Below are positions 1 to 38,881 of a DNA stretch of 38,881 bases, piece after piece; the stretch's first letter is position 1, and the number at the start of each line of letters is the position of its first letter. The position numbers were made by a program, and so were the translations under genes. Location of the stretch: assembly GCA_009380005.1 (NCBI GenBank), contig WHSQ01000020.1, forward strand, positions 9,846 to 48,726, read 5' to 3'. The notes beneath the pieces are model-generated. The model was not told the origin of the DNA and searched no databases. It was given only the letters and a program-made list of their open reading frames with translations. The DNA is from Actinomycetota bacterium (GTDB lineage Bacteria > Actinomycetota > CADDZG01 > WHSQ01).

Positions 1-658
1 CGTACTCCGGCGCTCCGACCGGGCGCACGGAGATGTTGGCATCGACGCGCAACGAGCCCTCTTCCATGCGAACGTCCGAGACGCCGAGCGATTCCAGGAT
101 CGCGCGCAGCTCGTTGACGAACACCCGCGCCTCCTCCGCCGAACGGATGTCGGGTTCCGTCACTATCTCGACCAACGGGGTCCCGGCGCGGTTGAAATCC
201 TCCAGCGAGTGCGAGCTATCCGCGATCCTGCCGGTACCGCCCATGTGCTGCGACTTCCCGGTGTCCTCCTCGAGGTGCACGCGATCGATACCCACCTTCG
301 TCGATCCGAACGTGCCCGAGATCTCCAGGAAACCGGACGACCCGAGCGGCAGGTCGTACTGCGAGATCTGATAGTTCTTCGGCATGTCCGGATAGAAGTA
401 GTTCTTGCGATGGAACAGGGAGTGGTCGGCGATGCGGCACCCGAGGGCCGTCGCGATCATCAAGGTGAACTCGACCGCGCGCTCGTTCGCCACCGGTAAG
501 GACCCGGGCATCCCGAGGCAGATCGGACAGGTACGTGTGTTGGGGTCACCCCCGAACGCGACCGCGCAGCCGCAGAACATCTTCGATTTCGTCGACAGCT
601 CGACGTGGATCTCCAGCCCCACGGTGGTCTCGTACCGGGTCACGACGTCGGCGGTCAC
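1..658 (-). CDS. gatB: Asp/Glu-tRNA amidotransferase subunit B, N-terminal part (cut by window edge)
   Basis: GatB is the tRNA-binding and kinase-like subunit of the GatCAB complex, which converts misacylated Glu-tRNAGln and Asp-tRNAAsn to Gln-tRNA and Asn-tRNA in the cytoplasm. About 219 codons are present and the 3' end lies beyond base 1. The N-terminus shows the family core YETTVGLEIHVEL, then a zinc-type Cys cluster (FCGC followed about 15 residues later by TCPIC and LGMPG), the HRKNYFYPDMPKNYQISQYD block and the VHLEEDTGK block. The GTG start (658-656) overlaps the TGA of gatA in a GTGA arrangement, so translation is probably coupled. The order gatC-gatA-gatB is the usual one. Confidence 0.96.
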   Translation of the reverse strand, partial: MTADVVTRYETTVGLEIHVELSTKSKMFCGCAVAFGGDPNTRTCPICLGMPGSLPVANERAVEFTLMIATALGCRIADHSLFHRKNYFYPDMPKNYQISQYDLPLGSSGFLEISGTFGSTKVGIDRVHLEEDTGKSQHMGGTGRIADSSHSLEDFNRAGTPLVEIVTEPDIRSAEEARVFVNELRAILESLGVSDVRMEEGSLRVDANISVRPVGAPEY

Positions 659-2124
659 AGCTCCGGCCTCCCCTCCGGGGACCCGGCGAACCCGAGGTCC
701 TGCTCGAATGCGTAAGCGGCACGGAACATCGTCGGCTCGTCGAGCGACTTCGCGACGATCTGCAAGCCGACCGGGAGGCCATCCTCGGGGGCCAGGCCGG
801 CGGGGATGCTGATCGCCGCGTTCCCGGCCAGGTTCACCGGCACAGTGAAGATGTCGTTCAGGTACATGGCCAGCGGATCCGAGGTCTTCTCCCCCAACGC
901 GAACGCCGTCGTCGGCGTCGTGGGACAGGCGATGAGGTCGACGTCCGCGTAGGCGCGGGCCAAGTCCTGGATGATCAAGGTGCGGACCTTCTGGGCCTTG
1001 CCGTAGTACGCGTCGTAATAGCCGGCCGACAGCGCGTACGTGCCCAGCATTATCCGCCGCTTGACCTCGGCGCCGAACCCCTCGTCCCGCGAACTCGCCG
1101 TCATCGCGACGATGTCCGCGCCGGGGGCGCGCCGGCCGTAACGCACGCCGTCGTAGCGAGCCAGGTTGGACGAGGCTTCCGCCGGAGCGATCAGGTAGTA
1201 GGCCGAGATGCCGTGTTCGAACGACGGAAGAGATACCTCCTGCAGCGATGCGCCGAGCTTCTCCAACCGGGCGTAGGCCTCGTCGATCTTCTGACGCACG
1301 CCCTCCTGGGTGGGGACGAACTCCTTGACGATCCCGATCCGCAGGCCCTCGATCCCCCCGTCGATGCCGTCGAGCAGGTTGGGATACTCGTCCGGGATGG
1401 ACGTCGAGTCGAGCGGGTCGTGACCGGCGGCCATCTGGAGCAAGGCCGCGGCGTCCTCGACCGTCCGAGCGAGGGGGCCGGGCCGGTCCAACGACGACGC
1501 GAACGCGATCAGCCCGTAACGCGAGATCGAACCGTACGTCGGGTTCACGCCGACGATCCCGGAAAGCGATGCAGGTTGCCGCACGGAGCCCCCCGTATCG
1601 GTTCCCCAGGCCCAGGGCACGAGGCCCGCGGCGACGGCCGCGGCCGAGCCTCCGCTCGAGCCCCCCGGCACCTTGTCGAGATCCCACGGGTTGCGGGACG
1701 GGAAGAAGCCGGAGTTCTCGGTCGACGATCCCATCGCGAATTCGTCCAGGTTGGTCTTGCCCGTCATCGGCAGGCCGCCCTCGGTGCATCTGCTCACGAC
1801 CGTCGCGTCGTACGGCGGCACCCAGCTCTCCAGGATGCGAGAGGCGGCGGTGCTCGTTACCCCGCGGGTCACGAAGATGTCCTTGTAGCCAACCGGCACG
1901 CCGTCGTAACGGGATCTCGCCTCTCCGGCCGCGCGACGCTCGTCGGAGGCCGCCGCGTCGGCGCGCAGGCGGTCGTCGGTGCGGTTGAGGTAGGCCTTGA
2001 TCTTGTCGTCGGTCGCGTCGGCGCGGACGATCAGGTGCTCGGCGATGTCGGTAGCGGACACCTCACCCGCGTCGAGTTCGCGGGCCAGCTGGGTAGCGCT
2101 CTTCCAGATCGTGTCCTCGCTCAC
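655..2124 (-). CDS. gatA: Asp/Glu-tRNA amidotransferase subunit A
   Basis: GatA is the glutaminase subunit that releases ammonia from glutamine for GatB. The protein has 489 residues, normal for the family. It carries the amidase signature (GGSSGGSAAAVAAG near 154-167) and the Ser-cisSer-Lys triad, read as K81 (in GYKDIF), S156 and S180 (in TDTGGSVRQPA). A small deviation is GVNPTYG where GLKPTYG is usual. The GTG start at 2124 overlaps the gatC stop as GTGA, and the stop overlaps the gatB start in the same way, so the three genes form one tightly coupled unit. Confidence 0.97.
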   Translation of the reverse strand: MSEDTIWKSATQLARELDAGEVSATDIAEHLIVRADATDDKIKAYLNRTDDRLRADAAASDERRAAGEARSRYDGVPVGYKDIFVTRGVTSTAASRILESWVPPYDATVVSRCTEGGLPMTGKTNLDEFAMGSSTENSGFFPSRNPWDLDKVPGGSSGGSAAAVAAGLVPWAWGTDTGGSVRQPASLSGIVGVNPTYGSISRYGLIAFASSLDRPGPLARTVEDAAALLQMAAGHDPLDSTSIPDEYPNLLDGIDGGIEGLRIGIVKEFVPTQEGVRQKIDEAYARLEKLGASLQEVSLPSFEHGISAYYLIAPAEASSNLARYDGVRYGRRAPGADIVAMTASSRDEGFGAEVKRRIMLGTYALSAGYYDAYYGKAQKVRTLIIQDLARAYADVDLIACPTTPTTAFALGEKTSDPLAMYLNDIFTVPVNLAGNAAISIPAGLAPEDGLPVGLQIVAKSLDEPTMFRAAYAFEQDLGFAGSPEGRPEL

Positions 2125-2414
2125 GAGTCCTCGATGATCCTGGGTACCCGGAACCGGCCGTCCTCGGTCTCGGGCGCGTTCGCGAGGGCCACCTCCTGCG
2201 GGAGCGACGGCGTGACTTCGTCCGGTCTCATCACGTTGCGAAGCGGGATGGCATGAGAGGTCGGCTCGATCCCGTCCAGGTCGAGGGCCTGGATCTTCTC
2301 CGCGTGGTCGAGGATGGCCGCCAGCTCCACCTGCATGCGTTCCCTCTCCTCCTCGGACAGATCGAGCCGCGCCAAGCGGGCGACGTGGTCCACGGCCGCT
2401 CTATCGATCGTCAT
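2121..2414 (-). CDS. gatC: Asp/Glu-tRNA amidotransferase subunit C
   Basis: GatC is the small subunit that wraps around and stabilises GatA. I chose the ATG at 2414, giving 97 residues and the family N-terminus MTIDRAAVDHVARLARL; the ORF stays open to 2495, but the extra residues do not resemble GatC. An ATG two codons earlier (2420) is a possible alternative. The C-terminal half has the usual LRxDxV-like segment (MRPDEVTPSLP) and the PETEDGRFRVPRI ending. It lies 52 bases downstream of the receiver gene on the same strand, so read-through from that gene is possible. Confidence 0.93.
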   Translation of the reverse strand: MTIDRAAVDHVARLARLDLSEEERERMQVELAAILDHAEKIQALDLDGIEPTSHAIPLRNVMRPDEVTPSLPQEVALANAPETEDGRFRVPRIIEDS

Positions 2415-2466
2415 GGGCATGCATCCTAGAACTTGCTCCGACGAGGGTAGGTGGGAGGTCTCCTCC

Positions 2467-2823
2467 CTAGAGAAGTTGTTCGAGCAGAGGTGCAACTGCC
2501 GTGATGCGCTCCTTGCTGAGGAACGCGTCGGCCCAGTCGGGCTTCGCCGTAAGGACCCCGGAGAACGCCACGATCTTGACGTCCGGGTTCGCCTCCCTGA
2601 TCAGTTTGGCCGTGGCCGCGCCGTCCATCACGCCCGGCATCCGGTAATCGAGCAGGACGAGGTCGGGCCGGTGGGTCAGCGCCATGAGCAGGCCCTCCTT
2701 GCCGTCGGCCGCCTCCCCCACGACCTCGTAGCTCTCGACCTCGAACAGGAGCCGGAGGGTGTGCCGGATGTCGGCGTCGTCGTCCACGATCAGGACCTTG
2801 GTGGGCCCCGAGCCGTCCTGCAT
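2467..2823 (-). CDS. Stand-alone response-regulator receiver protein
   Basis: This 118-residue protein is only a CheY-like receiver domain; there is no DNA-binding or enzymatic output domain. The acidic pocket is D14-D16 (VLIVDDD), the phospho-acceptor is D59 (LVLLDYRMPG), the switch Ser is S88 (VAFSG) and the conserved Lys is K104 (FLSKE). The ATG at 2823 is preceded by a GAGAGGGA-type ribosome site and excludes a non-homologous extension that stays open upstream. The nearest histidine kinase in the window is about 11 kb away (13131-14393), so any partnership is speculative. Such proteins usually relay phosphate or bind a partner directly. Confidence 0.9.
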   Translation of the reverse strand: MQDGSGPTKVLIVDDDADIRHTLRLLFEVESYEVVGEAADGKEGLLMALTHRPDLVLLDYRMPGVMDGAATAKLIREANPDVKIVAFSGVLTAKPDWADAFLSKERITAVAPLLEQLL

Positions 2824-2953
2824 GGTTTCCCTCTCGTTCGAGCGTTGGACGAAGGTAATCACGCCCACGGGGCCCTTGGATAGCCCCATCTGACCCGGGC
2901 CGGGCCACTCCGGTGGGTAGGCTGGCCGCGGCACGCACCCGAAGGAGAACCAG

Positions 2954-4117
2954 GTGGACCTCTCGATCCCGGAGGAGTACCGGCAGCTCCAGGCAGACCT
3001 GGGGTCGTTCATCGACCGCGAGCTCAGGCCCCTGGAAGAGGAGCATCTCGACCCCGAGGAGGACGAGATCCCGGTCGAGCTCGCCCACCGGGTCCGCAGG
3101 CGGGCGGCCGAGCTTGGGTTCTACGCAGCCGATTTCCCGGAGGACCTGGGCGGCAGCGGCTTGCCGGCTCTGGGAATGGTCCTCCTGCGAGAGACCGCAT
3201 GGTCCTCGGGGTCCCGGCTGGCGGCGTTCGCGACCTACGGACCCGAGGGCCCGACCGGGGTCTTGCTCGCGGGGACCGACGAGCAGAAGAAGAGATACCT
3301 CACGCCTCTGATCACCGCGGAGAAGTCGATGTGCTTCGCGCTCACCGAGCCCCACGCGGGGTCAGATGCCCAGAACATCAAGACGCGCGCCCGCAAGGAT
3401 GGCGAGGAGTGGGTCCTGAACGGAACGAAGCACTTCATCACGAACGGGAAGCACGCCGACTTCGCTCTCGTCTTCGCGGCCAACGATCCGGAGAAGAAGG
3501 CCCAGGGCGGGATCACCGCCTTCATCGTCGAGAAGGACACCCCGGGTTTCGCAGTGGGTCGCGCTCAGAGGGGAATGGTCGATGGGGAGGCTCAGTTCGA
3601 GCTCGTCTTCGACGACTGCCGCGTCCCCGAGGAGAACGTCCTGGGGGGGCCGGAGAACGTGGGCATGGGCTTCTACGCGGCGATGCAGTTCCTCGCCATG
3701 GGTCGTCTCTCGATCGCAGCCATGTGCAACGGCATCGCGCAGTTCGCCTTCGATGCCGGCCTGCGGTACGCGAAAGACCGCGAGGCGTTCGACCGCCCCA
3801 TCGGCAAGAACCAGTACGTGCAGGGCCACATCGTGGAATCGTTGATCCGGCTCAAGGCCGCCAAGCTGATGACGTACGAATGCGCCTGGAAGTACGACCA
3901 GGGCGACCCCGTCGTCCAGGAATCGTCGATCGTCAAGCTCTATGCGTCGGAGATGGTCAACGACGTCGTCGACCGGATGATCCAGGTCCACGGCGGCATG
4001 GGATGGATGCGCGAGCTTCCGCTGGAACGGCTCTACAGGTTCGTGCGGATCTTCACCCTGGTCGAGGGGACGTCGGAGATCCAGAGGTACATCATCGCCA
4101 AGACCCTCGGGCTGTGA
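2954..4117 (+). CDS. Acyl-CoA dehydrogenase family protein
   Basis: This FAD enzyme oxidises an acyl-CoA to the 2-enoyl-CoA and passes electrons to an electron-transfer flavoprotein. The 387-residue length is typical. Visible motifs are the first family signature CFALTEPHAGSDA, the RYAKDREAFDRPIGKNQ block and the C-terminal VEGTSEIQRYIIAKTLGL, in which E371 sits at the position of the catalytic base in medium- and short-chain enzymes. The GTG start follows AAGGAG by a normal spacing. No other beta-oxidation gene is adjacent, so chain length and substrate cannot be told. A stem-loop lies directly after the stop. Confidence 0.93.
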   Translation: MDLSIPEEYRQLQADLGSFIDRELRPLEEEHLDPEEDEIPVELAHRVRRRAAELGFYAADFPEDLGGSGLPALGMVLLRETAWSSGSRLAAFATYGPEGPTGVLLAGTDEQKKRYLTPLITAEKSMCFALTEPHAGSDAQNIKTRARKDGEEWVLNGTKHFITNGKHADFALVFAANDPEKKAQGGITAFIVEKDTPGFAVGRAQRGMVDGEAQFELVFDDCRVPEENVLGGPENVGMGFYAAMQFLAMGRLSIAAMCNGIAQFAFDAGLRYAKDREAFDRPIGKNQYVQGHIVESLIRLKAAKLMTYECAWKYDQGDPVVQESSIVKLYASEMVNDVVDRMIQVHGGMGWMRELPLERLYRFVRIFTLVEGTSEIQRYIIAKTLGL

Positions 4118-4118
4118 T

Positions 4119-4142
4119 CCGGGGGGCCCGGAGGCCCCCCGG
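4119..4142. terminator. GC-rich stem-loop between convergent genes
   Basis: A perfect 10-base inverted repeat (CCGGGGGGCC, loop CGGA, then its complement) starts one base after the acyl-CoA dehydrogenase stop and ends five bases before the stop of the facing surface-protein gene. There is no T-tract on either side, so it may act as a bidirectional transcription barrier or 3'-end stabiliser rather than a classical intrinsic terminator. Confidence 0.6.
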
Positions 4143-4147
4143 AATCC

Positions 4148-7100
4148 CTAGCTTCCTTCGTAGGAGTCGGTCACCAGGCGCTTCGTCGCGCGCACCCGGT
4201 TGAGGATCAGCAAGGCCGCTCCGGTGGCGAGCATCGAGACGCCGATCCATAGCCACCCGGCCATGCCGGAACCAGTGAACGGGAGGACCCTGCGGGGCAG
4301 GACCTCGGGCGGCGGGTTCTTCTTCTCACGATCGATGCGACGTGGCAGGACCTCCTCTTCCCAGTTGCCGAAGTCCACGCCCTCGACCGAGTCGCCCGAG
4401 CCGATCAGCACCGTCACGCCCTTCGTCCCGGCGCAGTCCGGGCCCGTGGCGGGGGCCGATTGCGTCCAATTCTCCTGCATGACCTCGCACACGATGTAGT
4501 GGCCCGGGAGCAGCTCGCCGAAGCTGTAGGAGCCGGCGGCGGCCGTCTCGGTCAGGTCCACCAAGGGTTCGCCGTCGTCGAGGAGCTGGTTCGCGTTCTC
4601 GTCGACGTAGAGCTCGATCTCCCAGCCGGCGAGACCCCCATCGTTGGCGTTGCGCTGACCGTTCGCGTTGAGGTCTTCCCACTTGGTGCCGGCGATGGCT
4701 CCGAGCTGGTAGTTGAGGAAGTCGAGGTCGTCGACGGTCTCGCCCGAGGACGGGGTCACCTCGTAGCACACCGTGGCCGGCGCGCTCTGGTGCCAGTCGG
4801 ACGGCAGGACCTCACACACCGTGTAGGTGGTGCCCGGCGTGAGGCCGGAGATGGTCCAGTCGCCGTCGGCGTCGGTCGTGGTCGAGACCTCGCCGTCGTC
4901 GAGCTCGCCGTTGTCGTTGCCGTCGAGGAAGATCGTCCAGCCCTCGAGCCCGGCGTCGTCGCCGTTCTCGGCGCCGTCGGCGTCGAGGTCGTGGATCTTG
5001 GTGCCCTCGAGCGTGGCGTTCCGGTAGTTGCCGAAGTTGTTGTTCGGGACCGAGTCGCCGGAGCCGAACGTATCTTCGTGATAACAACCGTGCTGGTCCG
5101 TGGTCGTCGGGTAGGAGCAGAACCAGCCCGCCTGAGCGACCTCACGGATCTTCCACGTCCCCGGGTTGACCCCGGTGATCTTGTACGAGCCCGGGTTGTC
5201 GCCACCGGTGCTCGTGTCCGCCGACGGTTCGCCGGCGTCCTTCGTGCCGTTGTCGTTGTAGTCGACGTAGATGGTGAAGGAGACGCTGGGAGCCGTCTCG
5301 GTCTCGTCCAGGACGCCATCGGCATCCATGTCTTCGAACTTCACGCCGGTCTTCTCGGCCGGCGTCCAGTTACCGAAGTTCCTGTCGGTAAGCGCCGTAC
5401 GCGACCCGATCGTCACGTCGTGATAGCAGGTGGTCGAGATCCCGATGAAGCCGAACAGGTCGGTGGTGCCGTCGGACGGGGACGAGCAGTACCAGGTGAG
5501 CCCGCCCGTAGGGATCACCTCGTAGACGCGGTAGGAGTCGTCGCGGGGACGGATACCGTCGATCTTGTAGTAGCCGGTCTCGTCGGTCACGGCCGATAGA
5601 TCGACGGTCTCGTCGAACTCGCCGTCATCGTCCACGTCGAGCCATATGACCCAGCCTTGCAGGCCGGGCTCGCCGTCGTCCCATTCGGTGTTGGCGTTCT
5701 CGTCGAGGAACTTGTAGCCCTCGACCGACCCGGGGGCCCAGTTGCCGAAGTCGTTGCCGGTGAGCTCGGCGTCGCCCGAGAGGAGGGTCACGGCGTAGCC
5801 GTTGCCGTCCGGGCAGCCGACCTCATTACCGGAGGCCGACGGATAGCTCTGGGTCCATCCCGACTTGAGCACCTCGCAGACGATGTAATCGCCGGGATCC
5901 AGGTCCGTGTAGCTGTAGGCGCCGGTCCCGGCGGCCGTCGTCTGGGGCGAGCTCGCGTGCTGCGGCTCGCCGTCGTCGAGGTTCCCGTTGCCGTTCGTGT
6001 CCACGTACAGGCGGATTTCCCAGGTGGGGAGCGGGTCGTCGGTGAGCGCGCGGGTACCGTCGGAGTTGTCGTCCTCCCACTTGATCCCGGACAACGAGAC
6101 CTTGTGGAAGTTGCCGAAGTCCTTGTTCTCCGCTGCGGCCGACCCGGAGAGCAGATCGTCGACCAACCAGCCCTTGGTCCCATCCGGGCAGGTCGGGCCG
6201 GACGACGGCGAGCTCTGATGCCAGGTGTTCTGCTGCGTCTCGCAGACGATGTAACTGCCGGGATCCAGGTCGGCGAAGGAGTAAGCCCCCGTCTCCACGG
6301 CGGTCGTCGTGGTCGCGACGGCCGGGGTCTCGCCGGCATCGATCACGCCGTTGTCGTTGGCGTCTCGGTACAGCTTGATCTGGAAACCACCGACACCCTC
6401 GTCGGTCCCGTCCTCGGTGCCGTCGGCGTCGTGGTCGTGGAACTTGTTGCCGGAGATGGACACCTTCTGGTAGTTGCCGAAGTCCTTGCCGGTCTCGCTC
6501 TCTCCGGAAGTGAGCTCGACGCCGTGTCCGGTCGACACCTGCCCACAATCCGCCCCCGAAGCGGGTGCGCTCTGCGTCCAGAGGTTCTGAGGCACCTCAC
6601 ACACGAGATAGGTCCCGGGCTCCAGGTTGTTGAACGCGTACGCACCGTTCGCGTTAGTGGTGGTGGACGTCTCGCCACCGTCGAGCGAACCGTTGCCGTT
6701 GGCGTCCAGGAAGATGACCCAGCCCTGGAGGCCGGGTTCTCCCGCTCCGTCATCGACGCCGTCGGCATCCCTGTCGTGGAACTTCTGGCCCGCGATCGAG
6801 CCCTTCTGATAGTTGCCGAAGCTGACCGATTCGCTGCTGTTGGCCGCGATCGCGATCGCTCCGCTGCACAACGACGTGCTGTTGAACCAATCCGACTTCA
6901 GCGTCTCGCAGACGTAGTAGGTGCCGGGGAGCAATCCGCCGAAGACGGCGTTACCGGAAGCGTCCGTCTGTTCGGTGGTGACGTTCGTGTCCTGGTCGCC
7001 ACCGGTGTTCTGGAGACCGCCGGTGCCGTTGGACTCCTCGTAGAGCGTCATCGTCCACGTCGCGAGGCCGGAGTCCCCGGTTCCCTTGACGCCGTCCGCG

Positions 7101-7900
7101 TTCAGGTCGTGGAACTTGTGCGCGGTGATCGTGCCGCAGGAGTTGACCGGGAAGGTGGTGGGCCTGATCACGTCCTGCAGGGTGGACACGAAGGAGGAGC
7201 CGGAGGAGCGGCTCTTCACGAAGACCTGGTTCGCGTTCACGCAGATCCCCAGGTTCTCGGACAGCAGCGCGGTGTTGATCACGAGCTCGCCGAACTCGCG
7301 GTCCTCGCTGATGTTCCCCTCGGCGATGTCGAGGGTGGTGAGCTCCACCTTGTCGTCCCAACAGGGAACGCTGGACGAGTTCGCCTCGCACTCGTCGTCG
7401 TCTCCGGAGGTGACCCATTCCGACAGGTAGATGGTCACCCCGCTGCTGGTGTTCCCGCCGAAGGCGTACTGCACCAGGAGATCGCCGGCCGTGCGAACCG
7501 GGGTGTCGTTCACAAGGATGGTCGACTGGTTGAACTCGAAGTCGACGTCGGCGCTCCCGGGGTCCTCGGTTCGCCGCCACGCCGCGTACAGGAAGGTCCC
7601 GTCGAACTTGAAGTACGCGTTCGTGAAGTCGGTCTTGTTCTTAGGGATCGAATCGGCCACGAAGGTGGGGTTCTCGTCGTCCTCCTTGGCGTTGTTCGTA
7701 TAGGTCGAGTCGTCGCTGGGGTCTCGCTGGATGGGATCGGTCGGGTTCGCGGTGGTGCCGAGGTCGAGGAACCCGTCGGATCCGTCGTAGGTCGATCCCG
7801 GGAGCGTCGCCGAAGCCAGCGGGAGCCCGCTGAAGATGACGAAGAACACGAGCAACGGCACGAACGTCAACCGCGATCCGCGGGCGCTGAACTTCTGCAT
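4148..7900 (-). CDS. Sortase-anchored surface protein with eight SdrD/CnaB-like prealbumin-fold repeats
   Basis: This is a predicted secreted, cell-wall-anchored protein of 1250 residues. Residues 1-31 are a signal peptide (MQKFSARGSR, hydrophobic core, ASA cleavage site). Residues about 35-255 form an N-terminal domain I cannot name, possibly a beta-sandwich binding domain. Eight repeats follow at about 256-364, 367-479, 480-600, 601-722, 723-846, 847-960, 961-1065 and 1066-1180. Most have a DxDADG-type loop near the start and a DxNxNGxxDxGE loop about 30 residues later, both Ca-binding-like. The C-terminus is LPFTG at 1206-1210, one membrane helix and the basic tail RVRATKR, a classical sorting signal. 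The ATG at 7900 follows AGAGGA. The adhesive or stalk role is inferred. No sortase gene is in the window. Confidence 0.9.
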   Translation of the reverse strand: MQKFSARGSRLTFVPLLVFFVIFSGLPLASATLPGSTYDGSDGFLDLGTTANPTDPIQRDPSDDSTYTNNAKEDDENPTFVADSIPKNKTDFTNAYFKFDGTFLYAAWRRTEDPGSADVDFEFNQSTILVNDTPVRTAGDLLVQYAFGGNTSSGVTIYLSEWVTSGDDDECEANSSSVPCWDDKVELTTLDIAEGNISEDREFGELVINTALLSENLGICVNANQVFVKSRSSGSSFVSTLQDVIRPTTFPVNSCGTITAHKFHDLNADGVKGTGDSGLATWTMTLYEESNGTGGLQNTGGDQDTNVTTEQTDASGNAVFGGLLPGTYYVCETLKSDWFNSTSLCSGAIAIAANSSESVSFGNYQKGSIAGQKFHDRDADGVDDGAGEPGLQGWVIFLDANGNGSLDGGETSTTTNANGAYAFNNLEPGTYLVCEVPQNLWTQSAPASGADCGQVSTGHGVELTSGESETGKDFGNYQKVSISGNKFHDHDADGTEDGTDEGVGGFQIKLYRDANDNGVIDAGETPAVATTTTAVETGAYSFADLDPGSYIVCETQQNTWHQSSPSSGPTCPDGTKGWLVDDLLSGSAAAENKDFGNFHKVSLSGIKWEDDNSDGTRALTDDPLPTWEIRLYVDTNGNGNLDDGEPQHASSPQTTAAGTGAYSYTDLDPGDYIVCEVLKSGWTQSYPSASGNEVGCPDGNGYAVTLLSGDAELTGNDFGNWAPGSVEGYKFLDENANTEWDDGEPGLQGWVIWLDVDDDGEFDETVDLSAVTDETGYYKIDGIRPRDDSYRVYEVIPTGGLTWYCSSPSDGTTDLFGFIGISTTCYHDVTIGSRTALTDRNFGNWTPAEKTGVKFEDMDADGVLDETETAPSVSFTIYVDYNDNGTKDAGEPSADTSTGGDNPGSYKITGVNPGTWKIREVAQAGWFCSYPTTTDQHGCYHEDTFGSGDSVPNNNFGNYRNATLEGTKIHDLDADGAENGDDAGLEGWTIFLDGNDNGELDDGEVSTTTDADGDWTISGLTPGTTYTVCEVLPSDWHQSAPATVCYEVTPSSGETVDDLDFLNYQLGAIAGTKWEDLNANGQRNANDGGLAGWEIELYVDENANQLLDDGEPLVDLTETAAAGSYSFGELLPGHYIVCEVMQENWTQSAPATGPDCAGTKGVTVLIGSGDSVEGVDFGNWEEEVLPRRIDREKKNPPPEVLPRRVLPFTGSGMAGWLWIGVSMLATGAALLILNRVRATKRLVTDSYEGS

Positions 7901-8166
7901 CGAAGTTTTCCTCTCGATCGTTGGCGATTCTTGGGGAGCGATCCAAGTGTGCGTCCCAGTCGACACGAAAGCTCCGTCAGATGAGTCCGCAACTTCGGCA
8001 ATATCGGGTACGCAGTTGAGGCAACTACGGCCGTCCCGCAGCGCGCGAAGGTCGAAACGCCTCTCTCGGCGCCCGGTTTGCCGCTGCTACGTATGCGAGT
8101 CGTTATTGTTTGGGGGATTCGTCATCGTTAGTGATCTTTGGGAGATCCGAGACCTAGGAGGGACAC
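7901..8166. other. Divergent intergenic region upstream of the surface protein and UPF0173 gene
   Basis: These 266 bases separate two divergent genes and must hold promoters for both. The only clear element is the AGGAGGG ribosome site at 8156-8162 before the hydrolase. On the reverse strand there is a long untranslated leader with GGCAAACC (about 8077-8084) and a later GGGACG, but the arrangement does not fit a known riboswitch. No tRNA-like fold or coding potential was seen. Confidence 0.4.
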
Positions 8167-8883
8167 ATGGCGGGGCTACCCGGCGGCACGAAACTCACGT
8201 GGTTGGGACACGCGGCGTTCATCGTCGAGACCGATGCAGGCAGCAGACTCCTGATCGATCCGTGGGTGATGAACAATCCGATGTGCCCCGACGATCTCAA
8301 GGATCCCGGTGACCTGGACGCGATACTGATCACCCATGCGCACTTCGATCACATCGGCGACGCGGTGGAACTCGCGAAGCAGAAGTCACCCGGCGACGTC
8401 GTAGCGATCAAAGAGACCGCAGGATGGCTCGAGTCGAAGGGCGTGGCCAACACCGTGGGCATGAACCTGGGCGGCACGGTGGAGGTCGCCGGCTGCAAGG
8501 CGCACATGGTCTTCGCGGCGCACTCGTGCGGCATCGCGGACGGTGACCAGACCATCTACGGGGGGAGCGCGGCCGGTTACGTCCTCGAGCTCGAGGACGG
8601 CTTCCGGATCTATCACGCGGGTGACACCGCGGTATTCGGAGACATGCAACTCATCGGTCGCCTGCTCAAGCCGGACGTCGCGCTGCTTCCCATAGGAGAC
8701 CACTTCACGATGGGGCCGTTCAGCGCGGCGGAGGCCATCAGGTTGCTCGGCGTGAAGACGGTCGTGCCGATGCACTTCGGTACGTTCCCCCTGTTGACCG
8801 GCACCCCCGACGATCTACGACGGGAAGCTTCGGACATCGACGGATTAGAGGTGATGGAGCTGGCTCCCGGAGGGTCCCTCTAG
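8167..8883 (+). CDS. UPF0173-type metal-dependent hydrolase (metallo-beta-lactamase fold)
   Basis: This is a cytoplasmic metallo-beta-lactamase-fold protein of 238 residues, close to the usual 225-235 of the YtkL/UPF0173 family. The metal motif HxHxDH is seen as H57, H59, D61 and H62 (ITHAHFDHIGD). The start KLTWLGHAAF and the segment YHAGDTAVFGDM with a second metal-ligand Asp are also characteristic, as is the late PMHFGTFPLLTG block. The natural substrate of this family is not firmly known. The start is well supported by AGGAGGG. Its TAG stop shares the palindrome CTAG with the stop of the convergent gene. Confidence 0.92.
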   Translation: MAGLPGGTKLTWLGHAAFIVETDAGSRLLIDPWVMNNPMCPDDLKDPGDLDAILITHAHFDHIGDAVELAKQKSPGDVVAIKETAGWLESKGVANTVGMNLGGTVEVAGCKAHMVFAAHSCGIADGDQTIYGGSAAGYVLELEDGFRIYHAGDTAVFGDMQLIGRLLKPDVALLPIGDHFTMGPFSAAEAIRLLGVKTVVPMHFGTFPLLTGTPDDLRREASDIDGLEVMELAPGGSL

Positions 8884-9878
8884 CCCCCCTCTTCGTCTTC
8901 ATCCGATAGATCCGTCGCGGCGATCGCCGCCGCCCACCCGTCGGCGTGCTCCAGCGCGAGCCGAAGCACCCATCCTTCCTGAGCGGTCTGGCCCTCGTCC
9001 CACAGGTACCAGCGCACGTCGTCGAGCCCGGCTCGTAGCGCGTCCGGAGCAACGGGCCACGTTTCGCCCGTGACCAGAGAACAGACGTAGAAGGCGAGGA
9101 AACGACCGAGCGCCGCGCCGCGCCTGCGGCCGTATGCACCACCGCTCGCGGCCGCCCACGCCATCCTCTGGATCGCCTCTTCCGTCGTAAGCGGCGCCAC
9201 CGACAATCGGTCGAAGGTGAGGGCACGAGCCGCGGCCGGCCCCGGGCCTTCGACCACCACGGCACGGGCCGCTCCGTTCGACTCGCTCGTCCATGGCTGA
9301 ACGAGGTCCAGCATCGCATCGGTCAGCTCTTCGTCCTCCACCGGGTCCCCCGGATCCGCGTCCACATCGGCCATGCGCGCCTTCGGTTCCCACGGCTCGG
9401 CCACCTCGACGTGATGCGGCCGGTAGGTCGCGAGCGCGTACGTGGGCTCCCAATCGAGCAGGCGCTCGGGCATGTGGAGGACCTCGGGATGTGCCCGTTG
9501 CTCGCCCTCGAGCGACTCGCCCCTGAGGACGCGTTCCTGGGCGACGTAGGCCGCGGGTTGGGCATCCTCGATGTGATCGGCGACCTCGTCCCAGGCGTGG
9601 GTGGACGCGACGACCTCGGTGAGGGGGCCCGGGGCGAACCGTCCGACGTCGGGATCGAGGACGCTCGCCGCGATGGGTCCGGGGGCTTCGAGCGCGAGTC
9701 GATAATCGATATGTGCCGCGATCGGCCACAGCTGCTTTCCGCGCTCCAGCGCGTCCTCGCATCTCTCGGCAAGGTCGATCAAACCGTCCCAATCACGTCG
9801 TCCGGACAAGGCGTCGACGGCGCGCAGCAACGCGTTCATATCGGCGCTCTCGATCAGGTCTTGGTAGGGAGTGGACAA
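8880..9878 (-). CDS. Unrecognised protein downstream of GMC oxidoreductase
   Basis: I do not recognise this 332-residue protein. It is mostly helical by composition, rich in Trp, Ala, Glu and Asp, has no signal peptide or membrane segment, and ends in an acidic tail (DLSDEDEEGG). The frame has the strong GC bias of its neighbours and is almost certainly coded. The longest start is TTG at 9878, immediately after the TAA of the GMC oxidoreductase gene; the first ATG is at 9839 and would give 319 residues. Neither has a strong ribosome site, which fits translational coupling to the upstream gene. A helper role for the oxidoreductase is possible but only by position. Confidence 0.75.
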   Translation of the reverse strand: MSTPYQDLIESADMNALLRAVDALSGRRDWDGLIDLAERCEDALERGKQLWPIAAHIDYRLALEAPGPIAASVLDPDVGRFAPGPLTEVVASTHAWDEVADHIEDAQPAAYVAQERVLRGESLEGEQRAHPEVLHMPERLLDWEPTYALATYRPHHVEVAEPWEPKARMADVDADPGDPVEDEELTDAMLDLVQPWTSESNGAARAVVVEGPGPAAARALTFDRLSVAPLTTEEAIQRMAWAAASGGAYGRRRGAALGRFLAFYVCSLVTGETWPVAPDALRAGLDDVRWYLWDEGQTAQEGWVLRLALEHADGWAAAIAATDLSDEDEEGG

Positions 9879-11798
9879 TTAAGAGATGCGCCGCAGGATC
9901 TTGTTGCTCGCGCGGTTCGCGATCCCGTACACCGACAGCATCGGGTTCACCCCCGAAGCCGTGGGGAAGGTGGACGCGTCGACGACGAACAGGCGGCTTA
10001 CCTCGTGCGACTCGTTATCGGGATCGACGGCCGACCGGGTGGGATCGACCCCCATACGGCAGGAGCCCATCTGGTGATAGGAGAAGAACGTCGCGCGACC
10101 TCCTCGAAGCCCACGGGATCGCATGTGGTCCGCCCACCCTTCGTGCGTCCAGCGCGTGCCGGGCTCGAAGGATGTCAGCTCGGTGACCGGCGCGAAGATC
10201 TTCGTCGCTCCGGCAGCCTCCAACACTTGCCCGGCCCGGATCGTTCCCTCCATTACCCGTCGTTCATCGTCGGCCGAGAGCACGTAGTCGATGATCGGGG
10301 CGCCGTCCTTGCCTATCCGGATCCGGCCCGAGCTCGAGTCTCTCGGCAGCACGCCACAGAACCCGACGAAGGGGTACATCCCCATCAGCTCACGGTGATG
10401 TCGCGACGAGCTCCACGGTATCGCCGTTCCCCATTCCCCCGGGTGGAGCGGGACCGTCTCCAGGATCGGCCCGTAACCGCCATCCCAGTGACGGAACTCG
10501 TTGGAATAGCGCGCCTGCGTCGTGCCCTCCCAGACATGGACCTCCTCCTCGAACAGACCCCAGGAGGCGATGCCCGGATGGAGCCTCAGGTTCTTCCCCA
10601 CCTCTCCGCCCAGTCCCGACCTGAGGAGCAGGGCCGGCGTCTCGATCCCGCCGGCAGCCACGACCACTGCGCGGGCCTCGATGCGCAGCTCGTTATCGCC
10701 TACCGAGCCCACCACGCCGTAAGCGTTCCCGTCTTCGATGAGGACCCTGGAGATGTTCGCTCCCGCGACGAGACGGGCGCCCAGCTTCACGGCATCTTCC
10801 AGATAGACGCGCATCGTCGATTGCTTCGCCCCGACCCGGCAGCCGAAACCGCAGTAGCCACAGTTCTCGTCCTGCGTGCAACCGCGAACCGCGCGAGGCA
10901 TGTTGTCGACGTGCCAACCGAGTTCCTTCAGTCCATCTTCCAAAACGCGATCGCGTGCTCCCGCCGCACTGGAATCCGTGTTCACCCCGATACGTCGAGA
11001 GACCTCGTCCAGCGAGGAGGCGAATTCTCCCGACGTGAAGGCATCGATGCCGGAAACCTGCGACCACTGCCGCAGGACATCGTCCGGGGTCCGGAACGCG
11101 GTCCCGTAGTTGACCAGCGTCCCGCCGCCGACGACCGACCCCGCGATGATCCTTACGCCGAGGTCGCTCGTCGCCATGCTCTTGCCGTAGAGGTACATGT
11201 CTCGACTCGCTTCCGACTCCCGGTGGGTGAACCCGGCCTCGGTCTTGAACGGGCCCTTCTCGACGACGACGACGTCGAGACCCTCCGCGGCGAGCTTCGC
11301 TGCGGCGCACCCGCCGCCGGCTCCGGAACCCACGATCACGACGTCACAGTTCAGGTACGTATCGGTCACGATCGGTAGGGGTTCGAGTTGCGGAGGTTCT
11401 GCCACCGGATGATCCGATGGACCGGGGTACCCGATCCGGTCCCATTCCTTCGATTCGTGCGCGTACAGGGCGAAGATGGCGAGCCCGATCACGGAGCTCC
11501 CCAACTGCCGGATGTTGCCGAGCCGGCTCGCCTGCCACCGTTGGAGGATGCGTTCGGCTTCGGCTTCGCCCATCCACGAAACCGGTGTCGCCTTGCCCGT
11601 CAACATGAAGGATCCGGCTCGGGAGTCGAGCAACCGGAGCGCGTTCAGGACCTTGCGGCGATCGGCGGCCGATGCGACCCCGGCCAGGGTTTCCAGCATC
11701 CGGTCCGGGACCTCCGGAACGTACCCCTCCCCCAGCACTCCCCGGGCGAGCACCGAGAGGACTCGCCTGGCAGGGCCGAGGCCCACACGCGTCACCAT
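9879..11798 (-). CDS. GMC-family FAD oxidoreductase (long-chain alcohol oxidase-like)
   Basis: This is a 639-residue flavoprotein of the glucose-methanol-choline family. A helical N-terminal extension (about 1-145) precedes the FAD Rossmann motif VGSGAGGG (about 156-163). A Cys-rich block (GCTQDENCGYCGFGC, about 310-325) is typical of the long-chain alcohol oxidase-like branch. The C-terminal part has HQMGSCRMG (H575) and GVNPML (N618), the His/Asn pair of the active site. These enzymes oxidise alcohol or sterol-like substrates; which one here is unknown. The ATG at 11798 has AGAGG close upstream. It lies 54 bases after greA and is followed without a gap by an unknown gene. Confidence 0.9.
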   Translation of the reverse strand: MVTRVGLGPARRVLSVLARGVLGEGYVPEVPDRMLETLAGVASAADRRKVLNALRLLDSRAGSFMLTGKATPVSWMGEAEAERILQRWQASRLGNIRQLGSSVIGLAIFALYAHESKEWDRIGYPGPSDHPVAEPPQLEPLPIVTDTYLNCDVVIVGSGAGGGCAAAKLAAEGLDVVVVEKGPFKTEAGFTHRESEASRDMYLYGKSMATSDLGVRIIAGSVVGGGTLVNYGTAFRTPDDVLRQWSQVSGIDAFTSGEFASSLDEVSRRIGVNTDSSAAGARDRVLEDGLKELGWHVDNMPRAVRGCTQDENCGYCGFGCRVGAKQSTMRVYLEDAVKLGARLVAGANISRVLIEDGNAYGVVGSVGDNELRIEARAVVVAAGGIETPALLLRSGLGGEVGKNLRLHPGIASWGLFEEEVHVWEGTTQARYSNEFRHWDGGYGPILETVPLHPGEWGTAIPWSSSRHHRELMGMYPFVGFCGVLPRDSSSGRIRIGKDGAPIIDYVLSADDERRVMEGTIRAGQVLEAAGATKIFAPVTELTSFEPGTRWTHEGWADHMRSRGLRGGRATFFSYHQMGSCRMGVDPTRSAVDPDNESHEVSRLFVVDASTFPTASGVNPMLSVYGIANRASNKILRRIS

Positions 11799-11852
11799 GC
11801 CCTCTTTCTACCTTGCAGCGGTGCCGCGTGCGGCGACTCGGCCGTGGGATCG

Positions 11853-12326
11853 CTAGGGCGTCGTGACCTCGACGATCTCTACCGGCACGTCTCCGGCCGG
11901 AGCCTTGGCGACGACCTTCTCGCCTTCCGCGTGCCCGACGATCGCCTGCCCGATGGGTGATTCGGGCGTCAGGATCGCGTACTGCCCCGTCTTCTCCTCA
12001 CGCATTCCCAAGAGGTAGGTCTCGGCTTCCTCCCCCGGATGCCGGATGGTCACGAGCTTCCCCGGACCGGCAACGCCGTCGTCCTCCGCCTCGACGATCT
12101 CGAGGTTCTCCAGCATGTGCTTGATCTTGCGAACCTCGGATTCCTGGAATCCTTGCTGGTCCTTCGCCGCGTGATACTCCGCATTCTCGCTCAGGTCTCC
12201 GTGGGCCCGAGCCGTCGCGATCTGATCGATGACCTGCTGACGACCTTCACCCTCGAGGTAGGCCAGCTTCTCCTTGAGGCGGTCGACCGCGTCCTTGGTC
12301 AGTTGGTACTTCTTGTCTTCATCCAT
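11853..12326 (-). CDS. greA: Transcription elongation factor GreA
   Basis: GreA rescues backtracked RNA polymerase by stimulating cleavage of the nascent RNA. The protein has 157 residues: an N-terminal coiled coil (about 1-75, with LKEKLAYLEGEGRQQVIDQI and DLSENAEYHAAKDQQ, including the acidic tip) and a C-terminal FKBP-like domain containing ILTPESPIGQAIVGH. The ATG at 12326 gives the family start MDEDKKYQLTKDAVDRL; an open upstream extension is not homologous. The gene is divergent from an SDR gene only 32 bases away. Confidence 0.97.
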   Translation of the reverse strand: MDEDKKYQLTKDAVDRLKEKLAYLEGEGRQQVIDQIATARAHGDLSENAEYHAAKDQQGFQESEVRKIKHMLENLEIVEAEDDGVAGPGKLVTIRHPGEEAETYLLGMREEKTGQYAILTPESPIGQAIVGHAEGEKVVAKAPAGDVPVEIVEVTTP

Positions 12327-12333
12327 GGTCCCG

Positions 12334-12351
12334 ATCCTACCGACGTAGGAT
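12334..12351. promoter_or_regulatory. Palindrome giving mirrored ribosome sites for divergent greA and SDR genes
   Basis: A perfect 7-base inverted repeat (ATCCTAC, loop CGAC, GTAGGAT) lies in the 32-base gap between greA and the SDR. Each arm reads GTAGGAT toward its own start codon at a spacing suited to a weak Shine-Dalgarno site. It could also be a repressor site. Because the gap is so short, at least one promoter must lie inside the opposite coding sequence. Confidence 0.45.
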
Positions 12352-12358
12352 CCGCGCC

Positions 12359-13138
12359 ATGACCGCGAGATTGCGAGACAGAGCATGCATAGTGACCGGC
12401 GCCGGCCGTGGGATCGGGCGGGCGATCGCCCTGTCCTTCGCCGCCGAGGGCGCCCGTGTCGTGGTCAACGACGCCGACGGGGCAGCCGCCGAGGCCGTGG
12501 CGAAAGAGATAACGGAGAGCGGGGGGACGGCGGTATCCGAAGCGAGCGCCATCGGCACGATGGAGGCCGCCGAGGCCCTGGTCGGCGTAGCGCTGGAGGC
12601 CTTCGCCACGTTGGATGTGCTCGTGAACAACGCGGGCATCCTCCGCGACCGCATGACCCACAGGATGAGCGAGGAGGACTTCGACGACGTCATCGCGGTC
12701 CACCTGAAAGGGACGTGGGCGTGCGGCCGGGCGGCGATCCGGCACTGGCGGCCACTCGCCAAGGAGGAAACCGGCTCGGCCCTCGACCGCCATCGCAAGA
12801 TCATCAACGTGACGTCGGCCTCGGGCCTGATCGGGTCCGTCGGCCAGTCGAACTACGCCGCGGCGAAGATGGGCATCGTCGGCCTGACGAAGACCTGGGC
12901 CAAGGAACTGGGTCGGCTCAGGATCAACGTGAATGCGATCGCGCCGGCGGCTCTAACCGCGATGACGGAGCCGTTGCTCGAAGATCCCCAGGTCGCCGAG
13001 CGCCGGCTCGCTCGCTTCGCCCTGGGACGCTACGGCGCGCCGGAGGAGATAGCCCCGGCGTTCGTGTTCTTCGCTTCGGACGAGTCCAACTACATCACCG
13101 GGCAGGTGCTGTGCGTGGACGGCGGCCTGGTCATCTAA
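12359..13138 (+). CDS. SDR oxidoreductase, 3-hydroxyacyl-CoA dehydrogenase-like
   Basis: This is a 259-residue classical short-chain dehydrogenase. It has the nucleotide motif TGAGRGIG (13-20), the NNAG motif (90-93) and the S153/Y166/K170 catalytic set (SNYAAAKMG). The loop after the Rossmann strand begins VVVNDADG, which hints at preference for NAD. The long insert around KEETGSALDRHRKIINVTS and overall pattern resemble the dehydrogenase part of peroxisomal multifunctional enzyme 2 type proteins and actinobacterial 3-hydroxyacyl-CoA dehydrogenases. The substrate is inferred. It is convergent with a histidine kinase gene, overlapping it by 8 bases. Confidence 0.88.
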   Translation: MTARLRDRACIVTGAGRGIGRAIALSFAAEGARVVVNDADGAAAEAVAKEITESGGTAVSEASAIGTMEAAEALVGVALEAFATLDVLVNNAGILRDRMTHRMSEEDFDDVIAVHLKGTWACGRAAIRHWRPLAKEETGSALDRHRKIINVTSASGLIGSVGQSNYAAAKMGIVGLTKTWAKELGRLRINVNAIAPAALTAMTEPLLEDPQVAERRLARFALGRYGAPEEIAPAFVFFASDESNYITGQVLCVDGGLVI

Positions 13139-14393
13139 CCTCAGACGCCGCTTTGGGCAGGACGACCTTGAACGCACAACCCCCGGTCGCCCGATCCTCC
13201 ACCCAGGCGCGGCCCCCATGTAGCTCGGCGATCCCGCGCACGAGCGACAACCCGATGCCGGTGCCGGGCGAGTTCTCGCGCCCCTGAACGAAAGGTTGGA
13301 AGATCTCGTCTTTCACCGCGTCCGGAACGCCTTCACCCGCGTCCTCCACCACGACGGTCACGTTCCTACCCTCGTCACGCAGGTACACCCAGACCGCCGT
13401 TCCGGCGGGGGTGTGCTTGGCCGCGTTCGCCAGGAGGTTCTCTATGACGCGCTCGACCTTGGGGGCGTCCACCGAAGCCATGATGCTCGGTAGGTCGGTC
13501 TCCACGGGATGCCCTCTCAGGTCGACGTCGTCGATCGCGGCTCGAACGAGGTCGGCCAGGTCCGTATCGGTCCTTTCGAGCCTGAGCACGCCCTGAGACA
13601 GACGCTCCGAGTCCATCAGATCACCCACGAGACTCTCCAGCTTGCGCCCGTTCTTGAGGATCGTCCCACTCAGCTGCTGCACCTGCTCGGGCGACATCGA
13701 ACCGGCTCTTCCTGAGATGAGCTCCGCCATACCCGTCACCACTGCGAGGGGCGATTTGAGATCGTGAGCCACGGCTCGGATGAACATCGTCTTCGTCTCG
13801 TCAAGCTCCTGGAGCACGGTGGCACGTCCACGCTCTTCGTGTAACAGCCGTTTCGATTGCATCGCGGTCGAATACGAGCTCGTCACCAGGGCGACGGCCG
13901 CGAGCGTCGAGATGCGAACCAGGCTTCCGGCCGTGTCGTACATGTGATCGAAGACGTTCACCGCGATCGTCTCCTCGATCAGAGTGGCGGCGGCTAGGAA
14001 CGCTGCCACCATCAGGGTCGTTCGAACGTTGAACGCGGTACCGGCTTCGACCGCGACCCAAGCCACGACGATGTACACGTAGGAGTCGGGGTCTCCGACG
14101 AGGGCGAACAGCAGTATCACGACCAAGATGACGTCACCGATGATGAGCGTCCGTCTCACCGCCCCGTCGTTGCCGTCGGAGAGCAGATCGGCTATCGCCG
14201 AGATCAGGAACCCGGCGCCGGCGACGGTGCCGATGGCCCGGGCGTACATGGGGGCCTGGTCGCCGCCGAAGCCAACGGTGAGCGAGTAGGCGACGATGAC
14301 GGCACCCACGACGCCGCGTGCAGCGGCTATCGAGCGCCGGGCGAGGATGTCGGCAGCGTCTTCACCGACGGTCGGGCGGGCCCTCGTCTGCAC
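13131..14393 (-). CDS. Membrane-bound sensor histidine kinase (orphan)
   Basis: This is a 420-residue histidine kinase. Residues about 20-175 form around six membrane helices with no extracytoplasmic sensor domain of note. The H-box follows with H210 (AVAHDLKSPLA), then the N-box (ENLLANAAKHTP), the G1 box (VEDAGEGVP) and the G2 box (GTGIGLSLVRG). I chose the GTG at 14393 because GGAGG stands 5 bases before it and the divergent neighbour starts nearby; an ATG at 14447 would add 18 poorly matching residues. No response regulator is adjacent. The stand-alone receiver at 2467-2823 is a distant candidate partner. The signal sensed cannot be told. Confidence 0.9.
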   Translation of the reverse strand: MQTRARPTVGEDAADILARRSIAAARGVVGAVIVAYSLTVGFGGDQAPMYARAIGTVAGAGFLISAIADLLSDGNDGAVRRTLIIGDVILVVILLFALVGDPDSYVYIVVAWVAVEAGTAFNVRTTLMVAAFLAAATLIEETIAVNVFDHMYDTAGSLVRISTLAAVALVTSSYSTAMQSKRLLHEERGRATVLQELDETKTMFIRAVAHDLKSPLAVVTGMAELISGRAGSMSPEQVQQLSGTILKNGRKLESLVGDLMDSERLSQGVLRLERTDTDLADLVRAAIDDVDLRGHPVETDLPSIMASVDAPKVERVIENLLANAAKHTPAGTAVWVYLRDEGRNVTVVVEDAGEGVPDAVKDEIFQPFVQGRENSPGTGIGLSLVRGIAELHGGRAWVEDRATGGCAFKVVLPKAASEVR

Positions 14394-14464
14394 TACACCT
14401 CCTCGGCGGAGAAAGTAACCTGTCCCGCGCCCGAGCGACCGCGGCATGCCAGTCGAGGAGGTCC

Positions 14465-14878
14465 ATGGACCGCACCTGGCCGTTCGACCAGCAGGACGAA
14501 GAGGAGAAGTTCCGCACCCCGAACGATCTCGTCGCGAGGCGCGAGGGGTGCGAGGCGGTCGTCATCCGGATCGGCTTGCACGATGCGCAGCTGGTGCTGG
14601 TCGACGGCGATGGAGCTTGGGATCGGTGGGTGTACCACAGCGAGTCGGAGGCCACCGGGGTCGCCAACAGCCTGGGGGTCCCGGTGCACGTCGGCGAGTA
14701 CCCAGAGCAACTCCGCGTTCGGATCAACGCCTACCAGCGCCCATCGAAGAGCTACGAGAAGGGCGCCTACCCCGAACAGGGAGAGGTAGGCCCCGTCATC
14801 CCGTATCCCGAGAACCGACCTCGTCGTCTGGACGTCCCGAAGACGGAGCCAACTCAGGAGCCTCCGGGCCCGACCTAG
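14465..14878 (+). CDS. Small soluble protein of unknown function
   Basis: I do not recognise this 137-residue protein. It starts MDRTWPFDQQDEEEKF at an ATG preceded by GAGGAGG, a strong ribosome site that fixes the start. A compact alpha/beta core (about 20-95) includes VVIRIGLHDAQLVLVDGDGAWDRWVYH, and the C-terminal 40 residues are Pro-rich and probably disordered. There is no signal peptide. It is divergent from the histidine kinase, with both ribosome sites inside a 71-base gap. Its last 83 bases overlap the end of the convergent fxsA gene, and the overlap covers the low-complexity tails of both proteins. Confidence 0.75.
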   Translation: MDRTWPFDQQDEEEKFRTPNDLVARREGCEAVVIRIGLHDAQLVLVDGDGAWDRWVYHSESEATGVANSLGVPVHVGEYPEQLRVRINAYQRPSKSYEKGAYPEQGEVGPVIPYPENRPRRLDVPKTEPTQEPPGPT

Positions 14879-15314
14879 TCCTCGACGAACGAACCCTTCG
14901 CGCCCGGGTCTCGTAGATCCGACGTGCCGCTTCGGACTTGAAGCCGAACCGCTTGAAGGCTTTCCACCTGATGACCGTTCGTGCGTAACGCCGGGCCATC
15001 GCCCTCGTGGCCGGAAAGATCAGGAGCAGGCCGACGGCGTCGGTCAAGAAACCGGGGGTCAGCAGCAGCGCTCCTCCCAGCACGATCAGCGCGCCGTCGA
15101 TGGCCTCACTACTGGGCAACTCACCTCGGGCGAGCGTGGCCCGCAACCGCTTCCAGGTGGCCAGACCCTCTCGTTTCAGGAGCCAACCTCCGACGATCGA
15201 GACACCCAGCAATAGCAAGATCGTCGGGACGGCCCCGATCACGTCGGCCGTTCGCAGGATCACCCACAGCTCGGCCAGGGGGACCACGATCAGGAGCAGC
15301 AGCAGGAGCGGCAT
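14796..15314 (-). CDS. fxsA: FxsA family membrane protein
   Basis: This is a 172-residue inner-membrane protein of the FxsA family, known in E. coli as the suppressor of F exclusion of phage T7; its general role is not established. It begins with a long hydrophobic helix (MPLLLLLLIVVPLAELWV), continues with the family segment GWLLKREGLATWKRL, then GALIVLGGALLLTPGFLTDAVGLLLIFPATR, and ends in a basic, disordered tail. The ATG at 15314 starts the first helix; an open extension upstream is not homologous. The C-terminal 27 codons overlap the convergent gene. Confidence 0.9.
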   Translation of the reverse strand: MPLLLLLLIVVPLAELWVILRTADVIGAVPTILLLLGVSIVGGWLLKREGLATWKRLRATLARGELPSSEAIDGALIVLGGALLLTPGFLTDAVGLLLIFPATRAMARRYARTVIRWKAFKRFGFKSEAARRIYETRARRVRSSRTRSGPEAPELAPSSGRPDDEVGSRDTG

Positions 15315-15380
15315 GGTCCCAGTATCCCCGGCCCGTGGAACAAAGCACCCCGCGTCTCGGCGATCCTCTGCGGGTCTGAT

Positions 15381-15971
15381 ATGGATACGCCCATGCTTGC
15401 GACGACCACGCTCAAGGGCTTGGACTTCGACGAGGCTCTGGCGCTGATCGACGGAGGCGCCGCCTTCGTCGACCTGCGCCCGGTCGACGAGTACCTGGAC
15501 GTACACATCCCGGGCTCGCTCTCCCTGCAATACGAGAGTGGTCCCGGCCTCGCAGGGCGAGCGCGCGACTGCCTGCCGCTGGCTCTGCCGCTGATCGTCT
15601 TGGATCTCGGTGATGGCGACGCCGTCCGGGCTGCGGCGGCTCTGCGCGGCAAGGGTTTCACCGTCGCAGGCGGAGTCGACGACGGGCTGAATCGTTGGGC
15701 GGCAGCCCAATCTCTCGCCTCCACGGAGACGGTGAGATCGCTCGTTGCCCCGGTCGGAGGCACGATCCTCGACCTCGGCGACAAGGGCGCCCGGCGGGAG
15801 TCGGCGGATATCCATATCCCCCTCGAACGGCTCTGGGACGACACCGAGGACCTTGCCGACAGGGACGGGATCGTCATAGCCGCCGGCTACGGGGTTCGGG
15901 CCGCGCTGGCCGTCGGCATCCTGGAACGGGCAGGCATCCAGAAGATCGCTTTCTGGAAGGGACGTCTCTGA
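15381..15971 (+). CDS. Double rhodanese-like protein without catalytic cysteines
   Basis: The 196-residue protein looks like two rhodanese folds in tandem. The first (about 10-110) has FVDLRPVDEYLDVHIPGSLSL, the classical DxRxxxEYxxGHIPGA region. The second (about 115-196) has ILDLGDKGARRESADIHIPLERLW. At the positions where active rhodaneses have a Cys loop there is VLDLGDGDAVRA in the first and VIAAGYGVRAALA in the second. The protein contains one Cys (RARDCLPL), outside both loops. Sulfur transfer is therefore unlikely, and a binding or regulatory role is inferred. The start could be the ATG at 15381 or at 15393; neither has a clear ribosome site. Confidence 0.8.
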   Translation: MDTPMLATTTLKGLDFDEALALIDGGAAFVDLRPVDEYLDVHIPGSLSLQYESGPGLAGRARDCLPLALPLIVLDLGDGDAVRAAAALRGKGFTVAGGVDDGLNRWAAAQSLASTETVRSLVAPVGGTILDLGDKGARRESADIHIPLERLWDDTEDLADRDGIVIAAGYGVRAALAVGILERAGIQKIAFWKGRL

Positions 15972-15972
15972 A

Positions 15973-16512
15973 CTAGTCGGCGTCCATGCCCTTGGCGATC
16001 AGGAAGCCCCGAGCTCGTTCGGTGAGGGGGTAACGACCGACCAGCTCCCAGAACCGATCCGAATGATCCGCAACGATGAGATGGGCGAGCTCGTGGACGA
16101 TGACGTAGTCGCGGACCCAGCCCGGGAACGAGGCGATGGTCAGCGAGAGGTGGATCGTGGCGTCGGACGGCGAGCAAGAGCCCCATCTGCTCTTCTGGAC
16201 GTCGACCCATTCGATGCGCTGGGCCCGAACGCCGCCGAGATAGAGGTCGGAGAGTTCCGCCGCCCGGCGAGCGAGGGCTCCCTCGCCGTTCAAGCGCTCC
16301 TTGCGCTTGCGAGACGACATCCGCTCGGTCATCCGCCCGACCCACTCCTGCTCCTCCGCCCGCGACAGGCGTTGCGGGAGCGAAACCACGAGGACGTCAC
16401 CTACGATCTCGGCCGAGATCGTCTTCTTCCGCCGGGCGCTGCGGCGGATTTCGATGCGGGCGAACTCGTCCTCGGCGCCGGGAGCCTCTAGAGGGAGCCG
16501 GTTCTCGACCAT
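15973..16512 (-). CDS. YgjP/SprT-like zinc metallopeptidase (DUF45 type)
   Basis: This 179-residue protein belongs to the YgjP-like family of gluzincin-fold proteins. The zinc motif HELAH is at H140-E141-H144, with the third His at H150 (VADHSDRFW). Upstream is the family marker KSRWGSCSPSDATIHLS. The N-terminal part has the basic strand IRRSARRKKTIS seen in the family. Family members are presumed cytoplasmic proteases, but substrates are not known. It converges on the rhodanese-like gene with only one base between stops. The ATG at 16512 has no strong ribosome site. Confidence 0.9.
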   Translation of the reverse strand: MVENRLPLEAPGAEDEFARIEIRRSARRKKTISAEIVGDVLVVSLPQRLSRAEEQEWVGRMTERMSSRKRKERLNGEGALARRAAELSDLYLGGVRAQRIEWVDVQKSRWGSCSPSDATIHLSLTIASFPGWVRDYVIVHELAHLIVADHSDRFWELVGRYPLTERARGFLIAKGMDAD

Positions 16513-16626
16513 CGACTCATCCTAGGGGCGGTCGGAGCCGGCCCGCCGGTTTGTACTTCGAGGACAAATGGTGAGCGACTTCTCTGCCCATGAGAGGCTT
16601 GCCAAGGTCGAGGCTCCGCCGGACAA

Positions 16627-16641
16627 TGTTCCATAGGAACA
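16627..16641. promoter_or_regulatory. Short palindrome in the promoter region of the YgjP-like gene
   Basis: TGTTCC-ATA-GGAACA is a perfect 6-base inverted repeat with a 3-base centre, about 115 bases upstream of the YgjP-like start. Its form resembles an operator for a dimeric repressor, and no regulator can be assigned. It sits next to a probable terminator, so it may have no function. Confidence 0.25.
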
Positions 16642-16660
16642 AAAGGCCCCCACCCGGACC

Positions 16661-16700
16661 GAGCCCCCTCCGAAACCGCCCACCCCCCCGGAGGGGGCTC
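16661..16700 (-). terminator. Probable terminator of the LytM-lipase gene
   Basis: A perfect 12-base inverted repeat (GAGCCCCCTCCG, 16-base loop, complement) begins 14 bases downstream of the stop of the reverse-strand gene. Read on the reverse strand it is followed after about 16 bases by GGCCTTTTG, a short T-run. Together this suggests intrinsic termination. Confidence 0.6.
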
Positions 16701-16713
16701 CTTCCATCCCGGG

Positions 16714-18231
16714 TCACCGGCGGCGGCCCACCCGTCCGGCCGATCCCCTCGCCGCCCGCCACAGCCGCCCGGCCACCTTTTCCTCGGCCTGGGCGTAGAG
16801 CCACGGCAGCCGGGCCTCCACCGCCGACACGAAACGGCCGTAGGTGCGCCCGATCGCATCCCATGCTTCGCGACACGGGGGGTCCGCGTCGCGTAACCAC
16901 GCGTGCGCCATGGCGAGAGCGTCGGGAGATCTGACGACGGCATCGTGCCCGTTGATCCCCGCGGGACCCACGACGCGGCCGACCTCGTCGGACATCAGCG
17001 CACGATCGGCGGGGACGATCCCGTCGTTGAACATTCCGAGGGCGAGCACTCGCGTCCCGAACAACACGTCCTCCTCCGCCAGCCGCTGCATCGATCTGGA
17101 ACCGGGGGCGAGCTGCGCGACCGACCGCGCCGAGGGGTCCGGGACCGGACCTCCCGCCCGGGCCCACCGCGCCACGAGATCGTTCGCCCACCGTCCGGTC
17201 AACGTCGATCGCTCTAACTCCGCGGGCAGCGCAGCCAGCGGAGCACCGGTGTGGGGTGCAGAGAAAGTGACGAGGTGTTCGACGCGCGGCTGTTCGGCAT
17301 CGAACGAAGACGCTGCCCGACTCAGATACGTGCGAGCCACGATGCCTCCATGGGAATGAGCGATGAGATCGACCGACCGGCCGGGATGGCGACGCGCGAT
17401 GGCTCCTAGGAGGGCCCTCAGCCTGACCGCCGAGCGACGGATATCCACATACGTGTCCGCGCGGGCATACGGCTCGTGGAGATCGGGACCGTGATGACCA
17501 CGATAGGAGAAGCGGTAGACATCCGAGTAGCCGAGCGAGCGCGGATCGCGCTCGTACATGGCGGCCGATAACTTCCCTTCGGTGCGGCTGCCGAGACCGG
17601 CGACTGCGACGGCGACGTTGTCATTGGGTGCGGGCGGTCGAGCCGGAAGCGATGAGGTCTCGGAGCATCTCGATCTGCGCGGTGCACGATGGTCGAACGC
17701 ATCGAGGAAGGCCTCGCCCATCGCAGCCGGCGGCGCGTAGATCGTCGGGACGAGGTGGATGGCTCTGGAGACGTCGGTGTCCCCCAGATAGAGCTCGGGA
17801 TCCACGTAGCGGTCGCGCAACTTGACGCCGAAGTGCACCCCCAGGGACGACGGCTCGTGAGCGAGGCCGCTACGCCCGATCCATGAACCTTCGGCGACCG
17901 GCTCCCCAACTCCGACCGCGATCTCGTCCAGGTCGGAGTAGGTGCTCTCCAGACCGCTCCCGTGATCGATCGTGACCGCGTTGACCCGGCCTACCGAGCC
18001 CGCGAACGTCACGATACCCGGGCCCGCGGCGCGAACGGCCGTGCCGCGGGCGACGATGTAGTCGATCCCCCGATGACCCGGCCCCCACTCGCCCTCGGGG
18101 GCCTGGAAGCGGCGGCCGATCGCTCCCTCGACGGGAGGTATGAACGGAAGCGCCGAGCCCGCCGCGGCACGTTCGGCGCCGAGGCCGGCCGTCAGGACGC
18201 AGACGATCAGCGGCCACAGGATGCGAGACAT
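16714..18231 (-). CDS. Secreted fusion of degenerate LytM/M23 domain and lipase-like alpha/beta hydrolase
   Basis: With the ATG at 18231 the protein has 505 residues: a signal peptide (about 1-25), a LytM/M23-like domain (about 33-150) and an alpha/beta hydrolase domain (about 200-450). The LytM domain keeps the Zn ligands H53, D57 (GHRGID) and H133, but the two catalytic His positions are D100 (TYSDL, usually YxHL) and V132 (GVHF, usually HLH). It is therefore probably a peptidoglycan-binding or activator domain. The hydrolase has the nucleophile elbow AHSHGG (S293) and candidate D403 (FNDG) and H429 (NGHD), as in PGAP1-like lipases or esterases. The ribosome site GGAGG is very close to the ATG; starts at 18252 or 18279 remain possible. 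The substrate is unknown. Confidence 0.82.
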   Translation of the reverse strand: MSRILWPLIVCVLTAGLGAERAAAGSALPFIPPVEGAIGRRFQAPEGEWGPGHRGIDYIVARGTAVRAAGPGIVTFAGSVGRVNAVTIDHGSGLESTYSDLDEIAVGVGEPVAEGSWIGRSGLAHEPSSLGVHFGVKLRDRYVDPELYLGDTDVSRAIHLVPTIYAPPAAMGEAFLDAFDHRAPRRSRCSETSSLPARPPAPNDNVAVAVAGLGSRTEGKLSAAMYERDPRSLGYSDVYRFSYRGHHGPDLHEPYARADTYVDIRRSAVRLRALLGAIARRHPGRSVDLIAHSHGGIVARTYLSRAASSFDAEQPRVEHLVTFSAPHTGAPLAALPAELERSTLTGRWANDLVARWARAGGPVPDPSARSVAQLAPGSRSMQRLAEEDVLFGTRVLALGMFNDGIVPADRALMSDEVGRVVGPAGINGHDAVVRSPDALAMAHAWLRDADPPCREAWDAIGRTYGRFVSAVEARLPWLYAQAEEKVAGRLWRAARGSAGRVGRRR

Positions 18232-18288
18232 GCCTCCACACAAGCACCGCATGCCGCACGCATCGGTGGCGCGCGCCACTGGTGCCCG

Positions 18289-19260
18289 TTAGCCGGCCGT
18301 CACCCTCGTTCCCGAATCGCCGGCCAGGACCTCGCGGCTCTTGTCGATCGCGCCGAGGGCCGCGAGGCCCCCGCCGCCTTCGATGAAGCGGCAGAGCGCC
18401 TCGACCTTGGGGCCCATCGTTCCGGCCGGGAACTCTCCCGCGGCCGACAACTCACGGGCGTGGGAAGCGGGAAGCTCGGCGACGGCCTTCTCGTCCGGCG
18501 TTCCGTAGCCGGTCGCCACCTGTTCAACGTCCGTGAGGATCAGCAATCCGTCCGCCGCCAGGTCCGTTGCCAGGAGCGACGACGCCAGGTCCTTGTCGAT
18601 CACGGCGTGGGTCCCGCGCAGAGCACCTCTCTCGTCCTGGATCACCGGGATCCCGCCGCCGCCGACGGCGATCGCGATCACCCCCCGGTCGACCACCGCT
18701 CGGATCGCCTCCGCCTCCACTATCTCCTTGGGATCGGGAGAAGCAACGACGCGCCGGAACCCCCCGCGCGAGCGATCCTCCACGAGCGCCCAGCCCTGTT
18801 TGCGCATCCGCTCCGCGCGCTCCGGCGCGATCAGCCCTCCCACGGGCTTCGTCGGTTCTCCGAAGGCAGGGTCGCCCGGATCCACGACCACCTGCGTGAC
18901 GATGGATACGACGACGCCGGGGAGATCGGCGTCGTGCAAGGCGTTCGTCAGGCACTGCTGGATCATGTAACCCATCCCTCCCTGCGTATCCGCGACGCAG
19001 ACCTCCAGCGGCAGGTCCGGCAGTTCCCCATGCGCGTGTGCGAGCTCGCTGCGCAACAAGTGGTTCCCCACCTGGGGGCCGTTCCCGTGCGTCACGACGA
19101 GCCGCCACTCCCCCGCGGTCAGCAACGAAGCGAGGTGCGTCATCGTCTGACTCGTACGCGCGAAGTCGGCTTCTACCGCGTCCTCGCCCTCGGGGCTCTG
19201 GAGGGCGTTGCCGCCCAGAGCGACGACGAGGAGCGGCGGCTTGTCGCTGGTCCGTGCGAT
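18289..19260 (-). CDS. arcC: Carbamate kinase, apparently lacking a canonical start codon
   Basis: Carbamate kinase makes ATP and carbamate from carbamoyl phosphate and ADP. The body is typical: LLVVALGGNAL at the N-terminus, VVTHGNGPQVGN, GGMGYMIQQ, VDPGDPAFGEPTKPVG, IAVGGGGIPVI, AVIDKDLASSLLA, and the ending MGPKVEALCRFIEGGGG. The in-frame ATG at 19143 would remove the LLVVALGGNAL phosphate-binding strand. Upstream of it the frame is open only to 19269 and contains no ATG, GTG or TTG before that strand. The coordinates given assume initiation at ATC (19260), four to five bases after the permease stop, giving 323 residues. A sequence error at the start codon is the main alternative. Confidence 0.85.
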   Translation of the reverse strand: MARTSDKPPLLVVALGGNALQSPEGEDAVEADFARTSQTMTHLASLLTAGEWRLVVTHGNGPQVGNHLLRSELAHAHGELPDLPLEVCVADTQGGMGYMIQQCLTNALHDADLPGVVVSIVTQVVVDPGDPAFGEPTKPVGGLIAPERAERMRKQGWALVEDRSRGGFRRVVASPDPKEIVEAEAIRAVVDRGVIAIAVGGGGIPVIQDERGALRGTHAVIDKDLASSLLATDLAADGLLILTDVEQVATGYGTPDEKAVAELPASHARELSAAGEFPAGTMGPKVEALCRFIEGGGGLAALGAIDKSREVLAGDSGTRVTAG

Positions 19261-19264
19261 GGCG

Positions 19265-20662
19265 TTACGTCAGGTAGAGACGGACGTAGAAGATCGCGAA
19301 GTAGACGACGAAAGCGATCGCGGCGATCCACATCATCGGATGGATCTCATTCGCCTTGCCTCGCGATGCCTTGATGAAGACGTAGGAGACGAAACCGGCC
19401 CCGATCCCGTTCGTGATCGAGTAAGTGAACGGCATTAGCACGATCGTCAGGAAGGCCGGGATCGCGACCTCTAGGTCGTCCCAGGGGATCTCACGCACCG
19501 TCGTCATCATCAAGAACCCAACGACGACCAGGGCCGGTGCCGCGGCCTGCAGGGGCACCATCTCGGCCAGCGGGGAGAAGAAGACCGAGAGGAGGAAGAG
19601 GATGCCCACGACCACCGCGGTCAGACCCGTCCTTCCACCGTCGGCGATCCCGGACGCGCTCTCGATGTACGTCGTGTTGGACGACGCCGAGAACAGACCG
19701 CCGACCGCAGCGGCGGCGGAGTCGACCACCAGCACCTTGTCCACGTCGGGCAGCTGACCCTTGGCGTCCAGGAGCCCCGCCTCCCGACCGAGGCCGACGG
19801 CGGTACCCATCGTGTCGAAGAAATCCGCAAGCATCAACGTGAAGACCGCCAGGACCGCGGCGATCGCGCCCATCTGCGCGAAGTAGCCGAACGAGATGTC
19901 GCCGATCAATCCGAAGCTATCCCCGCTCGGCATCTTCACGGGGTTGGCGAGCCGAGCCGCCCCCTCGAAGCCCTCGCCGTCGAGGAACAGCTCGTTGACC
20001 AGCACCGCGAGCACGGTCGCCACGAGGATGCCGATCAACAACGCGCCTCTCACTCGACGCGTGTACAACCAGATGATCAGCAACAGGCCGATCACGAAGA
20101 TCGCGATGGGCCATCCCTGGAGCTCGTTGTTCGTGCCCAATTGGAGCGGAGGAGCGGGCAACGTCGTCGAGGTCACGAAACCGGCATCGACGAAGCCGAT
20201 GATGGCGATGAAGAGGCCGATCCCGACCGCGATGGCGGTCTTGAGGGCCAACGGCACCGCTTCCATGACGGCTCTGCGGAACCCGGTCAGGACGAGGGCC
20301 AGGATGATGAGGCCCTCCGTGACGACCACGCCCATCGCTTCGGGCCAGGTCAGCTGGTAGCTGCCCACCAGCGTGAAGGTCACGACCGCGTTGAGACCCA
20401 GTCCCGCGGCGATGGCGAACGGATAGTTCGCGTACGCCCCCATGGCGATCGTGGTAACGCCGGCCGCGAGAGCGGTGACGGTCAGGACGGCGGCTATCCC
20501 GAGCTGGGTGCCTTCCCGGTCCGGAACCGTGTTGAGGATCAGCGGGTTCAAGAAGAGGATGTAGGCCATCGTCATGAAGGTCGTCAGACCGGCGAGGACC
20601 TCGGTTCGTACGGTCGACCCCCTCTCGGTTACGTGGAAGTAGCGGTCCACGCCGCTAACCAT
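19265..20662 (-). CDS. AzgA-type purine (hypoxanthine/guanine/adenine) permease
   Basis: This is a 465-residue NCS2-family, AzgA-branch proton symporter in the cytoplasmic membrane. It has the AzgA N-terminus VDRYFHVTERGSTVRTEVLAG with FMTMAYILFLNP, about 12-14 hydrophobic helices, the DFFDTMGTAVGLG segment and the signature SNTTYIESASGIADGGRTG. The ATG at 20662 is chosen because the family N-terminus begins there; AGGAG lies about 8 bases upstream. The stop is followed by carbamate kinase with almost no gap. This pairing suggests uptake of purines that are then degraded with carbamoyl phosphate as an energy-yielding product, which is an inference from context. Confidence 0.92.
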   Translation of the reverse strand: MVSGVDRYFHVTERGSTVRTEVLAGLTTFMTMAYILFLNPLILNTVPDREGTQLGIAAVLTVTALAAGVTTIAMGAYANYPFAIAAGLGLNAVVTFTLVGSYQLTWPEAMGVVVTEGLIILALVLTGFRRAVMEAVPLALKTAIAVGIGLFIAIIGFVDAGFVTSTTLPAPPLQLGTNNELQGWPIAIFVIGLLLIIWLYTRRVRGALLIGILVATVLAVLVNELFLDGEGFEGAARLANPVKMPSGDSFGLIGDISFGYFAQMGAIAAVLAVFTLMLADFFDTMGTAVGLGREAGLLDAKGQLPDVDKVLVVDSAAAAVGGLFSASSNTTYIESASGIADGGRTGLTAVVVGILFLLSVFFSPLAEMVPLQAAAPALVVVGFLMMTTVREIPWDDLEVAIPAFLTIVLMPFTYSITNGIGAGFVSYVFIKASRGKANEIHPMMWIAAIAFVVYFAIFYVRLYLT

Positions 20663-20819
20663 CCTCCGAGCTCCTACCGATTGGGCCACCCGTTCCTCCC
20701 TTCGAAGACACCTCCCTCGTTGTCGCCTCCTTTCTATCAATCCGACCTCCGCTGTCCCCGGATTCGCGACCTCGGCTCCGAGCGGCGCCTCGAACATCCG
20801 CGGTGGATAGGGTTCGGAC

Positions 20820-21884
20820 ATGCGAACCGTGACCTTGATCCCCGGGGACGGCATCGGTCCCGAGGTGGCCGAGGCGACGCGACGAGTAGTCGATGCGACC
20901 GGGGTCGGGATCGAATGGGAGGTCCACGAGGCCGGACTGCCGGCGATCGAGCGCTACGCCGCGCCCCTGCCGCCCCACGTCCTGACCTCGATCCGCACCA
21001 ACAAGGTGGCGTTGAAGGGCCCCGTCACCACTCCGGTCGGGACGGGCTTCCGATCCATCAACGTCGCCCTCCGCCAGGAGCTCGATCTCTACGCCAGCGT
21101 GCGCCCGTGCGTGCTCTACCCGGGCGTGCCCTCTCGCTACGAGTCGATCGACCTGGTCGTGGTCCGAGAGAACACCGAAGATCTGTACGAAGGCATCGAG
21201 TTCGAGGAGGGCTCGCGGGAGGTCGAGAAGCTGAGGGGCTACGTGAAGTACATGCACGGGTTCGAGATCGCCAAGGACGCCGGCGTCTCCGTCAAGCCGA
21301 TCTCGATCTCGGCGACCGAAGCGATCGTGCGATTCGCGTTCGAGTTCGCCCTCCGGCGTCGCCGGCGCCGGGTGACGCTGGGCCACAAGGCCAACATCAT
21401 GAAGTTCTCGGACGGGGTCTGGCTCGAGAACGGCATCAAGATGGCCGATACGTACCGCTCCGTGGGTTTCGAGGAGATGCAGGTCGACGAGCTCGCCATG
21501 TGGCTCGCTCACGCGCCCGAAGAGCTAGACGTCATCGTGCTCCCCAACCTCTACGGCGACATCATCTCCGACCTCTGCGCGGGCCTGATCGGGGGGTTGG
21601 GCCTGGCCCCCGGCATGAACCTCGGCAAGGAATACGCGGTCTTCGAACCGACCCATGGTTCCGCGCCGGACATCGCAGGTCAAGGCAGGGCGAATCCGAT
21701 AGCGATGATCCTCTCCGCGGTTCTGATGCTGAGACATCTGGACCGGCCGGCCGAGGCCAACTCCATCGAGCAGGGGGTCGCCCGCGTCCTGGCGGAAGGC
21801 CGGGTTCGTCCCGCAGATCTTTCCCCCGAAGGCCGATCGTCTTCGACCACGGAGATCGCCGAAGCGATCATCGAGACCCTGTGA
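20820..21884 (+). CDS. NAD-type isocitrate dehydrogenase (isocitrate/isopropylmalate family)
   Basis: This is a 354-residue beta-decarboxylating dehydrogenase. It shows IPGDGIGPEV, the substrate loop GTGFRSINVALRQ (S79), ASVRPCVLYPGVPSRY, VVRENTEDLYEGIEFE, the metal-binding NLYGDIISDLCAG and FEPTHGSAPDIAGQG. The combination of the ALKGPVTTPVG and SINVALRQELDLYA segments fits the NAD-dependent isocitrate dehydrogenase branch better than LeuB. Homoisocitrate or tartrate dehydrogenases are less likely alternatives. The role would be oxidation of isocitrate to 2-oxoglutarate in the TCA cycle. Its stop overlaps the GTG of the following GNAT gene. Confidence 0.88.
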   Translation: MRTVTLIPGDGIGPEVAEATRRVVDATGVGIEWEVHEAGLPAIERYAAPLPPHVLTSIRTNKVALKGPVTTPVGTGFRSINVALRQELDLYASVRPCVLYPGVPSRYESIDLVVVRENTEDLYEGIEFEEGSREVEKLRGYVKYMHGFEIAKDAGVSVKPISISATEAIVRFAFEFALRRRRRRVTLGHKANIMKFSDGVWLENGIKMADTYRSVGFEEMQVDELAMWLAHAPEELDVIVLPNLYGDIISDLCAGLIGGLGLAPGMNLGKEYAVFEPTHGSAPDIAGQGRANPIAMILSAVLMLRHLDRPAEANSIEQGVARVLAEGRVRPADLSPEGRSSSTTEIAEAIIETL

Positions 21885-22690
21885 CGGACGAGCCCTCGTT
21901 CGCGCGGGCCCAGCGCTTCGAACGGCGGATACGGCGAGATGTAGCTGCTCGTATGGAGCGCTTCGAGTGGGGGACGGCCTATTTCGATCCGAACCACCCC
22001 TTGGTGTGGGACCTGAACTTCCTCGAGGTCGAGGCGGTGGATGCTCAGGTGACGGCCGACGATCTCGTAGCGGTCGCCGATCGGATACAAGGCGCCGTCG
22101 GGCTGGGCCATCGCAGGATCGTGGTCGATGACGACACGGTGGCGGAATCGCTCGCGCCTCGTTTCCGCGAACTGGACTGGATGGTTAACAAGTTCCTGTT
22201 CATGGAGCTGAAGCGCGCGGCGGAACGCCCTCCGCGGGTGCGCAGGGCGCGGGAGATCGACCGTGACAACCACCGAGACGTCTACGTACGTACGACTTCC
22301 GAGGCCCCGTACGGGGGCGTTCCCGATGTCGTGAGACAGCTCGCGGATCATACGGACGGCATCGCGGCAAGGACCGGCGTGCGGTACTTCGGCGCGATCG
22401 ACGATGACGGAACCCTCGCTTCGATCTGCGTGATGTTCTCGGACGGGGAGATAGCACAGATCGAAGACGTCGCGACCCTGAAGGACTACCGCGGCCGCGG
22501 TCTCGCCACCGAGTTGCTCGGCCTGGCGATATCCGAAGCCAAGGAGGCGGCGCACGATCTGATCTTCCTGGTGGCCGACGAGGAGGACTGGCCGAAGGAC
22601 CTCTACGGCAAGCTCGGGTTCGAACCGATGGGCCTGAGTTACGACTTCGTCCTTCCGGGCGACGTCGTCTACGGCAACGAGAACCACTGA
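21881..22690 (+). CDS. GNAT family acetyltransferase
   Basis: This 269-residue protein has a C-terminal GNAT fold (about 130-265) with the acetyl-CoA loop YRGRGLATELL and the late LYGKLGFEPMG segment typical of the family. The N-terminal half (about 1-125) may be a second, degenerate GNAT-like domain; it includes HPLVWDLNFLEVEAVDA. The GTG start overlaps the dehydrogenase stop (GTGA), so translation is coupled. The frame stays open far upstream in the antisense of other genes, so the long upstream extension is not used. The substrate is unknown. Confidence 0.88.
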   Translation: MTDEPSFARAQRFERRIRRDVAARMERFEWGTAYFDPNHPLVWDLNFLEVEAVDAQVTADDLVAVADRIQGAVGLGHRRIVVDDDTVAESLAPRFRELDWMVNKFLFMELKRAAERPPRVRRAREIDRDNHRDVYVRTTSEAPYGGVPDVVRQLADHTDGIAARTGVRYFGAIDDDGTLASICVMFSDGEIAQIEDVATLKDYRGRGLATELLGLAISEAKEAAHDLIFLVADEEDWPKDLYGKLGFEPMGLSYDFVLPGDVVYGNENH

Positions 22691-22723
22691 CGACGGAGGG
22701 CCCATGCGTGCGAAGATGGTCCC

Positions 22724-22798
22724 ATGAGCACAACCGCTGGGAGCCTGGTCGATACGTTCGGGCGGGTGGCGACCGACCTGCGCGTGATCGGAGGCTGA
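22724..22798 (+). pseudogene. moaA: Internally deleted moaA remnant (24 codons), coupled to moaE
   Basis: The reading frame encodes 24 residues, MSTTAGSLVDTFGRVATDLR followed by VIGG and stop. The segment LVDTFGRVATDLRV is the typical N-terminus of MoaA, the radical-SAM GTP 3',8-cyclase of molybdopterin synthesis, just before the Cys motif. IGG-stop matches the conserved Gly-Gly end of MoaA. All of the Fe-S and catalytic domain is missing, so this looks like a precise internal deletion. The retained end carries GGAGG and overlaps the moaE start (TGATG). A 7-codon ORF (22704-22727) with GGAGGG ahead of it overlaps the remnant start as ATGA. The remnant cannot be an enzyme; it may survive as a translation leader for moaE. 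Confidence 0.65.
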
Positions 22799-23220
22799 TG
22801 ATCCACGCGGCCATCGCCACCGAGCGATTGAACGTGGCGGATCTGATCGGCAAGGGGCACGATCCAAGTTGCGGAGGCATAGGCGCATTCATCGGGACCG
22901 TGCGCTCTCATGCATCGACCGGCGACCGAGACGATGTCGTCGCGTTGGAGTACGAGGCACATCCCGTGATGGCGGAGGCGAAACTGTTGGAGATCGCGGA
23001 CGAAGCGGTGACGAGATGGGACCTGGTTCGCCTGGTGGCGGTGCACAGAACGGGGATCTGCGCGTTGGGCGAGCCGACCGTCGTTGTGGTGTGTAGCTCT
23101 CCGCACCGAGGTGAAGCGCTGGACGCTACCCGGTGGATCATCGACGGCATCAAGGACACGGTGCCGATCTGGAAGAAAGAGATATTCGCCGACGGTGCCG
23201 CGTGGGTGGGGTCGAACTGA
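22798..23220 (+). CDS. moaE: Molybdopterin synthase catalytic subunit MoaE
   Basis: MoaE, with the thiocarboxylated MoaD, converts precursor Z to molybdopterin. The 140-residue protein has the family core IGAFIGTVRSHASTGD, ALEYEAHPVMAEAKL, AVHRTG and the catalytic stretch IKDTVPIWKKE. K119 and K126 fall at the same numbers as the catalytic Lys residues of the E. coli protein. The ATG overlaps the stop of the moaA remnant (TGATG), with GGAGG 5 bases upstream. No moaD, moaC or complete moaA is in the window. Confidence 0.95.
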   Translation: MIHAAIATERLNVADLIGKGHDPSCGGIGAFIGTVRSHASTGDRDDVVALEYEAHPVMAEAKLLEIADEAVTRWDLVRLVAVHRTGICALGEPTVVVVCSSPHRGEALDATRWIIDGIKDTVPIWKKEIFADGAAWVGSN

Positions 23221-24011
23221 TGGAGCTTGGACTCGAAGGCAAGGTCGCATGGGTTACCGGCGCGTCGGCGGGTCTGGGCCGCGCCGCGGCTAGATCACTC
23301 TCTGCCGAAGGGGCGACGGTCGCCATCTCGGCGCGCGGCGAGGAGGCGCTGCGGACCACCGCCGAAGAGATCAGCGCGGCCACCGGCTCGACGTGCAAGG
23401 CCTTCCCTCTCGATGTCGGCGACGGCGACGCCATCCGGACCACGGCCACGGCGATCAGGGACGAGTTCGGCCCCCTGGACGTGGTACTGGTCAACTCGGG
23501 CGGGCCGCCTCCCGGGACCTTCGAGACGCTCTCCGACGAGGATCTGGACCGCGGCCTGGCGACCAGCACGCGGGCTGCATGGACGATGACGCGGGTAGCG
23601 CTCGAGGACATGGCCGAGCGCGGAGGCTGTCTCCTCTACATCGTCTCGTGGTCGGCGAAGGAAGTGATCCCGGGGCTGCTGCTATCGAACATGTTGCGGC
23701 CATCGGTCGTGGGTTTCGCCAAGACCATCTCCAAGGAATACGGGGGCCGGGGGATCCGCACGGTTTGCATCGCTCCGGGCCGCATCGAGACGGACCGGTT
23801 GAAGGAGCTCGACCGCATCAGCTCGGAGAAGTCGGGACGTTCCGTGGAGGAGGTTCGGGCCGCCGCGCACGAGACGATCCCCCTCGGACGGTACGGACGC
23901 CCCGAGGAGATCGGAGACACGATCGCCTTCCTCGCCTCGGATCGCGCCTCGTACCTAACGGGCACGACCGTCCTCGTCGACGGGGGTTTGCTCGACGGCT
24001 TGCTGTCGTGA
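23220..24011 (+). CDS. SDR-family protein with replaced catalytic Tyr and Lys
   Basis: This 263-residue protein has an SDR Rossmann fold ([13 protein letters not shown], 12-24) but altered active-site motifs. NNAG is replaced by NSGG (92-95, in VNSGGPPPG), and where YxxxK is expected the sequence is [12 protein letters not shown], giving S156 and R160. S143 (IVSWSAKE) is kept. This pattern is seen in a recognisable SDR subgroup, so it is not a simple mutation, but ordinary SDR proton relay is not possible. The start ATG overlaps the moaE stop by one base, and the stop overlaps the mogA/moaB GTG, so it belongs to the same operon. A link to molybdopterin metabolism is suggested only by position. 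Confidence 0.85.
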
Positions 24012-24505
24012 AGGCCCAGCACCTCGCTTTCGTCCTGACGGTCAGCGACGGCGTGGCCCACGGCACCAGGACCGACGAGAGCGGCGCCGCGGCGGAGGCG
24101 ATCCTCCTGGAAGCGGGCTTCGTCGTCGAACGAGGCCGCGTCCCGGACGAGCCGGCCGACATCACCGAGGCGCTGCGAAAACAGATCCGGAAGGACACCG
24201 AGCTCGTCATCACGACCGGCGGGACGGGCCTGGCCCCCCGGGACGTCACGCCCGAGGCCACCGCCCGGGTGATCGAGCGCGCCGCCCCCGGGATAGCGGA
24301 GATGATCCGGGCGAGCAGCTTCGAGAGGACGCCGCACGCGGCGCTCTCGAGAGGCGTGGCCGGGACGACCGGGCGGACCCTAATCGTGAATCTGCCCGGC
24401 AGCCCCGGGGCCGTGCGCGAAGGGCTCGACACGCTTCTGCCCCTCCTCCCTCACGCCCTGGATCTCGTGGCCGGGCGCACGCACCACGATGCGTCGCAGG
24501 GGTGA
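24008..24505 (+). CDS. Molybdopterin adenylyltransferase-like protein (MogA/MoaB family)
   Basis: This 165-residue protein of the MogA/MoaB fold adenylates molybdopterin before molybdenum insertion. The start [19 protein letters not shown] matches the family. The core motif [17 protein letters not shown] and the late [13 protein letters not shown] are intact. The GTG start (24008) overlaps the SDR stop in GTGA. MogA and MoaB cannot be separated here by eye. It ends the moaA remnant-moaE-SDR-mogA/moaB operon. Confidence 0.93.
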
Positions 24506-24567
24506 ACCCGGTCCGCTGAGCGCCTCCCGGGTGTGATAACCCTTACGGCGACCGACTAGGAGGTGCG

Positions 24568-25545
24568 ATGGGCGACACGTACGAAGAGTTACAACGCGCT
24601 GCTCAACGGAGCAGAGCAGGAGAAGCTCCCCTATCCCGGCGCCTGGCGGCAGAGTTCGTGGGCACGACCCTGTTCGTTGCGATCGGCACCGGCGCGGCGA
24701 CGGCGTTGGCCCTGGGACCGCTGAAGAGATTGGGCCAGCTCACCCGGCTGCCCGGGTTCACCGAGAATCCCGACACCTCGGTCGTCTACGGGAACGTCCT
24801 GGGAACGGGCGCTCCCACGCTGTCCGAGCTCCTTCCCGTGGCGCTGGCCTTCGCCTTCGGGCTCGCGTTGCTCGTCTACGCGCTCGGCGGGACCTCGGGG
24901 GCGCACTTCAATCCGGCCGTGACCATCGGACTGGCCGTGCTGCGGCGTTTCCGGTGGAGCGACGTCCCCCTGTACGTGATCACCCAGCTGCTGGGCGGCA
25001 TCGCGGGGGCCTTCATCATCGCCGGCATCTACGGCCGCGACGGGGCGCGGTTCGAGGGCGTGGACATCCTCTTCGGGGCCACCAGGGTCGCCGACGGGGT
25101 AGGCCTGGCGCAGGCGCTGCTCGCCGAGGCCCTGATCGGCTTCATCCTGATGACCGCGATCATGGCCGTTGCGGTGGACAATCGCGCGCCGAGGGGATGG
25201 TCCGGTCTCGTGATCGGACTGGCTCTCGCGGCCGGCATCGTCGTGACCGGAGCAGCCACGGGCGGGTCGGCGAACCTCGCCCGCAGCCTGGGCCCGTTCG
25301 TGGCCTCGTTGTTGCCCTACGGGGCGGGCGCGATCCCCTGGGAGGACCTGTTCGTGTACGCGATCGGACCTCTGATCGGGGCGGCCGCGGCGGGCTTGAT
25401 CTACGAGAGCGTCACCGAGCTGGAACCGGCGTCCCCCGCGCCCGAACCCGGGTCGGCGACGACGCTCGACTACGTCGAGGAGCCGCCGGGCCACGGCGTG
25501 ACGATCGACACGGGCCCGCGTCCCCCCGAGCCCCCGCGGGGCTGA
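24568..25545 (+). CDS. Aquaporin/glycerol facilitator family channel with altered second NPA box
   Basis: This is a 325-residue MIP-family membrane channel. The first half-helix motif is normal (GAHFNPAVTIG, N115-P116-A117). The second reads GGSANLARSLGP (N236-L237-A238), so Pro is replaced by Leu while the following Arg R239 of the selectivity filter is kept. Residues 20-290 carry the six membrane helices, with an unusually long extracytoplasmic loop after helix 1 (LTRLPGFTENPDTSVVYGN). The C-terminal 40 residues are Pro/Glu-rich and probably cytoplasmic. The start is well fixed by AGGAGGT. Water or small neutral solutes are the likely substrates. Confidence 0.9.
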   Translation: MGDTYEELQRAAQRSRAGEAPLSRRLAAEFVGTTLFVAIGTGAATALALGPLKRLGQLTRLPGFTENPDTSVVYGNVLGTGAPTLSELLPVALAFAFGLALLVYALGGTSGAHFNPAVTIGLAVLRRFRWSDVPLYVITQLLGGIAGAFIIAGIYGRDGARFEGVDILFGATRVADGVGLAQALLAEALIGFILMTAIMAVAVDNRAPRGWSGLVIGLALAAGIVVTGAATGGSANLARSLGPFVASLLPYGAGAIPWEDLFVYAIGPLIGAAAAGLIYESVTELEPASPAPEPGSATTLDYVEEPPGHGVTIDTGPRPPEPPRG

Positions 25546-25563
25546 ACGCCGGAACGCGACGAA

Positions 25564-25579
25564 GGGGCCTTCCGGCCCC
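25564..25579. terminator. Stem-loop between convergent aquaporin and PfpI genes
   Basis: GGGGCC-TTCC-GGCCCC forms a perfect 6-base stem with a 4-base loop, flanked by GACGA and TCGTC that can extend the stem past a bulge. It lies between the aquaporin stop and the stop of the convergent gene. There is no clear T-tract, so it is a likely but not certain bidirectional terminator. Confidence 0.55.
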
Positions 25580-25600
25580 CTCCTCGTCTCGGTGCCCCGA

Positions 25601-26119
25601 TCAGCCCTGCTGCGCGACCTGGGACAGGAACGCCTTCGAGAAGGCCTCGAGATCGTCCGGCTTGCGCGAGGTGATCAGGTTGCCGTCCTCGACGACCTCT
25701 TGATCGACCCAGTTCGCGCCCGCGTTGACGAGATCCGTCTTGACCGACGGCCACGAGGTGACGGTCCTGCCGGCGATGATGTTGGCCTCGGCCAGCATCC
25801 AGGGAGCGTGACAGATCGCGGCAACCGGCTTGCCTGCCTCGTACAGGCTCCTGGTGATCGCTACCATCCCCGCGTTGGTCCTGATCTTGTCCGGTGAGTA
25901 ACCACCCGGGATCACGAGGGCGTCGAAGTCCTCCGGCGATACGTCGGCGATGGCGACCTCCGTCGTGATCGTCGCGCTGCCCCGCTTGCCGGTGAGCTCC
26001 TTGCCGGCTTCGAGCCCAACGATCACCGGCTCGTGGCCGGCCTCCTTGGTCCTCTCGTACGGAACGGTGAACTCGGGATCCTCGAACATCTCGTCGATGA
26101 TGAAGGCGATCTTCGCCAT
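25601..26119 (-). CDS. DJ-1/PfpI family protein
   Basis: This is a 172-residue PfpI-type member of the DJ-1 superfamily. The nucleophile elbow is AICHAPW with C103 followed by H104, and the acidic partner is in the EDPEF segment near residues 13-16. The block ALVIPGGYSPDKIRTN is typical. Such proteins act as deglycases, chaperones or proteases in stress; the activity here is not settled. The ATG at 26119 has GGAGGT 8 bases upstream, and the longer open frame is not homologous. It is divergent from the LigD polymerase gene with 46 bases between starts. Confidence 0.93.
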   Translation of the reverse strand: MAKIAFIIDEMFEDPEFTVPYERTKEAGHEPVIVGLEAGKELTGKRGSATITTEVAIADVSPEDFDALVIPGGYSPDKIRTNAGMVAITRSLYEAGKPVAAICHAPWMLAEANIIAGRTVTSWPSVKTDLVNAGANWVDQEVVEDGNLITSRKPDDLEAFSKAFLSQVAQQG

Positions 26120-26165
26120 GGGACGCACCTCCAGGAACGTCGGACGTACGTATGGTGTGTACCAC

Positions 26166-27182
26166 ATGGGACAGCACACAACCGTCGACTTCCCGGTCGA
26201 TCTGCCCGTAGAGAAGCGGGGCGAGCACTGGTACGCGCGCGCGGGCGAGCGCGTTCTGAAGCTCTCGAATCTCAACAAGGTCTTCTGGCCCCGCGAGGGC
26301 TTCACGAAGGCGGACCTGCTGACCTACTACTTCAACATCTCACCGGTGATGCTTCCTCACCTCCAGGAAAGGCCGCTGACGCTCAAGCGGATGCCGGACG
26401 GCGTAGGAGGCGCGTACTTCTACGAGAAGAACGCTCCCCCCCACGCACCAGACTGGATCCGCCGGATGCCGGTGGAATCGTCCGAGGAACCGGGCAAGAT
26501 CACGAACCACATGGCGGTCTGCGACGTCGCCGAGATGCTCTGGGTGGTGAACCTCGGCTGCGTCGAGTTCCATCCCCTGCACGCCAAGGGCGAGGACCAA
26601 GAGCACCCGTCCTACGCGTTCTTCGATCTCGACCCGATGCATGGAGCCACGTGGGAAGACGTCCGGGAGGTGGCCGGCCTGGTCCACACGATGCTGGAGC
26701 AACTGGGCGTGCCCAGCTACCCCAAGACTTCCGGGGCGACGGGGATGCAGATCTACATCCCGCTGTCCACGCCGGTGACGTACGACGAGGTGCGCGGCTT
26801 CGTCGGCACCCTGTCCGACGTCATCCATGAGATGGCCCCCGAGCTCACCACGGTGGAATGGGAGGTCGCGAAGCGCGGGAAGAGCGTGTTCCTCGACGTC
26901 AACATGAACCGCAAGGGTGCCAACATCGCCGCCGTCTACTCCGTGCGACCGGAGCCGGGAGCGACCGTGTCCACCCCGTTCTCGTGGGACGAGCTCGACG
27001 AGATACGCCCCACGGATTGGACGGTCGAGACGATCTTCGAGCGCGTGGCCGAGCTCGGTGATCCCTTCCAGCCGGTCGCCGCCGGTCCGGGAGCCGACAT
27101 CAGGCCGCTCATGGAGCAGCTGGGGGCCAAGCCGCGCAAGGCCCGCCTGGTCCCCCGCCAAGCCAAACCCACGGCGGGATAG
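26166..27182 (+). CDS. Stand-alone LigD-type polymerase (archaeo-eukaryotic primase) domain protein
   Basis: This 338-residue protein matches the polymerase/primase domain of the bacterial NHEJ enzyme LigD. It has KLSNLNKVFWPREGFTKADLL near the start, RPLTLKRMPDGVGG, and the metal motif FDLDP with D154 and D156. The segment usually reading SGxxGxH is KTSGATGMQIYIPL here, so Q195 stands where many LigD polymerases have His; a reduced or different activity is possible. No ribosome site is obvious before the ATG. The matching ligase gene is about 8.4 kb away (35559-37085), and no Ku gene is in the window. Confidence 0.9.
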   Translation: MGQHTTVDFPVDLPVEKRGEHWYARAGERVLKLSNLNKVFWPREGFTKADLLTYYFNISPVMLPHLQERPLTLKRMPDGVGGAYFYEKNAPPHAPDWIRRMPVESSEEPGKITNHMAVCDVAEMLWVVNLGCVEFHPLHAKGEDQEHPSYAFFDLDPMHGATWEDVREVAGLVHTMLEQLGVPSYPKTSGATGMQIYIPLSTPVTYDEVRGFVGTLSDVIHEMAPELTTVEWEVAKRGKSVFLDVNMNRKGANIAAVYSVRPEPGATVSTPFSWDELDEIRPTDWTVETIFERVAELGDPFQPVAAGPGADIRPLMEQLGAKPRKARLVPRQAKPTAG

Positions 27183-27279
27183 GCGACGGACCGCGCCCAT
27201 CCGGCCCCCTGCATGCTCAGCGCGGCGCGTGTGACCTCTCACGGATCTCGGGACGGCGGGCCAACGGTCGTCGGCCCGG

Positions 27280-27621
27280 TTACTGGGCGACGGCAACCGC
27301 CAGGTCGCGCTCGTGAGAGATCGATACCTCGACCTCCACCGGCTCGCCGTCGGCGTCGAGGGTCACCATCGCGGTCGGGGCGCCGGAGTCGTCACGGCCG
27401 ATCTCGATCCGGCCCGCCCACTCGACCAATCGCCCCAGCCGCATGGCCTTGATGACGGCTTCCTTGGCCGCGAGGGTCCCGGCGAAGTGCATGACCGGGT
27501 CCGGCTTGGACGCGCAGTAGCGGCGTTCGGCCTTGGTGAAGAGCCGTTCCTCGAGGCGCGGTGAACGGCCGAGGGCGGCGCGCAGCCGGGCGATGTCGAC
27601 CATGTCGATGCCGAGCGTCAT
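27280..27621 (-). CDS. acpS: Holo-[acyl-carrier-protein] synthase
   Basis: AcpS transfers phosphopantetheine from CoA to the ACP serine. The protein has 113 residues, with LGIDMVDIARL at the N-terminus and FAGTLAAKEAVIKAM, the two metal/CoA-binding motifs, then VSISHERDLAVAVA at the end. The ATG overlaps the fabL stop (ATGA). It is the last gene of the fatty-acid operon; a weak inverted repeat (CGGGCC/GGCCCG, 27257-27278) lies just after its stop. Its target ACP is encoded three genes upstream. Confidence 0.95.
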   Translation of the reverse strand: MTLGIDMVDIARLRAALGRSPRLEERLFTKAERRYCASKPDPVMHFAGTLAAKEAVIKAMRLGRLVEWAGRIEIGRDDSGAPTAMVTLDADGEPVEVEVSISHERDLAVAVAQ

Positions 27622-28373
27622 GCGAGCAACCCCGCGCCCCCGTCGATCGTCACGACCTGGCCGGTGATCATCGTGGCCTTCTCCGAGGTCAGGAAGTCGA
27701 CCGTCGCGGCGACGTCGTCCGGCGTGACCAGCCGGCCTGCGGGGGTCTGGGTGCGGGCTCGATCGAGCATCTCTTCGCGCATCGGGAAATGCTTCAAAGC
27801 ATCGGTGTCGACCACTCCGGGGGATACGACGTTGACCCTGATCCCGTCGGCCGCCATCTCGACCGCCATGTACCGGGCCAGGGCTTCTATGGCCGCCTTC
27901 GAGGCCCCCACGACCCCATACCCCGGGAGGACCCTGTTCGCTCCGCCGCTCGACATGCCGACCATCGAGCCTCCGTCTCGCATCAACGGCTGGGCCCTGG
28001 ATCCGCCCAGGAAGAACGCTCGGGCGTTCGCGTCCATCGTCCACCGCCACGCACGTTCATTCAGCTCGGCGAACGGCTTGATCACTCCCGAGGCGGCGTT
28101 GGACACGAACACGTCCAAGCGCCCGAAGGTCTCCTCGATGTCGTCGAACGACCTTGAGATGGCCTCCGGGTCGGTGAGATTGCGTTTGAGCGCGAGTGCC
28201 TTGACCCCCTCGTCCTCCAAGAGACGTAGGGTCTCCCGCGCCGCGTCGCCGTTGCGGAAGTATCCGAAGACGACGTTCGCCCCTCGCTTCGCCAGCGCCA
28301 CACTGATCGCCCGTCCGATGCCACGGCTCCCGCCCGTGACGTAGGCGACCTTGCCCTCGAGATCGCGTTCCAT
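27618..28373 (-). CDS. fabL: FabL-type enoyl-[acyl-carrier-protein] reductase
   Basis: This is a 251-residue SDR protein that most closely recalls FabL of Bacillus, the enoyl-ACP reductase III, which carries out the last step of each elongation cycle with NADPH. Evidence is TGGSRGIG (13-20), GRLDVFVSNAASGV (85-98), the DTDALKHFP block and TPAGRLV. The catalytic pair is Y152 and K159, spaced Y-x6-K as in enoyl-ACP reductases and not Y-x3-K as in ketoreductases. The ATG overlaps the fabF stop (TGATG), with GGAGAGG upstream. With it the operon has reductases for both the keto and enoyl steps. Confidence 0.88.
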   Translation of the reverse strand: MERDLEGKVAYVTGGSRGIGRAISVALAKRGANVVFGYFRNGDAARETLRLLEDEGVKALALKRNLTDPEAISRSFDDIEETFGRLDVFVSNAASGVIKPFAELNERAWRWTMDANARAFFLGGSRAQPLMRDGGSMVGMSSGGANRVLPGYGVVGASKAAIEALARYMAVEMAADGIRVNVVSPGVVDTDALKHFPMREEMLDRARTQTPAGRLVTPDDVAATVDFLTSEKATMITGQVVTIDGGAGLLA

Positions 28374-29605
28374 CAGGACCTCTCCAGCACGAGGCATGCG
28401 TTCTGCCCTCCGAACCCGAACGAGTTGGAGATGGCGACGTTCACGGCCATCTCGCGAGGGCCGTCCGCGACGTAGTCCAGATCGCACTCCGGATCCGCGT
28501 TCTCCAGGTTGATCGTTCCCGGCACGACACCGCGGTGGATCGCAAGCGCTACCGCGGCCGCCTCGACCGCGCCTGCCGCGCCCAGGAGGTGTCCGGTCTG
28601 CGACTTCGTCGAGCAGATCGAGACCTTCTTGGCTTCGTTACCCAGCGCGCTCTTGATGGCGATCGTCTCGGTCTTGTCGTTGTAGGGGGTACTCGTGCCA
28701 TGCGCGTTGATGTGATCGACGTCGGCCGGGGTCCGTCCGGCGTCTTCCAGTGCGAACGTCATCGCGGCAGCCGCGCCCTTTCCCTCGGGGTCGGGCTGGG
28801 TGACGTGGAAAGCGTCGGCCGTCGCCCCGTAGCCGGAGACGCGGGCGAGTGGCTCGGCCCCCCTGGCGCGAGCGTGATCCAGGGACTCCAGCACGAGGAT
28901 CCCCGCCCCCTCGCCGAAGACGAAACCGTCGCGCTCCGCGTCGAACGGCCTGCTGGCGGCCATCGGATCGTCGTTGCGCTTCGACAGGGCACCCATCCTG
29001 GTGAACGCCGCAACCGCCAGCGGCGTTATCGCCGCTTCGCTGCCGCCTGCGAGCATCACGTCGGCGCGTCCCTCTCGGATCCAGCGGAGCGCCTCGCCGA
29101 TGGCATGCGATCCGGTAGCGCAGGCCGACGCGGGCGCATAGTTCGGGCCGTTGAACCCGAAGCGCATCGCGATCATCCCCGCCGCTCCATTCGGCATGAG
29201 CTTGGGAACCATGAAGGGGCTGACCCGCCTGGGTCCGGCCGTCCTCAGGTTCTCGTGCTCCTGCTCGATCGTCTCGAGCCCGCCGATGCCGGATCCGGCG
29301 ATCACGCCGACCCGCGCCTTCGGCAGCTCCTCGACGTCGAGCCCTGCATCCTCGACCGCCAGCGCTGCCGAGGCCACCGCCATCTGGGTGAACCGATCCA
29401 TCCGGGGGATCTCGCGCGGCGATATGTATGTGGTCGCGTCGAAGTCACCGGCTTCGCAGGCGATCGTGACGGGCAAGCCCGAGGGATCGAAGCGCTCGAT
29501 CGTTCCGGCCCCCGAACGCCCTTCCATCAAGCCCGCCCAGAACGCGTCGACGCCGATCCCTATCGGGGTGACGACGCCGATGCCGGTGACGACTACGTCG
29601 ATCAT
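28373..29605 (-). CDS. fabF: 3-oxoacyl-[acyl-carrier-protein] synthase II
   Basis: FabF condenses malonyl-ACP with acyl-ACP during elongation. The 410-residue protein has the Cys-His-His triad of KAS II: C162 (SACATGSH), H302 (NAHGTSTPYND) and H339 (TGHLLGAAGAVE), with K334 and the GFVFGEGAG segment. The C-terminal end NSFGFGGQNACLVL is typical. The ATG overlaps the acpP stop (ATGA) and the stop overlaps fabL. Confidence 0.97.
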   Translation of the reverse strand: MIDVVVTGIGVVTPIGIGVDAFWAGLMEGRSGAGTIERFDPSGLPVTIACEAGDFDATTYISPREIPRMDRFTQMAVASAALAVEDAGLDVEELPKARVGVIAGSGIGGLETIEQEHENLRTAGPRRVSPFMVPKLMPNGAAGMIAMRFGFNGPNYAPASACATGSHAIGEALRWIREGRADVMLAGGSEAAITPLAVAAFTRMGALSKRNDDPMAASRPFDAERDGFVFGEGAGILVLESLDHARARGAEPLARVSGYGATADAFHVTQPDPEGKGAAAAMTFALEDAGRTPADVDHINAHGTSTPYNDKTETIAIKSALGNEAKKVSICSTKSQTGHLLGAAGAVEAAAVALAIHRGVVPGTINLENADPECDLDYVADGPREMAVNVAISNSFGFGGQNACLVLERS

Positions 29606-29850
29606 GCGCCCACGGGGCTCTTCGTCTGGATCAGGTCGATCGCGTCACCGACCGTCACCACGCCTTCGAGCTCCGTGTCCGGGATCTCGATGCCGAACTT
29701 CTCCTCCAGGCCTACCGTGAGCTCGACGGTGTCGAGCGAGTCCAGGCCCAGGTCGTTCGCCAGGTCCGCCTGCTCGGTGACCAGCTCTCCGTCGATCCCA
29801 CGCGCCTCGAGGTGGTCTTTGATCGTTACCAGGATCTCACTGCGTTCCAT
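29602..29850 (-). CDS. acpP: Acyl carrier protein
   Basis: This 82-residue, strongly acidic ACP carries growing acyl chains. The phosphopantetheine site is S38 in LGLDSLDTVEL. It lies 13 bases downstream of fabG and overlaps fabF, within the FAS-II operon. The C-terminal part VVTVGDAIDLI completes the four-helix pattern. Confidence 0.96.
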   Translation of the reverse strand: MERSEILVTIKDHLEARGIDGELVTEQADLANDLGLDSLDTVELTVGLEEKFGIEIPDTELEGVVTVGDAIDLIQTKSPVGA

Positions 29851-29863
29851 GTTGCCTCTCCCT

Positions 29864-30601
29864 TCAGGCGGCCATGCCGCCGTCGATTACCAATACCGCT
29901 CCGTTCACGTATGAAGCTGCTTCCGATGACAGGTAGCCGACGAGCTCCGCGATCTCCTCGGGACGCGCCGCTCGCCCGGCGGGGATGTTCTGCAGCAGTG
30001 CATCCCGCTGACGCTCGTTGAGCGAGAGCGTCATCTCCGTATCCACGAGTCCGGGGGCGACCACGTTCACGGTGATCCCGCGCGAGGCGACCTCGCGAGC
30101 CATGCTCTTCGTGAGACCGGTCAACCCCGCCTTGGCCGCGGCGTAATTCGCTTGTCCCGCGCTGCCCCGCAGGCCGGCGGCGGATCCCACGTTGATGATC
30201 CGTCCCCATCGAGCCGCCAGCATGTCCTTCAAAGCCAGACGCGAGCACATGAAGGCACCGGTGAGGCTCGTCGCGAGCACCTCGTGCCAGGCGTCGTCCG
30301 GCATGTTGAGGCTCAGACCGTCACGGCGCACGCCCGCGTTGTTGACGAGCACACCGATCGGACCCAGGGAGTCGTGTATCTCCCCGAACATCGCCGCGAC
30401 CGAGGCCTCGTTCGTCACGTCGCCCGCGACGCAGATGCCCTCCCCGCCGGCGTCCTCGATCAACCGCAGGGTCTCTTTCGCGTCATCGGCGCGTTCCTTG
30501 TAGTTCACGGCCACGCGCAACCCCGACCGCGCCAGCACCAGCGCGGCCGCGCGACCGATACCTCGTGACCCTCCGGTCACCAGCGCCACACGATCAGACA
30601 C
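29864..30601 (-). CDS. fabG: 3-oxoacyl-[acyl-carrier-protein] reductase
   Basis: This is a 245-residue FabG with TGGSRGIG (9-16), NNAG (87-90) and the S140/Y153/K157 triad (ANYAAAKAG), plus the usual ending VLVIDGGMA. It reduces beta-ketoacyl-ACP with NADPH. I chose the GTG at 30601, which yields VSDRVALVTGG and overlaps the fabH stop by 8 bases; the frame is open further upstream inside fabH but without FabG similarity. Its place between fabH and acpP supports the assignment over other SDRs. Confidence 0.94.
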   Translation of the reverse strand: MSDRVALVTGGSRGIGRAAALVLARSGLRVAVNYKERADDAKETLRLIEDAGGEGICVAGDVTNEASVAAMFGEIHDSLGPIGVLVNNAGVRRDGLSLNMPDDAWHEVLATSLTGAFMCSRLALKDMLAARWGRIINVGSAAGLRGSAGQANYAAAKAGLTGLTKSMAREVASRGITVNVVAPGLVDTEMTLSLNERQRDALLQNIPAGRAARPEEIAELVGYLSSEAASYVNGAVLVIDGGMAA

Positions 30602-31577
30602 GTATGGCCTCCAGCTCCGGCTGGCTATCGGCAGCCGCGTTCTCGATCCCCCAACCCAACAGGCCGGCTCCCCAGACGAAGCCGGCACCGAAAGCCGTGA
30701 GCACGACGCGATCCCCGACCCGGAGCCTCCCCTCGGCCATGGCCTCGTGGACCGCGAGGGGGATGGAGGCTGCAGACGTGTTACCGAGGTGACCGATGTT
30801 CAGGGCGACGCGCTCCAGGGGGATGCCGAGGCGCGTCCCGACCGCCTTCAGGATGCGAGCGTTCGCTTGATGTGCGACGAGGAGGTCGATCTCATCGATG
30901 GAGTGACCGCTCGCACTCAGGATCTCCCGCACCGAGCGGGTCATCTCCTCGACGGCTCGTTTGTAGACCTCCCGTCCGTTCATCTCCAAGAAGGGTTGGC
31001 CGGGCGGGACCCTAAGCAGGGCCGGTTCGGAACCATCGGAGTGAAGGACGAAGGGGCCCAAGCGATCGGTCTCATCGTGGCGCACCACCGCGGCCCCCGC
31101 GCCGTCGCCGAACAGGATCGCCGTCTTCGGGTCCGTGTAGTCGATGAGTCGAGAGATAACGTCGGCCCCGCATACGAGCACCGACCCGGCGGCCCCCGCG
31201 CGCACGAGCGCATCCGCCTGTGCCAGCGCGTAGAGGAACCCGGAGCAGCCCGCGCCGATGTCGAAGGCCGCGCCCGTGGCCCCGAGGGCGCTCTGAACCT
31301 GAGGAGCGACCGCGGGGAGTTGGTGATCGGGGGTCGACGTGGCCACGATGACCGTGTCGATATCGTCGGCCGCCGTTCCGGCGTTGGCCAGGGCCGTCGT
31401 GCAGGCCTCCACGGCGAGCGATCCGGTCGTCTCTCCGTTGCGAGCCACGCGCCGGGACCTGATCCCGGTGCGCTCCTCGATCCACTCCTCGGTGACGTCG
31501 AGCGACGCGGCGAGATCCGCGTTCGTGAGCTCGGTCTGGGGCAGAGCGACGCCCCAGCCGGTTACGGAAACACCCAT
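30594..31577 (-). CDS. fabH: 3-oxoacyl-[acyl-carrier-protein] synthase III
   Basis: FabH starts fatty acid synthesis by condensing an acyl-CoA primer with malonyl-ACP. The 327-residue protein shows the Cys-His-Asn triad: C111 (GAGCSGFLYAL), H236 (VAHQANARI) and N266 (HLGNTSAAS). The N-terminus VSVTGWGVALPQTELTN and WIEERTGIRSRR are standard. The ATG overlaps the stop of the upstream biotinyl-like gene by one base (TGATG). Whether it uses acetyl or branched primers cannot be told. Confidence 0.97.
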   Translation of the reverse strand: MGVSVTGWGVALPQTELTNADLAASLDVTEEWIEERTGIRSRRVARNGETTGSLAVEACTTALANAGTAADDIDTVIVATSTPDHQLPAVAPQVQSALGATGAAFDIGAGCSGFLYALAQADALVRAGAAGSVLVCGADVISRLIDYTDPKTAILFGDGAGAAVVRHDETDRLGPFVLHSDGSEPALLRVPPGQPFLEMNGREVYKRAVEEMTRSVREILSASGHSIDEIDLLVAHQANARILKAVGTRLGIPLERVALNIGHLGNTSAASIPLAVHEAMAEGRLRVGDRVVLTAFGAGFVWGAGLLGWGIENAAADSQPELEAIRV

Positions 31578-31843
31578 CAGCAGCCCCACACCCAGAAGAG
31601 CGCTTCTCCCCGCCGGACGGGCTGCCCGGGCATGACCAGCATGCCCATCATCCAGCCCCGGCAATGGGAATGGACGACGACGGGCGTACCTCCGTTCAGC
31701 ACGTTGGCGACGGGTTGGTCGGCCTCGACCCACTCGCCCTCGGTCGTGAATACCTCCGGCGGCAACGGCACGAACCTGCCGTCCGCCGGCGACACGATCA
31801 GCTTCTCGCGCATCGAGGGTTCGAACCCGAGCGGATGCGCCAT
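31577..31843 (-). CDS. Biotinyl/lipoyl-like domain protein without an acceptor lysine
   Basis: This 88-residue protein lies between fabD and fabH. It resembles the biotinyl domain of BCCP: VSPADGRFVPLP near the start (like SPMVGTFY), EGEWVEADQPVANV in the middle, and GWMMGMLVMPGQPVRRGEALF at the end (like the second half of a biotinyl hammerhead). The EAMKM site is replaced by a segment around GGTPVVVHSHCRG. The only Lys is near the N-terminus (REKLIV), so the protein cannot carry biotin or lipoate in the normal way. The ATG at 31843 follows the fabD stop by one base; a TTG at 31858 is an alternative. A structural or regulatory role for a carboxylase or FabD/FabH complex is speculative. Confidence 0.75.
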   Translation of the reverse strand: MAHPLGFEPSMREKLIVSPADGRFVPLPPEVFTTEGEWVEADQPVANVLNGGTPVVVHSHCRGWMMGMLVMPGQPVRRGEALFWVWGC

Positions 31844-31844
31844 C

Positions 31845-32711
31845 TCAGTTTCGAGCAACTGCCACCTCCAGACCTTTCAGCGTGCGCCGGGCGAGGCCAT
31901 CGACCACGCGACCGGGGCCCACGTCTACGAACTCTCGTGCACCGTTCTCCCAGAGCCACTCGATGCAACTGCGCCAGCGGATGGGGTTGTTGACCTGTTG
32001 GGTGAGGAGCTGCCGGATCTCCCCCGGAGCCCGATAGGGACTCGCGGTCAGGTTCGACAGAACGGGGAGCTTCGGCGACCGGACGTCCGTCGCCTCCAAC
32101 GCCACCTTCAGCTCTTCGGCGGCGCCGTCCATGGCGGACGTGTGGAAGGGACCGGACACTTCGAGCCGGACGATCCGTCCGCCCTCCGCCGTGACCATCC
32201 CGGCCGCCGCGGCGAGACCTTCGTCGGACCCGCTCACGACCAGCTGTCCGGGCGCGTTGTCGTTCGCCACTTCCAAGCCGGAGCGAGTGGCAAGCTCTTC
32301 GACCTTGTCGCGTCCGAGACCGATGATCGCCGCCATCCCTCCGGGGTGGGCGCGAGCAGCCTTCTCCATCGCGGCAGCGCGCGCCTTCACCAGCGAGAGC
32401 CCGCGTTTGAACGTGAAAGCCTCACCACCGGTGAGCGCCCCGAACTCTCCCAGGCTGTGACCCGCGAGGAAGTCGAACGGGGCCCCTTCCTCCGTGGCGC
32501 GGCGATACGCCACCATCGACGCGACGTAGATCGCCGGCTGGGCCAGGACGGTCGTCAGCTTCGAGCCCGTTTGCACCGCGGTCTGAACGCGCTGTCGCAA
32601 CGGGTACCCGAGGACCTCGTCCGCCGTTTGGACGTAGCGGTCCTCGTCCGGCAATCCCTCGAGCACCTGTGCGGCCGGGATGCCCTGGCCGGGGAACAAA
32701 GCGGCCCTCAC
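31845..32711 (-). CDS. fabD: Malonyl CoA-acyl carrier protein transacylase
   Basis: FabD loads malonyl groups onto ACP. The 288-residue protein has the start LFPGQGIPAAQ, the nucleophile S86 (AGHSLGEFGAL), the catalytic H190 (GPFHTSAM) and the VNNPIRW segment. The first motif reads FPGQGI rather than FPGQGS. The GTG start overlaps the sigma-factor stop (GTGA), so fabD translation is coupled directly to a sigma factor, which is unusual. Confidence 0.95.
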   Translation of the reverse strand: MRAALFPGQGIPAAQVLEGLPDEDRYVQTADEVLGYPLRQRVQTAVQTGSKLTTVLAQPAIYVASMVAYRRATEEGAPFDFLAGHSLGEFGALTGGEAFTFKRGLSLVKARAAAMEKAARAHPGGMAAIIGLGRDKVEELATRSGLEVANDNAPGQLVVSGSDEGLAAAAGMVTAEGGRIVRLEVSGPFHTSAMDGAAEELKVALEATDVRSPKLPVLSNLTASPYRAPGEIRQLLTQQVNNPIRWRSCIEWLWENGAREFVDVGPGRVVDGLARRTLKGLEVAVARN

Positions 32712-33280
32712 AGCGGCGGATCACCTCCCATGGATCGTCTCAACGCGGCTCGCGCGCGATGCAGCAGCACGCGAACCGTGCCCTTGTTACGTCGCATCTC
32801 CCGACCCACCTCTTCTATCGAGAGGTCGTTGATGTAACGGAGCCTGATCGCCTCGCGCTGGTCGTCGGGAAGCTGAGCCACCCGCTCCCACAACAGCTCA
32901 CGTGCCTCTCCCACCATGACCTGTGCGGGAGGTGTTGGGCCCGGATCGTGTTGCTCGGGCATCTCATCCAGCACGATGGCTCGCCGGTTGTCTCGTCGCC
33001 ACGTCGCGAGGCAGTTATGGGCGATGCGGAAGAGCCAGCCCGCATAGCTGCCTTCGTTGCGGAAGGTCGCGGCCGAATCCAATGCCTTGAAGAAGACCTG
33101 AGCAGTGATGTCTTGAGCGACGTCACCGTCGTTTACATGTGCACGCATGAACGCATGGACCGCGCACAGGTACCGTCTGTACAACTCCGCGAAGGCGGAG
33201 AAGTCGGTAGATGCTCGACGCGCAAGTTCCTCGTCTTCGAGCTCGGTGAGATCGAGCTCGTGGGCGAGCGTGGATGACAT
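32708..33280 (-). CDS. ECF-type RNA polymerase sigma factor at the head of the fab operon
   Basis: This is a 190-residue extracytoplasmic-function sigma factor with only regions 2 and 4. Region 2 covers about 30-100 (FAELYRRYLCAVHAFM, then DVAQDITAQVFFKAL and YAGWLFRIAHNCL). Region 4 covers about 128-185 (LPDDQREAIRLRYINDLSIEEVGREM, then GTVRVLLHRARAALRR). No anti-sigma factor follows; instead the stop overlaps fabD. The ATG at 33280 has only a distant GGGAGG. An upstream ATG at 33317 has a good AGGTAGGA site but is in another frame. An ECF-like promoter (TGTAAC, 17 bases, GTCTT) is about 55-80 bases upstream, which suggests autoregulation of sigma and the whole FAS-II operon. Confidence 0.93.
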   Translation of the reverse strand: MSSTLAHELDLTELEDEELARRASTDFSAFAELYRRYLCAVHAFMRAHVNDGDVAQDITAQVFFKALDSAATFRNEGSYAGWLFRIAHNCLATWRRDNRRAIVLDEMPEQHDPGPTPPAQVMVGEARELLWERVAQLPDDQREAIRLRYINDLSIEEVGREMRRNKGTVRVLLHRARAALRRSMGGDPPL

Positions 33281-33336
33281 ATATCGGAACGAGCCTCCCG
33301 GTCGGGTCTCCTGACATGTTGTTCCTACCTCTAAAA

Positions 33337-33362
33337 GACTCGTCCGTCCGGCGCGCGTTACA
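33337..33362 (-). promoter_or_regulatory. Candidate ECF-type promoter of the sigma-fab operon
   Basis: On the reverse strand TGTAAC (33362-33357) is followed after 17 bases by GTCTT (33339-33335). An AAC-type -35 element and a GTC-type -10 element at 16-17 base spacing are characteristic of ECF sigma promoters, which are often autoregulated. Transcription would start about 45 bases before the sigma-factor ATG. The assignment is by pattern only. Confidence 0.35.
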
Positions 33363-33383
33363 GGTTGTGCGCTAATTCTTCGA

Positions 33384-33485
33384 CGCGTTTCGGACTCCCC
33401 GAACGCGCGGTCAACTTACGTGACGCCTAACTTCTGAACGCGTGGTCAAGTACGCGTTCAACCCTCCGACCGAAAGGTCAAGTTC
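33384..33485. repeat. Cluster of GAACGCG half-sites and hairpins
   Basis: Three adjacent hairpins occur: CGCGTTTCGG/CCGAACGCG (33384-33408, one bulge), GAACGCGT/ACGCGTTC with an 8-base loop (33436-33459, perfect) and GACC-GAAA-GGTC (33468-33479). GAACGCG(C/T)GGTCAA occurs twice as a direct repeat (33401 and 33436), and AGGTCAAGTTCG echoes it a third time. This could be a multi-site operator or a structured leader. Confidence 0.5.
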
Positions 33486-33622
33486 GCCGGATCTCCCGCG
33501 CGCCTCGTTCCTTCGTGCCCGCCTCTAGCACGCGACCGCCGCGTCGACGATGAGTTGCCTGGAAGTAGCGGTCATGCTCGGCTAGGTTGGCGACTTCTCC
33601 TTCAAGAAAGGATGTCTCCACT

Positions 33623-34807
33623 ATGAGCCGGCGGTCGGTGGTCATAGCGGTCTGGGCGGTAACTGCTGCCGTCCTGGCAACGTCGGTATACGCGATCGTC
33701 TCGTCGTTCGAGGTTGCACCCTTGTTCACCCCGGTGGGGGCCCGCGTGGGACCTCTCGCCATGACGCTTGTGAGCCTGACGGCCCTCGCCTTCTCCGTCG
33801 TGGGCGCCCTCGTGACCGGGCGCCGAGCCGGTAATCCCATCGGCTGGCTCATGCTGGCTACGGGGATGGCCCTCGCGATCACCGGCGGGTGTCTCGCTCT
33901 CGCATCCCAGGGGGGGACGGCGGCCGAGTGGGCAGAGTGGGTCGCGCGCTGGATAAGCATCGAACCATTCATCGCGGTGACCTTCATATTGCTGCTCTTC
34001 CCGGACGGAACGCTCCTGTCACGACGGTGGCGACCCGTCTGGTGGTTGGGGGTGGTCGCCACGATCCCGATGGTCGGAGGGAGCATGGTGCTGCCCTACG
34101 AGCCCGGATCGACCTATGAGAACCCGGTAGCGATCGAGAGGCTCGGCCGAGGCTTCACCATCGACACTCTGGGGTGGTCGCTGCTGGCGATCTGCCTTGC
34201 GGCAGGCGCGGTCTCCTTCGTCCTGCGCTTCCGGCGATCCTCCGGCGTGCTCCGCCTCCAGCTGAAGTGGTTCGCTCTGGCCTCTGCGCTCGTCGCGGTC
34301 GCGTACATCATTCAAGTCGGTGCCTGGGTCCTGTCCCTCGTTTCCAGCCTCGATATCGTGGGGGCTTCGGTGGTCGTGACGATCCTGGCTTTCGACACGA
34401 TCCCGCTCGTGTCCGGGATGGCGATCCTGCGATACCGGCTCTACGACATCGACCTCGTGGTGAACCGGACGCTTGTCTACGGTCTCCTGACCGCGATCCT
34501 GGGCGCGGCCTACTTCGTGACCGTGGCCCTCACCCAGAGCCTCCTCCCAGGATCACGCTCCGCACTGTCCGTCGCGATGTCTACACTGCTGGTTGCAGCT
34601 CTGTTCCGCCCGATGCGGCGCCGAGTACAGGACTTCATCGATCGGCGCTTCTACAGGCGGAAATACGACGCTGCCCGCGCGATCCAGGATTTCGCCGCTC
34701 GCCTGCGCAACGAGCTCGACATCGACAGCGTGCGAGACGACCTCGTGAGCGTGGTCCACGAGACCATGGAGCCCAGATACGTGCTCCTGTGGCTCAGGAG
34801 GACCTAA
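33623..34807 (+). CDS. Multi-pass membrane protein resembling the sensor half of a histidine kinase
   Basis: This 394-residue protein has about eight hydrophobic helices between residues 5 and 325, then the cytoplasmic segment RRFYRRKYDAARAIQDFAARLRNELDIDSV, which in related proteins leads into a GAF and kinase region. Here the protein stops after about 65 cytoplasmic residues (ending YVLLWLRRT). There is no H-box or ATPase domain and no frame remnant after the stop. The start could be the ATG at 33623 or an earlier one at 33587. The region shared with kinases is known from many actinobacterial and chloroflexal proteins. Function is unknown; a signal-binding or scaffold role is inferred. Confidence 0.82.
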   Translation: MSRRSVVIAVWAVTAAVLATSVYAIVSSFEVAPLFTPVGARVGPLAMTLVSLTALAFSVVGALVTGRRAGNPIGWLMLATGMALAITGGCLALASQGGTAAEWAEWVARWISIEPFIAVTFILLLFPDGTLLSRRWRPVWWLGVVATIPMVGGSMVLPYEPGSTYENPVAIERLGRGFTIDTLGWSLLAICLAAGAVSFVLRFRRSSGVLRLQLKWFALASALVAVAYIIQVGAWVLSLVSSLDIVGASVVVTILAFDTIPLVSGMAILRYRLYDIDLVVNRTLVYGLLTAILGAAYFVTVALTQSLLPGSRSALSVAMSTLLVAALFRPMRRRVQDFIDRRFYRRKYDAARAIQDFAARLRNELDIDSVRDDLVSVVHETMEPRYVLLWLRRT

Positions 34808-34840
34808 CCGGGCTTCCCCCAGCCGCCGTATCGTTGACGC

Positions 34841-35566
34841 ATGGCCCTCTTCGTCGGAACGAGCGGTTGGTCTTATGCGCAGTGGAAACCGGACTTCTAT
34901 CCGGAGAAGCTGCCCCAGCGCCGGTTCCTGGAGCACTACGGGACGCGGCTCAGCTCGGTCGAGATCAACGCCACGTTCTACCGGAGCCAGAGCCCCGAGA
35001 CCCTGACCCGCTGGGCCACCGACACGCCGAACGACTTCAGCTTCGCGGTGAAGGCGCACCGGGCGCTGACCTACTTCAAGAGGTTCGCCCCCGAGGGCGA
35101 CAAGGCCGACTTCTACACCGAGTTCCTGAAGTCGCTGTCCCCTCTCGGTCACAAGCTCGGCGTCGTGTTCATGCAGTTCCCCGCGCACCGCGATCGGGAC
35201 GACGACCAGCTCCGAATGCTTCTGGACTTCCTGCCGGACGATCATCGCTACTCGTTCGAGTTCGTGAACGAGTCGTGGCACGGCGACGACGTGAAGGAAG
35301 CGCTGGCTCGGCTCGGCACGTTGGTGTACGTCGATCGCGACGGACAAGCGCCCGGCGCGCTGCCCCCCGGCCCCCTTGCGTACGTGCGGCTCCGGCTCGA
35401 GCGCTACGACGATGCACAACGCCGATCCTGGGCCGAGCTCTTACAGGATGAAGCGGGCCGGCGCGACGTGTACGCCTTCATAAAGCACGAGCAAGCCGAG
35501 GCGGGCGATCCGCACGCCGGCGTCGGTCTCGCGCGCTGGCTGCAGGAGAACGTCGCCGGTGGCTGA
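34841..35566 (+). CDS. DUF72 (YecE-like) family protein
   Basis: This is a 241-residue TIM-barrel-like protein of the DUF72 family. It has the start FVGTSGWSYAQWKPDFYPEKLP, the SSVEINATFYRSQSPETL block, FSFAVKAHRALTYFKR, VVFMQFPAH and a C-terminal RRDVYAFIKHE in place of the usual YVYFNN-like end. The biochemical function of DUF72 is not established. It overlaps the ligD-type ligase gene by 8 bases, so the two are co-translated, and a link to DNA metabolism is suggested by that context. Confidence 0.92.
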   Translation: MALFVGTSGWSYAQWKPDFYPEKLPQRRFLEHYGTRLSSVEINATFYRSQSPETLTRWATDTPNDFSFAVKAHRALTYFKRFAPEGDKADFYTEFLKSLSPLGHKLGVVFMQFPAHRDRDDDQLRMLLDFLPDDHRYSFEFVNESWHGDDVKEALARLGTLVYVDRDGQAPGALPPGPLAYVRLRLERYDDAQRRSWAELLQDEAGRRDVYAFIKHEQAEAGDPHAGVGLARWLQENVAGG

Positions 35567-37085
35567 GACCAAGGCCGCTTCGACCCGGAAGGACTATCGG
35601 GCGAAGCGATCGTTCGACAAGACCCCCGAGCCCGCCCCGGAAGTAGCCGGGGACGTCGACCCTGGTACCGCGCCGCCGGGCGAAACCTTCGTGATCCACC
35701 AGCACCACGCCCGGCGGCTCCACTTCGACCTCCGGCTCGAGATGATGAACGGGCCGACGCCGGTCCTCGTCTCGTGGGCGGTACCGAAGAACCTGCCGGT
35801 CGTCGAGAAGGAGAAGCATCTCGCGGTGCACGTCGAGGACCACCCGTTCGAATACGGCTCGTTCTCGGGCACGATCCCGGCCGGCGAGTACGGCGGCGGA
35901 GAGGTGCGCATCTTCGACGAGGGCACCTACGAGATGCTCGAGCAGGAGCCGGGGAAGCTCACCTTCCGGCTGCACGGCAAGCGGATGCGCGGCGTGTGGC
36001 ACCTGATCCAGACGAAACGCAACGAGGGCCGCGACTGGCTGGTGTGGCTGCGCGTCGACGAGCGGCCACCGGCCGATCCCCTGCCTCCGCTCGTGCCGCA
36101 GATGGCGACGCTGGCCAAGGATGCCTTCGACGACGACGGATGGTTCTTCGAGCCGAAGTGGGACGGGGTCCGGGCGCTCGCGGCGTGCGGCGTCGACGAG
36201 ACGATGCTGGTATCGCGTAACCGCCGCGACATAACGGCGACCTATTCCGAGCTCGCCGACGTCCACAAGCAACTGGTAGCGATAGACGCGGTCGTCGACG
36301 GCGAGATCGTGGCGATGCTGGGCGGGCGGCCGTCGTTCGAACGACTCCAGGGCCGCATGAACCTGCAGAACCCTCACGACATCAAACGCGCCGTGAAGTC
36401 CACGCCCGTTACCTACGTGGCGTTCGACCTCCTCTACCTGGACGGGAGATCGCTCACGGACGAGCCCCTCGAGGAACGGAAGGAGCTGCTGGACGAGCTC
36501 GTCGTCCCCACCGACCTGATCCAGGTCTCGCCGGTCAGCGAGGGCGAGGGCACCACGCTGGCGGAGGCCGCCGGGGCTGCACATCTCGAAGGGATCGTGG
36601 CGAAGAAGAAGGGGTCCGTCTACCGTCCCGGCAAGCGGGTCCGCGAGTGGCTGAAGATCAAGGTGACCCACGATATCGACGTCGTCATCGGGGGCTGGTC
36701 CAAGGGCGAGGGCAACCGGTCGGACTCGTTCGGTGCCCTGCTGGTGGGTGCGTACGACGACGAGGGGGAGCTGCGTTTCATGGGCTCGGTAGGCACCGGC
36801 TTCAACCAGGAGACGATCGGGCAGGTATTGGAGCTCTTGCGCGACTGCGAAACGGACGAAGTCCCGTTCAAGGGAGGACGGAGCGCTCTACGGGGCGCCG
36901 GCAAGGCCGCGCGCGTGAAGGACCCTCGCTGGGTCGAGCCGGCGCTCGTCGCGCGCGTCGAGTTCCGGGAGCTGACCGGCGCGGGCAAGCTGCGCGCCCC
37001 GTCCTTCAAGGGGTTACGCGCCGACAGGAAGCCAGAAGAGGTGACCTTCGCGGAGATCGAAGCGGTGGCCCAGGCGCTCTCGTGA
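35559..37085 (+). CDS. ligD: LigD-type protein: 3'-phosphoesterase plus ATP-dependent DNA ligase
   Basis: This 508-residue enzyme joins the 3'-phosphoesterase and ligase domains of the NHEJ protein LigD but lacks the polymerase domain. The phosphoesterase (about 40-165) has FVIHQHHARRLHFDLRLE (His cluster 47-55), VSWAVPKNLP, VHVEDHPFEYGSF and IPAGEYGGGEV. The ligase nucleotidyl Lys is K200 (EPKWDGVRAL), followed by DGEIVAM, FDLLYLDGRS, EGIVAKKKGSVYRPGKR and WLKIK, then the OB-fold part with MGSVGTGF. The GTG start at 35559 overlaps DUF72. The polymerase half is a separate gene at 26166-27182. Together they could seal double-strand breaks with a Ku protein encoded elsewhere. Confidence 0.94.
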   Translation: MAETKAASTRKDYRAKRSFDKTPEPAPEVAGDVDPGTAPPGETFVIHQHHARRLHFDLRLEMMNGPTPVLVSWAVPKNLPVVEKEKHLAVHVEDHPFEYGSFSGTIPAGEYGGGEVRIFDEGTYEMLEQEPGKLTFRLHGKRMRGVWHLIQTKRNEGRDWLVWLRVDERPPADPLPPLVPQMATLAKDAFDDDGWFFEPKWDGVRALAACGVDETMLVSRNRRDITATYSELADVHKQLVAIDAVVDGEIVAMLGGRPSFERLQGRMNLQNPHDIKRAVKSTPVTYVAFDLLYLDGRSLTDEPLEERKELLDELVVPTDLIQVSPVSEGEGTTLAEAAGAAHLEGIVAKKKGSVYRPGKRVREWLKIKVTHDIDVVIGGWSKGEGNRSDSFGALLVGAYDDEGELRFMGSVGTGFNQETIGQVLELLRDCETDEVPFKGGRSALRGAGKAARVKDPRWVEPALVARVEFRELTGAGKLRAPSFKGLRADRKPEEVTFAEIEAVAQALS

Positions 37086-37738
37086 GCGGCCGGGATCCCC
37101 AGCGGCTCGCCAAGAAGCTCATCCAGAACGTTTACTCGTTCGCCGCCGACAAGTTCTACGAGCCGATCGTGATCAGACGTACGTTCCCGTTGCTCGGCGG
37201 CGACCTGCACGAGGCGGTGCGCGAGCAGGGGCGGCGTGCCGCGACGGCAGCCGCGGGACGACCCCTGCTGGACATGCCGGTGGGGACGGGCTTCTACACG
37301 ATCGACGTCGCGGGGGCCAGCCAGGGCCTGGTGATCGGCGCCGACATCGCGGCCGGGATGGTCGTCGAAACCCAGCGCATCGGGCGCGAACGCGGGCTCG
37401 CCAATCTGGCCGGGGTGCAAGCGGACGCTCACGCGCTCCCGTTCGCCGACGGCGCCTTCGGAGCGATCCTGTGCACCAACGGGCTCCAGGTGATCCCGGG
37501 GCTCGAGCCGGCGCTGGCGGAGCTGCATCGCGTTCTGCGCGACGACGGGACCATGTTCGTCTCGATCGTCTCGGCGGTATTCGTAGGAGCGCTCGCATCC
37601 GACCGAGTCAACGACGGGCTGCCGGCGCTGCTGAGATCGCGCCGCTCGCTCCTTCGAGCGTTGGAACGAGCCGGCTTCTACCCGAAGGAGGTCCGGACGC
37701 AGAGACTGGCGACGCTGATCGAGGCGTCGAAGCGCTAG
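37082..37738 (+). CDS. Class I SAM-dependent methyltransferase
   Basis: This is a 218-residue methyltransferase of the UbiE-like type. Motif I is LLDMPVGTGFYTIDVA, where MPVGTG replaces the usual xGCGTG. The acidic ribose-binding position is VIGADIAAGMV, motif II is PFADGAFGAILCTNGLQVI, and VLRDDGTMFVSI is motif III. The GTG start overlaps the ligase stop (GTGA), so it is the last gene of the DUF72-ligD operon. Its stop shares the palindrome CTAG with the convergent deaminase gene. The methyl acceptor is unknown. Confidence 0.9.
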   Translation: MSGRDPQRLAKKLIQNVYSFAADKFYEPIVIRRTFPLLGGDLHEAVREQGRRAATAAAGRPLLDMPVGTGFYTIDVAGASQGLVIGADIAAGMVVETQRIGRERGLANLAGVQADAHALPFADGAFGAILCTNGLQVIPGLEPALAELHRVLRDDGTMFVSIVSAVFVGALASDRVNDGLPALLRSRRSLLRALERAGFYPKEVRTQRLATLIEASKR

Positions 37739-38205
37739 AGCAGGCGGACCCTCACGTCGCAGTCGAGGAGGAACCTTCGGACGCGATCCCAGTCGTCATA
37801 GGTGGCCCCGGTCGCCACGACCTCGCCGATACCGGAGTTGGCGATGAACTTGGCGCAGCCGAAGCAGGGAACCCCGGTGATGTAGATCGACGCGCCCTCG
37901 CGCTCCTCGGGGGCCGAGTACAGGATCGCGTTGGCCTCCGCGTGGATCGCGATGCAGTTGTCGTGGCCCCAGCCGCTGGCCGCTTCCGACGAGGCACGCG
38001 GGCACGCCCCCTCGTCGCAGTGCGGGTGGCCGGACGGAGCTCCGTTGTAGCCCGTCGAGCGGATGCGCCGGTTCTTGACGATCACGGCGCCGTGCTGGCG
38101 GCGCGTGCAGTTGGAGCGGCGCGCGGTCTCCCGGGCGATGTTCAGGAAGTACTCGTCCCAGTCGGTCGTTCGCTGGACGTCGCGGATGCGGTGGGCGATG
38201 CTCAC
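37735..38205 (-). CDS. Deoxycytidylate deaminase-like protein
   Basis: This 156-residue zinc deaminase of the ComEB/dCMP deaminase type converts dCMP to dUMP, a precursor of dTMP. The zinc and proton-shuttle motif is H88-A89-E90 (AIHAEANAIL), and the second half-site is PCFGCAKF with C114 and C117. The N-terminal CTRRQHGAVIVKNRRIRSTGYNGAPSG and an insertion with extra Cys and His (PHCDEGACPRA) match dCMP deaminases that bind a second zinc. The GTG start at 38205 has AGGGGAAG upstream. Confidence 0.92.
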   Translation of the reverse strand: MSIAHRIRDVQRTTDWDEYFLNIARETARRSNCTRRQHGAVIVKNRRIRSTGYNGAPSGHPHCDEGACPRASSEAASGWGHDNCIAIHAEANAILYSAPEEREGASIYITGVPCFGCAKFIANSGIGEVVATGATYDDWDRVRRFLLDCDVRVRLL

Positions 38206-38323
38206 CTTGCTTCCCCTTTCCCCCTCAGGGCGCGCTCGTCGGAATCGGATGCTCGGGGAAGCGTCTCGATTCTCCCGGCCCCGGGCGTGGAACGCAAGAC
38301 ATCTGCCCCTCTATCCTCCGCCT

Positions 38324-38881
38324 ATGACTCGGCTCGCCGAGGAGGTGATCCTCGATCTGATCCGTTCCGCGTGGATCGTGCAGACCGCGCGGGCAGGCGT
38401 CTATCGAGGATGGGGCCCGAACGATGCTCGTTTCGAGGCGTTCGAGGAGCGTGCCCAGCGGGCGGCCGACGCTCTCGTCCCTCTCCTCGAGGCGCAGGGA
38501 CGCAGCCCCGACACCGCCGTCGTCGAGCCGCATGCGGCGTGGATGCGCAGCCTGGTCGGCGGGGACGGCCCCGATGCCCCCTTCGCGGACATCTTCATGG
38601 TCCGGTTGGGCGCCTGGGTGGCCGGGCACACTGCGGGGTTGGCCGGCGAGGCCGGGGGGCTCTTGCAAGAGCTGGCCGACGCCGACGGAGCGGAGGTCTC
38701 CCTTCCGACCGAGCTCCCCGACCCCCCACCCTTCGAGCCCGTCGAGGCCCCCGCCGTGGAGCCCCCGGGCGAGGTGAGGTTCCGGCTCGGCATCCTCGGC
38801 GACATCCACATCGGCTCCCCGCGCGGCGAAGCGACGGCCCGCGCCGCCATCGCGGACCTGAACGCCTCGGGGGCCGAGCTC
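38324..38881 (+). CDS. Metallophosphoesterase, N-terminal part (cut by window edge)
   Basis: This open frame begins at ATG 38324 (MTRLAEEVILDLIRS) and runs to the right edge without a stop, covering 186 codons. Residues about 1-125 form a helical domain I do not recognise, followed by a Pro-rich linker (DPPPFEPVEAPAVEPPG). At about 153 the sequence FRLGILGDIHIGSPRGE begins, the first metal motif (GDxH) of calcineurin-like phosphoesterases. The conserved codon usage and the motif make it a real gene. The helical N-terminus before a phosphoesterase domain is unusual. It is divergent from the deaminase gene, 118 bases away. Confidence 0.8.
   Translation, partial: MTRLAEEVILDLIRSAWIVQTARAGVYRGWGPNDARFEAFEERAQRAADALVPLLEAQGRSPDTAVVEPHAAWMRSLVGGDGPDAPFADIFMVRLGAWVAGHTAGLAGEAGGLLQELADADGAEVSLPTELPDPPPFEPVEAPAVEPPGEVRFRLGILGDIHIGSPRGEATARAAIADLNASGAEL

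Follow-up and report, generated by a model that had tools for sequence, protein, structure and literature searches.

Pseudogenes formed by internal deletion of one of two redundant paralogues are a known kind of gene remnant, in which both ends of the deleted copy are kept and the paralogue stays intact elsewhere. A second kind of short frame is provided by the coupled leaderless small ORFs of mycobacteria, which range from 5 to 50 codons, overlap the following gene as RTGA and sometimes encode an unconserved peptide sequence (Shell et al. 2015, PMC4633059). In the window, by which we mean the whole stretch of 38,881 nucleotides analysed here (all coordinates refer to it, and features lie on the plus strand unless stated otherwise), a stub of 24 codons directly ahead of moaE resembles both. 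It has kept two ends of a gene with an intact paralogue, but differs from ordinary internal-deletion pseudogenes in that its frame and its junction to the next gene are open and overlapping. Like the mycobacterial ORFs (PMC4633059), it is short, has a probable leaderless start and ends on the start of the next gene; it differs from them in being known from sequence alone and in having an origin, very probably a deleted gene, that can still be read. The locus is ordinary as a case of gene loss, and of moderate interest as the readable origin of what may be a coupled small ORF.

In our sample of 16 genomes of the family, in which the genus is represented by this one genome only, MoaA falls into two types that the tree separates by a long branch with 100% support, type 1 ending in ...MSYIGG (one in ...MSVIGG) and type 2 in ...SMSMIGG. 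The stub (22724..22798; translation MSTTAGSLVDTFGRVATDLRVIGG-stop) opens with the MoaA-like N-terminus LVDTFGRVATDLRV, residues 1-21 corresponding to the start of the type-2 protein and the last three (IGG) to its end. A profile built on residues 1-33 of five intact MoaAs of type 2, all from relatives in the same bacterial family, ranked it second, at E 1.6e-5, among 9,753 stop-to-stop frames from 398 kb of the genome, the first being the true MoaA and the best unrelated frame after the stub reaching only E 0.25; the joining of a MoaA N-terminus to IGG-stop, which the first-pass annotation had described, is thus real. Scored on the N-terminal profiles of the two types, the stub gave 23.5 bits (E 1.9e-5) for type 2 and 11.0 bits (E 0.12) for type 1. 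Type-1 moaA, tried as the source of the stub, was rejected on this N-terminal misfit.

The IGG-stop, too short as proof when taken alone, belongs to an uncommon class, since just two of the 58 short frames that terminate where a gene begins have GG as their last residues. Across 396 genomes, the combined pattern of a MoaA N-terminus followed within 30 nt by GG-stop hit the stub and one clearly unrelated place, the reversed-pattern control matched nothing, and a search of the other 395 genomes did not find the exact stub. One might also think of moaD, which often precedes moaE and ends in ...PPVSGG, and indeed an ...SGG-stop frame stands ahead of many bacterial moaE genes; nevertheless, it is highly improbable that the GG-stop here is a moaD remnant, as the stub residues read IGG, the DNA matches the end of the type-2 gene (moaA2) and the N-terminus is that of MoaA. 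Compared with GTP 3',8-cyclase MoaA (TIGR02666), the stub retains the first 21 and last three residues, the place directly ahead of moaE and the stop/start junction, and what it retains at its N-terminus is, on the type-2 profile, the sequence that precedes the cluster motif; the whole catalytic core with both cysteine clusters is gone, the CxxxCxxC radical-SAM motif present in all intact MoaAs listed being absent from its 24 residues, and it is not an enzyme.

The comparison with relatives reveals what stood here. Full-length type-2 moaA lies immediately 5' of moaE in four genomes (G003, G004, G006 and G009), and in G004 the gene order ICD-GNAT-moaA2-moaE-SDR-mogA is that of the window, differing in the length of moaA. 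In the window, this order comprises the isocitrate/isopropylmalate dehydrogenase family gene (ICD, 20820..21884), the GNAT-family acetyltransferase (21881..22690) and, beyond the stub and moaE, the SDR oxidoreductase (23220..24011), these three recognized as conserved neighbours by synteny, followed by a mogA/moaB-like molybdenum cofactor gene (24008..24505; molyb_syn domain at 119.7 bits, over the cut-off). moaE itself (22798..23220), encoding the molybdopterin synthase large subunit of 140 aa, is identified by NCBIfam MoaE with an E value of 1.7e-23, a match below the curated cut-off, and by family orthologues at the same place. At its N-terminus the stub shares 13 of 14 residues with G004 and 12 of 14 with G009, and its C-side DNA, ATCGGAGGCTGATG, is one base off that of G004 and G006 (ATCGGCGGCTGATG). 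From the DNA of both ends aligned to G003, G004, G005, G006 and G009, the deletion junction (...CTGCGCGTG / ATCGGAGGCTGA) can be placed approximately, not base-exactly, at 22786..22787; relative to intact type-2 MoaA, about 308-309 codons (~924-927 bp) are missing, in frame, between ...DLRV and IGG. For a gene remnant one expects relatives to carry, at that place, a full-length orthologue collinear with it at both ends, and this is what we found with G004 and others. The clean internal deletion that the first-pass annotation had offered as one of its two readings is therefore well supported by the alignment to genomes with full moaA-moaE that it proposed as a check, and because G004 has a full-length moaA2 in the very place of the stub, we take the stub ORF, with high confidence, to be an internal-deletion remnant of type-2 moaA. 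Most likely the loss is recent. A gene tree of ICD, GNAT, MoaE and SDR gave no resolution as to whether the loss goes back to an ancestor common to the window's genome and G002, and a scan of genome contigs with a MoaE alignment returned, among the matches listed, mostly distant bacteria.

Would a full moaA2 still exist in the genome, its ends having been wrongly joined in this contig by an assembly error or through a mixture of strains? The draft is fragmented (639 contigs), which would suit such an artefact. Against it, the two ends have in relatives no long repeat in common on which a collapse could occur, and the rest of the genome yielded no piece of a type-2 core, so that a collapse is unlikely; the joined frame, too, is intact. 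We accordingly regard this explanation as improbable.

The first-pass annotation had also suggested searching the rest of the genome for a complete moaA. One was found, of type 1, on contig C155 (4277-5272; 387 bits, above the curated cut-off), where it adjoins a mobA-like gene, and moaC lies on contig C299. Because of this complete type-1 gene, loss of the type-2 copy probably spares the pathway and would cost the cell little. G009 retains both types of moaA, as a genome would be expected to before losing one of them. The two glycines that end MoaA are important for catalysis, and ...IGG terminates the intact MoaAs of the family, which lends some appeal to a functional peptide whose C-terminal ...IGG would act in trans on MoaA, or which would have another selected role. 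Such a function seems to us very doubtful, given that the intact type-1 MoaA already ends in ...SYIGG itself and that conservation of the stub peptide cannot be shown from one genome; a literature search on the C-terminal glycines of MoaA yielded no usable source.

If the peptide does not matter, the frame itself may. Counted over 304 genes predicted in this genome, TANNNT occurs 18 times at -12 of the start, six times at -13 and 0-3 times at nearly all other positions, while NANNNT occurs 34 times at -12 against about 9; leaderless starts are therefore common in this genome. Ahead of the stub, the probable -10 element GAAGAT (22712..22717) occupies -12 to -7 of the ATG, the spacing of a leaderless start. 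Taken by itself, this single site has about even odds of being a true -10, because the G at -12 is a non-consensus base. GANNAT likewise precedes the moaA2 start at -12 in G003 and G004 and at -13 in G006 and G009, as well as the start of a mini-ORF at -13 in G002. The stub ATG is accordingly a candidate transcript start at the level of sequence, with GAAGAT at the right spacing and a -10 common to relatives.

The 7-codon ORF MRAKMVP (22704..22727) does overlap the start of the stub, by ATGA, as had been noted at first; the chain of coupled starts built on this overlap is not supported, as the ORF is unseen in relatives and covers the probable -10 element. We judged it a chance ORF and rejected it as a link of a coupling chain.

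At the other end of the stub, the stop TGA (22796-22798) shares one base with the moaE ATG (22798-22800), giving TGATG, and GGAGG (22790..22794), a possible Shine-Dalgarno sequence of moaE, lies inside the IGG codons, which read GGA GGC in the stub versus GGC GGC or GGT GGC in relatives. Both elements had been put forward in the first-pass annotation and both are present; the account needs correction in that the spacing between GGAGG and the ATG is short, at 3 nt, and that the overlap differs from the RTGA of the coupled leaderless small ORFs, although it may work alike. RNA folding of 22724-22850 was unremarkable (z -0.32).

Two readings of this junction have to be weighed. According to the first, the stub is a plain decaying pseudogene: the same deletion happened recently and had no selective effect, the frame survived by luck, at odds of one in three, and translation of moaE relies on its own GGAGG regardless of any translation of the stub. 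The observation of the stub in one genome only and its near-identity to intact N-termini, which fits a recent event, are in accord with this, as is the occurrence in the family of moaE without an upstream moaA, for example in G005, G008, G012 and G015, where [GT]ANNAT is found at -12/-13 of the moaE start itself. The window's moaE start, on the contrary, has no such motif at -12/-13, so that the transcript of moaE probably still begins at the stub, and the kept frame, the stop/start overlap and the GGA codon that creates GGAGG weakly favour some use. Simple decay is thus a tentative reading, to be taken seriously. That the type-2 moaA remnant is at the same time a leaderless ORF coupled to moaE has, in our estimation, an even chance of being correct, and a leader peptide that selection has fixed because moaE expression needs it, the other reading originally offered, is plausible in view of the leaderless -10 spacing, the kept frame and the overlap, seen in a single genome. 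A loose scan of the genome for small ORFs with such a -10 that end at gene starts gave 14 against about 11 expected, no clear excess.

The comparison with relatives indicates that a redundant second moaA, of type 2, once stood directly ahead of moaE and that a single internal deletion, in frame and about 924-927 bp long, took the whole radical-SAM core. What had been its promoter and start codon stayed in place on one side, and its stop with the junction to moaE on the other. The transcript probably starts at or next to the stub ATG; should the coupled reading hold, ribosomes would begin there without a leader, read the 24 codons as far as TGA and then, assisted by GGAGG, initiate again on the moaE ATG that overlaps this stop. 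The stub peptide itself would most likely be functionless, the enzyme being supplied by the intact type-1 MoaA on contig C155. The stub lets one follow, base by base, the deletion of a leading gene whose start and stop persist as a small ORF, and, if the coupling is real, it suggests, in a form open to testing, where coupled leaderless small ORFs, often unconserved in sequence, may come from. As a general route, we would speculate, with little confidence, that when a redundant leading gene is deleted from an operon that relies on initiation at a leaderless start codon and on coupled re-initiation, selection keeps a minimal in-frame ORF, and that such fossils account for some of the many coupled small ORFs of Actinomycetota that lack conservation.

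Several further observations deserve mention. In G002 (L066), from another genus, a 13-codon frame, MRETPVPLSMSGG-stop, lies between GNAT and moaE; no moaA was found in this 95% complete assembly, and moaC and moaE are present. The frame may perhaps be a second, shorter moaA2 remnant, its DNA match to the moaA2 ends being not significant and equalled elsewhere in the same 8 kb, and the end of moaD (...PPVSGG) fitting it nearly as well. G003, which has an intact moaA2 beside moaE, also carries at C2 (L064; 76904-77029, minus strand), apart from that gene, a degraded piece of a MoaA N-terminus, LVDSLGRQARDLRISMTDRCDFSCRY, which then runs out of register. A fragmented, pseudogene-like frame of 48 residues resembling moaA (E 9.7e-6) stands beside moaE on the minus strand of a Flavobacteriaceae assembly (L147). 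A nucleotide-sugar-type oxidoreductase gene lies on the opposite strand ahead of moaA in G003, G006, G007 and G009 (L065, L067, L070 and L074); neither the window nor G002 has it there, and the 137-base gap at this place in G004 is mostly masked. Finally, the minus strand of the window bears at 4148-7966 an ORF of 1272 residues with many ...GxKxHDxDADG... repeats and a C-terminus of hydrophobic character, reminiscent of surface proteins rich in repeats.
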